Origin: Brachionus manjavacas
Lineage: Eukaryota > Rotifera > Eurotatoria > Ploima > Brachionidae
Reading direction: 5' to 3'
NCBI GenBank assembly: GCA_019054805.1
Contig: JAHQIY010000001.1
Location: 3,672,501 to 3,736,500, forward strand
DNA: 64,000 nucleotides
The position numbers and the translations under genes were made by a program. The notes under the pieces are model-generated. The model worked only from the letters and a program-made list of their open reading frames with translations. It ran no database searches and was not told the DNA's origin. Below, one piece after another: positions 1-64,000 of this stretch (its first letter is position 1; each line of letters starts with the position of its first letter).

Positions 1-129
1 TATCATAATTCTTTAAGAGCTTTTTTCATAAAATTTTGGTTTGATTTACAAAAATTTGGATCGAGAAATTGGAATAATTTAATTTAAAAAGAAATGCAAA
101 ACAAAATTTTTTGGATAAAATTGTGTTGA

Positions 130-934
130 CAAATTCTTCTTCTGAATCATGAATCAACATCTTCAAAAACTCGATATCTATTCATTCATCTGTATCTATT
201 ACTCACAAAAGCTGTGAAATCTGAAGTGCCAAATGCTTTAATTTATTGGGATATAAGTCCATGGCTTGGTGTAGAAGGTATGAGAACTTGGTGGGGTTAT
301 TTCGAAATAGCTCATACAGATTTTATTCATACTAGTGGTGGGAGTGTAATTATTTTTTCGTTTTATGTTTCATTTTTTTCAAAATTTTTATTTTTAAGAC
401 CTGATTTACCCCAAATTAGACTAAATGAACTTGAATGGCGTTTTATGAGCAATTTAACTAAAAAATATATAATATCCAATTGTGGTTACGGGGTTGGTGG
501 AGCAAATATTAGTAATTTAATTTAATAAAGTATTTTAATATTTAATTTGAAATTTCAACAAAAACCTTAAGACGACTATGATTCATGGGTCAGTGGTAAT
601 AATTTGAACAGTAGAATCAGTGATGCGCTGATTGATGTTACTATTGCAAGTGGCAATAGAATTATTCCAAGATTTGATTTTAATTGCAAAGAATACTTTA
701 AAAAAAAAACATCATTTCAATTTATAAATTATTCATCTTTAAAATTTTTTTCGTTGTTTTAATATTAATCTAATCAGAGTTGTTTTTAAGTCACAAGTAT
801 TAAGTTAACTATAAGTGCCTAACATTTTTTTCTCTATTTTAATTTTTCTTTCTTATGATAGTTCATCCAACTCACTATATTCGAGTTTCTTTCGAACCAT
901 ATATCGAAGAAGACTGCAAAGCTAGAACTTTTTA
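130..934 (+). CDS. Unassigned coding exons, gene partial at left edge
   Basis: I do not recognise this gene. Three stretches look coding. The first (about 211-503) reads through WDISPWLGVEGMRTWWGYF and EIAHTDFIHTSGG. The second (from 571, after an AAG acceptor) contains DDYDSWVSGNNLNSR and SGNRIIPRFDFNCKEYF. The third (from about 863, after TTATGATAG) reads HPTHYIRVSFEPYIEEDCK and ends at a TAA. The first open stretch runs over a T-rich segment (about 341-393) that looks like a short intron, but removing it as a GT-AG intron breaks the frame, so the model is unresolved and the gene could be decayed. The aromatic-rich, Gly-rich composition would suit a secreted carbohydrate-active enzyme, and a cellulose-binding gene lies 3.7 kb downstream, but this link is speculation. 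The 5' end lies outside the window. Confidence 0.3.
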
Positions 935-1316
935 AGGTCTTTTAGTGCATTAGAAGAGAAGATTTATTATTTTTTATTTTTAAGAGTTATTTACAAAAAA
1001 ATTAGAGATGACTGATGTTATTTTACATCTTTAAATCCCTGATGATAAAACTCGAAAGAATTATTTTAATGATATACAGTAATGCTATGATAAGTGCCTT
1101 TTTGGTAAATTTACGTAATTTTACGAAAATTGAGATAATCTTACGAGTAAATTGGAAAATGAAACAATCTAAAGAAATCATACTTATCGAAAGAAAAGGA
1201 AGATCCAGAGACAAACAATCGTGATATTGAATACGTATTTGCATTACAAGTAACTTTATGAGAATACAACTGTTTTCAAACAAAACAGTTGATAATTTTG
1301 GATTAAGATGATTTGA

Positions 1317-1720
1317 TAGAATCGGTAAAGACTTGGTATTTGGATTACCAGTAGCAGAAGAAAGATTTACTGGAATAATGGTAATTACCGAATACTTAAC
1401 CAAGTTACCTTTTGCTGTACATTTGGACCACCAAAAGTATTCACGTCTGATCAAAGTACAAAATTTAGCAACCAAATTGTTGATAACCTTATAAGACGAG
1501 TCGTGTCTAAGCATGCCATTTGCTAACCACCTTAGAACCGATGGTCAAGTTGAGCGCTTGAACAAGAAAATAGTCGGTTGTTTAAGAAAACATTGTGAAA
1601 TGTAGTCTCCGTAGTATGACCAATACCTCCACATATATTCCAAACAGGGACTTCACACATGACTAAATGAAAAGCCAGAATAAAAAACGATTTATATAAG
1701 TTGGCTAGTGTGTAATAGTT
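1317..1720 (+). pseudogene. Ty3/gypsy-type integrase remnant
   Basis: This is a fragment of a retrotransposon integrase core. Readable pieces are RIGKDLVFGLPVAEERFTG followed by MVITEYLTKLPFAV (about 1317-1417), then after a frame change FGPPKVFTSDQSTKF (from 1422), then TDGQVERLNKK (from about 1537). These match the integrase order: first catalytic Asp region, the GPPK..SDQ..F block, then the TDGQ.ER.N block with the catalytic Glu. About 30 codons normally found between LPFAV and FGPPK are missing, there are frame changes, and there is no surrounding gag, reverse transcriptase or LTR. It is dead debris, not a gene. A 163-residue open frame on the opposite strand here (1023-1514) is only a shadow. 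Confidence 0.8.
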
Positions 1721-1932
1721 TAGACTCTTTCTTTTGTTTTATTTTTTATTAAGCTCAGCCGTGAACTACAACGCTGTTTTATCTCATCAACCATTGGTGT
1801 AAAGATGAATAAGAAAATATACTATAGAACTTGATTTCCTTTTGACTCTTTTAATTTCCTCTTCCCTAATTAAATCAAAGTCGATGTTTTCTTAATTTTA
1901 TTTAGTGAAGACAACTTTATATTATAATAAAG

Positions 1933-3218
1933 TTGGTTTAATTTTTTGTGTTTGAATGACAAAATGTATCCAATGTTGAAATAACATTAAAAAGTGCGAT
2001 GGTTCAAATATTTTTTCAGTTTCAAAAAAAAAATAATTTTAAGTTAAAATTGCAAACATTTTCATATTTGAAATTAAACTCTTTGCTGGTGAAGAATGAG
2101 TTTAATTTTTGCTTGGAAATTTGAAAAAAAATATTGAAAATTCTTTTCTAACTTTTAATCAATTCTTTTATTTGTTTTTTACCGAGAAAATGCTCCTTCA
2201 GAATATAAACACATGAAAAAACTAAAAAAAAAGTTAAATAATATAAAATAAAGAAAAAATGAATTAAAAAAAAAAAGATAAATAATTCATTCAGATTAAA
2301 TTTTATATTCAATCGTTGAAGAACTGGGTCTAGTCGGTTAGTTGAACCAAATTTCACATATTATCCGAAAAATTCTTGTTCCCAGATATTTTGAACTATT
2401 GGTTCATCCAATTTTTTTGTGCAAAATAGAATTAGGGTGAACAATTTTTAGATTATGAGAACAAATTGAAAAAAGCTATATAATAGAATGCCTAATTCTC
2501 GAAACTGATATAAAAATTAGTTCATAATTATTTTATTTTTAATTTGAAGGAGCTTTAAAAATAGCTTAGCATTTGCTCTGATCTGGTTGACTTGGTATTA
2601 CTCTTTCAACAATTTCAAACACCTAAATGCGCTCTCTTCTTAAATCTTTGCCTTTCAGCATTAAATACTAAAAATTAAAGAAAGTTAAAACTAATTTTTC
2701 ACCCTTTAAGAGTTTGACTTAGGGGGACATAGATTCATCTATTTCGCAAAATTTCCCTTCCGTCCAACTTTAAATTTTCTATGTAATTATTTTTTATCAT
2801 TACATTAGCTTTTTTCTAAATAAATGAAAAAATTCAAGATAAGTGAACAATTTTTAGATTAGGTGAACTAATAGTTCATAAAACCTGAGAACAAGAATTA
2901 ATCCAGGAACAGGTGAACCATAGTTTACCTAACCGACTAGACACGAAAAACTTTGTTTTCTTCTTAAAAAATTTTCCATTTTTTAAGAAAAACAGAGCGT
3001 AGATAGTTTTATAAACTACAAATATTATCTTAAGGATCATCATATCACAAACCCAAAGTCCAAATTTATAAAAAAACACAAAGTTTTTCATGCTAAGAAT
3101 ATTAACTTAAAATTATTTTTTTTTTGAATCTGAAAAAAATATTTGAAACCTCGCACTTTTTCAATGTTATTTCAACATTAGATACATTTTGTAATTCAAA
3201 CACAAAAAATTAAACCAA
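1933..3218. mobile_element. Fold-back / long-TIR non-autonomous DNA element
   Basis: About 110 bp at 1933-2050 reappears in reverse complement at 3105-3218 with only scattered mismatches: both arms run from TTGGTTTAATTTTTTGTGTT through AATGTTGAAATAACATT to TTTTAAGTT. A second, more diverged inverted pair lies inside: CTAGTCGGTTAG near 2331 against CTAACCGACTAG near 2930, continuing about 100 bp towards the centre (TTCTTGTTC, TGAACTATTGGTTCA). The centre is AT-rich and carries no transposase. The terminal arms indicate a non-autonomous DNA transposon. I could not define a clear target-site duplication, so the superfamily is unknown. Confidence 0.8.
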
Positions 3219-4677
3219 TTATTTGTATATTTGTATATTTCTTATTCTTTTAATCATTTGATTCAATTATAAAATGAAAATAATTAAGTAATTCATAGAA
3301 ATAGTACTGAAAACAGACTTGTGCGTAAGTCATTAAGTCAAACCCAAGTCACGAACTTAACTAATAAAATTTTTTGTTCAGTACAATCTTTGACTTCACT
3401 AAAAAAATGACTTAAATTTTTGATTAACTCACAAGTCTGACTAAAACCACAGTGTATGTTATCAAAAGTGCCATTTATCTTCATTTATTTATTCAAAAAA
3501 CTACTAATTTAATAATATTTTAACAAGAAATACACTTATAATTAAAATATCATGATTTTTTTGGAATTTTGTTATTTATAATTATATTTTTAAATGCAAT
3601 CAACTAAATGAATTATTTCAAAATGGTGGTTTGTTTTATATAATTCTTGATTTAAGTTTTAGCTATTTAAACAAAGGAATGAAAAAACTAATTATGTTAA
3701 GTTGATAGATTTTGATTGTTTTTCATCTAATGTGTAGATAGCTTTTAGAATTTTCTATTTGAATTGTCGAAATGAATCAATTTTCAATTTATGGCGTCAA
3801 TTCTTCTCGGTTTAAGATTTTTTTTGAAAAGCAATTTCTAAAATTTAATTTAAAATCTGGAATTTTTCATTTGGAAATCAAATAAACTTGAAATTTTATT
3901 TGATAGAAAGTCTGTTAGGGAAAATAGTATGTATCTAATTATCATTTTTTTTAATTGGCCTAATTGGTAATCTAACTGCTTGTAATTCTTTTCAAATAAA
4001 TTGTATCATTTATTGACTTATTCAAATCACATAATAAGATAGACAATAATTAGTTTTTTTGTGAAAAAAAAATGTTATAGATTCTAATAAAGAATTAGAT
4101 TTTTTATTTCTTTTAATGATAAAAACGTTAAAATATGTCAATTTACTTGACCGATCTCAATTTGGGCCATTTTACATATTCTAAAGTAAAAATTAATTTA
4201 TATTTATAGAGATAAAAAAGGTAAGATGATTTTAATTGAATTGATAATTTTTCCAAAATTTTCGATGAGAAAACATTTCAAATGTTATCCATTTCTTGAA
4301 TAATAAAAAAATAATTTTTTGTCAAAATTTATAATCAAATTTCCTTTTAACTAAGAAATTATTAATAAAAATGAGAAATATACAATTTTCTGTAACAGAA
4401 TTGCATAATTTATGTATGGATAATCAAATAAATTTTTCAAAACGATTCTTTATAGAAAAGTAAACAGTAAGATGTAATTGAAGTAAAAATCATGTAATTA
4501 AAAATGATAAAAGAAAGACATTCAGGCGTTAGGAATTCGGAAAAAAAATTTTTATACAAGAATTAAAGAGGTAACGACAAAAATAAAATATATTTCAGCA
4601 AAGTAAATGAGCAAAAAAAATATAAACAAAATTAAAATACTAGAAAAAGGTAACTTGTATTTCATTTAGAAAATAAA
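3219..4677. other. AT-rich non-coding, upstream of the CBM1 gene
   Basis: No open frame with family signal was found. An imperfect hairpin with CAGACTTGTG (3314-3323) pairing with CACAAGTCTG (3430-3439), flanked by GTACTGAA / TTCAGTAC, may be a small MITE relic. The end of the stretch should hold the promoter of the gene at 4678. A splice-acceptor-like TTGTATTTCATTTAG ends at 4669, nine bases before its ATG. Confidence 0.5.
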
Positions 4678-7371
4678 ATGATAATTTTGAAGATTTTATT
4701 TTTTCATTTAATGCTAAATTTAGCTAAAAATCAAGCCATTTTAATCGATGTAAAATCTGAAAAAAGAAACGTGATCTTATCAAATACCATATTCAAAAAC
4801 TTAACGACTGAAATTGCTTCAAATTTCCCTAAAATACCTGTTTGGGAACCTTGCGGAGGTGAAGGTCACTTCGGGGGTACTGAATGTGATGAATCTTCAA
4901 TCTGTATAGAAAAAAATGACGGGTTTTCACGTTGTGAACCAAAAGCAAATGATCCAAGCAGGATAAATGAATGGGAACAGTGTGGAGGTATAACATATAA
5001 CGGAAATATTCTATGTCAAGAATGGCTTACATGTGTAAAGATTCACAACTGGTATTCTCAATGCGAATTTATTGATCGAAACAACATAAAACCAGAATCA
5101 GATAAAATACCCGTTTGGGAAAGCTGTGGTGGAGTAGGGCACAGTGGTGAAACAGAATGTGACGATTCTTCAAATTGTATAGAAAAAAATGAATGGTATT
5201 TTCGTTGTGAACCAAAACAAAATGACCCAAATAGAGTAAATGAATGGGATCAATGTAATGGAATTAATTATTTGGGAAATTCCATATGTCAAGCTTGGTT
5301 AACTTGTGTGAAAAAAAATAACTGGTTTTGGCAATGTGAAAAATATTTAATTCGGACAATCTCTAAAATCCCGGTTAATTCCACAATGTTTACTACAATG
5401 AAAACTTCGAGTGATTTTACGCTTCCGACAACAACGGTAAATTCAACTTGGATATCACCAAATGCTTCATCGCACTATCCTCACGAGACCACACTGAATA
5501 GCACAATTAATTCTACCTTTCCTTCAACAATAGGATTCACTAACGGAACCACTACGGAAACAACAGAAAATACCTTCAGTGTAACAACAGTTTCTTCCAC
5601 TCCATTAACCACTTCTGACCTTCCAGTGACTTCCACAATTTTTACTACAATGAACACTTCTAGTGATTATACGCTTCCGACAGCAACGGTAAATTCAACT
5701 TGGATATCACCAAATGCTTCATCGCACTATCCTCACGAGACCACACTGAATAGCACAATTAATTCTACCTTTCCTTCAACAATAGGATTCACTAACGGAA
5801 CCACTACGGAAACAACAGAAAATACCTTCAGTGTAACAACAGTTTCTTCCACTCCATTAACCACTTCTGACCTTCCAGTGACTTCCACAATTTTTACTAC
5901 AATGAACACTTCTAGTGATTATACGCTTCCGACAGCAACGGTAAATTCAACTTGGATATCACCAAATGCTTCATCGCACTATCCTCACGAGACCACACTG
6001 AATAGCACAATTAATTCTACCTTTCCTTCAACAATAGGATTCACTAACGGAACCACTACGGAAACAACAGAAAATACCTTCAGTGTAACAACAGTTTCTT
6101 CCACTCCATTAACCACTTCTGACCTTCCAGTGACTTCCACAATTTTTACTACAATGAAAACTTCGAGTGATTTTACGCTTCCGACAACAACGGTAAATTC
6201 AACTTGGATATCACCAAATGCTTCATCGCACTATCCTCACGAGACCACACTGAATAGCACAATTAATTCTACCTTTCCTTCAACAATAGGATTCACTAAC
6301 GGAACCACTACGGAAACTACAGAAAATACCTTCAGTGTAACAACAGTTTCTTCCACTCCATTTACCACTTCTGACCTTCCAGTGACTTCCACAATTTTTA
6401 CTACAATGAAAACTTCGAGTGATTTTACGCTTCCGACAACAACGGTAAATTCAACTTGGATATCACCAAATGCTTCATCGCACTATCCTCACGAGACCAC
6501 ACTGAATAGCACAATTAATTCTACCTTTCCTTCAACAATAGGATTCACTAACGGAACCACTACGGAAACAACAGAAAATACCTTCAGTGTAACAACAGTT
6601 TCTTCCACTCCATTAACCACTTCTGACCTTCCAGTGACTTCCACAATTTTTACTACAATGAAAACTTCGAGTGATTTTACGCTTCCGACAACAACGGTAA
6701 ATTCAACTTGGATATCACCAAATGCTTCATCGCACTATCCTCACGAGACCACACTGAATAGCACAATTAATTCTACCTTTCCTTCAACAATAGGATTCAC
6801 TAACGGAACCACTACGGAAACAACAGAAAATACCTTCAGTGTAACAACAGTTTCTTCCACTCCATTAACCACTTCTGACCTTCCAGTGACTTCCACAATT
6901 TTTACTACAATGAAAACTTCGAGTGATTTTACGCTTCCGACAACAACGGTAAATTCAACTTGGATATCACCAAATGCTTCATCGCACTATCCTCACGAGA
7001 CCACACTGAATAGCACAATTAATTCTACCTTTCCTTCAACAATAGGATTCACTAACGGAACCACTACGGAAACAACAGAAAATACCTTCAGTGTAACAAC
7101 AGTTTCTTCCACTCCATTAACCACTTCTGACCTTCCAGTGACTTCCACAATTTTTACTACAATGCACACTTCAATTGAATCTACAGTTGACAGTTCTTTT
7201 CCATCTTCTTTCGATTCTTCCTCATTGACAACCATGGAAACATCTTTTTTTTATTTTACATCTAATTCTATAATTACTTCCTCCCTTGTCACTAATAGTC
7301 CCTTTGAGGATTTTTCGGTTAAGGTCTTGCAGCATTTTCAATGGCTTATTGATGCTTCTAATTCAGTATAA
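4678..7371 (+). CDS. Secreted protein with four CBM1 modules and mucin-like repeats
   Basis: Single-exon gene, 897 residues. Residues 1-20 are hydrophobic (MIILKILFFHLMLNLAKNQA) and fit a signal peptide. Four CBM1 (fungal-type cellulose-binding) modules follow at about 56-87, 99-130, 147-178 and 190-221. In module 1 the cysteines are at 59, 70, 76 and 86: spacing 11, 6, 10, exactly the CBM1 pattern, with the family blocks CGG, G.TEC and N..YSQC. A Trp begins each module and one or two aromatics precede the last Cys, the positions that form the flat cellulose-binding face. Modules 1 and 3 resemble each other, as do 2 and 4, so a two-module unit was duplicated. From residue 234 come seven 84-residue Ser/Thr-rich repeats with many N-X-S/T sequons, then a unique tail of about 75 residues. 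No catalytic domain, transmembrane segment or GPI signal is visible. Expected role: an extracellular, heavily glycosylated cellulose- or chitin-binding protein. CBM1 is typical of fungi and rare in animals, so horizontal origin is plausible. Confidence 0.9.
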   Translation: MIILKILFFHLMLNLAKNQAILIDVKSEKRNVILSNTIFKNLTTEIASNFPKIPVWEPCGGEGHFGGTECDESSICIEKNDGFSRCEPKANDPSRINEWEQCGGITYNGNILCQEWLTCVKIHNWYSQCEFIDRNNIKPESDKIPVWESCGGVGHSGETECDDSSNCIEKNEWYFRCEPKQNDPNRVNEWDQCNGINYLGNSICQAWLTCVKKNNWFWQCEKYLIRTISKIPVNSTMFTTMKTSSDFTLPTTTVNSTWISPNASSHYPHETTLNSTINSTFPSTIGFTNGTTTETTENTFSVTTVSSTPLTTSDLPVTSTIFTTMNTSSDYTLPTATVNSTWISPNASSHYPHETTLNSTINSTFPSTIGFTNGTTTETTENTFSVTTVSSTPLTTSDLPVTSTIFTTMNTSSDYTLPTATVNSTWISPNASSHYPHETTLNSTINSTFPSTIGFTNGTTTETTENTFSVTTVSSTPLTTSDLPVTSTIFTTMKTSSDFTLPTTTVNSTWISPNASSHYPHETTLNSTINSTFPSTIGFTNGTTTETTENTFSVTTVSSTPFTTSDLPVTSTIFTTMKTSSDFTLPTTTVNSTWISPNASSHYPHETTLNSTINSTFPSTIGFTNGTTTETTENTFSVTTVSSTPLTTSDLPVTSTIFTTMKTSSDFTLPTTTVNSTWISPNASSHYPHETTLNSTINSTFPSTIGFTNGTTTETTENTFSVTTVSSTPLTTSDLPVTSTIFTTMKTSSDFTLPTTTVNSTWISPNASSHYPHETTLNSTINSTFPSTIGFTNGTTTETTENTFSVTTVSSTPLTTSDLPVTSTIFTTMHTSIESTVDSSFPSSFDSSSLTTMETSFFYFTSNSIITSSLVTNSPFEDFSVKVLQHFQWLIDASNSV
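5377..7140 (+). repeat. Seven in-frame tandem copies of a 252-bp coding unit
   Basis: Copies start at 5377, 5629, 5881, 6133, 6385, 6637 and 6889; a partial eighth begins at 7141. The copies are almost identical. Copies 2 and 3 share a variant encoding NTSSDYTLPTAT, while 1, 4, 5, 6 and 7 encode KTSSDFTLPTTT. Copy 4 has Phe instead of Leu in STPLTT. Each unit carries at least five N-glycosylation sequons. Near-identity with shared variant blocks points to recent unequal crossing-over or gene conversion. Confidence 0.98.
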
Positions 7372-7429
7372 TTTTTTTTTCATCGTATTTTTTCTTAATT
7401 AATTTTTTAATCTTGATCATTTGTTATTC

Positions 7430-7690
7430 GAGATTTTAGAGTGTTCCGAAAGTCTGCGAATAGTTTTATTGTCAAATTTTTTAGCAATGGCATCTACTGT
7501 CATAATTTTGAGAGCAAATGCTTCGACCAATTTAGTAAAATAATCAGTAAAGTAGTTGCTGAAATAGTAGTGCTTAACTCTACGATTTCCACGTAATTTA
7601 CGTAATTTTTCACTCTTTGTATTATTCTTATCAATAAAATCTATTGCTTAACTTTGTCCATGTTTATGCGCGACCAAGATGTGAATCTGT
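7430..7690 (-). pseudogene. Second Ty3/gypsy integrase remnant
   Basis: Read on the minus strand, 7548 down to 7473 encodes TDYFTKLVEAFALKIMTVDA, the block around the second half of the integrase core (family pattern: DYFTKW.EA..L). A weaker AIDFIDK-like piece lies upstream (towards 7640). There is no intact frame, no second catalytic block and no LTR. It is a different copy from the remnant at 1.3-1.7 kb, in the opposite orientation. Confidence 0.6.
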
Positions 7691-7989
7691 TAAATTTATT
7701 TTTTGTATTTTTTTTCAAGTTTTTTTTTTAAAAGGCTTTTTCTAATCGAGATTGGTTGGTTTTATAACATAATTTAATTAAATTAGTTTAATCTGATTTA
7801 TAATATTTTGGTATTTTTTTTCCATTTAGTTTCTCCAAATTTTAAAATGCTTGGATATTTTTAATCTTCATACTAGAAAAATACAATTTTACTAATCCGG
7901 TATTGAAAATGAAAATTTTTGATGTTGGAAATTTTTATATTTCCGGAAACTTATATTTGGTATTAGGTTTGTTAATAGTATTTCATTTT

Positions 7990-8175
7990 TTTTATTAAGT
8001 GCAACATTAAAAGTTGCATTAACTGCCAAAGTCTGCCAGCTTTGTCCTAAATCTCTTCAAAATGCACTTTGTTGCATTTGCATGTTTAAGTTTAAACGAT
8101 AAGAAAAAAAGTAATTTAATTTTTTTACTCTTTTTTCCGTTCTTGTTATCATTCTGTACTGAATTTCACAAAACA
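7990..8175 (+). mobile_element. Truncated hAT-like MITE (right part)
   Basis: The stretch ends in TACTGAATTTCACAAAAC (to 8174), the same terminal sequence found at 60346 and 61963. Inside it shares the AAGTTGCAT and GTCTGC motifs of the complete copy at 59986-60346. No matching left end was found, so the copy is 5'-truncated or has lost its left end by decay. Confidence 0.6.
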
Positions 8176-8980
8176 ATTTAAATTTTAATATCTTAATAAT
8201 TTAAGATTTAATCTTTTAAACTACAATAATAAACATCTCTATTTAATCAAACGGCAAAACCTTCATAATAATACATTTTTCGTCAAATTTTAGGATCGAT
8301 TCTCATCATTTAAACATTATTAAGAATATCTAATTCAAAAAATACATCAAACCAACTTCGATTATCTGGAATTTTCGATATTCCGACCAAATATAAAATA
8401 AATTGAGAATTTATTTTAATTATCCGATGTTAATACAATCAAACAAAATTTTTAAAAATACTATGCAATAATGATAAATAAAATTTTTTATTTTTATTAT
8501 TTTTTCAAAATTAAAAAGACTCTGAGTAACAAAACTCCTCCCGCCATTAAATTATTACATTAAAATTAAGATTTTTAGGATTTCGATAAATAAAAAAATG
8601 GATTTGCAGTTTTTAAGTATAAATAAAAAGAGATAAATGAATAGACACTTAATTTATAAAAAAATGTTGTTTTCGGAAATACACTTGATTATTTCTTCTC
8701 AAATTTAATAAAGTGGTGCTTTTTTACTTAAGACTCTAGAGCTGTTGACAAAAAAGTCAAAATAATACTTTAGTAGATCACTCATAAATGAATTATAAAA
8801 TTAGAGTATTTTATAATGTAATTAATTTGTATAAAATCGTGTTTCGGTTTTTTTTAATGTCCTCTAAAAATTTGTCCATAAACTCCGAAGGTGTATCAGA
8901 AGGAAATAAAGCGAAATTAGTATAAAGGACATCAATTAAAAAAAATTCACACATAATAACAATGGAATCATGTGAATTTT

Positions 8981-10330
8981 TTTAATAATAATAGTTAATA
9001 ATAGTTAATAATAATAATAATAGTTTATATTCTAGTTTAACTAAATTAACAAAGCCGAACGATTTACTTAGTCCCGCTATAGACTTTTGATTCTTTTAGT
9101 TTATTTCTACCGACGTATTTGATTTGGTTGATATTCTTTATTAGATGTTTCCGTTACACAGTAATATGCCTCTTTTTCACAAAATTGATATTTATGCTTC
9201 TTTATTTTTAAATGTATAGACCATTGACTTTTCTTGTATTTCTGCGTCAACCGGCATTGTCTAGTCTGTTTTTGAACTGATTGATCAAACTTGATGTTAC
9301 AACCGACGTTGGTAACGCATTCCATTTATTAACCATTTATTAACTTTTCTGTTAGATAAGAAAATTCGCCTTACTTCACATTTTGTTAACTGCGAGCGAA
9401 TTCGATACTTAGTTCGCCTAACACCTCCACTTGGACCATCATTATTCACTGAAGCACTTAACTCTGCATCATAATACAAATTTACTTAATTTAATTTGTT
9501 TTGAATTTTATAAAATTGTATCATATCTCCAAGCTGTCGCCTTTCTAATCCCAGATTAGCTAGCCTTGACTTATTATTCAAATTTCTAATTTGTGGAACT
9601 AATTTCGTTACCCGCCTTTGAACTTGTTCAAGTTTATATATATCCTTTTTTAAGTAAGGATTCCAGGCAGACACACAGAATTCTAGATGCGGTCTATCAA
9701 ATGTTTTTTAAAGTTGCAAGAATGATTGGGCATCCAAATACACAAATGTTTTCTTGAGTATTCCAAGCATGTTGTTGGCTTTATTAACACAGCTTTCAAT
9801 TTGGTCATTCCATTTGAGTTTGTTGTTCACCATTTCACCAAGGTCGCGCTCAGTAGTAGTCTCGGCTAATTGAACTCTGAAATCATTCGCATTTACCATT
9901 TATATTCCTTGTTTACCAAAATTCGAGTTGCAAATATACATTACTTTACACTTGGACTGATTGAACTTCATTCTCCAGCACTTCGACCACTCAACCATCT
10001 TGTCAATGACCTCTTGTATAAGTATTTGATCTCTAGTATTACTTATGAACAAAACACTGATCAATTTGCTGTCAATCGCAAACACCTTACAAAATTGACT
10101 AACAAGTTCCGGCAAGTCATTTATGAAGATCAAGAATAGTAGCGGACCAAGAACTGAACCCTGTGGGACCCCACTTATCTGATTCGTACTTACCAATTAC
10201 TACTCTCTACTTCCTATTGTGTAGAAAGTTTTCGAGCCATGCCAAAAGCTTACCAGTGAACCCATAACTCTTTAGTTTAATTTTTAAAAGCTTGAAACAC
10301 GGTCAAAGGCTTTAATGAACATTGTTTTGG
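8981..10330 (-). pseudogene. CR1/Jockey-like LINE, degenerate 3' half of reverse transcriptase
   Basis: On the minus strand the fragment begins with FIKAFDRV (RT motif A, near 10315), followed by SGVPQGSVLGPLLFLIFIND (motif B, about 10170 down). Next comes FAIDSKL, where active elements have FADD..L, so the first catalytic Asp of motif C is lost. Downstream pieces read ERDLGEMVNNKLKW (9708-9899) and LEQVQRRVTKLVP (9486-9674), the usual post-RT blocks of this clade. Stops and frame changes separate the pieces. The 3' end (lower coordinates) finishes in a run of ATT/AAT triplets at about 8983-9028, the kind of short-repeat tail such elements leave. 5'-truncated and dead. Confidence 0.85.
8983..9028. 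repeat. AAT/AGTT microsatellite at the LINE 3' tail
   Basis: AATAATAATAGTTAATAATA-type triplet repeats. They lie exactly where the 3' end of the minus-strand LINE is expected and are probably its tail. Confidence 0.8.
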
Positions 10331-10522
10331 AAAAAAATTACTTCTTTTTTATATTGAATTTATTTTTGGTTATTTTCGTTTAAAAAAAGTAACAAAAATA
10401 AATAAATTTTGTACAATGTCCTAAAATTTGACTTTTTTATTTTTTTCTTAATTCTGGATTATCAAGTTTTCGACAAATTTTAATTGTCGGACCAAATGGA
10501 TCGGATTATCGAAGGTTGACTG

Positions 10523-11066
10523 TATTGTTTTAAAAATTATTTTAATTCAAAACATTGTCCTTTCCTGATCTCATTTACAAATTTTTATATATCTTGATGG
10601 CGAAGATTCCAAGTCCATTTAAATTCTGAAAAGTATTTTATAAAATTTATTTGTGAAAAAAATTAATAAATTATTTTTATTGTTTTTAATTTTCAGATTG
10701 GTTTCTTAATGATCGTTAATCTTATAAAGAGAAATTTAAAATTTGTCGTTGTTCCTTTAAGTAACCTTTTATTTTATTAATCAAAATATTTTTTTTTAAA
10801 TATATTAAATTATAAAATTATTTAATTAAAAGTGTTCAACTTTTTACAAATTAAAAAATTAAATTAAAAATGATTTATTTAAAAATAAAACAATTTTTTT
10901 TTCAAATAAAAAAAAAACTAAAAAAACGAAATTATATATATTTATTATTATTTATAAAATAAAAGTTTACTTATATTCTAAAATTTTTAACTTTAAGAAA
11001 CTGTTTTGTTTTTTTTAAATGGGCAATCTCATCGAGTGAATGAACAAAAAGATGCATTGCGATTAT
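10523..11066. other. AT-rich non-coding, 3' of innexin
   Basis: Homopolymer-rich sequence with no coding or repeat signal that I can identify. The region near 10920-11060 should hold the innexin 3'-UTR (minus strand); TTTATT (reverse of AATAAA) occurs at about 10938-10950. Confidence 0.5.
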
Positions 11067-14000
11067 TTACAGTTCAGTCGGGTCCTTTCCTGGAGACTGG
11101 TCCCGGCCGCCACCGCCTCTTAGCTGACGATTGGAGCGAATGATGGTCGAAGAGCCGCCGGATTGCAAGTGGCCTGACGCCTGTCCATCACGACTACCCA
11201 CTCCGCCAATGCCACTCGAGCCCGTACGATACTTTTCTGTATACTTGCGCCAAAGTTCGTTTATCAGCTCGCTCGCAACCAAGTCACTACTGTTCATGGC
11301 CACCAGACGCAACACCAAGCAACCATCTTGTTGCAAATAACGAAAAACAAAGTCTTTGCATATAAATTTTCTTAAATGAGACTCTTGTTGCATCAACTCT
11401 ATTCTATATTTAACATATTGGTAACGAACATTGGAAAAAAAACACCTCATGACCCAAGCAATTAGATCATAGAAGTTAACAAATGACACAAACGCTAACC
11501 AAAACCAAACAAACATGAATACTTTTTCGTTAAATAGGTTTATAGGTAGGACACATTGGACAGTGTATGTGTGAACTTGAGCCACATCTCTCACTTTGAA
11601 ATCGCACATGGTCACTCGCGGAAAGTAAACAGAGTCCGATGCGTCACGGCCTTGCATAATATTTTGCATTATTTCTATACCATAGAGGTGAAAATTCTTG
11701 TGACCGAGAAGAACATTGAGTAAGAATAATTGTCCCAAAGAGTTTGAGAGGTAGAAAAGCTTTATTAGAAAGTATAAACATATAAGGTAGGTTCCGCCGA
11801 TGGCGCCCTGGTTGCCAGCCGAGCCGCCGATCATGTTGCTGCTGGACGAGCCGGCACAACAACATGTCGCATCTGTGAAACAAAGCTGCTGAAGGTCACA
11901 GTCGCACTTTTTCGATATACCTCCTTTGCGTTTGCGTCTTGTGTAAGAGTACTGATCTAGTGATTTTATCATGTAAAGCATTATTTTGTCGCGGTCCTGA
12001 AATTTTTCCGAACTCTGGTAGGATCGAGCAGCTTGAACTAAATTGGCTATATTGAGACCGGATTTTGTGGATAATGCGCGCCATACAAGACGTGGTGTAT
12101 AGAACAAAAACGCTTGAAATAACAATATAAACGGAACCCATTGATAATATTTGAGGACTCGGCTTTTTCTGTCCGGCTGGTCTTTGGTCAAGTGCTCGTC
12201 CATGGACGCGTAAAATGTATTCGATACCCAACAAACCTTTTTTTTTTAAATTTTATTTAATTAAATAAAATTTTTTAGATTGTTCTTTACTAGTTTATTT
12301 TGGATCTTGATTTAATATAAAGTATTAGACTACTAGATGGAATATTAAATTAATTTTTTTTAAGTTGTAGAAATAAAAAAATTGCACAATTTATAAATTT
12401 TATTGGATTCATCAAATTTTGTAAATTAAATGGTTCATAATCATAATTAAAACAGTAAAAATAAATAGTGGAAAATTGATTTTTTAAGACATCTTCCTAA
12501 CTTTATACAATTTCCCAATAAATGATAATTAATTATTAAAAATTTAATTTATTTTATAAAGAATAAAGTAAGCTAAAGTGTAAAAATAATTAACTCATTT
12601 ATTTTTAGAATTATGTAAAAATAAAAAATTTTATATTTATTTATATTAATTTTATACTATCGAATGGCATTAAAATTGATAGAATATTTAATTTTAACAT
12701 TAAATCTTTATGCATTTAAAAATATTTAATTAGAAGGTTTTTTTAAATGTTTTTGCTGACATCTCTTGAATTCAATATCTATTACTGAATACTATATTGA
12801 AGCCTCATTAGCAGAAAAACAACTTTGGCGTATGCAACAAACAGCATCTCGCCCATGTTATAACATTCTTAACTTATGCCGCATGCTCTAAAGATTTGTT
12901 TTTAACCCTTGAGTCCGCATTAAAATCAAGATTCTAAGTTTAAAGTGGCATTAAAACTTGAGATTTTTGTTGAAAATAAAACTTATTGTTTTTGAATTTT
13001 ACATTTGATCCAGCGCTATAAATTTAATTCAAAGAAAAATTGGAAAAATGATTATTTCATTTTAAATTTTTTGAAAAAAATCTAATAGCATTTTAAGCTT
13101 AGAATCTTGATTTCAATACGGGCTCAAAGCTTTGAAAATTTTTTTAGAGCATGCGGTACAAGTTAAGAATGTTATAACAATTGGGTGAGATGGTGCTTGT
13201 TACATGCACAAAATTTGGGTTTATGTAATTGAGGCTGCAATATCGATCAAGGGAATTCGGTATTTTATTTCTCGACATTTTATCGACCAGGAAATAATTA
13301 AAAATTTAAAGTTTAAAGATTTTTTAATGATTTAACTTTTAACTAAGGGTCACGCTGAAAGATTCGAATGTCCAAAAAAATAAAAAAAAATTTTAGTTTT
13401 TTTAACTTCTAAATCATTTACTTAAATTTAGTCTTAATTTTTTTTTGATCTGAAAAAATTTCTTTATGGACACTACTATGAATAGCAATAGTAATTAACT
13501 AAAATTGGAGTTTTCCTTTAGAGTGAGATTTTTTTCCTAAGACCAACTGCCAAGGCAGCTAAAATGGTTTAATAAGTTAGTGTATTTTATTTAAAACAAT
13601 AAATCATTTTAAAATATAAAGCTAAAACACGTTAAATAAATAATTGAACAAAATTAAAAGCTAAATTAAAATTGTTTAAGCTTCAAAATTGAATTTCCAA
13701 GAAGGAAACGATCGCTAAAAAGACTCGAGTTTTTTTGTCGATCTTTTCTGCACCGGAAATCAGTTTGTTGCCATTAATCTAACAAATACATTTAAAAGTT
13801 CATATTTTTATCTCAAATTTAGATTAATATTTGTAAATATTTAAGATAAGCATATTATTATGGAAAAAAATAACTATCTAAAATATTTTTTATTCTAATA
13901 AATTCATTTTAGCATAAATATTTTGGCAAATTTTTTTAAATTACTTAAGCAAATTTAGTCAAACAAATCAATAAATAAAACAAAAAAAATAATTCTAATT

Positions 14001-14492
14001 TACTTTTTCAATTAAATCTAAGCGTCTTAAGAATGTACAATTTTCAATTTAAAATTCAACTCAATTGCAAAACCAGCCAAAGCGTTCCTGTCTGCTTAAC
14101 TCAGATAACTAGTCTGCTCAAGTCAATGAGGCACAATAATAGAAAAAAAACTTGAAGCGAAGAATACAGCAGATCACAATTAAATTTTTTTTAAGCCACA
14201 TGTCGCTTAACTTAAGTTTTTTTATTTATTTATTTGGATCTTATTTTTTAATTGAATAAAAATAATAAAAGTTTACCTGATTAACGTAATTAACATAGTT
14301 TTGTACAAAGTGGCCAGGAGACCAGCAAACAATTTGCTCGGAGCCGAACTGCTTATTAGACACGACAATACTAAATATAACAAATAGGATAACTGTGTAT
14401 TTGTAGTTAAGTCTGTCCGCGATCACGGTGTCATTTCGATGGTGGCCCAGTATTGAGTAGGGCAATCGGGCTACTGTTGTGAACAAATCCAT
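11067..14492 (-). CDS. Innexin (gap-junction / hemichannel subunit)
   Basis: Two exons: complement 14277-14492 (ATG to GTTAATCAG, phase 0) and complement 11067-12236; 461 residues. Exon 1 gives the cytoplasmic N-terminus, TM1 (YTVILFVIFSIVV) and IVCWSPGHF with the first loop-1 Cys. Exon 2 starts VCWVSNTFY (second loop-1 Cys), then the innexin signature YYQW in KYYQWVPFILLFQAFLFY (TM2). TM3 lies around LICLYFLIKLFYL. Extracellular loop 2 has two Cys (TMCDFKV and VQCVLPINLFNEK). TM4 is FMFVWFWLAFVSFVNFYDLI. The cytoplasmic loop carries an unusual Cys-rich, then Gly/Ser-rich insert (KKCDCDLQQLC, CCCAGSSSS). The tail is Gly/Ser-rich and ends PTEL, which could act as a class I PDZ ligand. The 2.04-kb intron contains a MITE. 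Protein forms intercellular channels at the plasma membrane. Innexins do not resolve to named orthologues by eye, so no symbol is given. Confidence 0.95.
12768..13258. mobile_element. Long-TIR MITE in the innexin intron
   Basis: The left arm (12768 to about 12945) and right arm (about 13075-13258) are inverted copies, diverged but clearly alignable. Both begin GAATTC and share GAAGCCTCA/GCAGCCTCA, GTTATAACATTCTTAACTT, CCGCATGCTCTAAA and ATCAAGATTCTAAG. There is no coding content. A target-site duplication is not clear. It accounts for about 490 bp of the 2.04-kb intron. Confidence 0.75.
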
Positions 14493-17400
14493 GTAGAATG
14501 CCGAGAAAATGTGACTGCTGTTAGTCTCGGTGCATCTGATTTAAAACTTTGATGATTAAGTGCTTTAAGATTGCTTTTTTAAGATTAATAATTGCAGTAA
14601 TTGTTGTTCAGTGCTTTCGATTAACAAAAAAGTTAATTTTTTGATTTAAAATTGACATTTTTTTCCTAATAGAAATTCATTATTATTTAATTAGAGAAAT
14701 AGAGTTGCAAATATCTCGTCTTAGTGGAGTAAATTAAAATGAAAAAAAATTAAATCAAAATGAACAAAATAGAGAAATAGAAAGACTGAGGAAAAAAATT
14801 TAGAGAAAAAAAAGTTAATTAATAATTATTTGATCGGTTTTAAAATTGAAATTTGAAATCGTTTTGGTCGATCGGGATTAGGCTCATATTTGTCATCTTG
14901 GCGTTTCTAGTCTCGCTCGGCTCTAAATCCCATTTTTTTGACAGACACACAATTCGTTAGGATTCTGAAAAAATAAACAAATTTAAAAACAAACTTGATT
15001 GAATTTTGATACGAAAAGTAACTGAAAATAAATAATAATAATATAAATAATAATTTGCAACTATTACTGATAGAAAAATGGAAAAAATACTTGAAAATTT
15101 ATAACTTTAAGAATTCATAATAATAAATTATCTATTTTGAGTGTATTTCGATTGTTTGCAATTAATAATAATAAATATTTATTATAGATTAGAAAAACTC
15201 TCTTTACCTAATGTTGCATACGATCTCAAGTGGAGGCAAACTGAACTTGATCGAGCAGGTTTAACAAGCTTTAGCCGCGAGCAAGAATAACCAATTTTGT
15301 CAGCCACAACAAAAAAGCAAAAGTCTTTAGCAATTTTTCTATTAAAATTTTTCTGAGCCATATTTGATAACATTGAAATAATTAAATTAAAAAATGACAA
15401 GTTTCCTATTTGTTCTCTCAGCATTGAGCTATTTTAATGAATAAATGCAAATTTGATTCAAAGATTTGATGCTGGTTTTTAAAATTTAATTAAAAGCTAA
15501 CAATTAGATAATGATAGAATTTCCTAAACAGGTAGTTGTGCAAAATACCAGGATGCTCTATTCAAGTAGTTAATTATTGTGCTCAATAGGCTGAGTGGTC
15601 TAGATCCAGGAAAGAAATTATTCTTAGCTCTTAATTACTTAGTTTTTTTATTTTCGGAATCTAGGTCTGTAATTGATGCGGATTCAGAAGTTTGATTAGC
15701 TTCAAGTGAGTGAGACTTAACATTTCGAGCAACAAATGCCGGTTATCCAATATCTGACTTTGTTTACCAATGCCTTCGAGTAATTCTGGAGAATTAAGTG
15801 TGCACAAATTCAAGATTAAAGCAAACATTTATCTAAAATTTATTGATTTATCTACAAAATTAATAAAATTAAGATGCATAGCCAAAGAGCTTTATCTCAA
15901 ATTAGAAAATTGTTCTTTTTTAGTCTCAAGGCACTTTGTCTTAGGAAATATAATTACAAACGGAAGCTAGTGTTCTGCTCCCGCCGAATCGATCGGCAGA
16001 TTAAAAAATCAAAATGCAACAACAACAACAAAAACTATAAATTTCATATTTATCTTCGTCAAGTTGAGCAACGAAGTCTTATATTTCTAAATGGAAAAAT
16101 CAATTTTCTTCTCGTTGTTGAGACTTTTTGCTATGTGTCCCAACTTTAACTTTAAATAATTAATTATCATGTAAATTTTTAATATTAGCTCTAGTAATTT
16201 TTTTTGTTGGGGAGCAAAAAAAAGAAATTATTTATTTTCGCAGCCTGAAAAAGTCGAATTGATAGAAATGATGATTTCTACGAAGACTTTTATAGAAATT
16301 TTGGAGTTTTCTTTTTTCAACTAAATTTTCACTTTAATTAAATATAAATATTAAAACAGAGAAAGACGTGTGTTTGTTAGCTAGTATTGGAATTTTGAAT
16401 CGGACTTTTCAAAATTAACTTTATTTAAATAAATTAAAATAAATCGAATTCAAAAAATGAAAAAAAAACTTTAAGCAAATTTGTTATACCATCATAGATA
16501 TTAATAATGTTTGCTTTAGATTGTACAAATTTTCTCACTTGTCAATTTTGTTATTTTAACTAAAACTTCAATCAAGAGAATAAATATTTTGACAAATTTG
16601 CTATTTTTTTCTTCTCTTCTTTCCTTCTCAATCGAGTTTTTTAATTTCCCAATTGTGGGTGCCCAAAAAAATTACGCTATCTATATTAATAATTAAATCT
16701 TGCCCAGACCATATGAACTGACATCAATATCTTATCTGTTTAGGCTCAGAATAATTGATTTTGACATATCTTAAAAGTTCTAGCAGCCAATCGATTATTA
16801 ACGCTATTCACAGCCAGATTCTGAATTTCGGGTCACTGAACCCAATTTGTCTGAGATACCATCAGCCCTATGACCTGCTCGAGCACTGAAAACAATCAGT
16901 ACAGTGAACTTGGCTTATGTTCAAAGAAAAAAAGTAGTCTATTGATTTGCTGACGTGATTCAAATTGATCTAAAGCAATTCGTGATTAAACAGAAAAAGA
17001 AAATTAATAAATAGCTAAATCTAAAAGGATTTTAAGCAAAGTTAAAAAAAATCGAATTTTTTATTGAAAGCTTCAATTTAGTTTTTCGAGCTAAGATGAG
17101 CTATAATTAAGCAATTAGAGTTTTTTTCTTTGTATTAACTATGGTGTAATTAGTTGCCGCAATTCGACAGTAATTTATTTTAGATAAAATTTTACCTCAC
17201 GACTCCAACAACAAGTATTTAGCTTTAATTCCGGAAGAAACAGAAAAAATAAAAATAAAAAAAAATTGCAAGAATCCAACTTTATTTGTATTTATTTCAA
17301 ATCTCAAAAGTAATTATTCTCGAAATTAAAAAATAGCGTTTTTTTTGTTGTTGCTGTTAATGAAATTTATCTTTATTCTTAAAAGTTAATAAAAATAATA

Positions 17401-20400
17401 ATTAGTAATAAAATAATTTATTTTTGTCAATTGACTAGTGAAATGAAATTAGAAAATTTCGCTTTGCAGACAGAGCGCTAAGATTTGATATTGTTTTTCC
17501 AAATCTTCTCGAAAAAAACAAAAACAAATTTCATTTCATCTAGATTTTTCATCATTTTATTTTATTTAAAAATGAAACTCATGATCTAATTGAGAAAACA
17601 AAAAAAATCATACAAATTTTTTTTTCATCCATTTTTTTTTAATTTAAAATAATTTGGACAAATACTTAAAAGTATTAAAATTAAATAAATTAAAAAAGCT
17701 TGATCATGTTGAGATAAAAAAAATTTCAGGCAATTCTTTTTGCATCATTTTTTTTTTAATTAAATTAAAAAACTTTGAAAAAAGCCAAAATTTTTTCGAA
17801 ATTAAAATTCAGATAATTTTTAAACATTTTTTAAATTCAATTAAAACTGCTTCGACAAGCTCTAAGAAAAACTAAAATTTAAAAATAAATAAACTTAATT
17901 TAGATGACAAAAATTTCAGATATTTTTTTTCCATTTTAAACCTTTTTTAAATCAACTGGTTGGACAAGCTCTGGAAAAGTCTAAAATTATTTCGAAAAAA
18001 AAAACTTTTAAGAAATCTGTCATATATAGATTAAAGATCAGAAATTTTTTTTTTAATTTTTTAATGTAAAATCATTTGGACAAATTCTGAAAAAAGACAA
18101 AATTTTTTCAAAAAACCTTTAGCAATCTAATTGCGATAAAAAATTCAGACAAATTTTTTGTATATTATTTTTTTTTAAATTAAAACCATTCGGACCAGCT
18201 CTGGAAAAATCCAAAATCATTTCGAAAAAAACCTTGATTGAAAAATGATTGAGATGAAAGAAAGAGAGAGAAGAAAAAGCTAAATAGAACAAAACAATTT
18301 AAATCTCTCAATTTATAGCTTGCTTTGGATCGTTTTGGTTAAGGCGTTAAGTAAAACAGATATTTATTTTTTATTTTTTAAATCTCAATTGATGGTTTAG
18401 GAATCGAATTTAAGATTTCTGTTAGTTCCTATCATTAAACCGTGTAATTGATTACTTTAACTCGAACAATTTACCTAATCGAGGAATAAAAGAAAATTTG
18501 CTAAATTAAAAAAAAAGAAAAAAGAGCATGATTATTAAAAAATTTAATTGTAGGGAAAAAGTAACGCATTATCTGAGTAGAATGCGAACAGGGCATGTGA
18601 GGCCAGAGAAAGGCGAAAAAATGCTGATCAGAAACAACTGATTGAAAGTGTATTTAGAAAGAATAAATATTTTTATTCGAACTATGCCCCAATCCTTGTA
18701 TATCCTAATCAAACATCAATATTTATAAAGCTTGTCATTTAATTAAGGATGTAATTACAACCTAAAAGAAAATTAGATAAAAAAAACTAAACTTATTAAA
18801 TCTAATCAAACTTGATTTATTAATTAGCTCTGCGAGATAAGTCGATTTGAAAAGCCCAAAAATATACACAACTAATATTCGGCTCTACTGCTGGCTGGCC
18901 GATCTTCAGTTATACTCGAAAGGGCTTTCTTCATTAGTATGCGTTGCTTATCTCGAGCGCTACTCGAAAATCTAATTTAAATTTTCGATTATTTGCAATG
19001 GCTTCGACTAGCACCCACAACTAGGATTTTGCCCAAGTGTACAATAATCATATCGATTTTTTAACCTTATAATTAATGTTATTTCAGCTATTGAAATTGA
19101 GTTATTCTAAAGTTGATAAATTTCTATAATTAATTCTTGTAAATTACGCAATTCGAAAATGTTACTAATCTAATCCGAACAAACAACAGGCTTTGTTTTG
19201 AATTTTTTTTGAATTAATAAAAGTTAAAAAAATAGTTTTAGTTTTTAATTATTCATTTAGAAATAAAGATGCATTTTTTGTGCACAAGTCAGTACTCGGC
19301 ATACTTAATTAATCCTTAGGTTCACTGCTGACTCAGATCTCAGAGCTTGATTAGAAGCTGAATCGGCAATAGTCGTGCGCTATGTCGCGTCACAAAATGT
19401 CTGTCAGTATTTTAAACTGGGAGGTTTTTATAGTTCTTTCTAAATTTAAACTCTATTTCGGCAAATTAACAAAATGCCAATTATGACGCAATTAAATGAA
19501 AAAGCTAATTCAACATATCCTAAACTTTTAAATTCTAATAATCTATGTTTTATCTGATTATTTTCAGATTTTCCAGATCTTAATCGCTTTTTTCTTTCGA
19601 TTGAACACATATTTATTTCTCTGAATCAAAATATCGCTACTATAATCATGTTTTCGACATGAAAACATATTTTACTGTATTTATTTTGGTATTAGATTTT
19701 TTTAATATTATTATTATTATTATTTGAATCAATTTCTAGGTATAAAATTAAGCCGTCATATAAAAAAAAGATTGTCAATAGAAAATTAAAAGGGGTCCAG
19801 AGCGGGATCCTGGTTTAAAGATTCGGATATGATGTAGTTTAGAGAATTATTAGTTAAAATTTAAATTAATAATTAAATTATAATAAACAAAATTCAATAC
19901 TATTTAAATTGAATGTAATTATACGTACGACGGGTTAATATGCATCCTTAACTTCTTTGTAGGAGAATCAAATTTAAAATAAAAATATAGTTCTGTAAGA
20001 AATTAAAAAAAATTCATTTAGAATTAGTTGAAAATTTTCATTAAAAATAAAAAAAAATGGTTCATAATATATCAATACTGAAATAAGGAAAAAATGAAGA
20101 AAAAGAAAGACCACTGTTAAACTTATTAGATTACAATTAATTTAATTTTATAAAAATTAAATACATATTAATTTAAATTTTTTCTAATCTCTTTATTAAT
20201 TGAAAAATTTTCAAAACAAAAGTTTACTATAGCTTTAGGGAAAAAAAGTGACAAAAAAACGAATACATGAGTTTCACTTATTCTTTATTAGTTTATTAAT
20301 TAACAATTTAAAAAATTAATGTAATTTTTTATTTTATTTCTTTCTTTTGATTTAAATTAATTAAAATTTCTCAAAATTTAAAAAAGAGTACTCTTTGCGA

Positions 20401-23400
20401 CTCGAGCATACCCAGGAGGCTAACATCAAATTTACTTTAAAAAAAAATTAATAAGTTTACTCAAATAACTCTACAATAACAACATGAAAAAAAAATTTAT
20501 GTTTCTGCCATTGATGGGTTCGAACGTTTAAACTTTCTTGTTTTGATAAAATGTGCAAAAAAAATATTAAAAAATTTTGTTTAATTTGCCATGAGACTGA
20601 TTTAAGTAGAAATTTTCTTTTTTTAATTTTTTTTTAAATTAATCAAAAAATTCTTTTTTAGCTTTGTGAAAAATTTTCTGGATTGAAAAAAAAGCTACTA
20701 AAGTAACTTTTTTAGAACTGTGATTAAATTGCTTGTTTATCTACTGACTTTTCTTTAAAAAAAAACAACAATAACAACAACATAAATCTAAAGTTTATAG
20801 AATGTATTAAAAATCAATAAATAACTCGATTTACTGATGTATATAAATTTGAATGTTACGTAAAAAGCCGAGTTAGATAGCTCTTATTTTTGTTAAATTA
20901 AAAATAAATTGATTTAAAATATGGTTTAGGGATCAAGCAAATAAACTTGCTGCTAAGAAGGTAAAAAATGTGCAACAAAAAAATTTATTTTATCAATTTT
21001 TAATTTAAAAAAGAATAAGAAATGTGAGGAAATAAGATAAGAACAAAATGCTTGAGTAAGATTGGAATTTGCTTAATTTTACATTCTTAATCGCTTCAAG
21101 TAAGTCTACAATTAAGATGAATTAAGCTAAAAAGTAAGATTATCTTCAAATTTTATTCATTTATTTTTCAATTTATTAAACTCTTATTGATTTACATTAT
21201 TGATTTTTGATTATACAAAAATTTCAAGATAAACTTAGACAAGATTACATCGAGTGAACACTACTTGCATGAGCATCATGCTACTCTCTTTCATTTAGCT
21301 TCAGAGCCTCTTCAAACACTAAATTTTAACAAAATGTCTCCTTATATGTTTGAATCTCAAAAATCTTCAGAAAAAAAAATTTCTTAAAATTAAAATGGTT
21401 AATACACTTTTAACAATGACTTTGAAAAAAAATATATTCTTATTCAACTTATGCATTGCTACTGCTGAAAAAATTAATCTAAAAACATCAGGACCCATTT
21501 AGAAATTAAATTACCCGAGTGTATTCCTTCGACAATAGACACCTCGCATATAGAAAATTAATTCAATGGGCTTGCTATTTCAAACGAAACGTGATCAACA
21601 CTTGATCATGGTCACAGAGCCAAATCGATTTTAATTTCGAACAAGTTTTAATACATTTAATAAAAGTTCTAAAAAAAATATCCGAACGGAAGTTTTTTGT
21701 TGTTCGAGGACCATAAACGCCATATTCAAATATGATCAATTCTTTACCGCTTGGAATTTAATTTAAAAATCGATTTTCAGATGTTTTAGGTCACAGAATG
21801 CAACGGTTTGAATTAGAAACAAAAAAAATTTAAGCTCAAATTATTATCTACGCAGCTAACAAAACAAATACTGATTGTTATTGTAGTTTAAAATGGCATA
21901 ATTTGATATATAAAAATACTAAGTGAACACGATTACAAATATTGAAATATGCAGCCATTTGGCTCCGATCAACATATTCCTTTATAATTTTATTTTGATT
22001 TTTTTGTTGATCAATAAATATTTTAGATTTTTCAAAAAATTACTTTTAAAAAATTACTCTTTTAATCGGCTAAATTTTGAATTTAAACTAAAATTTGGCT
22101 TTAAACTATTCATTTACTAAATAAAAAATAAAAAAAAAATATTCCACTTAATTGTTGACTTTGGCAAACTTGTCCTAATTCTTCAGATAATATCAAATAA
22201 TAGGCACCAAATAATGATTAATTTTCTATATTTTTATTTTTTATGCAAAGAGGAATGATTAATGCGCCAACTAGAACCTTGAGCTCGAATCAATCATTTT
22301 CTTAATTGAAAATATACAATTTTCTCGCTTTTTTTCTTGTTTTAGTTTTTATGTTGTATGAATTGATTTATTCTCGGCTCGTGGGTTTACTCTAGCCGAT
22401 AATCACAAGTGATTGATCCGTTTAAGCCGAGTATTCCCTTCGAATTAATCTCAAATGAAAGCTTCATAAGAACAAAATCAAAAACCAATATTTAAATATT
22501 GAATTACTGTATGTGTTCGTATTACTCCTGGAGATTAATTAAGCGGATGATGAGCACAAAAACTAAATAATATGAACTTAGTTTACACTAGTATCAATCA
22601 TTGGCCTTAGCTATTAAAGCAAAATAAATATTTTATCAAGAGAAATTAAGATTTTAAATTTAAAAAAAATGTTTTGATTCTTCCGACGGCTACCTATTCT
22701 CTTCTTTTTCATTGAAAAGTTTTCACTAATAATATAATTGATCAAAAATTTAAAATAATTTTAACTTAAACTTTAGTGTAAAAAAATAAAATCATTCAAG
22801 GCTTGGTCCTTAAAATTTTAAATTTTTTCGAAGATTTCAAGCATTTTGTTATCTTCTAATTTGTAAATTTGAAAATTTGAGATTTTTTTTCTTGATTTTA
22901 TAAATTATAAAACAAAACTTTTTTGTAATTTTTCTATGACGTGATACATTCTCTTCTTAAATTATTCCCCATTTAATTTCAAAATACAGCATAAAAAAGA
23001 CATTGTAAAAGATAATAAAAAAATATAGTAAAAAAGTAAATTTCGAATTTTAGAATTAATCTCTCTTTTTTTAAGGTAAATTTGACAGGAAAATGAAAAT
23101 ATTTAAAATCACTTAAAAGCAATCAATTAAAAGATCATATTTAACATTTTAAGTCTATGTTTGTTGAGTAACCAAAAACTAATCAAAAAAAATTATATTT
23201 AAAGTCAAATTTAAAGACAATCAGGCTTATATGTGTTTTGTTTGTCCTTGAGTAAAGTCGGCTTAAATCGATAAGTTCTTTTCTACTCAAAAATTTTCAT
23301 CAATATTCTTTTTTTTTCAATTGCCAATTTCATAATATTAGGTGGTTAGAAATCTTAAATAAATCAATGCTAAATAAACACTCTTGTCAATAATCACTCG

Positions 23401-23699
23401 AAATTAAAACTTTATATTCTTTTTTATAAACAAAAAATAAAATGAAGATTAACTTGTAGTTGGAAAAGGCATCAGAAATTATTCCAATAAATTAATGATT
23501 AGATAATAAATGAGTCCTAAAATTGTTTCGAAAATAATTAAAGTAATTTAGACAAATATTTTCTATCATTATTCTAAGACAGTGAAAAACTGAGCCGTGG
23601 GCTTAATCCACCAATAATTCAAAGCTTGTTATCGAATAAAACTAAACAAGTTTAATAAATTATATTTATTCAAAATAAAAATAAAATAAAACATAAAAT
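14493..23699. other. 9.2-kb gene-free region upstream of innexin
   Basis: No open frame here shows family signal; small ORFs at 15182-15424, 15770-16149, 17654-17875 and 21923-22120 look like chance. Apart from the tandem array at 17640-18240, the sequence alternates between AT-homopolymer stretches and less AT-rich, unique-looking islands, for example 16690-16910, 18830-19030, 19270-19430, 21230-21330, 21530-21620 and 22250-22620. In a genome with gaps of a few hundred bases elsewhere, such a long spacer beside an innexin promoter could hold long-range regulatory elements. That is an inference from layout only. Confidence 0.5.
17640..18240 (+). repeat. Degenerate tandem array, unit about 115 bp
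   Basis: A motif like TTGGACAAGCTCTGGAAAA recurs at about 17652, 17852, 17962, 18077 and 18193, each followed by AAAAT..TTTCGAAAAA and then GA.AAAAATTCAGA. Spacing of the last four is about 110-116 bp; a weak extra copy may sit near 17770. Copies are diverged, so the array is old. It does not encode a conserved frame. Confidence 0.6.
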
Positions 23700-26600
23700 T
23701 TAATATTGAATTGGAATTTTTACATTCATATCACGCAATATTTGAACTACTAACTGGACTAGTTGCTGCATATCTTCAGCAAAAAGAGCTCCTAAAACAA
23801 AGATATTTTTTTTAAATATTCTTTCAAAAGTAAAAAGAAAAATTTTAATTTACCTATGCTTCCTATTCTAAAGCAGGATGCCTTAGTCATTTTACCGGGA
23901 TATATTACCATACCTTTATCACTTAAGCGCTTATAAAACTCTTCAAAATTGAAATTTTCATCTTTGGGAAAATGGAACGAATTGATTATTTTGCTTTGTT
24001 CCTCATGAGGAACTAGTTCTTTGAATCCAATTGATAGTAATCCTTTCCTGACTATTTCATGATTATTCGAATATCTTTCGTAGCGCTTCTGTGGGCCACC
24101 TTCTTGCTCTAGCTCGTCCAAAGCTTGTTTGAATGCCAAAATTGAATGGGTCGGTGGTGTAAATCTAAATTGATTTGTTTTAAGCATGTTTTCATATTGA
24201 TCTACCAAGTCCAGGCTCAGACTACGTGAATTATCTTTAAACAAAACCAATAAATTATCTATTAAATTGTTTTTTTTGTTTTACTTTTAAAGGATAAAAG
24301 TTTTTTGATTGAACAAATTACGAATGAAAATCCTGGCACTGATTGTATGCATTTGTTGGACGAGCTGATCAAAAAATCTATGAAACCTTTCTGAATATCG
24401 ACCGGTACGGCGCCGAATGCGCTCATAGAGTCTACTATAAGAATTGAATTTGGTATGTAAGTTTTAACTATTTTGCCAATTTTTTCCACATTGTTTAGTG
24501 CACCTGATGTCGTTTCACCATGAATAACCGCCTGGGAAAATTTTTTTTTTAAATTTTTTTACAAAATTGTGGACCAAATTTTTAAATTAAAAAAAATTTA
24601 GGATAAAGTAATATTTGTTTTTAAATAAAATGAATTAATAATTAAAATTTGAAAACATTAGCCAAGTATTTTAATAACAAATATTTGAATTTTTTTTCTT
24701 GTTTAATTGCGTAATTTAAATTTATTTAAGCACTTTTCTAGACTAAATGGTTCGACGTAATTGAAAATATTATTATTTTAGAGAAAAATAAAAAATAAAA
24801 GAATTCTCATTTATTTTTAAATCTAAGATTTATTTAAAAAATTGATCTAAAAAGCCTAAGAAAAATTCTCTTTTGAAATTTCATGATAAAATAAATGAAT
24901 GATTGTTGATTTAAAAAAAGTAAGAACAATTGAAATTCTAATAAATATTTAATTTTGATCTGGAATTAGTTTAGACATATGAAACAATTCATTAACGCAA
25001 TAATTAAAAAAATGTTAAGTTAAAGATATAGCTGAAGTCTAGTTTAAATATGTTCTATCGGTAAATAGTCAAGGTTGAGAAAAAGATGGAGTTAAACGAA
25101 GAAGCAGTTCGAAATTCCATTTTTTTTTTAACATCATTTTCAAATAAAAAAATGCATTTAAAGCTAACTAAAATTACATTTTTATCACTAAAATAAATTT
25201 ACTTTATAAAAATGCTACTTGCATTAACATCAAATCTTTTTAAAAAAAAACTTTTTTTGATAAAAGAATTATTTCCAAAATTAAATTGAATCTTTTCACC
25301 AAATTCTTAAACGCTTAATTTGTTAATCAGACAGTAGTTTTATTGAAAGAATTGACACTCAAGCAATTTCTAGATAAAGATATAGACCAAAAAGAAAGAA
25401 AAAGTTGCCGAGTATTTTGGAGTTGAGAAGTAATATTCAACTTTTTACGAAATTAAAAAAAAAATGATTTTTCATTAAGTGTAACATGCATTTAGATTAA
25501 TTTTATATAGATATAAGAAAAGGTATATACAGGTGAAGTTAAATTAATGGTAATATAGACCCTTTAAAATAGCAGCAAATATTAATTATTTTATAAAAAA
25601 AATACTAAAACTTTGGCAAGTATATTGGCAACTTCAAGTTTATGTTCAAGATCATGATCACATGATCAAAACTTAATAGATAATAATCTTAATAAAAATG
25701 ATGAAAAAAGCTATTTTAAAATATTTTTTAATTAAACACAAAATGTTTTTTATCTTTTTTTTTCCCAATTGATCTTTAATTGATTTTTTAAAAATATTTA
25801 TTTGAAAATTTTAAAAATAAATTTAAAATTCACATTAAAGCATCCAAATTATGGCTTTAAATGATATTTTAATATTAATTAAAATATATTACAGCGAAAC
25901 GAAGTCAAATTTTGCATTGCAAAATTTCAAAATATTGATTTAGATTTTTTTTTACTTCAGATAAAAATTCATATAATTAAAGATTAAACAAATCATGTTT
26001 AATAAAGATTAAAAATTTTTAAATCAAAAACTAAAAATTTTGATTTGAAATTTACATTTGATCACAAATTTCAATTTGCCAAATATGAATCGAAATATTA
26101 ATCAAGATCATGGAGTAAAACAAAATTTATTGTTTTGACTTGAAAATTAAATGCTTAACAATGCTCAATAATTTTTTTCTTAATTATTGGTATTTTAAAT
26201 TTTAATACAGAAAAAAATAAAAATGTTTAATGTCTTTTATATATAATATTCAATATTGGCAATAAAAATAAGTTATTGGCTCAAATTAAAAGTTAGTATT
26301 TTAAATTAAACCTCAAATTTTTAATTTTCACGCAGTTTGTTACTAACCTTCTTGAATGTTCCCAATGAGATTTTACCTAATTATTATATTTAATGAAGAA
26401 TTTTGATAAGGACAAAAGTGTTCGTTGCGATGGTCTTCTTTTTTAATTTATTTTCATTAACATGAGTTTTGAGTTAAAAAATGACTGCCATATTTTTTAA
26501 GATAGTGTGTCTTTGATTGAAAAGCCTGATAAAAAATTCATTTTTATATTGATAAGAATGGGACATTTTGGAAATAAGCGAACACCAATTCAAGAGAAAG

Positions 26601-27087
26601 TTAATTTGAAAACAGTCAAAAACTTACAACATGGGTATAATTATTGTCTTTTTCCAAAAAAGATTTTACAGCGTCGCAGTCTATTGCTCTGTCTTCAGGG
26701 AATCTTAAAACTTTGTGATTAATAGATAAAAGTTTGCATATTTTTTCAATTCTTTGACCATATGCGCCATTTTCCAAAACCAAAACATTGGATTCGCCTA
26801 ATTTAGTACATGTTTGAAATACGCTCTCGACACCAAAAGTACCCGAGCCTTGCATAAGCACTACTGTATATTCGTCACTTGGCAAGCCTTTAAACAAAAA
26901 TAAACTCGCATAATTTTAATTTTTCAGACAAAAATAAACCTGCAATCTCAATCAATTTAGCTTGAACATATTTGATTATTTGGATAAACTGATCATCACG
27001 TGAACCAAGATCTTTGAGCATTGCCTGCTTGACCGAATAGGTGGTAGTCAAAGGACCAGGGGTGAACAGTTTTTTGTCTGCTTGCAT
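23700..27087 (-). CDS. phnW: 2-aminoethylphosphonate:pyruvate transaminase (PhnW type)
   Basis: Five exons: complement 26940-27087, 26628-26887, 24285-24531, 23854-24234 and 23700-23791; 375 residues. The enzyme moves the amino group of 2-aminoethylphosphonate to pyruvate, giving phosphonoacetaldehyde and alanine, with PLP. Family blocks in order: [19 protein letters not shown] near the N-terminus, [47 protein letters not shown] (PLP-ring Asp), [13 protein letters not shown] with the Schiff-base Lys at residue 196, [30 protein letters not shown] and FRIGSIG. These match PhnW rather than alanine-glyoxylate aminotransferase, a relative with the same fold. Length is normal for PhnW (about 365). 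ATG at 27087 is used; the open frame goes three codons further to a TTG. Introns are 52, 2096, 50 and 62 nt; the 2.1-kb one (24532-26627) holds nothing I can identify. No targeting peptide is obvious. Confidence 0.93.
24532..26627. other. Large intron of the phnW gene
   Basis: AT-rich throughout. I see no inverted repeats, transposon ends or open frames with family signal. It is about 40 times longer than the other introns of this gene. Confidence 0.6.
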
Positions 27088-27722
27088 TTTTATCAAAATT
27101 TTGCTACTTATAATTAACTTATAAAAATTTACGATAATTTTTTGTTAAAATTTTTCTCAGCACATTAAACACTACAGGTGAAAGTATTTTATACTTTATA
27201 ATTATATTCATTTCTCAAATAAAATAAAGAAAATTACTGAATATATTATAATTTGAAAGTAAAAAAATATAGAACTAAAAAATTTTTTTTTCTTATTTTT
27301 ATATCTAATTTAAAAATTTAAAAATTCCTAATTGTGCCTTCAGATGAAAAAGCCATGATCTAATATTTTCTAAATTTGATTTAAACGTGCTAAAATGCTG
27401 AGATTCAAATAAATCTAGTTCACTCACCAACAAAAAATTTACTTCAAAGTATTACAATATTTATCACACCGAATTATTTTAAAACCTTTTGATAAGAAAT
27501 TTGATTTAATCTAAGCTAGAAAAAAATATAGCAAAGCACATTATTTAAGAAAATAACCCGGAGTCACCATAAAAACCAATGAACCAATTTTACATGGTTG
27601 AAGAATATGAAAAATAATAATAAACAAAATAAAAATAATTGAAATTTTTTATTTAAATTTGATTTTTTTTTTAATAAATCTTTTAAATTAAGTTCATAAT
27701 TTTTAAACCAACAATTTCAAAT
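27088..27722. other. Intergenic, NDUFA8 3' side / phnW promoter side
   Basis: 635 bp between two minus-strand genes. AT-rich, with no repeat or coding signal seen. It should hold the NDUFA8 3'-UTR (near 27660-27722) and the phnW promoter (near 27100-27300). Confidence 0.5.
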
Positions 27723-28362
27723 TCATAAAGCTCTGTTGTTTGTCCTTTTTAAACTATCTAGGGCCTCGGGAACTTCTTTGAATGAACTGGCCGATTCAGG
27801 TAAACTTTGAATATCGGCTTGTTTCTGAACTGGTTTCGGTCGGTCGGTCTGATGTAGCTTAACTTTAGACATCCATCCAACTTCTGGTCGGTTTAAATTC
27901 ATTTTTTCAGACATGCATTTATCTAATTCAGCCTGAGTTTTTCGACAGCTTTTAAAGAAATTTTATTTTTTAAATTTTTAAATCATGTTATTATCAAATT
28001 TACAATTGATAAGACATTTGGCCTTCAGGTGCTTTGTCCAAGCACATCCAGTAGTTAGTAAATTGAATAGCACAATTTTCACGGACTTGATGGAAAAACT
28101 TGGATGCACACAAGCTGACTTGTTTGTTAGAGTCCAAACATTTTCTCGGATCTTTCTCTTCTGCTTTACAAAGCATAAATTCCTTTAAAAAACTTGAAAA
28201 TTAAATTTTATTGATAGTCAAATTAAGATGCACTTTTGATTCTTTGTCACAGAAAACTCCTAAATAGGGGGCTCCGGCTTTCAGGCCGCTCGAAGTTAAA
28301 TTAATCGGTGGAACATATAATTCTTCATAGGTAGGCAGATAGGTTTCGTTAGTAGCTGTCAT
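27723..28362 (-). CDS. NDUFA8: NADH dehydrogenase (complex I) subunit NDUFA8
   Basis: Three exons: complement 28234-28362, 28004-28182 and 27723-27948; 177 residues (human about 172). It is an accessory subunit of complex I on the intermembrane-space side, imported and folded through disulfide relay. Visible hallmarks: [15 protein letters not shown] with Cys 48 and 58 (CX9C), a second Cys pair in [20 protein letters not shown], then [11 protein letters not shown] (another CX9C). The C-terminal half keeps [20 protein letters not shown]. The N-terminus ([19 protein letters not shown]) also fits the family. Introns are 51 and 55 nt. A splice-acceptor-like TTTTTTTAATTTAG lies nine bases before the ATG. 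The gene is divergent from MRPS5, another mitochondrial gene. Confidence 0.95.
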
Positions 28363-28976
28363 TTTTTTATTCTAAATTAAAAAAATCCAATCACCTAATA
28401 AGTTAAACCGCGGAAAAGACAATTCATTTTAGTCTTAAATACTCAGCTCTCTTTCAATAGACTCTTTTCATTGCTGTTGTTTTTTCGTTAAACTCAATTC
28501 ATATTCTAACTTAGTTAGCATTTTTCAAAAGCAAAAGTAACTTGCCATAGCAAGAAAAAATTTTAAAATTATAAATTGGTTTAACAAATTGAGATAAATT
28601 TTGTGTCCTTTTATTAAATCAAAAATTTAATTTAAATAAATTGATAAGTTGATATTAAATTTCATTGATTATTGAATTATAATCTAATTTCTGAACTCTT
28701 GAAAAATTTTTAAAAAAAATTTAATAATTATTTGAATTTTTTTAGAAAGATAAAAAAAATATAAATATTTACCCTTGATTATTGAATAATTTTTTGATGT
28801 AAAATTATTCAAATTATTTGATTTATTAAAATTATTCTTTTAAAAAGAATATAAATTTTATCCAAAACTAAAAAGAATTTTTATTTGCAATATTTCAAAA
28901 TTTTAAATTAAAATTAATTCTATAAAAATAATAAAATAAACATTTTTTTTGTTAGAAATATTAGTTTTAATAAAAA
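28363..28976. promoter_or_regulatory. Divergent promoter region of NDUFA8 and MRPS5
   Basis: 614 bp separate the two start codons, which point away from each other. The half near NDUFA8 (28380-28560) is less AT-rich; the rest is dominated by A/T runs. I could not identify a TATA box or a known factor site with confidence. Shared control is inferred from geometry and from the common mitochondrial destination of both products. Confidence 0.6.
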
Positions 28977-30435
28977 ATGATTAATTTACTGACCAAACTG
29001 GGACCCTGTTTAGCTAAAAAAAGTCTCATATCAAATCTGATGCCTAAGAGTGTAGTTTTTACACAAATCGAGAAATTTAATTGTAACTTGTTGCTGAAAA
29101 TATCTAAAAAAAATAAAATTAAGTTTAAGACCGAGCTGACGACTTGTGGAAATCTGTACTATCCGTAAGTAGTCAGGGTTCAAAAAAAGGAAGAGGCAAG
29201 CGTAGAGGTGGTTCCAAAGCCAAGGATTTAAATTTGGGACAAAATATCGGAGATGGTTAGTTCCACTAAGTGAATACTTTGTTTATAATTTTAAATTTTG
29301 CTGTTTAGGTAAACTTAAAATTGAATGGCCTGGTCTAAATGCTGATGTTGTGAACCGACAACAGGTTACACAGATGAAAATAATTGGCGAAGATACTGAA
29401 AGAGAGAAGAGACTTGTTGAAATTAGAAACAAAATGGACAAATTTAGAAGAATTTCAATAGCACCTCATGAAAGAGGTTTTACTGGTAGTAGTTTAAATG
29501 GCAAATCAATCGGACAGCCTATATCATATGACAATGGTTGTTTTTTTTTTTTGAATAACATTTTTTAATTTATAAATTTTAAAGTTGATTTTAGCAAATT
29601 CGACTCAAGAATTTTGGAATATAAGACAATGATAGCACATAAGTCAATTTTAGGCAAGAAAAAAACAGCAAGCTGCTTTGCAGTGACTGGAAATTTCGAT
29701 GGTATAATTGGCTATGGACTTGGCAAAGGTTCGACTGCTAGCGGAGCGATCAAAATGTCTAAATCAAGAGCCTCACAACGACTTTTGTACATTGATCGAT
29801 GTGAGGGCAGAACTTTGTACCATGATTTTTACGAAGAGTACTATTTTACTAAAATTTATGCGGAAAGAAAACCTAAAGGTTACGGCCTGAGATGTCACCG
29901 CATTATCAAGCTTCTATGTGAGTTGATTGGTATCAAGGATTTGTATGCTAAAATTGAAGGTAGTCGTAACCCAAAAAACATAACTAAGGCTTTTTTGAGT
30001 GGGCTTTTAAACCAGCGTAAATATGTCGATATTGCCAAAGAGAAAAATTTGCATGTAGTTGAGTTTAAGCCAGAGATGAATTATTTTCCTCTGTTGCTTG
30101 CCGAGGCCGAGAATCCAATCGAGGAAAGCAATCTTCAAGCTAATGATAAATATCAGCGAAATATCAACTTATACCTTTTTCAAAATCGCAATCGTTTAGA
30201 GAAAAAAGAAAAATTGCCCTTTTACTACAACTATCCATCTTATAAACATTACTGCATGCTCAGAGATAGAGTAATGACATTTTTTTTAAAATAAAAATTA
30301 ACTTTTATTTAAAAGGAAATGGAGCAAAGGAAAGCTAGAAACGAAAGGCATCGAATTTTGTCGGATGAAAGGCTGTTAGAGCATAATTATCCAAAAAAAC
30401 CAAAGCCAAAAGCAGAGGCCAGCGTTGAAGAATAA
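28977..30435 (+). CDS. MRPS5: Mitochondrial ribosomal protein S5 (uS5m)
   Basis: Five exons: 28977-29082, 29130-29255, 29309-29536, 29585-30270 and 30316-30435; 421 residues. Component of the small subunit of the mitochondrial ribosome. After a short N-terminal segment comes RADDLWKSVLSV, then the basic linker GSKKGRGKRRGG with DLNLGQNIGDGK, then WPGLN. KFDSRILEYKT leads into the S5 domain. The double-stranded RNA-binding part is around residue 185 (CFAVTGNFDGIIGYGLGKG). The C-terminal S5 domain is around residue 249 (KPKGYGLRCHRIIKLLCELI, then GIKDLYAKIEGS). The first intron (29083-29129) is needed to join NY to RADD; reading straight through meets a stop at CCG TAA. A polyadenylation signal AATAAA lies at 30476-30481. 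The cyclin H start is only 160 bp downstream on the same strand. Confidence 0.96.
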
Positions 30436-30595
30436 AAATTTTGTATCAATTTTTTAGTTTAAATATTGATCAGTCAATAAACTTGTTAAATTTTATAAAT
30501 ATTTATTGAAAATAAAAAAAATGAGAAGTCAAGTTCTCACTAGAAATTAGAGGTATTTCAGAGAATTTATTATTTTTTTAGCTTTGATAGTACAA

Positions 30596-32049
30596 ATGTT
30601 TAATTCAAGTACTCAAAAATCAAATTGGTTGTTTAAGGATGCGGCTCAATTGGCGGAATTGAGACGAAAAGCTAATTCAGATTATATAAAAAGGCAAAAT
30701 GTCGATGTAAAACTTTTTGAAAAAATTTGGAATTGAGAATTTTCGAACAAAAATTTAGAAATTTTAAAAACTTTTTTTCTATAAGCCCAAATTGACCTGT
30801 AAATTGTCAACTTATTAATACAATATATTACCTAAATCAATATACAAAATCGTCTGTGCATTTTGTAAGAAATTTCCATATACTTGATTTAGGTAATAAA
30901 TTGTATTAATAAGTTGACACAATTTACAGGTCAATTTGGGCTTATAGAAAAAAATTTTTTAAAATTTCTAAATTTTTGTTCGAAATTCACAATTTCTAAA
31001 AAATTTTTGTTACCAATTTTAATTTTGAAATTTTGGAAAATAAAGAGAAACTTTTTAACCTATGAAGAAGAGAAAATAATTCTTTTGCACTACGAGTATT
31101 TGATTAAACAATTTTGTGCACATTTTCAGCCACCGTTAACAATTATAGCAGTAGTTGTAAGTTAATAAAAGATAAAAAAATTTCTTTGATTTATTTTGAT
31201 TCCAAGGGGACCAGTATTGCCTATTTTAAGAGATTTTACTTGCGAAATAGCTGCATGGAGTATCATCCTAAAGATATATTGTATTTAAAAATCAAATAAA
31301 AATCTTAATATCTCAGAATTTTAATTGAATTATTTAATTATAGTTTAATTTGTATCTATTTGGCGTGCAAGATCGAAGAGTTCAACATTTCAATACATCA
31401 GTTTATTCAAAATATTAAGTCCAGCGAGCAAAAAGAAGAGCTGGCCAATGCAATTCTTAACTTAGAACTGTTATTGATGGAAAAACTTGACTTTGAGCTT
31501 CGAATTCACAATTTTTATCGACCTTTTGAAGGTTTTTTGCTAGATGTGAAAACTAGATGTCCAGAAATACCAAATGTTGAAATTTTGCGAAATTTTGGAA
31601 TGGAATTTCTGGACAAAATTCTAAATACAGATGCCTTTTTTTTGTATCCACCATCACAAATAGCTTTGACAGCTATAGTCTACAGTTCATCTAAGAATAA
31701 AATCGATTTGGATCGCTATTGTCAATCAGTATTACTCAGTGCCATGAATAATGACGAAATAAAGCACGTATGCAAAATTATTAAAAGTAATTAAAAATAA
31801 AAATTGAGCTCTAAAATTTTCCATCTAAGCTTTATTTTTAAGACATAAATAGATTACACAAAGAAATTCCAGTTTTGAACCAAGATGAAATAAAAAGAAT
31901 AGAAAAAAAACTAATGAATTGCTATTCGGTTGAAAATGATCCCAGATCAAAAAGGTATGTTTGGTTTATTAAATTTATTAAATTCAAATTTTAATTATTT
32001 GATAAGTTTCAAAGAATTGAATTTGAGAAGTTTAAACGAAGACGACTAA
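30596..32049 (+). CDS. CCNH: Cyclin H (CDK-activating kinase / TFIIH subunit)
   Basis: Six exons: 30596-30706, 31046-31156, 31207-31280, 31344-31786, 31843-31954 and 32007-32049; 297 residues (human 323). It partners CDK7 and MAT1 in the nucleus, phosphorylating cell-cycle CDKs and RNA polymerase II. The N-terminus MFNSSTQKSNWLFKDAAQL is the cyclin-H-specific helix region. The first cyclin box follows: YEEEKIILLHYEYL, GTSIAYFKRFYLRN, MEYHPKDIFLICIYLACKIE (20 residues), EFNIS. The second fold has LDFELRIHNFYRPFEGFL and PPSQIALTAIVYSS. The C-terminal helix (around LMNCYSVENDPRSK) ends SLNEDD, an acidic tail as in animal orthologues. All introns are about 50-60 nt except the first (339 nt), which is swollen by a MITE. 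A T-rich acceptor-like TATTTTTTTAG ends at 30581, 14 bases before the ATG. Confidence 0.96.
30729..30996. mobile_element. Near-perfect palindromic MITE inside CCNH intron 1
   Basis: Two arms of about 115 bp in inverted orientation: left from GGAATTGAGAATTTTCGAAC, right ending GTTCGAAATTCACAATTTC. Between them both arms carry CTATAAGCCCAAATTGACCT and TTATTAATACAAT.TATTACC. Arms differ by few bases and small indels, so the insertion is fairly young. Outer ends resemble the GGCATTGTGAATTT end of the MITE at 44750. AAAAATTT occurs just outside on both sides (30721-30728 and 30999-31006), a possible 8-bp target duplication. It lies wholly in the intron and leaves the splice sites intact. Confidence 0.85.
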
Positions 32050-32295
32050 ATCTAATCTTTCAAAAATTTAATAATATAATAAATTAATTTTCAATGTATA
32101 AAAATTCTGACTTGTTTAAAAGCAAATAAATATCAAATAAATGGAAACTCTATTCATTGTCAGCTTTTATTTTCAAATGGCCAAAACTAATCAAAAACAA
32201 TTATGTCTAAATTTATTGAATAAAAAATACAAAAGCAGTATCATAATATTTTACTATTTGAATTAATCATAAATTTAATACAACTAAAATTTACA

Positions 32296-33380
32296 CTAGG
32301 TTTTTTTCATATTTTGCACTTCTTCATAGCTAGGAGGTGCTTGATTGACTCTGGAAGCTTCTTCAGGATCAGGTATTTGAGTCCGAGGAAGCGGATTGAG
32401 TATGCTCATATTTGTCGGATAATTAAAGTTTGAACTAAGTGGATTTGGGTTAAAATATGGAGTTTGAGGAAACGGACAAGGTGCAGCTCCTTGTCTTAAG
32501 ACAACACCTGAAAAACCATTGTTTCCTGATAAGAAAGGACCAGTATCGTTTCCTTTGAATTCTTTTGAATTAAATTTTCATGATATTATAAAAATTACTT
32601 TTTTGCTTAAAACAAAAACAGTATGCAATTAATGCAATCAAGCCAATGATCATTAGAAGAGACGAAAAAGATGATATGCCGGTAGTACGGCGAGAATAGC
32701 TGTAAGATCCTTTTAAACAATTATTAAATTTAGCCAAAAATATTCAATTCTTACTTATGTATTCACACCTCGGGCCATAGTAAAAACCCTGGCATTGACA
32801 CTTTATACCTAATCCATTTTGATGACATATCTAAATAAAACGCTTAAAAAAAGGATAATTTAGCATTGTTTAAATTACTCCATCATTCAAACAGGTAGTA
32901 GAAGTGCAAAGTTGGTTTGATGAATATATTTCACATTTTGATCCACTATAGCCATTCGGACAAGAACAAGGTAACCCAGGTCTTAAAAATTTGCCTCCAT
33001 TAAAGCATTCCTTATCCATCGATCTACCTGACTCTTTTGAGTAATCTTATCAACAACAAAATAGTTTATATTTAAAATGATAAATAAAGTTTACCTTCTT
33101 CTGAGTCAAAAGAATTTTTTTCTTTAGAATTAAAGTGAATACGATCACAGTTAAGCCCAGAATATCCAGGGGGACATAAACACTCATAAATGCTTGATTT
33201 TTCCGACATATGAGAACAAGTTGCGCCATTAAGACAAGGATTTGATTTGCATCCATCAAATTGAGCTTTTATAAAAAAATTAATTTTTTTTAGATAGAAA
33301 TATTTTGGATTGGTAATTTGGTTACCATCTGATTTAATAGAAATTATCAATACAATAATCAAAATATTGTTAAATATCAT
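32296..33380 (-). CDS. Small type I membrane protein with EGF repeats and a PPxY tail
   Basis: Six exons: complement 33326-33380, 33095-33265, 32879-33045, 32755-32830, 32599-32709 and 32296-32561; 281 residues. Order: signal peptide ([17 protein letters not shown]); EGF 1 ([15 protein letters not shown] to [12 protein letters not shown]); a second EGF-like half ([20 protein letters not shown]); EGF 3 ([16 protein letters not shown] to [10 protein letters not shown]); TM helix ([20 protein letters not shown]); and a Pro/Asn-rich cytoplasmic tail ending with [14 protein letters not shown] fits the PPxY motif bound by WW domains, for example of Nedd4-type ligases. I cannot match it to a named family member. 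It could be an adhesion or signalling receptor, or a Notch-ligand-like fragment without a DSL domain. The stop lies 246 bp from the convergent CCNH stop. Confidence 0.88.
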
Positions 33381-34990
33381 ATTTTTATGGATTCATTTGA
33401 TAAAATAAGTTATTTTTTTATTTCGTCTTTTGCTTCTAAAAGATAAACAATTTCTTTTGAAATAAATATTGCAAATTAAAAATGAATTTTGGGAATAATA
33501 AATTAAAAATTATAAAAATGATCCCAGCGTTTTTGTTAGAATTTAGCAGTTTTATTTTTGCATTAAGAAGCGATACATAAAATCAGCAAAATTAACATTA
33601 CAATACAAAATTTTGCGAGTGCTTAGATAATTAAGAAAATATTGCTATGACAGATTTAGTTTAATTTTTTTTTAAATTTTGAATTAAAATTTTAATAATT
33701 TTTTAATTCAATATTGACTAATTTAAATTTAAATAATTCAAATTTAAAATTAATTAAAAAAAATTTTTTTAAATTTATTTATTAGAGAGAAGCCATCTTA
33801 TTAAACAATTTTCAAAAGAAGATAAATCATATGTGAACTTTTTTATTTGCTTATCTGTGACGAGCAAAAGTTGCTTCAGATTAGAAAAAAAAGGAAAGTA
33901 AAACTATACGAAAATAAAAATGATAAAAATAAAGAAGAAAATTAAAATAAACTAGAAGTCCAATCTAAAATGACTGATTTTTTTATATAAGTCGACTACC
34001 TTAAATAAACAATTTAGATATTATCTCGAGTTAAATTTTATTAAATTACAAAAAAATTTATAAATTTTTTACTTATTAAGCCAACCATTTTAATTAGGTT
34101 TATTGACACTATAAAATTTAAAGTAAAGTGTCAATAAAAATTACTTGTAATTACATTTATAAGTAATTATTCTACTTCTTGGTCATACAGGTTCAGAACC
34201 CCATGGGGTAGTTTGCAAGATTTTACGGGATAATGAAAAGAAATTTTACATTTTATTCTTAAATGGCAATAATGCTGTTAAATAATTTTTATTTTTTTGA
34301 TCAAAATTTAAAAATAAAATTAAAATTACATGTTCGAATTAAAAACTATTATTTTCAAAAACTGTTTAAGGTGTAGAGGTAATTAGTAACTTGTTATTCC
34401 TCTATTTAACAATGGAATTCTAAAGATAAAAACTGAGGGTATTTAGATCTGGTTTTATTGCAGACCATTTTTTTAGAACTTGATATAAAAATGATTTAAG
34501 GGTTCATTGTAATTGTTTGTTTATTGCTCTTTAAATTAAAATATTAAACACATATATTATTATATTAACTTCTTTATTATATTAATTAGAGGACAGGTGT
34601 CATTTACAAGTAAAGGTCTTCTAGATGTCTTTTTATTTTTCTTGATTGTTACATTCTATGTTTGTACGAAATTTGGTCAATTTTTTCATGTAAAAATTTT
34701 GATTATTATAATTATTATAATACATTTTAGAAATTATTTAAAACATGAATTTTCTTTTTAATATTTACAATTAATTTAACACAAGAGAAATCAGACAATT
34801 CTTTTTTAATGATTCGATTTCAAAATAGGTAAAAAATAGCAAAGACAAATAAAATGGAAAACAAAACACAGAAATTACTTTTCCTTCATTATGTAATATA
34901 GAATGAACTTTAACAATGACCACATATATTTATTTCCGTCTTATTCTTCCTTTTCTATTTTTGCATCCAATCTTCGCTAAAATCAATCTT
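33381..34990. promoter_or_regulatory. Divergent intergenic region, EGF-repeat gene / insulin receptor
   Basis: 1.61 kb between two start codons pointing apart. Sequence is AT-rich without coding signal. TATTGACACTATAAAATTTA near 34100 and AAAGTGTCAATAAAAATTAC near 34125 form a small inverted pair around GTGTCAATA. No core promoter motif is certain. Confidence 0.45.
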
Positions 34991-37900
34991 ATGAATATTC
35001 CAATCACTCTTTTAATCATATTTGTTACTGCCCAAAACACAGGTAAATTTCTTTGTTAGCCTTAAATTGAATCATTCAAATCCACCTTAATTAAGACTGC
35101 AAGTTCACAATTTGCTCATCGATCAGAATTCAGGGTCCAATATCAGTTCCAAAATTAGCCAAAATTCAAAATTGTACAATTGTAGTCGGTCACATTCGTA
35201 TTCTCAACGCCAAATTTCTCGATCAAAATGATACCACCATTTTTCCTAATTTGATAGAAATTACCGACTACCTCTTGGTCTTTCAGGTTCACAATCTTAA
35301 AAATTTGGGCGTTCTTTTCCCTAAGCTTTCCATTATCCGCGGCCACAACTTATTCAAAAACAAGGCTCTCATAGTCTTCATGGCCAGTTCACTGACAAAA
35401 CTAAACCTCAAACGCCTTATCCACATAGACAAAGGCTCAATTTTAGTCTCACGACTCTACCATGCCTGCTACATAGACACAATTGACTGGAAATACTTGA
35501 TCAAAAATGGATCCAAGCCACTAATTAATCTAAATAACAACGAGTGCTTGACAGACTGCACCCAAAATTGCTGGTCTGAAATGTCACATCAAATCAAATG
35601 CACTGGGTCATGTGGTACAAATTGTGATTTGGAAAACACAAATAAATGCTGCAGTGACCAGAATTGTTTGTATTGTTCCCAAAATGAATGTCTTTCTTGC
35701 TCAAAATATCGCGACATAAGTGATAAGAGAGGAGATTGCGTAGAAAAATGTCCCGATGAGAGCCTGTCTTATGAGAATAGCTTTTGCATCAAAGCTCAGG
35801 ATTGTTCTCTTAGTCCCAAGAGTCTTGTGAAAAATTATTCTATCATGGATGATAGTAAATGTGTCAAAGAGTGTCCTGTTGGATACAAGTTAGATTTGGG
35901 CGAAAAAAAAATTGCCAATGAAACAATTAGATTTCGCCAGTGTCGAAAATGTAGTGATGAAATATGCAAAAAAGATTGTGTTGATCAATCATTTCATGTA
36001 GGTAAAAAGACCGATTTGAACAAGGTAAAAAATTGTTACCGAGTCAAAAGTTTGATATTGGAAATTGGCATCGATATAGATAGTTCTCTTTTAAAAGAAA
36101 ATTTTCTCTATCTCGAAGAAATTCAGGATTATTTGATCATAAGTAGAAATAAATTTTTGAATAGTTTAAATTTCTTTAAAAATCTAAAAAAAATACATGG
36201 AAATAATTTATTTGAGAATAAGTATTCTTTGTTTGTCCATTCGAATCCAAAATTAAGAGACCTTTGGCCGACAATTTTCCAAAACAACTTTCAGCTTGTC
36301 AAAGGAACAATCAAATTTTACGAAAATCCCGACTTGTGTCATCAAGTGATCGAAAATTTTTTGAATTACACAAATTTAACCCAAGTCCATGAATCAGATG
36401 TGTCTTTTAATTTTAATGGCTATAGACGATTGACCTGTTCGGATCGGACAATCGATCTGAGTTTCGAATTGAAAAGAAAACTTGTGAAAATTTCTTGGAA
36501 TGTGACAGTGTCAGACTTGAGGCGCCTCAAAGGCTTTTCGGTTTTTTATACTCCAGTGAGTGAACAAGAAATAAGCATGAACATCGATGCTGATGTGTTT
36601 GATCGTTCTGAATGGGAAAACGCTTATATCGGATATTCGGAAGTAATGGGAAAACGTGTGAGCATTGATATTGATAACTTGGAATCGTTCACTCGCTATG
36701 CCATTTATGTAAAAGCTGATCTTATTTTTGACTCAAATTGGATAAGAGATAAAAAATATTCAAGTCAATTTGATAGAATAATTAGTAATATCAATTTTAT
36801 ACAGACACTTCCTTCAAGTGAGTTTTTAGAATTAAATAAAAAATTTTATTTAAATTTTGTTTTTTATTTTTCAAATTTTATTTTATTTTTCAAATTTTAT
36901 TTTATTTTTCAAATTTTATTTTATTTTTCAAATTTTATTTTATTTTTTAAATAGAACCTGGTACAATTGAAGACATTGAACACGATTCCTCGAGTTCGGA
37001 ACGAGCTATTTTGAAGTGGCGACCGCCCCTTCAGCCAAATGGAATAATTGAATTCTATTTCATATCGTATACAATGCTTAAAGACACCCAGACTAGTCTA
37101 CTTAATAAAGATAGATGCAGCATTGGTAAATTTAGTATATTTTGTTTAATTTATATTTAAATTTTTTAAAGAACCAACACCAATTTTTAACGAGCCTAAA
37201 ACACTAAATAAAGAAAGAGTGGAAAAAAATGACTCAAAAATGTGTCCATTTTCAAAAAGAAATCAACCGGTCAAAAGTCTAATTGAGTCCGAACGAGATG
37301 AAATAATTTCAATCGAAGACGAAATATTTAATTTGGCATTGAGACCAGCTAAGAGATTTAATCATTCAATAAAATATCCTTACTATGCCAGAATTGCTCA
37401 ATCAACTAGCCGAATGGTTCAAACAAGCTCATCTAGTCAAATAACAGAGCAATTGGGCACCTTACCAATTGAACAAGATATGATTCAAAAAAGACTTATC
37501 AATATTGTTAAAAAAGATTTATTCCTTCTAGATGAACAAGTAGAATTTATTTGAATTAAAAATTAAAATTAACCTTTTTTTAAAAGATTTTATTTAAAAC
37601 AATCACCGTGTCAAATACCAGCTTGAATACAACTCTATTTGGCCTTGAATCTTTTACCAGATATCTAGTTTCCATAATAGCTTGTCAAAATTTTGAAAAC
37701 AATTTAAAATTTTTTGTTCAAAAATCAAACGAAAATAATTATTTCCCAATTGAAGACTTTTGTAGCAAACCCAAAATATACTCTTTTCGTTCTGATCGTG
37801 ATGGTAATTAAATTTGAAAAAAAAATAATCCAATTTAATCTTGGGTTATTTTTAGAGTCTCTTGATCGCATACCAAAAACGATATTGTATTCGGAGAATG

Positions 37901-39458
37901 GACTTGATTATTTTAAATGGTCAAGACCAAACACTCCTAATGGCATTGTGTTGAGATACAATTTAAAGTTTGTGGACATAAAATGGAACAAAACCTATGG
38001 ACCACTTTGCCACAGCTCATCAAATCTAAATGTTGCCCTAAATCAATTTTTGCTTGCCGAGGGTCGGATCTATTCAGTTAAAGTTCAAGTGGTAACTACA
38101 GCCGGCTATGGACCTTGGTCAACAGAATTAGTTAAATACCAAGTACCTAGTCAATCAGATTATTGTAAAAAAAAAATTTATGAAAAAAATTTAAATAACA
38201 TTTTTAATTAATTGATTTTTTTAAGATATAATTTTATTCATTCAAATCGGAGTTTTTTTCTTGCTGGGCTTGATGTTTTCGATTGTTTTATTTTTTTTAT
38301 TAAGAAAGTATTTTAGTTCAAAGGAAAATGGTTATTTTCATTTCAAAAGTCATTACTATTGTAATTTTTCAGAAAAGACTTAAAAAAATTGATAAAAAAA
38401 TCCACATTTTTATTTTAGATTTTCGTCCAGACGAGTGGGAAATAAGGCGAGAGAATTTGAGTATCGGAGAGCGAATAGGTTCTGGTTGTTTTGCTGAGGT
38501 TCACAAAGGTACACTTCTAGACTCAAAAACAAATGAAGTAATTGACTGTGCCATAAAATTTTGCGGCTCGGATCATCAAAATCGTCAACGTCTACTAAAG
38601 GAAGCTAATATGCTGAAATCAATACACACAACTCATATAGTAAAACTGCTAGGTGTAATCACCAAAGAAAATCCAGCTTATTTAATACTCGAATATATGG
38701 AAAACGGGGACTTAAAAGAATATTTAAGAACTTTTAAACAGAATGAAGTTAAAAGTAGTTTGAATGCAGAAAGATTTTACCGAATAGCTGCCGAAATAGC
38801 TGATGGTATGCTTTGGTTAAGTGAACATAAGTATATACATAGAGATTTAGCAGCAAGAAATTGTTTAATATCAAGAGATAATGTGATAAAAATATCCGAT
38901 TTGGGACTGGGTAAAGACATTTATCAAAATCCGGTGTATAGAGAAAAATGCAAGAGCTTATTGCCGATTAGATGGATGTCACCTGAGTCCTTACATGATG
39001 GATCATCGACCACAAAGTCCGATGTTTGGTCGTATGGAGTAGTCATTTGGGAAATGGCAACCTATGGTGATAACCCTTACAGTGGAAGGGACAACGAGGA
39101 TGTTATTCACTTTGTTAAAAAAGGTGGTCGACTTGAATTACCATTTTGTGCACCACCAAAATTGTAAGTCAAAAATAATGCTGAGATTTTAAGAATTAAT
39201 TTTTTATTTAGTTTCACAATATTCAATAAATGCATGATAACTGAGGATTATATGAGAATTTGTTTTAAAGAAATTTTGGATATTTTGGATCCGGATTTGA
39301 CCAATGATTTCAAAAAAATGTCGTATTATCATAACGAATTTCGTAAAAAAAGTCCTAAGAGAAAAGTGTCGGATAATTTTGGATTGAGTGGAGAAGAGAA
39401 AAAGATAGAAATTGTTATTGCTGAGCCATGTGTGGGTGATTTAGATAACTACATGTAG
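34991..39458 (+). CDS. InR: Insulin-receptor-like receptor tyrosine kinase
   Basis: Nine exons: 34991-35042, 35096-36817, 36955-37125, 37172-37539, 37587-37803, 37856-38164, 38226-38360, 38419-39163 and 39212-39458; 1321 residues. Order: signal peptide; L1 domain (CTIVVGHIRIL, EITDYLLVFQVHNLKNLGVL, IRGHNLF); Cys-rich furin-like region about 166-330; L2 about 331-460; three FnIII domains, with an insert around LRPAKRFNHS that may hold the chain-cleavage site; TM about 949-973 (IILFIQIGVFFLLGLMFSIV); kinase about 1003-1275. Kinase motifs: GSGCFAEV loop, AIKF lysine, KEANML, HRDLAARN, RWMSPESL. The DFG motif reads DLG and the activation loop has only two of the three usual insulin-receptor tyrosines (DIYQNPVYREKCK). 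The juxtamembrane part lacks an NPXY motif, and the tail is short (about 45 residues, ending DLDNYM). It should bind insulin-like peptides and drive PI3K signalling. Confidence 0.95.
36868..36950 (+). repeat. Minisatellite in InR intron 2
   Basis: About four perfect copies of a 19-base unit, TTCAAATTTTATTTTATTT, directly before the splice acceptor of exon 3. The repeat keeps the reading frame open into the intron, which is why a naive open frame runs past the true exon end at 36817. Confidence 0.9.
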
Positions 39459-41154
39459 CAAAAATTGTTTAGTCAATAAAAAAAATTTAGTCGATTTAAT
39501 TAATTTTTTGTGATATTTAAGATTATTATTTATAAATAAATATTTAATAAAAAAAATTTTTTTATTAGAAAATTTAGCAACATATATTTCAATCTAACTT
39601 TTTGAAAAGTACTTTGAATTCCTCATGTTTTTTTTTAAAACTACATTATTCAACAGTTTATATTTAATATTTTTAAATTAAGGAATACTTAGGAATTTCT
39701 TAGAACAAATTTAAAATAATCAACTAAAATCTATTTCGGTATTGTTCATTAGAAAAAAATTAAGGAAAAGTTTCTTATTATGTTTTTCCAAAGATTTTGA
39801 TTTTACTTTGGATTTTTGAAGACTCTTTGCTAATGAAAATGTTTAATAGATCTCTTGAGTTTTTTGAAAAAGTAAATTGAAGATGCCATAAGGCTTTATC
39901 ATGATTTGTACCTAGCCAAAAAATTTTTTTTAAATAAATTTTGAAAAGGCTACTTAAAGAGATCTAAAATATTTAAAGTTTTTTCGATAGATTAATTTTT
40001 ATTAAATTTCTTAAATCAATTAGCTTTATATTTAAATGAAAGGGATAATTGATACTAAAATTAGTAAAAGAACAATATTAAATCTTACATCAATAAAGTT
40101 TATTTATAAATTTTCCTTTTTTTTAATTCATTTAAATTTTAATAATAATATTCGTTATTGAAAAAAATCGATTTTAATATTCTAAAAAATTGATTCAATT
40201 TTTAATAAAAGAAACTTTTAACCTTTGAAAAAATGAAACGTGGAGAAAACATCGGTTGTTTCCTACGACTTAAGATTTAATTTTTTATTTCTTTATTTAA
40301 ATTGGCTCGTACCTGATTTGGGGAAATTACACAATTTTCTATTTGAATATTTTAGCTTTAAATAGGAAAAGTAATTAAAAACAAAAAAATAAATATGGAC
40401 ATTATAAAAAAATCAAAGAAAGGGTCAGTTAGTGTGATGACTTAATTCTTGTGAGCGAATGTGTGCATTGGTTCCAGCTCCAGCTCTGTATGACTTGTTG
40501 CATTGTTGACATTTAATGGTATTGGTAACTGCCTTGAAACTTGGTGTGCTATTGAAGACTAACAGTGGTTGGCGTGTTTATGTTTTTTTTGACTTTGTCA
40601 TATTGTATAGAGGTCGGATGCACTGTTTCTGAGTTTTCTTAGATATTTCTGTACGAAACTGTTCATTTAAATTATTAACTTTAATTTTTTATTAAATACT
40701 GATCATTTAAGTAAAAGCCTAGAAATTCTTAATAGTGTTCTTTAAAGAAAAACCTAATGATACATTTGTTTTGTAATTTCCCCTTGAAATCAAAGCTAAA
40801 AAAATTTTAGATTCCTAAATCTTAATTAAAAAATTTAAAGTTAGGATTGCCTGGCCCGTACCTAACACTCTGTGGTCTTTAACCCATTAATGATTTCTCA
40901 TCTAGATAAAATAATACATCTCTTTAAAATAATAACTTTTATCCATAAAAATCGTTTATTTTGGTAAAAAAAAGAATTTTCTAGAGTAATTTTGACGATC
41001 CCTAAAACTCAAAAACTAGATTCTGGAAATTTTTTTTAAAGCTAAATATTAGTTCTGCGAATTCAAGTACAGTGTTAAATTAATCTGCCTACTACGTGCA
41101 AAATCTATACAAAATGAACTAGACTTAAAAAGATAAGGATCTAATTCCTGTTTA
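39459..41154. other. AT-rich non-coding, InR 3' side
   Basis: Holds the InR 3'-UTR and polyadenylation region (AATAAAAAAAATTTAG just after the stop). The rest is AT-rich with no clear gene apart from the weak zinc-finger-like piece on the minus strand at 40425-40580. Confidence 0.5.
40425..40580 (-). pseudogene. Possible C2H2-like zinc-finger exon fragment
   Basis: On the minus strand a less AT-rich stretch encodes NTIKCQQCNKSYRAGAGTNA then HIRSQELSHHTN and a TGA at 40425-40427. C-X2-C followed by spaced His residues recalls a zinc finger, but the His spacing (X12, then X7) is not the standard C2H2 pattern. No neighbouring exon was found. It may be a terminal exon of an unseen gene, a transposon remnant or chance. 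Confidence 0.25.
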
Positions 41155-41440
41155 CCAAGGTGTAATGTAGTGAATCCAACATTACATCACATTACATATA
41201 TCTCACTAAAGTAAGTTAGTTTTGATCCGCGTGCACACGCGAAACATGCGATTCGCGTACGCATCAGATCAAGCAAGTCTGATGGTTTGCCTAATTTAAA
41301 GAAGCTAAGCTATTGAGAAAGAAAAGAAAGATTCCTGTATTTTTTACCAATTTATCAAATAAATAATACTTTTAGAAAATCTTATTTATTTACCAGCCAC
41401 CTACGGCTACCAATTGACAACCAGCAACCTTTCACCAAGG
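41155..41440. mobile_element. Solo LTR with 6-bp target-site duplication
   Basis: The LTR spans 41161-41434 (274 bp). It begins TGTAATGTAGTGAATCCAAC and ends AACCAGCAACCTTTCA, so it has the TG...CA ends of LTRs. CCAAGG occurs immediately before (41155-41160) and immediately after (41435-41440), a perfect 6-bp duplication. It contains a GC-richer core (near 41228-41265) and AATAAATAAT-type sequence near 41359. The TGTAATG start is common among Ty3/gypsy-like elements. No internal region follows, so it is a solo LTR left by recombination. Confidence 0.85.
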
Positions 41441-43089
41441 TCTCGCTCTCATTAATATCTCATAATAAATCTAGCTTAGATTCAATATGGATTAGATTTT
41501 AAAAAAACTTGAGATTAAGCCGAGATTTTATTAGAAAATATGTATGAAGATTCGTGTGAGAATATCAAGAGTTTTTTGGAAACTTCAAATATTGAAAAGC
41601 TATTAGGTATGTTATGGATAAGATCTAAAATTGATATATTATGGTAAATTTTACTGAAAATTTTTAATTTTTTTTATAAACTAGTTGAATTTTGTATATT
41701 TAATTTAAGTTTTTTTAAAAAATGAAATTTTAATTATTAATCTAAATGAAGTTTTAAAGTCTTTAAAGTTTTAAAGTTTTAAAATTTCAAGCATAAAAAC
41801 ATATAAAAAGAAAAGAAAAAAATTCAAACTTAATTTCATCTAATAAATGAAAGAATATTTTAAGTCAAAAAAAAAAACAAAAATAAAACAAAAAATTAGA
41901 ATTAAGTACGAAGAAAAATAATACATGTCTGAAATGATCAACTATAATGACCAGAAAACAGCTGTAGAACCCAGACTAAGCTCAGTCATTCAGTAGTGCT
42001 CCAGTGTCTTCAATTTAGCAGGAAATTCATTCAATAAAAGATTGTTGGTTTTAGGTAGAAACCATTAAGTTATATTCCTGAATTTATCGTTTTCAATTAA
42101 GATTAAGATATTTAGATAATAAACTTTCGATCTTAAACGAATCTGATTTACATTTGAATTGATCCCACAAGATGAATTTTAAAATGGATCTTATAAGATC
42201 TTATAAGATAGGATTAGTAATAAGATCAGTTTCTAATCTCAATAAATAGAATCTTAATTTTTAAATTGTGGTTAGCTGAAATTATAGATTTTGCCCATTT
42301 CTAAAGTATATAGAATAATAGGCTTGCTTTAAACTCTAGAACTCTAGATTTTCTTTTCTTAACTGTATAAATAAATCATATCAAGAACTTGACAATATCT
42401 GGGAATTTTACCAAAAGTTTTTGCTCGTTAAGGTTGCGTTCTTGAAAAATTCTTTTTTTTTAGAAATTTTAAGAAACAAATGAAAATCTTAACATTTTTT
42501 AAATAATTAAATATTAACATTTAGACTATGAATAAATTCAAAAAAAATTGATTATGTTCATCTCTTAAAAAAATATTTAGTCGTATTTTAAATATTAGGT
42601 TCAAATGCTTAATATTAATTTTTTAAATTTTTCAATTTGTGAATAAATCGTCAAAGAATCCTTCTAAAATTTTAATTAAATGAATTTTTAAGTCAAATTA
42701 CAAATTTTTTAAATTTTAAATTGAAAATAAGCGTAGTATATGAAAATCTATTATATTTAAAAAATTACAAATTTCGTTTAGAAAACAGTTAAAACTTGTC
42801 TATTGAATTATTTTGATTAAATAATAATTCAAGTATTGATTAATTTTTTACTAAAAAAAAGACTAATAATTTTATCTTTTTAAGATATTTTAGAGCACGC
42901 AAAAAAATTAAATTTTCAAAATGAAAATTTTTCTTAAAAATTCTAAATTCTTATTAAATCTTATAAGATCAGATACCGATCTTGAATTTATACTATTCCC
43001 GAAATTTTAAGATCATATAAGAAACTATACGAAAATTTGCCTCTCATCTTACCAGTTTTTTTATTCAAGATCTTAATTCAATTTATCTC
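41441..43089. other. AT-rich non-coding
   Basis: No gene recognised. TCTTATAAGATCTTATAAGAT near 42185-42205 and a relative near 42957 are short palindromic motifs. Nothing else stands out. Confidence 0.5.
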
Positions 43090-43598
43090 CTATTATGTCG
43101 TGTATAAGCAGGAACTCGTCCTGTTTCAGATTATATATGGGGCACGATGTGGCTGAACCGCAAACAGAACTTGTTAAAAATACCGCCCAACCCAACATAG
43201 GGTCTGGCGACCTCGCAAGGCGCACCAGATCAACCATCGGAAGCCCCAATAACGGGTTCAGGGGTCAAAAGTGCAAGGAGACCTGGAAGGCCATCGAAGC
43301 AGGAAGCGGCACAAATTGCCAAAGAACGAGAGGCAGAGAGATTGGCCAAAGAAGCAATCAAGACTCCGGGTCTCACCCGATCTTCGAGCCGTCAAAAAAA
43401 CCGGTATACCCAACAGAATGCTCTCTTCGGAGAAGTGGGGGAAGATATTATGTCGCCCTCGATCTACGCACACCAACGCCCAGAAAGTTTTGCCACTGAA
43501 CTGTTGCAACGCATCACAAAGAAGGGCACACGCGTAGCTGATGTGCATGCTTACGCCGCATACAGCCTTCACTTTAAGCATGCATATCACAAGTGAAT
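43090..43598 (+). pseudogene. GC-rich, gag-like ORF fragment with an AT-hook
   Basis: This stretch is far richer in G and C than anything around it and starts and stops abruptly. In one frame (about 43128-43598) it reads IWGTMWLNRKQNLLK, then one TAG (at 43198-43200, a likely CAG to TAG change), then QGAPDQPSEAPITGSG, SARRPGRPSKQEAAQIAKER (an AT-hook core, RPGRP), a charged Ala/Glu/Lys helix (EREAERLAKEAIK) and ESFATELLQRITKKGTRVAD before a TGA. Three overlapping open frames exist because stop codons are scarce in GC-rich DNA; this one has the most protein-like composition. I infer a retroelement gag or transposon accessory ORF, or a recently acquired piece of foreign DNA. No family was identified. 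Confidence 0.4.
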
Positions 43599-44429
43599 TA
43601 TATGTGGATCGAATGAAACAAGAAAACATCATTCAACTACACTTCTATTCTATACTTTAGGCCTTACTAAAACTCGACCGAATCGATTAGATCGGCCGAT
43701 TTCATATTAGCGTTTTAGATAAATAAAATTATTCGAACCATCAGACTTAAGTCTTCACATTTTTTATCCATCCAAACTAACAACCCAGAATTAAACCATA
43801 AAGGATAGAATATCTCCTGAGATAAGTTCAAAATCCACAGATATCTAATTAAAACAAAATTGACCCAGTGCCAATAATTACAGTTAAACAAATTAACAAA
43901 TATTAAGTAAAATTTTTATTATTAATCAACAAATTTAGTCAATTCTTAAAAAATAAGTAATCTTCTCAATAAAACTATCATAATTTAAAAAAAATTGTAA
44001 CTTGAATTCTAAAATAAATTTTTTTAAATTAAACTTAAAAAACAACAAATTTTGAAGTGAAATAAAATTTTTAAATAATCAAATGACCCAAAAATTTTCT
44101 CATTTCGTTCTCTCAATGTTCCTAGGTGAGAAATTGATGAGAATTTTCGCAGAAATTCTCACATTTTTCAAATTAGATCTCGAAAAATAAAATGAACAGG
44201 AAATTTTCTAATTTTGAGAAAAAAATGAGAATAATTCGAAAATTTCTCACATTTTTTCAGGTCAGATCTCAAATAAGAATAAGACCTGAGTAAGACTCAC
44301 TAACAGATATTTTTTAAATTATAGAAAAAATTTTTTGATTTACAAAATTTTGTCCTGGATTGCAAAAAACCAATTATTTTTTAACCATTTTCTATATTTC
44401 ATTTTAGTGTTTGGAAACGGAAACTTTAT
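43599..44429. other. Non-coding between the GC-rich fragment and the InR exon copy
   Basis: AT-rich. Two diverged direct copies of a motif near CTCACATTTTT(C)A..TAGATCTC occur at about 44157-44185 and 44248-44275. No gene was seen. Confidence 0.5.
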
Positions 44430-45160
44430 AGATAAAATTTTGGATCCGGATTTCAAGCAAAAGTCGTTTTATCTTCGTAAAAAAAGTCCCAAGAGAAAAG
44501 TGTCGGATAATTTTGGATTGTGTGGAGAAGAGAAAAAGAAAGATATTGTTATTGCTGAACCATGTGCGAGCGATTTAGATAACTACATGTAGCAAAAATT
44601 GTTTAGTCTTAATAAAAAAATTAGTTAATTTTTATTAATTTTTGTGATATTTAAGATTATTATTTATATATAAATATTTAATAATAAAAAATTTTTGTAG
44701 AAAATTCAGTAGCTTTTATTTCAATTATATTTTTGATTAGAATTTTTCGGGCATTGTGAATTTTGAAGCAAAAAACAAAAACAATAATCTTAAAATGAAA
44801 TAACTTTTTTACTAAAAGTCTAAAAATAGTTCTGCAAAATGTATCAGCTGGTACAAACTTTGTACCACCCAAATTTAGTCTCTGCAAAAACTCTGCAAGT
44901 TTGCAAAGCACTAAAAGTATTAGAAAATCATTAAAATTAAATTGCAGAGTTATTGCAGAGACTAAATTTGGGTGGTACAAAGTTTGTACCAGCTGATACA
45001 TTTTGCAGAACTATTTTTAGACTTTTAGTAAAAAAGTTATTTCATTTTAAGATTATTGTTTTAGTTTTTTGCTTCAAAATTCACAATGCCATTTTTCGTG
45101 AGTATTTTCTAGATTTTAATCTAAATAGTACTTTTAATTCATGATGTTTTGTTTTAACTA
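44430..45160 (+). pseudogene. Partial duplicate of the last InR exon and 3'-UTR
   Basis: From 44430 to 44592 the sequence repeats the end of InR exon 9 (39280-39458): ILDPDF, then RKKSPKRKVSDNFGL, GEEKK, IVIAEPC, DLDNYM and a stop. Similarity continues through the 3'-UTR (39459 to about 39645 against 44593-44745, resuming at 45100-45160), with a MITE inserted in the copy. The frame of the copied tail is intact, with a few substitutions and a deletion that removes the MSYYHNE part. There is no kinase domain near it. An acceptor-like TTTCATTTTAG precedes it at 44406, but its phase does not fit InR exon 8, so alternative use as an InR tail would need another exon. Confidence 0.85.
44750..45090. 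mobile_element. Intact hAT-like MITE, 341 bp, 8-bp target duplication
   Basis: Arms of about 140 bp are almost perfect inverted copies: 44750-44889 starts GGCATTGTGAATTTTGAAGC and the right arm ends with its reverse complement at 45090. ATTTTTCG flanks both sides (44742-44749 and 45091-45098), an exact 8-bp duplication as made by hAT-class transposases. The original InR 3'-UTR at about 39600 lacks the element, giving an empty-site comparison. Shared internal motifs (AATAACTTTTTT.CTAAA..TTTAAA..TAGTTC) link it to the copy at 59986. Confidence 0.95.
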
Positions 45161-47288
45161 TAAATGTTCATGTCTATAAAAGAAAACAAGTTGCCTTAAG
45201 CTTTTAGAAATTAAAGAAAATGTTAATTTCTATTATTTGATACAAAGAATTTCAAATAAAGTGCTCAATTTTTTAATTTAAATTAATTTAATTTAGTCTC
45301 CAGCCATAAAATTCATCTGTACTCAAACATGCAAAAGTTAAAAACTTAAAAATGAGCAATGTCTAATTAACATTCAGTTTTTATTAGTTTTTGTATCCAA
45401 CTTTTAGTTAATTTTTCTATTTGATTAGTTTCTAGTGTCAAAATAAAGAAAATTTTGGTTAAATTTTAAAATATTTTTCGCAGATTTGTAATTATTAAAC
45501 AATTATGATACAACTGCTCAAGATGAGAAAAAGCTTTTCAATTTTTCTTCATAAAAGATTTTGATTCTTTAATAATTTCAAAAGAACCATTGTCCAAAAA
45601 TAAATTATTTATTTATTAAAAAGCATAATAAATAACAATAAAACTAATTCTTACATTAATAGAAAAAAAAAGAAGAACTATTTGATCAATATTTATTCAG
45701 TTAAAAAAAATGAAACCATTAAATCTAAATTTGCAGAAAATTGAAAAACATAAAAATAATTTGATTAATAGTAAAAAAATTATCAAGCATATTAGAAAAA
45801 AATGTTATACAACCATGAACAGTAAGTCTTCAATTATTTACCTTCAATTATTAAGATCAGAGTTTTAAGTATAAATTAACTGAAAATAGCTACATGAAGC
45901 TTTAAAGTAAAATAAATGAGTAGTTAAATATTTTATGGAAATTTTATGATGTAAAAATTTGCAACAATTTCTTAGTGTGCTAAAATAAATTATAAGAAAA
46001 CAAAAATTATTTTGTACAATAAATTAATCTATTTTTAATTTTTGTTTTATCCAAATTTATAAATGTAGTTTTTTTTTCCTATAGAATAAAGTTATTTTGT
46101 TTTATTCGATACTTAAAATAGTATGAGAAAATTTAAAATTAAATTTTAGCAGCCTAGTTGTTATTCTTAAGCTTTGAATTCTTTAGAGACATTATCGATA
46201 TGTTTAGATGGTGGTCACACGTCTATTCAACTAATTCGATCATTCAAAAGCTTAGAATCCCTAAAGGTGTTTTGACGAAAACTTTTGTCATTTCCGAACT
46301 AATCACAAAGCGCAAGCAAATTTTAAACAACAACAACAAAATTTGAATTAGTCTAAACCTTTGATTTCAAATTAGATTTCTGATTGATTTATTGACAAAA
46401 ATCTAGTTAAAATCAATTTATCGATTGTCTAAAGCCTTGGCCAAAATTTCAACGCGGCAATACCAAATTTGTCCATTAATCAAACACTGGCTCCCAGGAT
46501 AGACCAGAAATTAATTTTCTTCTATTTTAGATCTGACTTTTTAGATTAGATTAATTGTAACTCAAGAAATGTGACTAAGTAGATTTTTGATGCCAATAAA
46601 TTCCGAATTCTCTCGAGTCCTCTTGTGCATGGACTTGTTATCGTCACTCTAATTACTAGGTATTGAATTCACTTAATTGAAATTTCATATCATGCCATTC
46701 AATCGATAGCTAACTGCTAGTCATAAACTTAATTGCAAAAAAAACTGAATCTAGTTAAATAATAAGTTATTAAGTTCTAATTAAAACTATCTATTCTTCT
46801 TGGCCTATTTAAATCGCATTCCAAATTCAGTTTTGACATAAAATTTACTTGCCAAATAAAACAAAGTTTATTAAAGTTTTGTGTTACAATTTTTTATGAG
46901 ACAACCATGCGAATTTTCGTGCTATTTGCCTGTTAAAAAGCCTTACCGTCTAATTTAAAAGTCAATTTAAAAAATAAGGTCAGCTTGTGAATATTTATTA
47001 AATTAAAATTTTTGAATAGAATGGCAGAACAATCGGCCATTTGCAGGATATATGTTCAATTAAATTGATGTAGTCTTCGAATCGATTGCAAATTGGCAGC
47101 TACTTGATACAATATTTGACTCGGTTTATTTGCCAGGAACAATGGGCAAATGATTTTTAATAAAAATTTTAAGATTTTTTTGTCAAAGCTTTTTATTAAT
47201 TTTCAAAATTGTATAATATTAAAGTATGTAAATGCAAAATTTTCTTAATTGTCGTCTTCAGCAAATACTGATGACTAGAAAAAAGGTT

Positions 47289-47377
47289 GTTTGACTTGGA
47301 CGGTGGAAGTAAATAGTCGAAGCGTGCTTCTGGATTCTAGCAAGACAGTGCTAAGTCAATGGATGCCCAAGTCAAAC
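47289..47377 (+). other. Inverted pair / possible lone exon
   Basis: GTTTGACTTGG (47289-47299) pairs perfectly with CCAAGTCAAAC (47367-47377) across 67 bases, and an inner GAAGC..GCTTC pairs locally. The same stretch is open as KGCLTWTVEVNSRSVLLDSS between an acceptor-like CTAG (to 47278) and a donor-like GTATAA (47382). A hairpin RNA and an unassigned exon are both possible; so is chance. Confidence 0.2.
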
Positions 47378-50300
47378 TCAGGTATAACCTAGTTTACGAA
47401 TATTTATGACCGAAAAGCTTTTAAGTTAAAAAATTATCATTTTTTAAAATCTAGTTACTAATTAAATTCGAGCAACATTTGCTCTTGTTGGCTTGTTACT
47501 AGATAGAAAATTGTTTAGCTTAATTGCCATAGATTTAAATCTACTAGTCTAATATTATTAATGGCGTGATCATTCAACCCATATTACCAATTTAATAAAT
47601 GGTTATCAAAAAAAAGAGTTAAACTTACTAATTACTAATAAATTGTTTTAAAAAATTAAAAACAAATATGTTTGACATATTTTCCAAGGCAAATAAATAG
47701 ATAGATAGATCGATTATTGATGGTTTTGTTTTGCAAACTAAAGGGAATTGAATTTCAAGTTTTGTAATAAACTGGCATCAAATCGACTAAAAGTGCATAG
47801 TTATTTAACAAAAATATTAAAGGGAAAAAATTTTACTCAATCAAATTAATATTTAATTAAAGTTTAGTGATGGCAGGCAGATGTAGATAGAGACTTTAAA
47901 CGAGAAGAAGAAGCTTTTCATTTTTTGCATGATATTTCAAGAGGCTTTCAAGTTATGTAATAAAATGAGTTTGTTTATTAGAAAATTTTTTTAATGATTT
48001 TGGCTTGACTTAATCGATTTTTGAATTTAACTAAATGGCTTTACAACTTTACACAACAACAACAACAAAAAAGAAAAAAAAGGAAAAAAGGGAGAAAATA
48101 AATGAAAAATGGAATTAATTTTGTATTTCCTTTTGTTCGTTCTTCTTCTCTCGTTTTATGTTTATAACGAGTTTAAAAAGGAAAAAATAAGATTTTAATT
48201 AAGTGATATTTCTTTTTCTATGATTGTAACAAACTGAAGTTGATTTACGACTTCGAAAGAGCTTTTTCTCTCTATTTAAGCCGTAATAGGCCGAAGCAAG
48301 GTCCGTTTCGAATTAATTCGAGACAAGTTATTCACGGGCATAAATCTCAATCTAGGAATCTTTCATCAGCGGCCCAAAAGGTCGATGCAAACAAGCAATC
48401 AAAAAGCCTATGATCGATCATATCTTAATCTTAACTTGTATGGATATCAATTAATCTAAAAAAATTTAAATTAGAAAAATTTTGGATAACCAGTATCCAA
48501 TACGTGTCAATAAGCCAGTCTGGGCCTAATAGATAATTTTGACTCTAAACAGACCCGATTAGGATTCTCATTAAATATGCCCGAGATTAAACACACAAAT
48601 TCCATCTTTTTTTTTCCTAATTAAATAGATTTTAGTTTTTAAATATTTGCTATTATTAGCCTTGGCTTAGGAAACTATTTGACACACAAATTTGGAATGT
48701 TAATGAAACCAGCATCACGACATGGCAAACTATTAATTTGGACGACAAGAACAGTACATTACCTTAAAATGGTCCAAGTAAAACGAGACTAATTAGGCAT
48801 TATTTATAGACTGTAATTTGGTAGCCAACATATCAGCTAGGTTTTCTTCTATTTCATATTGTATTTGATCTATGGATAAATTCTAAAATTAAGACAACAA
48901 TGACTCTAAGTGTATTGTGTTTAAAATGCATTTAATTCAATAGATAAATTGTCAAAATATTAGACTCAATTTATTCACTCTTTTTTTCTTCTTCTTTTTC
49001 TTTTTTGTTAAAAAAAAAGCTTTTACAATAAAATTTGCTAAATAAACAAAACAGTTTTTGTTTTTTGGTTCCTTTGACAAATAGTTTGTTTTTTGTGTCT
49101 GTGATGGCACGTTTGAGCGCGTGGTTATATGTGATTTGGTGGATGCGGGACAAGTTTGGCTGGCACAAACTAGTTAGAGAATAGGTGAATTGTTTGACAT
49201 GAAAAGAAAAGGTGAACTAAGCGATAGATCATTTTTAACGAGGATGAATTAACCCAGTTTAAATGACATCTATGAAATTTAACATTGGCCAAACATTGTG
49301 GTCGGTGGCAAGACTCAAGCAGATAAATTATTTCAAGTTTATTTTTGGAATACCAGTCTTAACATTTTAATAATTTAGCTTAGAAAAATAATCATTTAGA
49401 AAGCATGTAATTTTTTTTCTCATTTAGAAAATTAACTTTAAGATAGAATTTCACAAAATTGCTAGTTTTTCTACTATGCAAAAATATTTCAAGCATTGAT
49501 TGAACAAAAAAAACTAATTAAATTAAAAAACATTTAGTTTTCTAGTGGAAAAACCCGGCACGGCTCATTTGGCTTTGCGAACTAGATGATAAGAAAAATG
49601 TTTACAATTTTAGCGTGTAAATAGATAGACTTTGAAAAATATGTTTTTTTTTTCTAATAGAAAAAAAAATATTTTTCGGGATCAGAAGAAAAGGACCGTA
49701 CACTAAATATTCCAAATATTTTGCACTCAGGCAAATTATTTGAAACAATTTGAACATAAATTGATTTGCAGCCGATTATTTAATTAATTCTCTCATGCCT
49801 AGCTGTTTGTTTAAATTATTTTCTTTATTTTTTTCATTATATAAACACTAGTAAATTAATATTTCGAAAAAAATATGGCCAGATAAAAACCCATTGATAT
49901 CGAATCGCTCGAATCATTTTTTAGATATCAATTAAGCTAGATATCTGATAAATATTGGCAATTTTCTGCTTGTGCACCCATATATGTGTAATTAAGAAAA
50001 ATAGAAAAGCAAGCTTCGATTCATTTTTATTTTTTTAATCAATCGAATTATAAAATAAACCAAATTATTTCTCTCTTTTAAATCAATTTTAAAATTTTAA
50101 AAAATGTTCATTTTGAATTTTTTGTCAATTTAATATTTTGAAAAATAATACAAGAAAAGCAAGCTTAAGATTAATTTTATATAGACTTAATTATTTCATT
50201 CCTTTTAATTAATTTAAAAATTGTAAATTTTTTAATTTTTTGGTCAATTAAACATTTTAAAAAAGTAATTTTTTTTCTCTATTTTTAAAATTAATTTAAA

Positions 50301-50448
50301 AATTAACAAAAAAGAACAACTAGCTTTTGTTCATAATCTATTCAATTGATGTTAAAAATTAAAAACAAACTGAACAGATAGCCGAGATTTGGCTCGATAT
50401 TTTAACGATGGTTTCTTGGTGATGACAGCATTTTCTCAAGAGCATACC

Positions 50449-50472
50449 GCTATCTGACCCGTGGGAGATAGC
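50449..50472 (+). other. Perfect short hairpin
   Basis: GCTATCT and AGATAGC pair exactly around a loop that itself holds CCC and GGG. It resembles neither the histone 3' stem-loop nor any snRNA I know. Confidence 0.4.
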
Positions 50473-51309
50473 TTTTAATGATAAAAGTAATTTTGTTTAA
50501 TGTGGTAGAGCCTAAATTGATTGAGGGAGAGAAAAAGCTGAATTATCCCGGGACTTCCGGCTATAATCAGGTAAATTTACAGTGGCCAGGGAAAAATTTA
50601 AAAACTAGAAATTTTCTATGTATTCGAAGGCAAATATTTACAATGATAACAAGATTTATTTCAAATAAACTAGAATGTTTTTATTTTATATTTTATTTGG
50701 CATATCAAAATGATAAAATTTCAAGATAACTTTAAAGTGCTAAAAAGCAAATAAAGCAAAAATAGAATTAGTTTTTGAGTTGTCAAACATGTAAGGAAGG
50801 CCAGCTCATGGGCAAAAATGGCTCATCTCAATTAAAAGCATTCAGACAGATTGTTGAGCTTTTTTTTTGTTTATCTTCAATCCGGCATAAATCATTGTAA
50901 ACTTGTGGAAAGATAATGTCTGTCATCACCTAGCCGTAATTTAATTACGATTAAAGATAAAACAAAAACTACTGTGCTGGGTGGTCGCGTGCCGCTGAGT
51001 TCAATTGACATTGAGTATCGATTAAATTTCCATTATCTTATCTAAGTATAGTGCTCATTTAGTTTTCTCAATTGTATTGGCACTTTATTTAAAAATCAGG
51101 ATTTTGTTTATTTTAATTTCTAATTATCCAGTTTGGCCGATTTCTATAAACCAACTTGAACAAGCCGTACAAAAGCCGATAAAGCCTTCAGAAACTATTC
51201 GTTTCCTTCATGCTTCGATTGACAAAGTATAATTTAAAAAATAAATATCCTTAGAAAGTTTAGATTTTAATAACTAGCCACGGATTATAATGCTAAAATA
51301 TCAGTCGAT

Positions 51310-53370
51310 ATGAAGCTTAGTATTTTGTTAATATACTTTTTTATATCATTATCTGAGTGCAGAAGACGGCTGTACCACCGTCATCCGGGATATAGACACG
51401 CAAGGACCACGACTAATGCGCCACAGGAGAAAATTTCTGCCATCAACATGACTGCCAAGGTGGGCGAGTCAGTTATACTCAATTGTGCAATCAACTCGAG
51501 CTTCAACCCGGGCGCCATCTGGACACAGGCTAAGATCGGAAATGTTCTCACCTTTAATACCAATCGAATCACTGTTGATCCAAGATTTGAAATAATCCAG
51601 CACTCCATACACAAGGAAGACGAGTTGGTTCTGTCCGACCCCAATCTAATCGTGCCCAAGCAAGCTCATGCTAATGATGTTGTTTTTTACAATTTGAAAA
51701 TTGACAATGTCCAGTTGTATGATGAAAATGAGTACGTGTGCCAGAATAGTATTACAAAATCGGATGAAGATGAGCCTCTTGTTCACAGCTTAATTTATTT
51801 ATATGTCACTAGTAAATATTTATTTTTTAAATTAATTTCAGGATTTGAATTAAATAAAATTTTTCAAGAATCGCCAAATTTTGTTGAAAGTCAAACTTCA
51901 GAGAGTAACATTGCCGGAGTTGAAAATGGCGAAGTGATGCTAGAGTGCACTGCTACTGGAAAACCAGTGCCTAAAATTAGGTGGTATCAGATTGGTGAAA
52001 GCACAGGCATGATAACGGGTATTTTTTTTTAATTCATCAGAACTGATAATAAAATCTGAGATTAATTTTGAATAATATTTTTTTTATTGTTTAGGCTCGA
52101 AATAGATGATAAATACAAGAAAAACTTTCAAGTCCTAAGTTTTGAGTGTATTTTTTTGTTCACTAATTTAGAAAAAGAATGTATTATTGGAGATTGAAAA
52201 ATTTTATTTAGCATTTAATTTAAGTTAATTAAGATCGATTTTTTATTTATTTTTTATTCAATTAAGTTAAGTCTGAATAGTTTGAATTTAAATGTCTAAT
52301 TTGCAAAAGGCTATTGAAATAATTCAATTGAGACATTTGTTCAATCAGATATTCTTTGGAATTCAAAATAAAATGAATAGAAAATAGATCAATTCGGATT
52401 ATACATTCATTAAATATTAATTCCATTCAAATGAACTTCTAAGAGCTGAAAACTTTTTTTTTGTTTTATAATTAAATTAAAAATATTTACCACTAATAAC
52501 AAAAATAAACATTTTTTTTTATTTGATCTAAAGATTTGAACCATGAATCAACAAGTTTAAGCATAAGAAATTTATCCAAATATGAAAAGAATAAATATGA
52601 ATGTGTTGCTAGCAATGGTATTCTGCCATCTGTGAGTAAAAAATTTACTCTAACTGTTTATTGTAAGTTTGCCTAAATTTTTTTTTAATTAAAAAAATAA
52701 ATAAATTTAACTTAGTCGCTCCAGTAATTAGTATAATTCAGCCGCATTTGAGTCGCAGCTCGACTAATTCAGTAGTTCTAGGCTGCGTTGTCGACTCAAA
52801 CCCAGAAGGCACGACCACATGGTATAAGTTCTTTGACAAAGTTAGCCAATATTTACCCATAGACGAACTAGACTCAAAATATCACAAAAATAACATCAAG
52901 CATTCGAATCATTCAATATCCTATCTCAAGATCACAAATTTTACTTTATCGGACCTGGCTCAGTTTAAGTGTGTGGCAAACAACGTGATCGGAAAATCGG
53001 AAAAGGTTGTAGATTTAAATGAGTACAAAGAATTGTTGTTTAAACCAAAAAAGAACAAAATAAAAATATTTAAAAGTGATAAAGAAAAAATGGATGCGTA
53101 TGAACAGTATTCGATAAGGCAAAAAGACGATGGTAGATTTGAAATGAGAAAAATTGGTCTGGCAGATTCAAATTCAAATCAAAGCTACTTTAGCACTCAA
53201 TTTAACAAAAACAGTTTAATACTTGGTAATTTAAATAAAAAAAAATTAAATAAAATTTAATTCTTTTTTTTTTTCAAGATAATCTGGAGAACACATCGAA
53301 CAAAAAATTGTCATATTTCTTAAATTTAATTCTATTGATTCTCACGGCTTTAAAGTGTAGTCGAGTTTAA
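51310..53370 (+). CDS. Three-Ig GPI-anchored adhesion protein (lachesin/IgLON-like)
   Basis: Five exons: 51310-51811, 51869-52018, 52534-52662, 52716-53225 and 53279-53370; 460 residues. A signal peptide (MKLSILLIYFFISLSEC) is followed by a basic stretch. Ig 1: Cys 59 (VILNCAINSS), Trp 71, Cys 144 (DENEYVCQ). Ig 2: PNFVESQTSES, Cys 194 (VMLECTATGKPVPKIRWYQ), Cys 241 (NKYECVASNG). Ig 3: GCVVDSNPEGTTTWYKF and LAQFKCVANNVIGKSE. A Lys-rich linker follows. The last exon ends with a hydrophobic segment (LSYFLNLILLILTAL) and only five more residues, typical of a GPI-anchor signal. The PNF-E-TS start and GKP.P.I.WY of Ig 2 are typical of the lachesin/IgLON/DPR group, which mediates neuronal and epithelial cell adhesion. 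Exact orthology is not settled by eye. Intron 2 (515 nt) is long for this gene; an extra small exon there cannot be excluded. Confidence 0.9.
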
Positions 53371-54663
53371 TTTCTAAAATAAAATAAAAATCGATTCGAG
53401 ATATTTGTATAACTACCGATATATTTTTATAAATTATGTTATTTTATTCTTTTGATCTGCTAAATTGTGTAATTAAATGTTTTTTTTTATTAATTATGGT
53501 TGATTAATTTATTGTATTTTTATTTAAAAAAACAAACTTAATAAAAATTTGATATTCATTGTTTGAGTTTATATCTATATTCATATTCAGGATTTAAATT
53601 AATTAATTTGTAAACTGGATTTAATCTTTTAAAAAGTAGCTTCATACTGTGTTCATGATTTTAGTGGAACTTCTTATCTAAATTTAATTTGAAAAGATGA
53701 TTGAATTTTTTTTTTAATTAACAGCTTTTAATTCAATAAATTTATATCAAAACTAAAATCTTATGATACCATTTAATTGCAAAAGATTACAGTGATTGAT
53801 CATAATTTTAGAATTGTTTTCTCAAACTGGGATTTAAGCAACATCAATAAATATTTTTCAATAAAAAAGATTACTAGATATAATTTTTTTATTATGTTTT
53901 TTCAGTTAATTTTGTTTTGTATCATATATATAAAGTTAAAAGATTATGTTTATTTTAGATTAATTTCTATAATTTTGACTCTTAAATAACTCATTTAGTT
54001 AGTTAATTCTCATTAATTTTTTTGAGGATTATGATATTATTTTAAACTGAAATGAAAAAAGCTTAAACTAATTAAACTTCATTCGGATATGGTAATCATT
54101 ATTGATTAGAATTAAAATTATTATTTTTATATCTTTTTAATTTTTTTATATATAATTAGATAATTATTTTGAGTATATCCTTAAAGATATCATTAGAAAT
54201 ATTGACATTAAAATTTAATCGCTTGAAGCCCTAGCCTGTAGATCAGAGTGTCCGCCTGACAGAAAGACAAGAAAAATGAGCTGAAGGGAGAATATTGAAA
54301 TGAAAATTTCAAACCTAGAACGATCAATAAAATGATAAGAAATCTAAAATATTAAAAAAAAATTTTTCTTGTCTTGCATTTTGTTTGTCTTAGAAAAAAT
54401 GGCCACTTTTGAATCACTTTAAAACTGATTGAAAATAACAAATAATTATAATGTACTCAAAAAAATTTCAAAATTTTAGTTTTAAATCAGACAGTCTGAT
54501 CACATTTTTTCTATCACTATTTAAACATTATCCTTAAAAAATCAAAACTCATTAATCAAAAATAAACCAGCCGTCTTTTGTTTTTAATTATCTTTATTAA
54601 TTTGCTAATAAAAATTGAATTTATTTAACACCTAGTTTTAAAAAGTCATTGAAATTTGTATAT
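53371..54663. other. Non-coding between convergent Ig-domain and TMEM26 genes
   Basis: AT-rich; it holds both 3'-UTRs (AATAAA near 53539; TTTATT near 54592 for the minus-strand gene). A 13-base palindrome TCAGACAGTCTGA lies near 54487. No gene was recognised. Confidence 0.5.
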
Positions 54664-55977
54664 TTAAGATAATTTTGAGTTTGTTGATAAGTTTTTAAAA
54701 GCTCCTTGATTAACTTTGTTCTTTATAAGAATCCATTTTTTTTGCGATTGCGGTGAACAATTTTCCAAATTGGAAAATTTAGTCGAATTTATAATTGAAT
54801 GTGTTTGATCTAATGAATTGGTCGATCTAGAGGGTGTTAAATTTGAAGTCGGAGTCGATTGTGAAACAAAATTGATCACGGGTATTTCCACAATAGTTTC
54901 ATTTGTGTATTTATTGCTTATCTTTTCTTCTTCTCTAAAAATAATATAACACCGATTTAAATGTATAATGATAAAAAGATAAGTTTTGAGGGTAAAAAAA
55001 ACACTATGATTCCACAGGGTACAATTTCCGTAATGAACTGCATATGCATATGTTCGTACTATACAAATTGGTATATCTTTAAGTATCAACATGGCAAAAA
55101 TTCCCCAAACTTCTTTTTCAAACATTTCCTTAATTTTTTTCATAAAAAAAGAAAACGAATTCCGAATTTTGGAAAAAAAGACTATAAATTTTGATTTAAA
55201 GTCTTGACAGATCTCAGATTGATCTGTAGCAGCTTTCGTTTTATCAAAATCATTATCTAAACTTTTATTATTGAAATTTGTGTTTCGCTTTGCCGTGAGA
55301 CCCAGTGAAAGCTGAGCTATGGAGAACCATAAACACACCAAAGACATCGTGAATATTCTTCTCCTAAATTCTTCACTGCAATCGGAATAATTCAAACTCT
55401 TAATCATTTTCATCATATCTAAAATATCTGCTATAGAAGTCACATAAATTAAAAGAAGTCTCGAGAGTTCCTCAAGACTTATTTTCCCCTTCGGAATCAA
55501 CCATCTAGTAACTATGACTATTAGAAAAAAAACTTCGGTAATCGCACTTCGAACCGATTTTTTAGAAAATGGATTATTGTTGATCAATAGGGTTGTATTA
55601 TTTGAATTGTTTGGTTCATTTGTTACGAGAGATAGTTGAAAATCATGGATATATGATTCAAATAAACATGGCAGATAGGCAAAAACAATGTAAATAAATA
55701 ATAATGGAGAACCCCTTTTTTTAATAAAAAACTAGAAAATTTTTTAATTTTTTTCAATGGCTTACCATTTCCACTCGTGACCACATCTGATAAAAATGGT
55801 GTAAATACCCTCTGAGATGATTAGGGTAATGCATACACATAGACTCATAAATAAAATACCAAAATTTTCAATTTTCCATATAAAAGATAAATAAAGAAAG
55901 TGAATATGAACCAGTATTAAAATCCGAGTTAGTATTGCTTTTATAATATTAGCAAATTTTAATTTTGATTTCTTCAT
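54664..55977 (-). CDS. TMEM26: TMEM26-like multipass membrane protein
   Basis: Two exons: complement 55766-55977 and 54664-55714; 420 residues (human 368). The splice AAATG / GGTTCTCC restores WKWGSPLLFIYIVFAYLPC, which matches the family block after the third helix. Further family blocks: ITEVFFLIVIVTRWLIPKGK, LEELSRLLLIYVTSIADILD, and EVWGIFAMLILKDIPICIVR leading to FFTLKTYLFIIIHLNRCYII. At least seven hydrophobic segments are visible. A family-atypical Lys/Asp-rich insert (about SLDNDFDKTKAATDQSEICQ) lies between later helices, and the tail is Ser/Thr/Asn-rich. Molecular function of the family is not established. The start lies 191 bp below the LHFPL stop on the same strand. Confidence 0.9.
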
Positions 55978-56168
55978 TTTTTTAAATTAAATTATAATTT
56001 GACTGTAAATATTAACAGACTGAATCTAATAAATAAAATTTTCTCTTTTTTTTTAAATAAAATTTATTATACAATAAATACTTCGAAAAAAATTGATATA
56101 AAAATCAAATTCTGTTGTTTGTGTCACCTAAGTAGATAAGTTTAGAGCATAAATGTTGTAATAATATA

Positions 56169-56902
56169 TCAATAAATACTTGTTAGTTGATCACGTTTTT
56201 CACCCGCATGCTCAAGCAGATACTTTGCTTGTCTTCCGGCAAGCAAAAAAGCGAAAATTGTTAAAAACAATTGTTGAAAAGAAAGAATACATGCTAGAAT
56301 ATAGGCCCATCTGATGGAGCAAGAGCCAAGTTTGAGTTGTCCGGATTTTTTTCCGCAAACAGTTCGTATACTGGATGTATCCCAGCCGATAGGGTACACA
56401 GATATGCCAATAAATAAACAAATTACTTAATATTTATTGATTAAAAAGATTAGAAAAATATATTTTTTTCAATTTTACATATTAATAACTGAATCCAGGC
56501 ACAAATGTGTATTACTCTTTCAAGTTTAATGGCTAGTGAAAAAATAAATACGATTACACAGATTAGGGAGAGAAGACAGGAAAATCCGACAAAAAAACAT
56601 GCAGCTCTGATGGCAGAATTGTTAGGCAAAGTGGAAAAATTGGTCCAAGTCCCGGAGCATTTATACGAACTAGAAATGGGACTTTGAACACAAAAGTGGT
56701 ATAGACCAAAGAAGCCTCGATTCGGACTTTTGTCAGTGTCGCCAATCCATTCGGGTGATACAAAACATATTATTAAACAGATAGTAAAACAAACAGTTAT
56801 CAGGATCCATATTATACTAAATATTCTCGAATTTTTTAAATAAAATTTATAATAATCGTAAGCCGATATATTGTCGATTTTGTCTATCCTAAACTTTGGC
56901 AT
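56169..56902 (-). CDS. LHFPL-family tetraspan protein (LHFPL3/4/5-like)
   Basis: Two exons: complement 56479-56902 and 56169-56425 (intron 53 nt); 226 residues, normal for the family. Order: YYKFYLKNSRIFSIIWILIT (TM1), FVSPEWIGD, GFFGLYHFC (family signature in extracellular loop 1), GTWTNFSTLP, TM2 (FFVGFSCLLSLICVIVFIFS), CAWIQLLILICLFIGISVYP (TM3), GWDTSSIRTVCG, SCSIRWAYILACILSFQQLF (TM4), then a short tail after LAGRQAKYLLE. LHFPL proteins are auxiliary membrane subunits; LHFPL5 is part of the hair-cell mechanotransduction complex and LHFPL4 helps GABA-A receptors. The sequence sits with the LHFPL3/4/5 branch rather than LHFPL2/6. It lies in tandem between the ZYG11-like gene and TMEM26. 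Confidence 0.93.
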
Positions 56903-57137
56903 ACTTTCAATTTTTTTAATTACTTTTTAGCTTATTTTTGATAAAATTTTTGAAAAGCTCGTGCTGATTTATTTTAGACAATAGGCTACTAACTTTCCAA
57001 TTTAGGACAGTGTTAATCAAGACACTAAGTCAAGTGTGACCAGTTTATGGTCATGCTTCAAATAATAATTTTAAAAAATTTTATTAAAAAAAAAATCTGC
57101 AAATTAAACTCTATTATTTTGAAAACAATTAAAAAAA

Positions 57138-60100
57138 CTAATTTAAATTGATTAAATCTGAACATAAATTTTTTATGATTGGCGACGTTCTACTTTCATT
57201 AGCTAATTTAAGCAAAATATTTTTTGGACATAACTTATTTCCGTTCATTCGGGCTTAAAACAAAAAATAAAGATTTTTTGTTGAAATTAAATAATTTGAT
57301 ATTACAGTCAATTGAAAAAAATACATTTACAGCCCATATAGACCAAATTTGAGTAAATGGCTCATTGTGCATTTGAGTTAATCTTAGTAAATAGTCTAAC
57401 GACAGTTGTTTGTATTCCGGCATTAGATTAAGACTGTTTTTCCAATTTATTTTTATAAAATCCTTAATAATTTATTAAACAAATATTTTTAATTAAATAG
57501 CAAAAAAAATATTTTCTACTATTCTGGGTTTTAGTGTGTATTTCATTTCATCAAATTTTATAAAATTCCAGTCCCAGTGCGAGTAAGTCATGTGGCCCAA
57601 AAAATTAGCCACAAAGCCCATCGAAAGAAAGCTTATATTCAAATCTTCATGTTCAATCAAGCGCCTTTATAGAAAATTAATTTAAATTTAGATATGGAAA
57701 AGAATCTTTTTCATTTAAAACTACTTAATTCCCCTTGAAATCGGATGAGAAAAAAGAATCGATCTTATTTCAGAAATCTCAGAAAGCTTGTACTGAAAAG
57801 AAAATTTAGATAATTCAATAATTTTAGGTAATGGCTTACCATCATGCACAAAATCTTAAAAAGAGTGTTGGAATCATTTTCAAACACTTCAATAAGTTCT
57901 TGGTAAACATTTAGGCCATTTAGAGTTATAAAACTACGGCACCAGTCGAAATTGTCTTCGGATAAATAAAATATGATGTCAAGACTTGAATGGGTTATCG
58001 ATTCGTCATGATGAATGTGACCAAATCGTCTCATATGAATTAAAATCGTGTTCAACAGGCTTCTTAAATATTTTTGTTCTGTTATTTTTTTGAACTGATT
58101 TCTTAAGTTTAGATCGGCCTTAAATTAAATTTAATCAACGAAAAAATTTATTTAGGAAAAAATTTGGTTTAAAGCAATACTCGATTAAAAATGGGATTAT
58201 GTTAAATTATAAATATTACATTTAGACACAACTGAGCGCATATTGCTATGGATGAGCTAATTGTTGTTTGATCCTTGAAGCAACTTAGGCATTCCAATGT
58301 TGCTTTTATGCATTCAAATTTATTGAAAATCTAAAATTAAATTCTTTATTACAAATGCTTGGATCAACCTCCTTTTATGATCTTTTGATCATACAATATG
58401 AGATTAAGCTCTGCTCTTAAAAATAATTGATCACAAATTCAAAAATTTTAAAAATACTAGATGATCAAAGAGATTTAAAAGAAATCGTTTATTAATTTTT
58501 ATAAAGCAAAAATCTATTTTTACTTACTTGGTGCATTAGATATATTTTTTCCATTAATTTTGCAAAAGAATTTTTTACCTAACTTACAGTAACAGAACAA
58601 ACGGAACTTGAAGTAAAACTTGATTTAAGTAAAAACAAAAATCCTATTTTTCGCTCAGTTTGTTAACAAATGATGAAAAATGAGTTAAGTATTTAGATTA
58701 TCTCTTTATGGCCAAAAAGGAATAATTTTTTTTTAAATTTAATTCTGTCTAATTGACTATTTTATAAGTTACACATTTTTCAACTTTTAAAAATAAAAGT
58801 TTTTAAAAAATATAGAAAAATTACAACAAAGTTATCTTTTTATGCATTATAATCAGAGTTGGTCAAAATTCAAGACTTGGCTTTGACTTTTGGACAACTC
58901 TGCGCAAAAATAAAATTTAATTCATTCTGTAATTTGTTTTTTGTTACAGATTTTTTAAGGTTATACCACTTATTATAGAATAGAAGATTGACTGGTCGAA
59001 TATGTGAAATGATTGAAAAAAGAAAATAAATCAATTTGCTCTGAAAATTATTTTTGATATTTTTGTAACTAATATCAGATAATATAAGATGATATAATGT
59101 GACAAGTTAATTTTAGGCACTGTAAATATAATAAGATGAAAAACCAAAAAAAGGATTTTTTCTATTCTAATAAAATAAGACACTAAATCTTGCACAAGGA
59201 CTATCGGAATAAAGGGGTCCCAAAATTTTAGGAATCTAGTTTTATAATCTAATAACTCTTCAATTAGATTTTGAATAAAAAAATTCCAAAATTTTTCAAA
59301 TTAATGCAAAATAACTCAAGAAACAAGAAAAAACTTAAGCTGTCAATTTTCAATTACACATTTCTGATTTTTATGTCAGAATAAAACAATTTTTTTTAAC
59401 CGTTTAAATGGTTTACTCTGAAAAGACTCAATTAAAACAAAATTTAATTACGATTTATATTTATTCAAATGAGATAAATTGACCAGAGTTGACCTATTTT
59501 AACAATTTATGCCAAAATATATATTGCAAACTGTTTCACAAACAAAACAAATTCATTTAAGTAAAAAAAATTATGTAAAATTTTAAAAATTACTTGTGAT
59601 GATAACTAAAATTTTTTTTTCACCGAATTTTAGAATTGAAAAAATCTTTTAAGATAATTTTTTCCAGAGTTTTCGAAACTAGGGGCCCCCAAATTCCAGT
59701 CCAGGAGTTCGTACCGTGTAAAAATATGACCTTCTGAAAATGAAATTATTTTTTAATATCTGTAACAAAATGAATTTTTAAAATGAGAATTAGAATAAAA
59801 ATTAAAATGAAATTTAAAAAAAAAAACATAATTAAAACCTTTGTGTTTATAAAGTTAAACTTCCGATTGCAAAAAAAAAATTTATTAGATTCAATTTTTT
59901 TCTACCATTTCGTAGTTCAGCTATCTAATTGCTATATTTTTGAAAATATGATTTCAATAAAAAAAGTTGCCATATCTAGCTGTTAGTTTTTGTGAAATTC
60001 AGTACAAAATGAAAAAAAGAACAAAAAAAAGTAAAAAAAAATTGAATAACTTTTTTTCTAAAGGTTTAAACTTAGTTCAGTAAATGCAACATAGTGGAAC

Positions 60101-61798
60101 TTTCAAAGTTGCATCAAATATCAAGGTCTGCTAAGTTTGCAGAGTTTAGCATGAATTAAATTTCAATATAATCGAGTGCAGTGTATTTTGCAGAGATTTT
60201 GCACATCATTAGCAGACTTTTAAAGTTGATGCAAATTTGAATTTTGAACCTGCTGCATTCACAGAATTAATTTCAAACTTTTAGAAAAATAGTTATTTAA
60301 TTTTTTACACTTTGTTCTGTTCTTTTGAACTGAATTTCACAAAACCAGCTGTTTGATTTTAAACATTTTATTTTATAATATTTTTAATTTTTTTCTTTTT
60401 TTCTAATTTACTCTCTATTTACTTCTATTTAATTCCTTTTTTTTTTATAAAATCGTCAGACTGAAAAGAAGGGTAGTGCACATTCTTCACAGCCTGAGGG
60501 TTACCCTCAAATTATTTAATTAATAATAATAAAAATGATTTTAAATATTTACGTGAAAGACTATCAAGGAATTAAAACGAATTATTTGATTTTAGTTTTT
60601 TTTTACTTTATTAAATTTTTTTTTTAATTTTCCAAAATTAATTAGTTTTCTGTTATTTTCTCAGAAAATTCCTACAACTTTTAACAGAGACTTTCTAAAA
60701 AAAATCATTTTTTGAAGATTTTTTAATTGAATTAAATCATGTGAGTAACACAATTATGAAAACATTCTATTTTATTTATATTTTTATTTAGAAAGATAAA
60801 ATTTTACTTTATCTTATTTTATTTTGTTTTTAATTATATAATCCTCGCGGTGTTTACTGAATTAATCAATAAATATAGTGATGAAATAAAAAAAATTTAC
60901 TTACACAATTATTCAACATGGATTCATTACAAAGTACTATTAGGCAATTTTTTTGAAGCTTTAAAGATTTTATAATATTTTGAAATAAAAATTATCCATA
61001 GGACCAAATAGTTAAGCAAATTGAAGCTAATGACCAAAGATTAATGATCATGATCAAAAATTTTTTTTGTTTAAAAAAAAGCTTCAAATAATTTTCAAAA
61101 ATTTTAATGCAGTGATCTATCCTCATGCTAAGCAAACCATACTAAATCATAATCAAGTGTTACGGACAATTCTTCATCCAGTTTTTTTGTTTTAGATTTT
61201 TCATTATAAATTTAAATTTTATATTAAATGCTTACTTTAAAACTTATATCTGCATTAAATTTCCAACAAAAAAATAAATTATATCTTTATTCAATGATAA
61301 TTTTTGATCATTTACTTCATTTTGCAAATAATTCGACCATTCTTCTGCCGAAATTTTTTCTGGTCCTTTGAATTTTAGAAAAAAATTACAACTAATGTAT
61401 CTGGAAAGCTAAGCATCACTCTAATAATGGTATTTATTATTTTGGTCAAAAGCATAGACGGTGCTTTTTGGTACATGTTTTGTTTAGTTAAATTGTACAC
61501 ACACGTTGTAGCTGCCAATTGAATACTCTGCGACTTCATTTTTGATACCATCACATCGCTGATGTTCTGGAGAATTTCGCCGCTTGTCTCTCTTTGATTC
61601 CTAGTAATAACAAACAAATTGTACAACGCTTTTTGCAGATATGTCTCTCTGTTTTTATAAGACTGTAAAGTGGAAAGTATCTGTGACTCAGTTGATTCTC
61701 CGGTAACTATCATTGAAGAATGGCTAAATTCAAACGAGTTTGCATTGGTTAAAGCAAGACCCAGAAACTTTAAGCTCGGATAAGAATTTATAAACGAC
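57138..61798 (-). CDS. ZYG11/ZER1-family CUL2 substrate receptor, 5'-incomplete
   Basis: Nine exons found: complement 61390-61798, 60905-60958, 58528-58578, 58220-58330, 57840-58118, 57725-57792, 57520-57664, 57306-57462 and 57138-57253; they join in one frame for 462 residues. The 5' exon starts at an acceptor (TTTTATTTTAG) with phase 1, so earlier exons must exist. It opens with the end of the leucine-rich part (FINSYPSLKFLGLALTNANS), then the armadillo part: VTGESTESQILSTLQSYKNR, LQKALYNLFVI, IQLAATTCVYNLTKQN, then LQKNCLIVLCN, FSIDSRMN and IWSIWAVNVFFS near the C-terminus. ZYG11B and ZER1 recruit N-terminal-glycine degrons to CUL2-elongin ligases. The armadillo core is more diverged than usual. 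The N-terminal leucine-rich and VHL-box part is not in the window: a broken MULE occupies the upstream DNA. Exons are tiny (51, 54 nt) in the middle; one 2.3-kb intron holds a MITE. Confidence 0.88.
59986..60346. mobile_element. hAT-like MITE in an intron of the ZYG11-like gene, 361 bp
   Basis: Terminal inverted repeats: left GTTTTTGTGAAATTCAGTAC, right (reversed) GGTTTTGTGAAATTCAGTTC, continuing AAAA.GAACA.AA inward. Flanks AGCTGTTA (59978-59985) and AGCTGTTT (60347-60354) match at 7 of 8 bases, an aged 8-bp target duplication. Internal GCAACAT..AAGTTGCAT and GTCTGC..AGTTTGCAGA motifs are shared with 7990-8175. Confidence 0.88.
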
Positions 61799-61920
61799 CT
61801 AAAATAAAAATGAAGTTGTGTTTAAATTCATAATTTTTAAAAAAGAGTAATTTTTCTAATTAATATTTTAAATTAATAAAAATTTGTTTAATTAAATTGA
61901 TTTTTTAACTTCCTTTACTT

Positions 61921-61963
61921 TTTTTTGTTCTTTTTTTCATTTTGTACTGAATTTCACAAAACC
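61921..61963. mobile_element. Isolated right end of the same hAT-like MITE family
   Basis: TTTTTTGTTCTTTTTTTCAT then TTTGTACTGAATTTCACAAAACC is a close reverse-complement match to the left terminus at 59986-60030. No partner left end lies within reach upstream, so this is a solo or truncated copy. Confidence 0.75.
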
Positions 61964-61984
61964 GATCAAAATTAGAAAATAAAT

Positions 61985-62290
61985 TGGCTATCGGTTTTTT
62001 AATACCTCAAATTTATTAAAAATTACCTCTAATTTGTCAAAAAATACCTCAAAATATTAATAAAAGTGTCAAAAAAAATGAAACCATCCCTTTTAATTAA
62101 AAAAATACCTATTTATTGAAAAATCAAACAAATTATATAAATGTCTATCTAATTGATTAAAACCTCTCTAATTAATTAAAAATCCATCTAATTAATTAAT
62201 TTTTAGCCTCAAAATTTTTTATAAAAAGAAATTGTATTTGATATTAGAAAAAAAATATAAAGATATAGAAAAAAAAAAAAAAAAAAAAAA
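61985..62290. repeat. Degenerate TACCTC / TAATTAAT repeats and an A22 tract
   Basis: Short units of about 20-25 bases built on TACCTCAAATTTATTAAAA and later CCATCTAATTAATTAA repeat loosely from 61985 to 62215. They are followed by 22 consecutive A residues at 62269-62290, just upstream of the MULE reading frame. This could be the decayed terminal region of the MULE. Confidence 0.5.
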
Positions 62291-62343
62291 TATTTTGATT
62301 AATCGAAATAAAAAAACTTCAAAATGAAAATGATAAAAAAGAT

Positions 62344-64000
62344 ATGAAAGAAAATAAAAAAGAAAATGGTTCAGCTTTTATATCCGATGGAGAGCACTCT
62401 GGTCATGATGAGCAAGTGGAACAAGCAAATGTTTCAGATGAAATAAAAAAGCAAATTATTTACCATGAAAATCTTGGTTTAAAGCCCAAAGAAATTATTC
62501 AGCAATTAATCAATTTGGGACTAAAGGCACCTAAATATTCTCAATTATTATACATTATCAAAAAAGCACGTTCAAAAAAAGCATCAACTCAATCAACAGC
62601 ACAAGCAAAAACAAGCTTAAATGATTTAAATTAATGGTGTGAAAGCAAAACAGAAATACCAGACGACGAAGATGAAGTATTCGTTGGAAAATATGAAATT
62701 AAACCAGCTCAAGAACAACAATTTAGAATATTTGTAACAACGAAACGATTAATTGGTTTTGCTAAATATAACCATCACTTTTTAGCAGATGCTACATATA
62801 AGCTTACATCAGGAAATTACCCAATACTAACTGGTGGTACAACTGATCGTGAAAAAAAATTTCATCCTTTTGGTCTGTATGTAAGTAGACATGAAAAAGA
62901 AGCTGATTTCAGTTTTTTTTTCTCTGCAGTGAAAGAAACATATCAAAAAATTGCAAATGAAGAAGTCAATTTCAAATGTTTGATTGCCGACAATGCCGGT
63001 GCTATTACAAATGGTTTTAGTTCAGTTTTTACATTAGAAAAACGAGTTGATTGTTGGGCGCATATGAAAAGAAATATTGATTTACATTTAAAATCAGTTG
63101 ATGATTATTATAAAAAAAATCAAAGATGACATTTATTCGATACAAAAAGTATTTTCACAAGAATTATACGAAACAGCTATAAAATTATTTAAAGAAAAAT
63201 GGTCAAAAGTCAATAATAATGCAGTTAAAATTTTTGTCGACTATTTCATGAAATAATGGGGCGAAAACAATATTGGATGGTTTGAAGGTTACGCACCTGA
63301 TTTACCTAGCACAAGTAATTCTCTTGAATCGACACACGATAAAATAAAAGAGACAATGAAAGGCAAACGACTTGAATTAATTGCATTTCTTGACAAATGT
63401 CAAAAAGTACTTGTTAAAAATTGGTCAATTGAGAGGTCACCAATACTAAAATTAGTTAATCCAGAAACAAATGAAACAAATTTTGCTGAAAATAAAAATC
63501 AAAAACAATTTAGTACAGTACCCGATATCACTAAACAAAACATGAATGACGCCTATGGATGGAATTGCTTGAACAAAACAATACAAACATCGATACCTGG
63601 AACAGATTATTTTTATGTTAAAGAAGGTCTTTTTTATGATCTTAGTCGTAATGAATGCAAAGAATATATGCAAAAATTGACATCAAAAAGTTGGTCAACA
63701 TTTGATATTATGATAAAGCATTTATCTAGTATAAATCGTATTTCCATCAATATAAATAATTGGAGAGAAACAACGTGTACTTGTTCAGATTGGCAAAAGG
63801 ATTACAAGTGTAATCATCAAATTGCAGTTTGTGCAAGGCTAAAAAAATGAGCATTTGACATTGTTGCTATGGATTTACCAATTCAACCGAATCGTAAACG
63901 TGGTGCCCCAGAAAAAAATAAACCAGCTCTAATAATACAACCATCAGATTCAGTTGGCGGTGGTGGAGATCCAAAAGGCATCTCTTATGATGATGATGAT
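62344..64000 (+). pseudogene. MULE-type transposase with SWIM zinc finger, broken
   Basis: A single ancestral frame can be followed from 62344 to the window end with four breaks: TAA at 62632-62634, a one-base frame change near the A8 run at 63112-63119, TAA at 63254-63256 and TGA at 63848-63850. Order of domains: a helix-turn-helix-like N-terminus (LGLKPKEIIQQLINLGL), then the MULE catalytic core with Asp in HHFLADATYKL, Asp in FKCLIADNAGAI, WAHMKRNI, and Glu in PSTSNSLESTH. The SWIM finger follows (CTCSDWQ..YKCNHQIAV: C-X-C...C-X-H). A basic C-terminal part, RKRGAPEKNKP, comes before the window edge. All catalytic positions survive, so decay is recent, or the A8 break is a sequencing error. 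The element lies where the 5' exons of the ZYG11-like gene should be, in opposite orientation. Confidence 0.9.

Follow-up and report, generated by a model that had tools for sequence, protein, structure and literature searches.

CBM1, a standard component of fungal cellulases, is encoded here in a rotifer, by an apparently intronless gene with a mucin-like tail. The locus lies in a 64-kb stretch of DNA, here called the window (G000:C1:3672501-3736500; positions without a contig name refer to it), from a genome whose 61 contigs add up to 114,169,980 bases. The coordinates, strand and frame proposed in an earlier note on this DNA were correct. There is one ORF at 4678..7371 (+), a single-exon CDS of 897 aa plus stop which, read from the genomic sequence, needs no intron.

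The gene, its modules and its repeat tail

The assignment to CBM1 had been staked on a search with the Pfam CBM_1 model (PF00734), and the search bore it out: the predicted protein was matched in four stretches, with E 1.1e-24 and a score of 86.4 bits, the cut-off being 20.6. All four modules lie on the + strand and are recognized both by Pfam and by their cysteine pattern. Modules 1 (residues 54-86; 4837..4935) and 3 (residues 145-177; 5110..5208) are of type A, and modules 2 (residues 97-129; 4966..5064) and 4 (residues 188-220; 5239..5337) of type B. Of the window gene, only modules 2, 3 and 4 were also listed in a six-frame search of the genome with PF00734 at E <= 0.001, and module 1, being absent from that list, is the weakest of the four. 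The exact 11-6-10 cysteine spacing claimed earlier is present in 4/4 modules, and all 16 module cysteines are kept. The pattern C-x10-C-x5-C-x9-C occurs four times across the six frames of the window, always within this ORF; when residues 50-225 were shuffled with their composition kept, 130 of 20,000 shuffles had one match and none had two or more. The claim of a preserved aromatic face stood for modules 2, 3 and 4, which have all three aromatics, but not for module 1, which has two of three. There, judged by position relative to the cysteines, a Gly stands where T. reesei Cel7A has Tyr31.

Identity is 70% between modules 1 and 3 and 67% between modules 2 and 4, but 30-33% between the two types, so that the four modules look like the product of a doubled A-B pair. 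Ka/Ks between the two pairs is 0.18, a value that is only rough because Ks, at 1.5, is near saturation; the modules look constrained, with few amino-acid changes relative to silent ones. Matches in the PDB were to chains named exoglucanase, endoglucanase, xylanase, cellobiose dehydrogenase and glucuronoyl methylesterase, which we take to be fungal enzymes, and the module 4 pair matched 4qi7 (cellobiose dehydrogenase) with E 2.1e-5. In agreement with the earlier statement that the protein has no catalytic domain, no further Pfam family was over its cut-off (cIII and GhoS were listed, both under their own cut-offs) and no NCBIfam match was found. The Pfam scan of the protein gave no match to CBM_14 either.

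The modules are preceded by a signal-peptide-like start of about 20 residues (4678..4737, +), predicted from the hydropathy of residues 2-13 (mean Kyte-Doolittle 2.4). They are followed by a tail of 672 aa, 47% Ser+Thr. Most of it consists of a 252-bp (84-aa) Ser/Thr/Asn-rich tandem repeat (5379..7172, +), present in 7.1 copies with a 99% match between them, that resembles a mucin-like stalk. The protein contains 39 N-glycosylation sequons, counted as predicted sites, of which 37 are in the repeats. The seven full copies vary at 7 of 252 sites (5 amino-acid-changing, 2 silent); copies 2-3 are identical, as are copies 5-7. Since the copies are nearly identical while the CBM1 pairs are far apart at silent sites, the sequence points to a recent expansion or homogenisation of the repeat. 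No match to the tail was found in the rest of the genome, MMR-like ORFs included. The C-terminus (7173..7371, +) is unique, Ser/Thr-rich and without a membrane-like segment, the best 19-residue hydropathy mean in the last ~250 residues being 0.68, which is not strongly hydrophobic. With its signal-like start, its Ser/Thr/Asn-rich repeats and their sequons, the protein does look secreted and glycosylated, as had been suggested.

The neighbours of the gene are animal genes: there is a myosin upstream and an innexin downstream, and other neighbours, some of them insulin-receptor-like, have receptor L domains and a furin-like region, a tyrosine kinase domain or immunoglobulin domains. Together with the MMR-B-like ORFs of the genome, they confirm the animal, rotifer host that had been proposed. 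The gene sits on C1, a contig of 12.1 Mb, and its GC is near that of its neighbours. A fragment at 190..369 (+), 4.3 kb upstream and on the same strand, is related (49% over 48 aa) to an unnamed domain that follows CBM1 in a gene of contig C8, and is probably a relic. Near the window end there is a MULE-type transposase domain (PF10551; 62635-63126).

CBM1 elsewhere in the genome and the origin of the module

The reading of the gene as a lone acquisition does not hold. The six-frame search (E <= 0.001) gave 22 matches to PF00734, grouped into nine loci, all on contigs > 3 Mb, and several of them adjoin GH5-like or LPMO domains. Four CBM_1 matches were found in an inverted arrangement with GH5-like frames on C5 near 1.45 Mb, where the one frame scanned matched PF00150 over cut-off (E 1.6e-6). 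The GH5-like CBM1 genes of this region (C5:1443000-1462800; L010, L011) are repeated, with neighbouring frames, in inverted orientation. At C1:3758135 there are a CBM1, a Thr-rich linker and a GH5-like part under cut-off (18.2 vs 23.5 bits), PF00150 being over cut-off in one of the two GH5-like genes scanned. LPMO_10 was over cut-off in both genes scanned, one with three CBM1 after it (C5:5486759; E 5.3e-16) and the other with two (C9:3720608; E 4.5e-18). The gene at C5:166846 (L014:4067-5288) has five CBM1 in near-identical tandem units, with apparently one exon for each module; they are preceded by a Cys-rich start without a Pfam match, and no catalytic match was found.

At C8:4425639 (L009:5123-6221) a CBM1 lies beside a domain of > 210 aa that is left unnamed, as there was no Pfam match at E 0.1 and no NCBIfam match at E 1, and the best PDB match had E 0.52. 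A paralogue 70% identical to this domain is present at C12:943914-944555, with neither a CBM_1 match nor the cysteine pattern nearby on its own strand. GH6 had been guessed from sequence for the C8 domain and for the window fragment, and the name was dropped on the same results. The search with PF01341 (GH6) had no match in the genome, a null that shows little because the 14 control genomes had none either.

The closest relatives of the window gene are at C6:1247229 (L016:4834-5993; 55% identity) and C12:76092 (L017:4797-5966; 54%). They encode CBM1 modules, a stalk, EGF repeats and a hydrophobic membrane-like segment, and share the A-B module pair with the window gene. The two copies are 98.2% identical over the coding stretch and both are broken, the C6 copy by a frameshift within its second CBM1, caused by a gap of 10 bases, and the C12 copy by a stop ahead of the EGF part. 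Reverse-transcriptase-like frames were observed nearby.

Horizontal entry of CBM1 into the rotifer line is plausible, and if the module came from outside, a cellulase probably came with it. In bdelloids, an Adineta vaga gene named GH45, flagged as HGT, carries PF00734 (PMC12220480), and an ancillary CBM1 or CBM10 is reported for GH45 of Adineta ricciae (PMC6509783). No description of CBM1 in Brachionus or another monogonont was found among the matches listed in the open-access literature, and a rotifer lectin paper (PMC8878817) gave no hit for cellulose, CBM or mucin. A tree of 21 rows was built from 17 modules of Brachionus and 4 of fungi. It joins the A modules of C12 and the window gene with support 82/88, but support is < 80% for 12 of its 18 inner branches, among them those next to the fungal rows; its 33 columns are too few for a resolved tree. 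Relatives of the four-module region were sought in GTDB contigs (9 pattern stretches, 0 confirmed) and in IMG/VR (6 pattern stretches, 0 confirmed) with short peptide seeds of the window protein, which find close relatives and would miss distant ones. None was found in phages by tblastn at E 0.1.

Known systems of similar design

The module itself is that of the fungal cellulases (T. reesei Cel7A, 1cbh; cellobiose dehydrogenase, 4qi7), with the same cysteine spacing and aromatics. Animal mucin-like chitin-binding proteins with CBM14 have Cys-rich polysaccharide-binding modules and Ser/Thr-rich stretches, and in both they are like the window protein, but CBM14 is another family and has no match in it. 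Several CBM1-type modules are also present in a protein of the red alga Porphyra purpurea, which, unlike the rotifer, has a wall of its own. Liu et al. 1996 reportedly described it as a gametophyte cell-wall protein with four polysaccharide-binding domains, and the likeness is one of description only. To our knowledge it has no mucin-like repeat tail. A later text gives three CBM1 for it (PMC3160888). In fungi, a short linker connects CBM1 with an enzyme (PMC3160888), whereas the window protein has no enzyme and a long tail. CBD1, CBD4 and CBEL of the oomycete Phytophthora, again compared by description only, resemble the window protein in lacking a catalytic domain and have one or two CBM1 (PMC3160888; PMC3532174), but they belong to wall-bearing stramenopiles, and CBEL has PAN/Apple domains. 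The bdelloid GH45 with CBM1 (in PMC6509783, CBM1 or CBM10) likewise places the module in a rotifer, and is there flagged as HGT (PMC12220480); it is, however, an enzyme, and its host is not a monogonont.

The mate recognition genes MMR-A and MMR-B of Brachionus manjavacas (PMC2746195) are secreted and intronless, as the window gene is predicted to be, and resemble it in their near-identical in-frame repeats of similar length. They differ in having no CBM1 and a helical, non-mucin repeat, with no sequence match to the tail. The 26-base MMR-B primer published for this species matches exactly at C7:5027191, in an ORF that begins with a signal-like stretch and contains three repeats; two more sites on C7 have one mismatch. 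Two ORFs of C7 (L047:1414-2301 and L048:1447-2823), with three and five near-identical 87-codon repeats, fit MMR-B3 and MMR-B5 as described (PMC2746195). With the MMR-B reverse primer, the three-repeat ORF shows one mismatch, and the five-repeat ORF has no site even when four are allowed; a MAN primer of B. manjavacas could not be placed in the genome with one mismatch or none. These results would count against exact identity with the published strain or, for the MAN primer, for an intron. The genome is therefore assigned to the B. plicatilis complex, and within it probably to B. manjavacas.

Possible functions and alternative explanations

We favour, at about an even chance, a secreted, non-enzymatic, mucin-like polysaccharide-binding protein, derived from an acquired CBM1, that coats or tethers cellulose-walled algal food. 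From the known behaviour of CBM1, the linked modules with their flat aromatic faces would bind a crystalline beta-1,4-glucan surface together, by avidity, and the glycosylated repeat tail, as in known mucins, would stand out as a hydrated stalk or brush. There being no enzyme, the effect would be one of holding or coating, presumably of algal food in the mouth or gut mucus, beside the CBM1-bearing cellulases of the rotifer. The module would have come from outside and then been joined to animal-type parts, to EGF repeats and a membrane segment in the relatives and to mucin-like repeats in the window gene. Cellulose is favoured over chitin because CBM1 adjoins GH5-like domains in this genome and because at least 140 matches to CBM_14, which we take to be the usual animal chitin-binding family, provide a separate chitin toolkit. 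The ligand cannot be read off the partner enzymes, since LPMO_10 includes chitin-active enzymes as well as cellulose-active ones. The missing aromatic of module 1 and the breaks in both closest relatives count against this explanation, and the breaks would also fit a decaying subfamily.

That the modules bind the rotifer's own chitin, in egg shell or jaws, with the glycosylated tail as a protective coat, is unlikely in our view. Chitin is present in the egg shells of rotifers (PMC3701536), which makes a coat on the egg possible, and certain CBM1s from outside the fungi prefer chitin to cellulose (PMC5962083), which counts against a cellulose ligand; this role could, however, be filled by CBM_14, and CBM1 is here also found on GH5-like genes. 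Nothing in the analysis points to a coat on the lorica, which had been suggested as well. We think it quite improbable that the near-identical repeats carry glycans for recognising mates, prey or microbes, with CBM1 as the anchor to a polysaccharide surface. The mate recognition genes, for which there are matching ORFs in the genome, lack introns too, encode a signal peptide and contain nearly identical repeats that are 87 to 92 codons long (PMC2746195), and the repeats of the window gene hold 37 sequons. Against this, the tail has no sequence match elsewhere in the genome, the MMR genes included, and homogenised repeats are common in mucins too.

The state of the relatives bears on two further readings. 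As both copies are broken, module 1 has lost one aromatic and upstream there is a piece of a further gene linked to CBM1, the gene could be a decaying relic without function, but an open frame of 897 codons, 16 conserved cysteines and the low Ka/Ks make this very unlikely. A defence lectin that binds the walls of attacking fungi or oomycetes is a highly doubtful proposal: CBM1 can bind wall polysaccharides and the closest relative, with its EGF repeats and membrane-like segment, is built in the fashion of a receptor, but nothing here links the gene to infection and the receptor-like copies are the broken ones. Contamination of the assembly by a fungus or other microbe is scarcely credible. The assembly does have bacterial-looking contigs, C40 (L052) and C43 (L053), where stretches have GC of ~45% and dense ORFs against ~26% GC elsewhere; the gene, however, lies between myosin and innexin on a 12.1-Mb contig with GC like that of its neighbours, and none of the nine CBM_1 loci is on a contig of 3 Mb or less.

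Beyond the coating or tethering of algal food, we advance tentatively a broader possibility. From the acquired CBM1, Brachionus may have built a family of its own glycoproteins for surface and mucus, some membrane-bound (CBM1, EGF, membrane segment) and some secreted (CBM1 with homogenised, glycan-bearing mucin repeats). They would serve to sense cells with cellulose walls or to hold them. Alternatively, they would present glycans on a surface of polysaccharide, in the manner of this rotifer's mate recognition protein, which is also built of repeats. As far as our searches show, the non-catalytic CBM1 architecture is new in an animal, in its mucin-like secreted, five-CBM1 and receptor-like forms, the last represented by two broken copies only. 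Ligand, site and role can be tested, because Brachionus is easy to culture and RNAi is reported in it (PMC2746195). An animal with CBM1 at nine loci, partly beside enzyme domains and partly on mucin-like or EGF/membrane proteins, offers a case in which one can test how a probably acquired binding module joined animal extracellular architecture.
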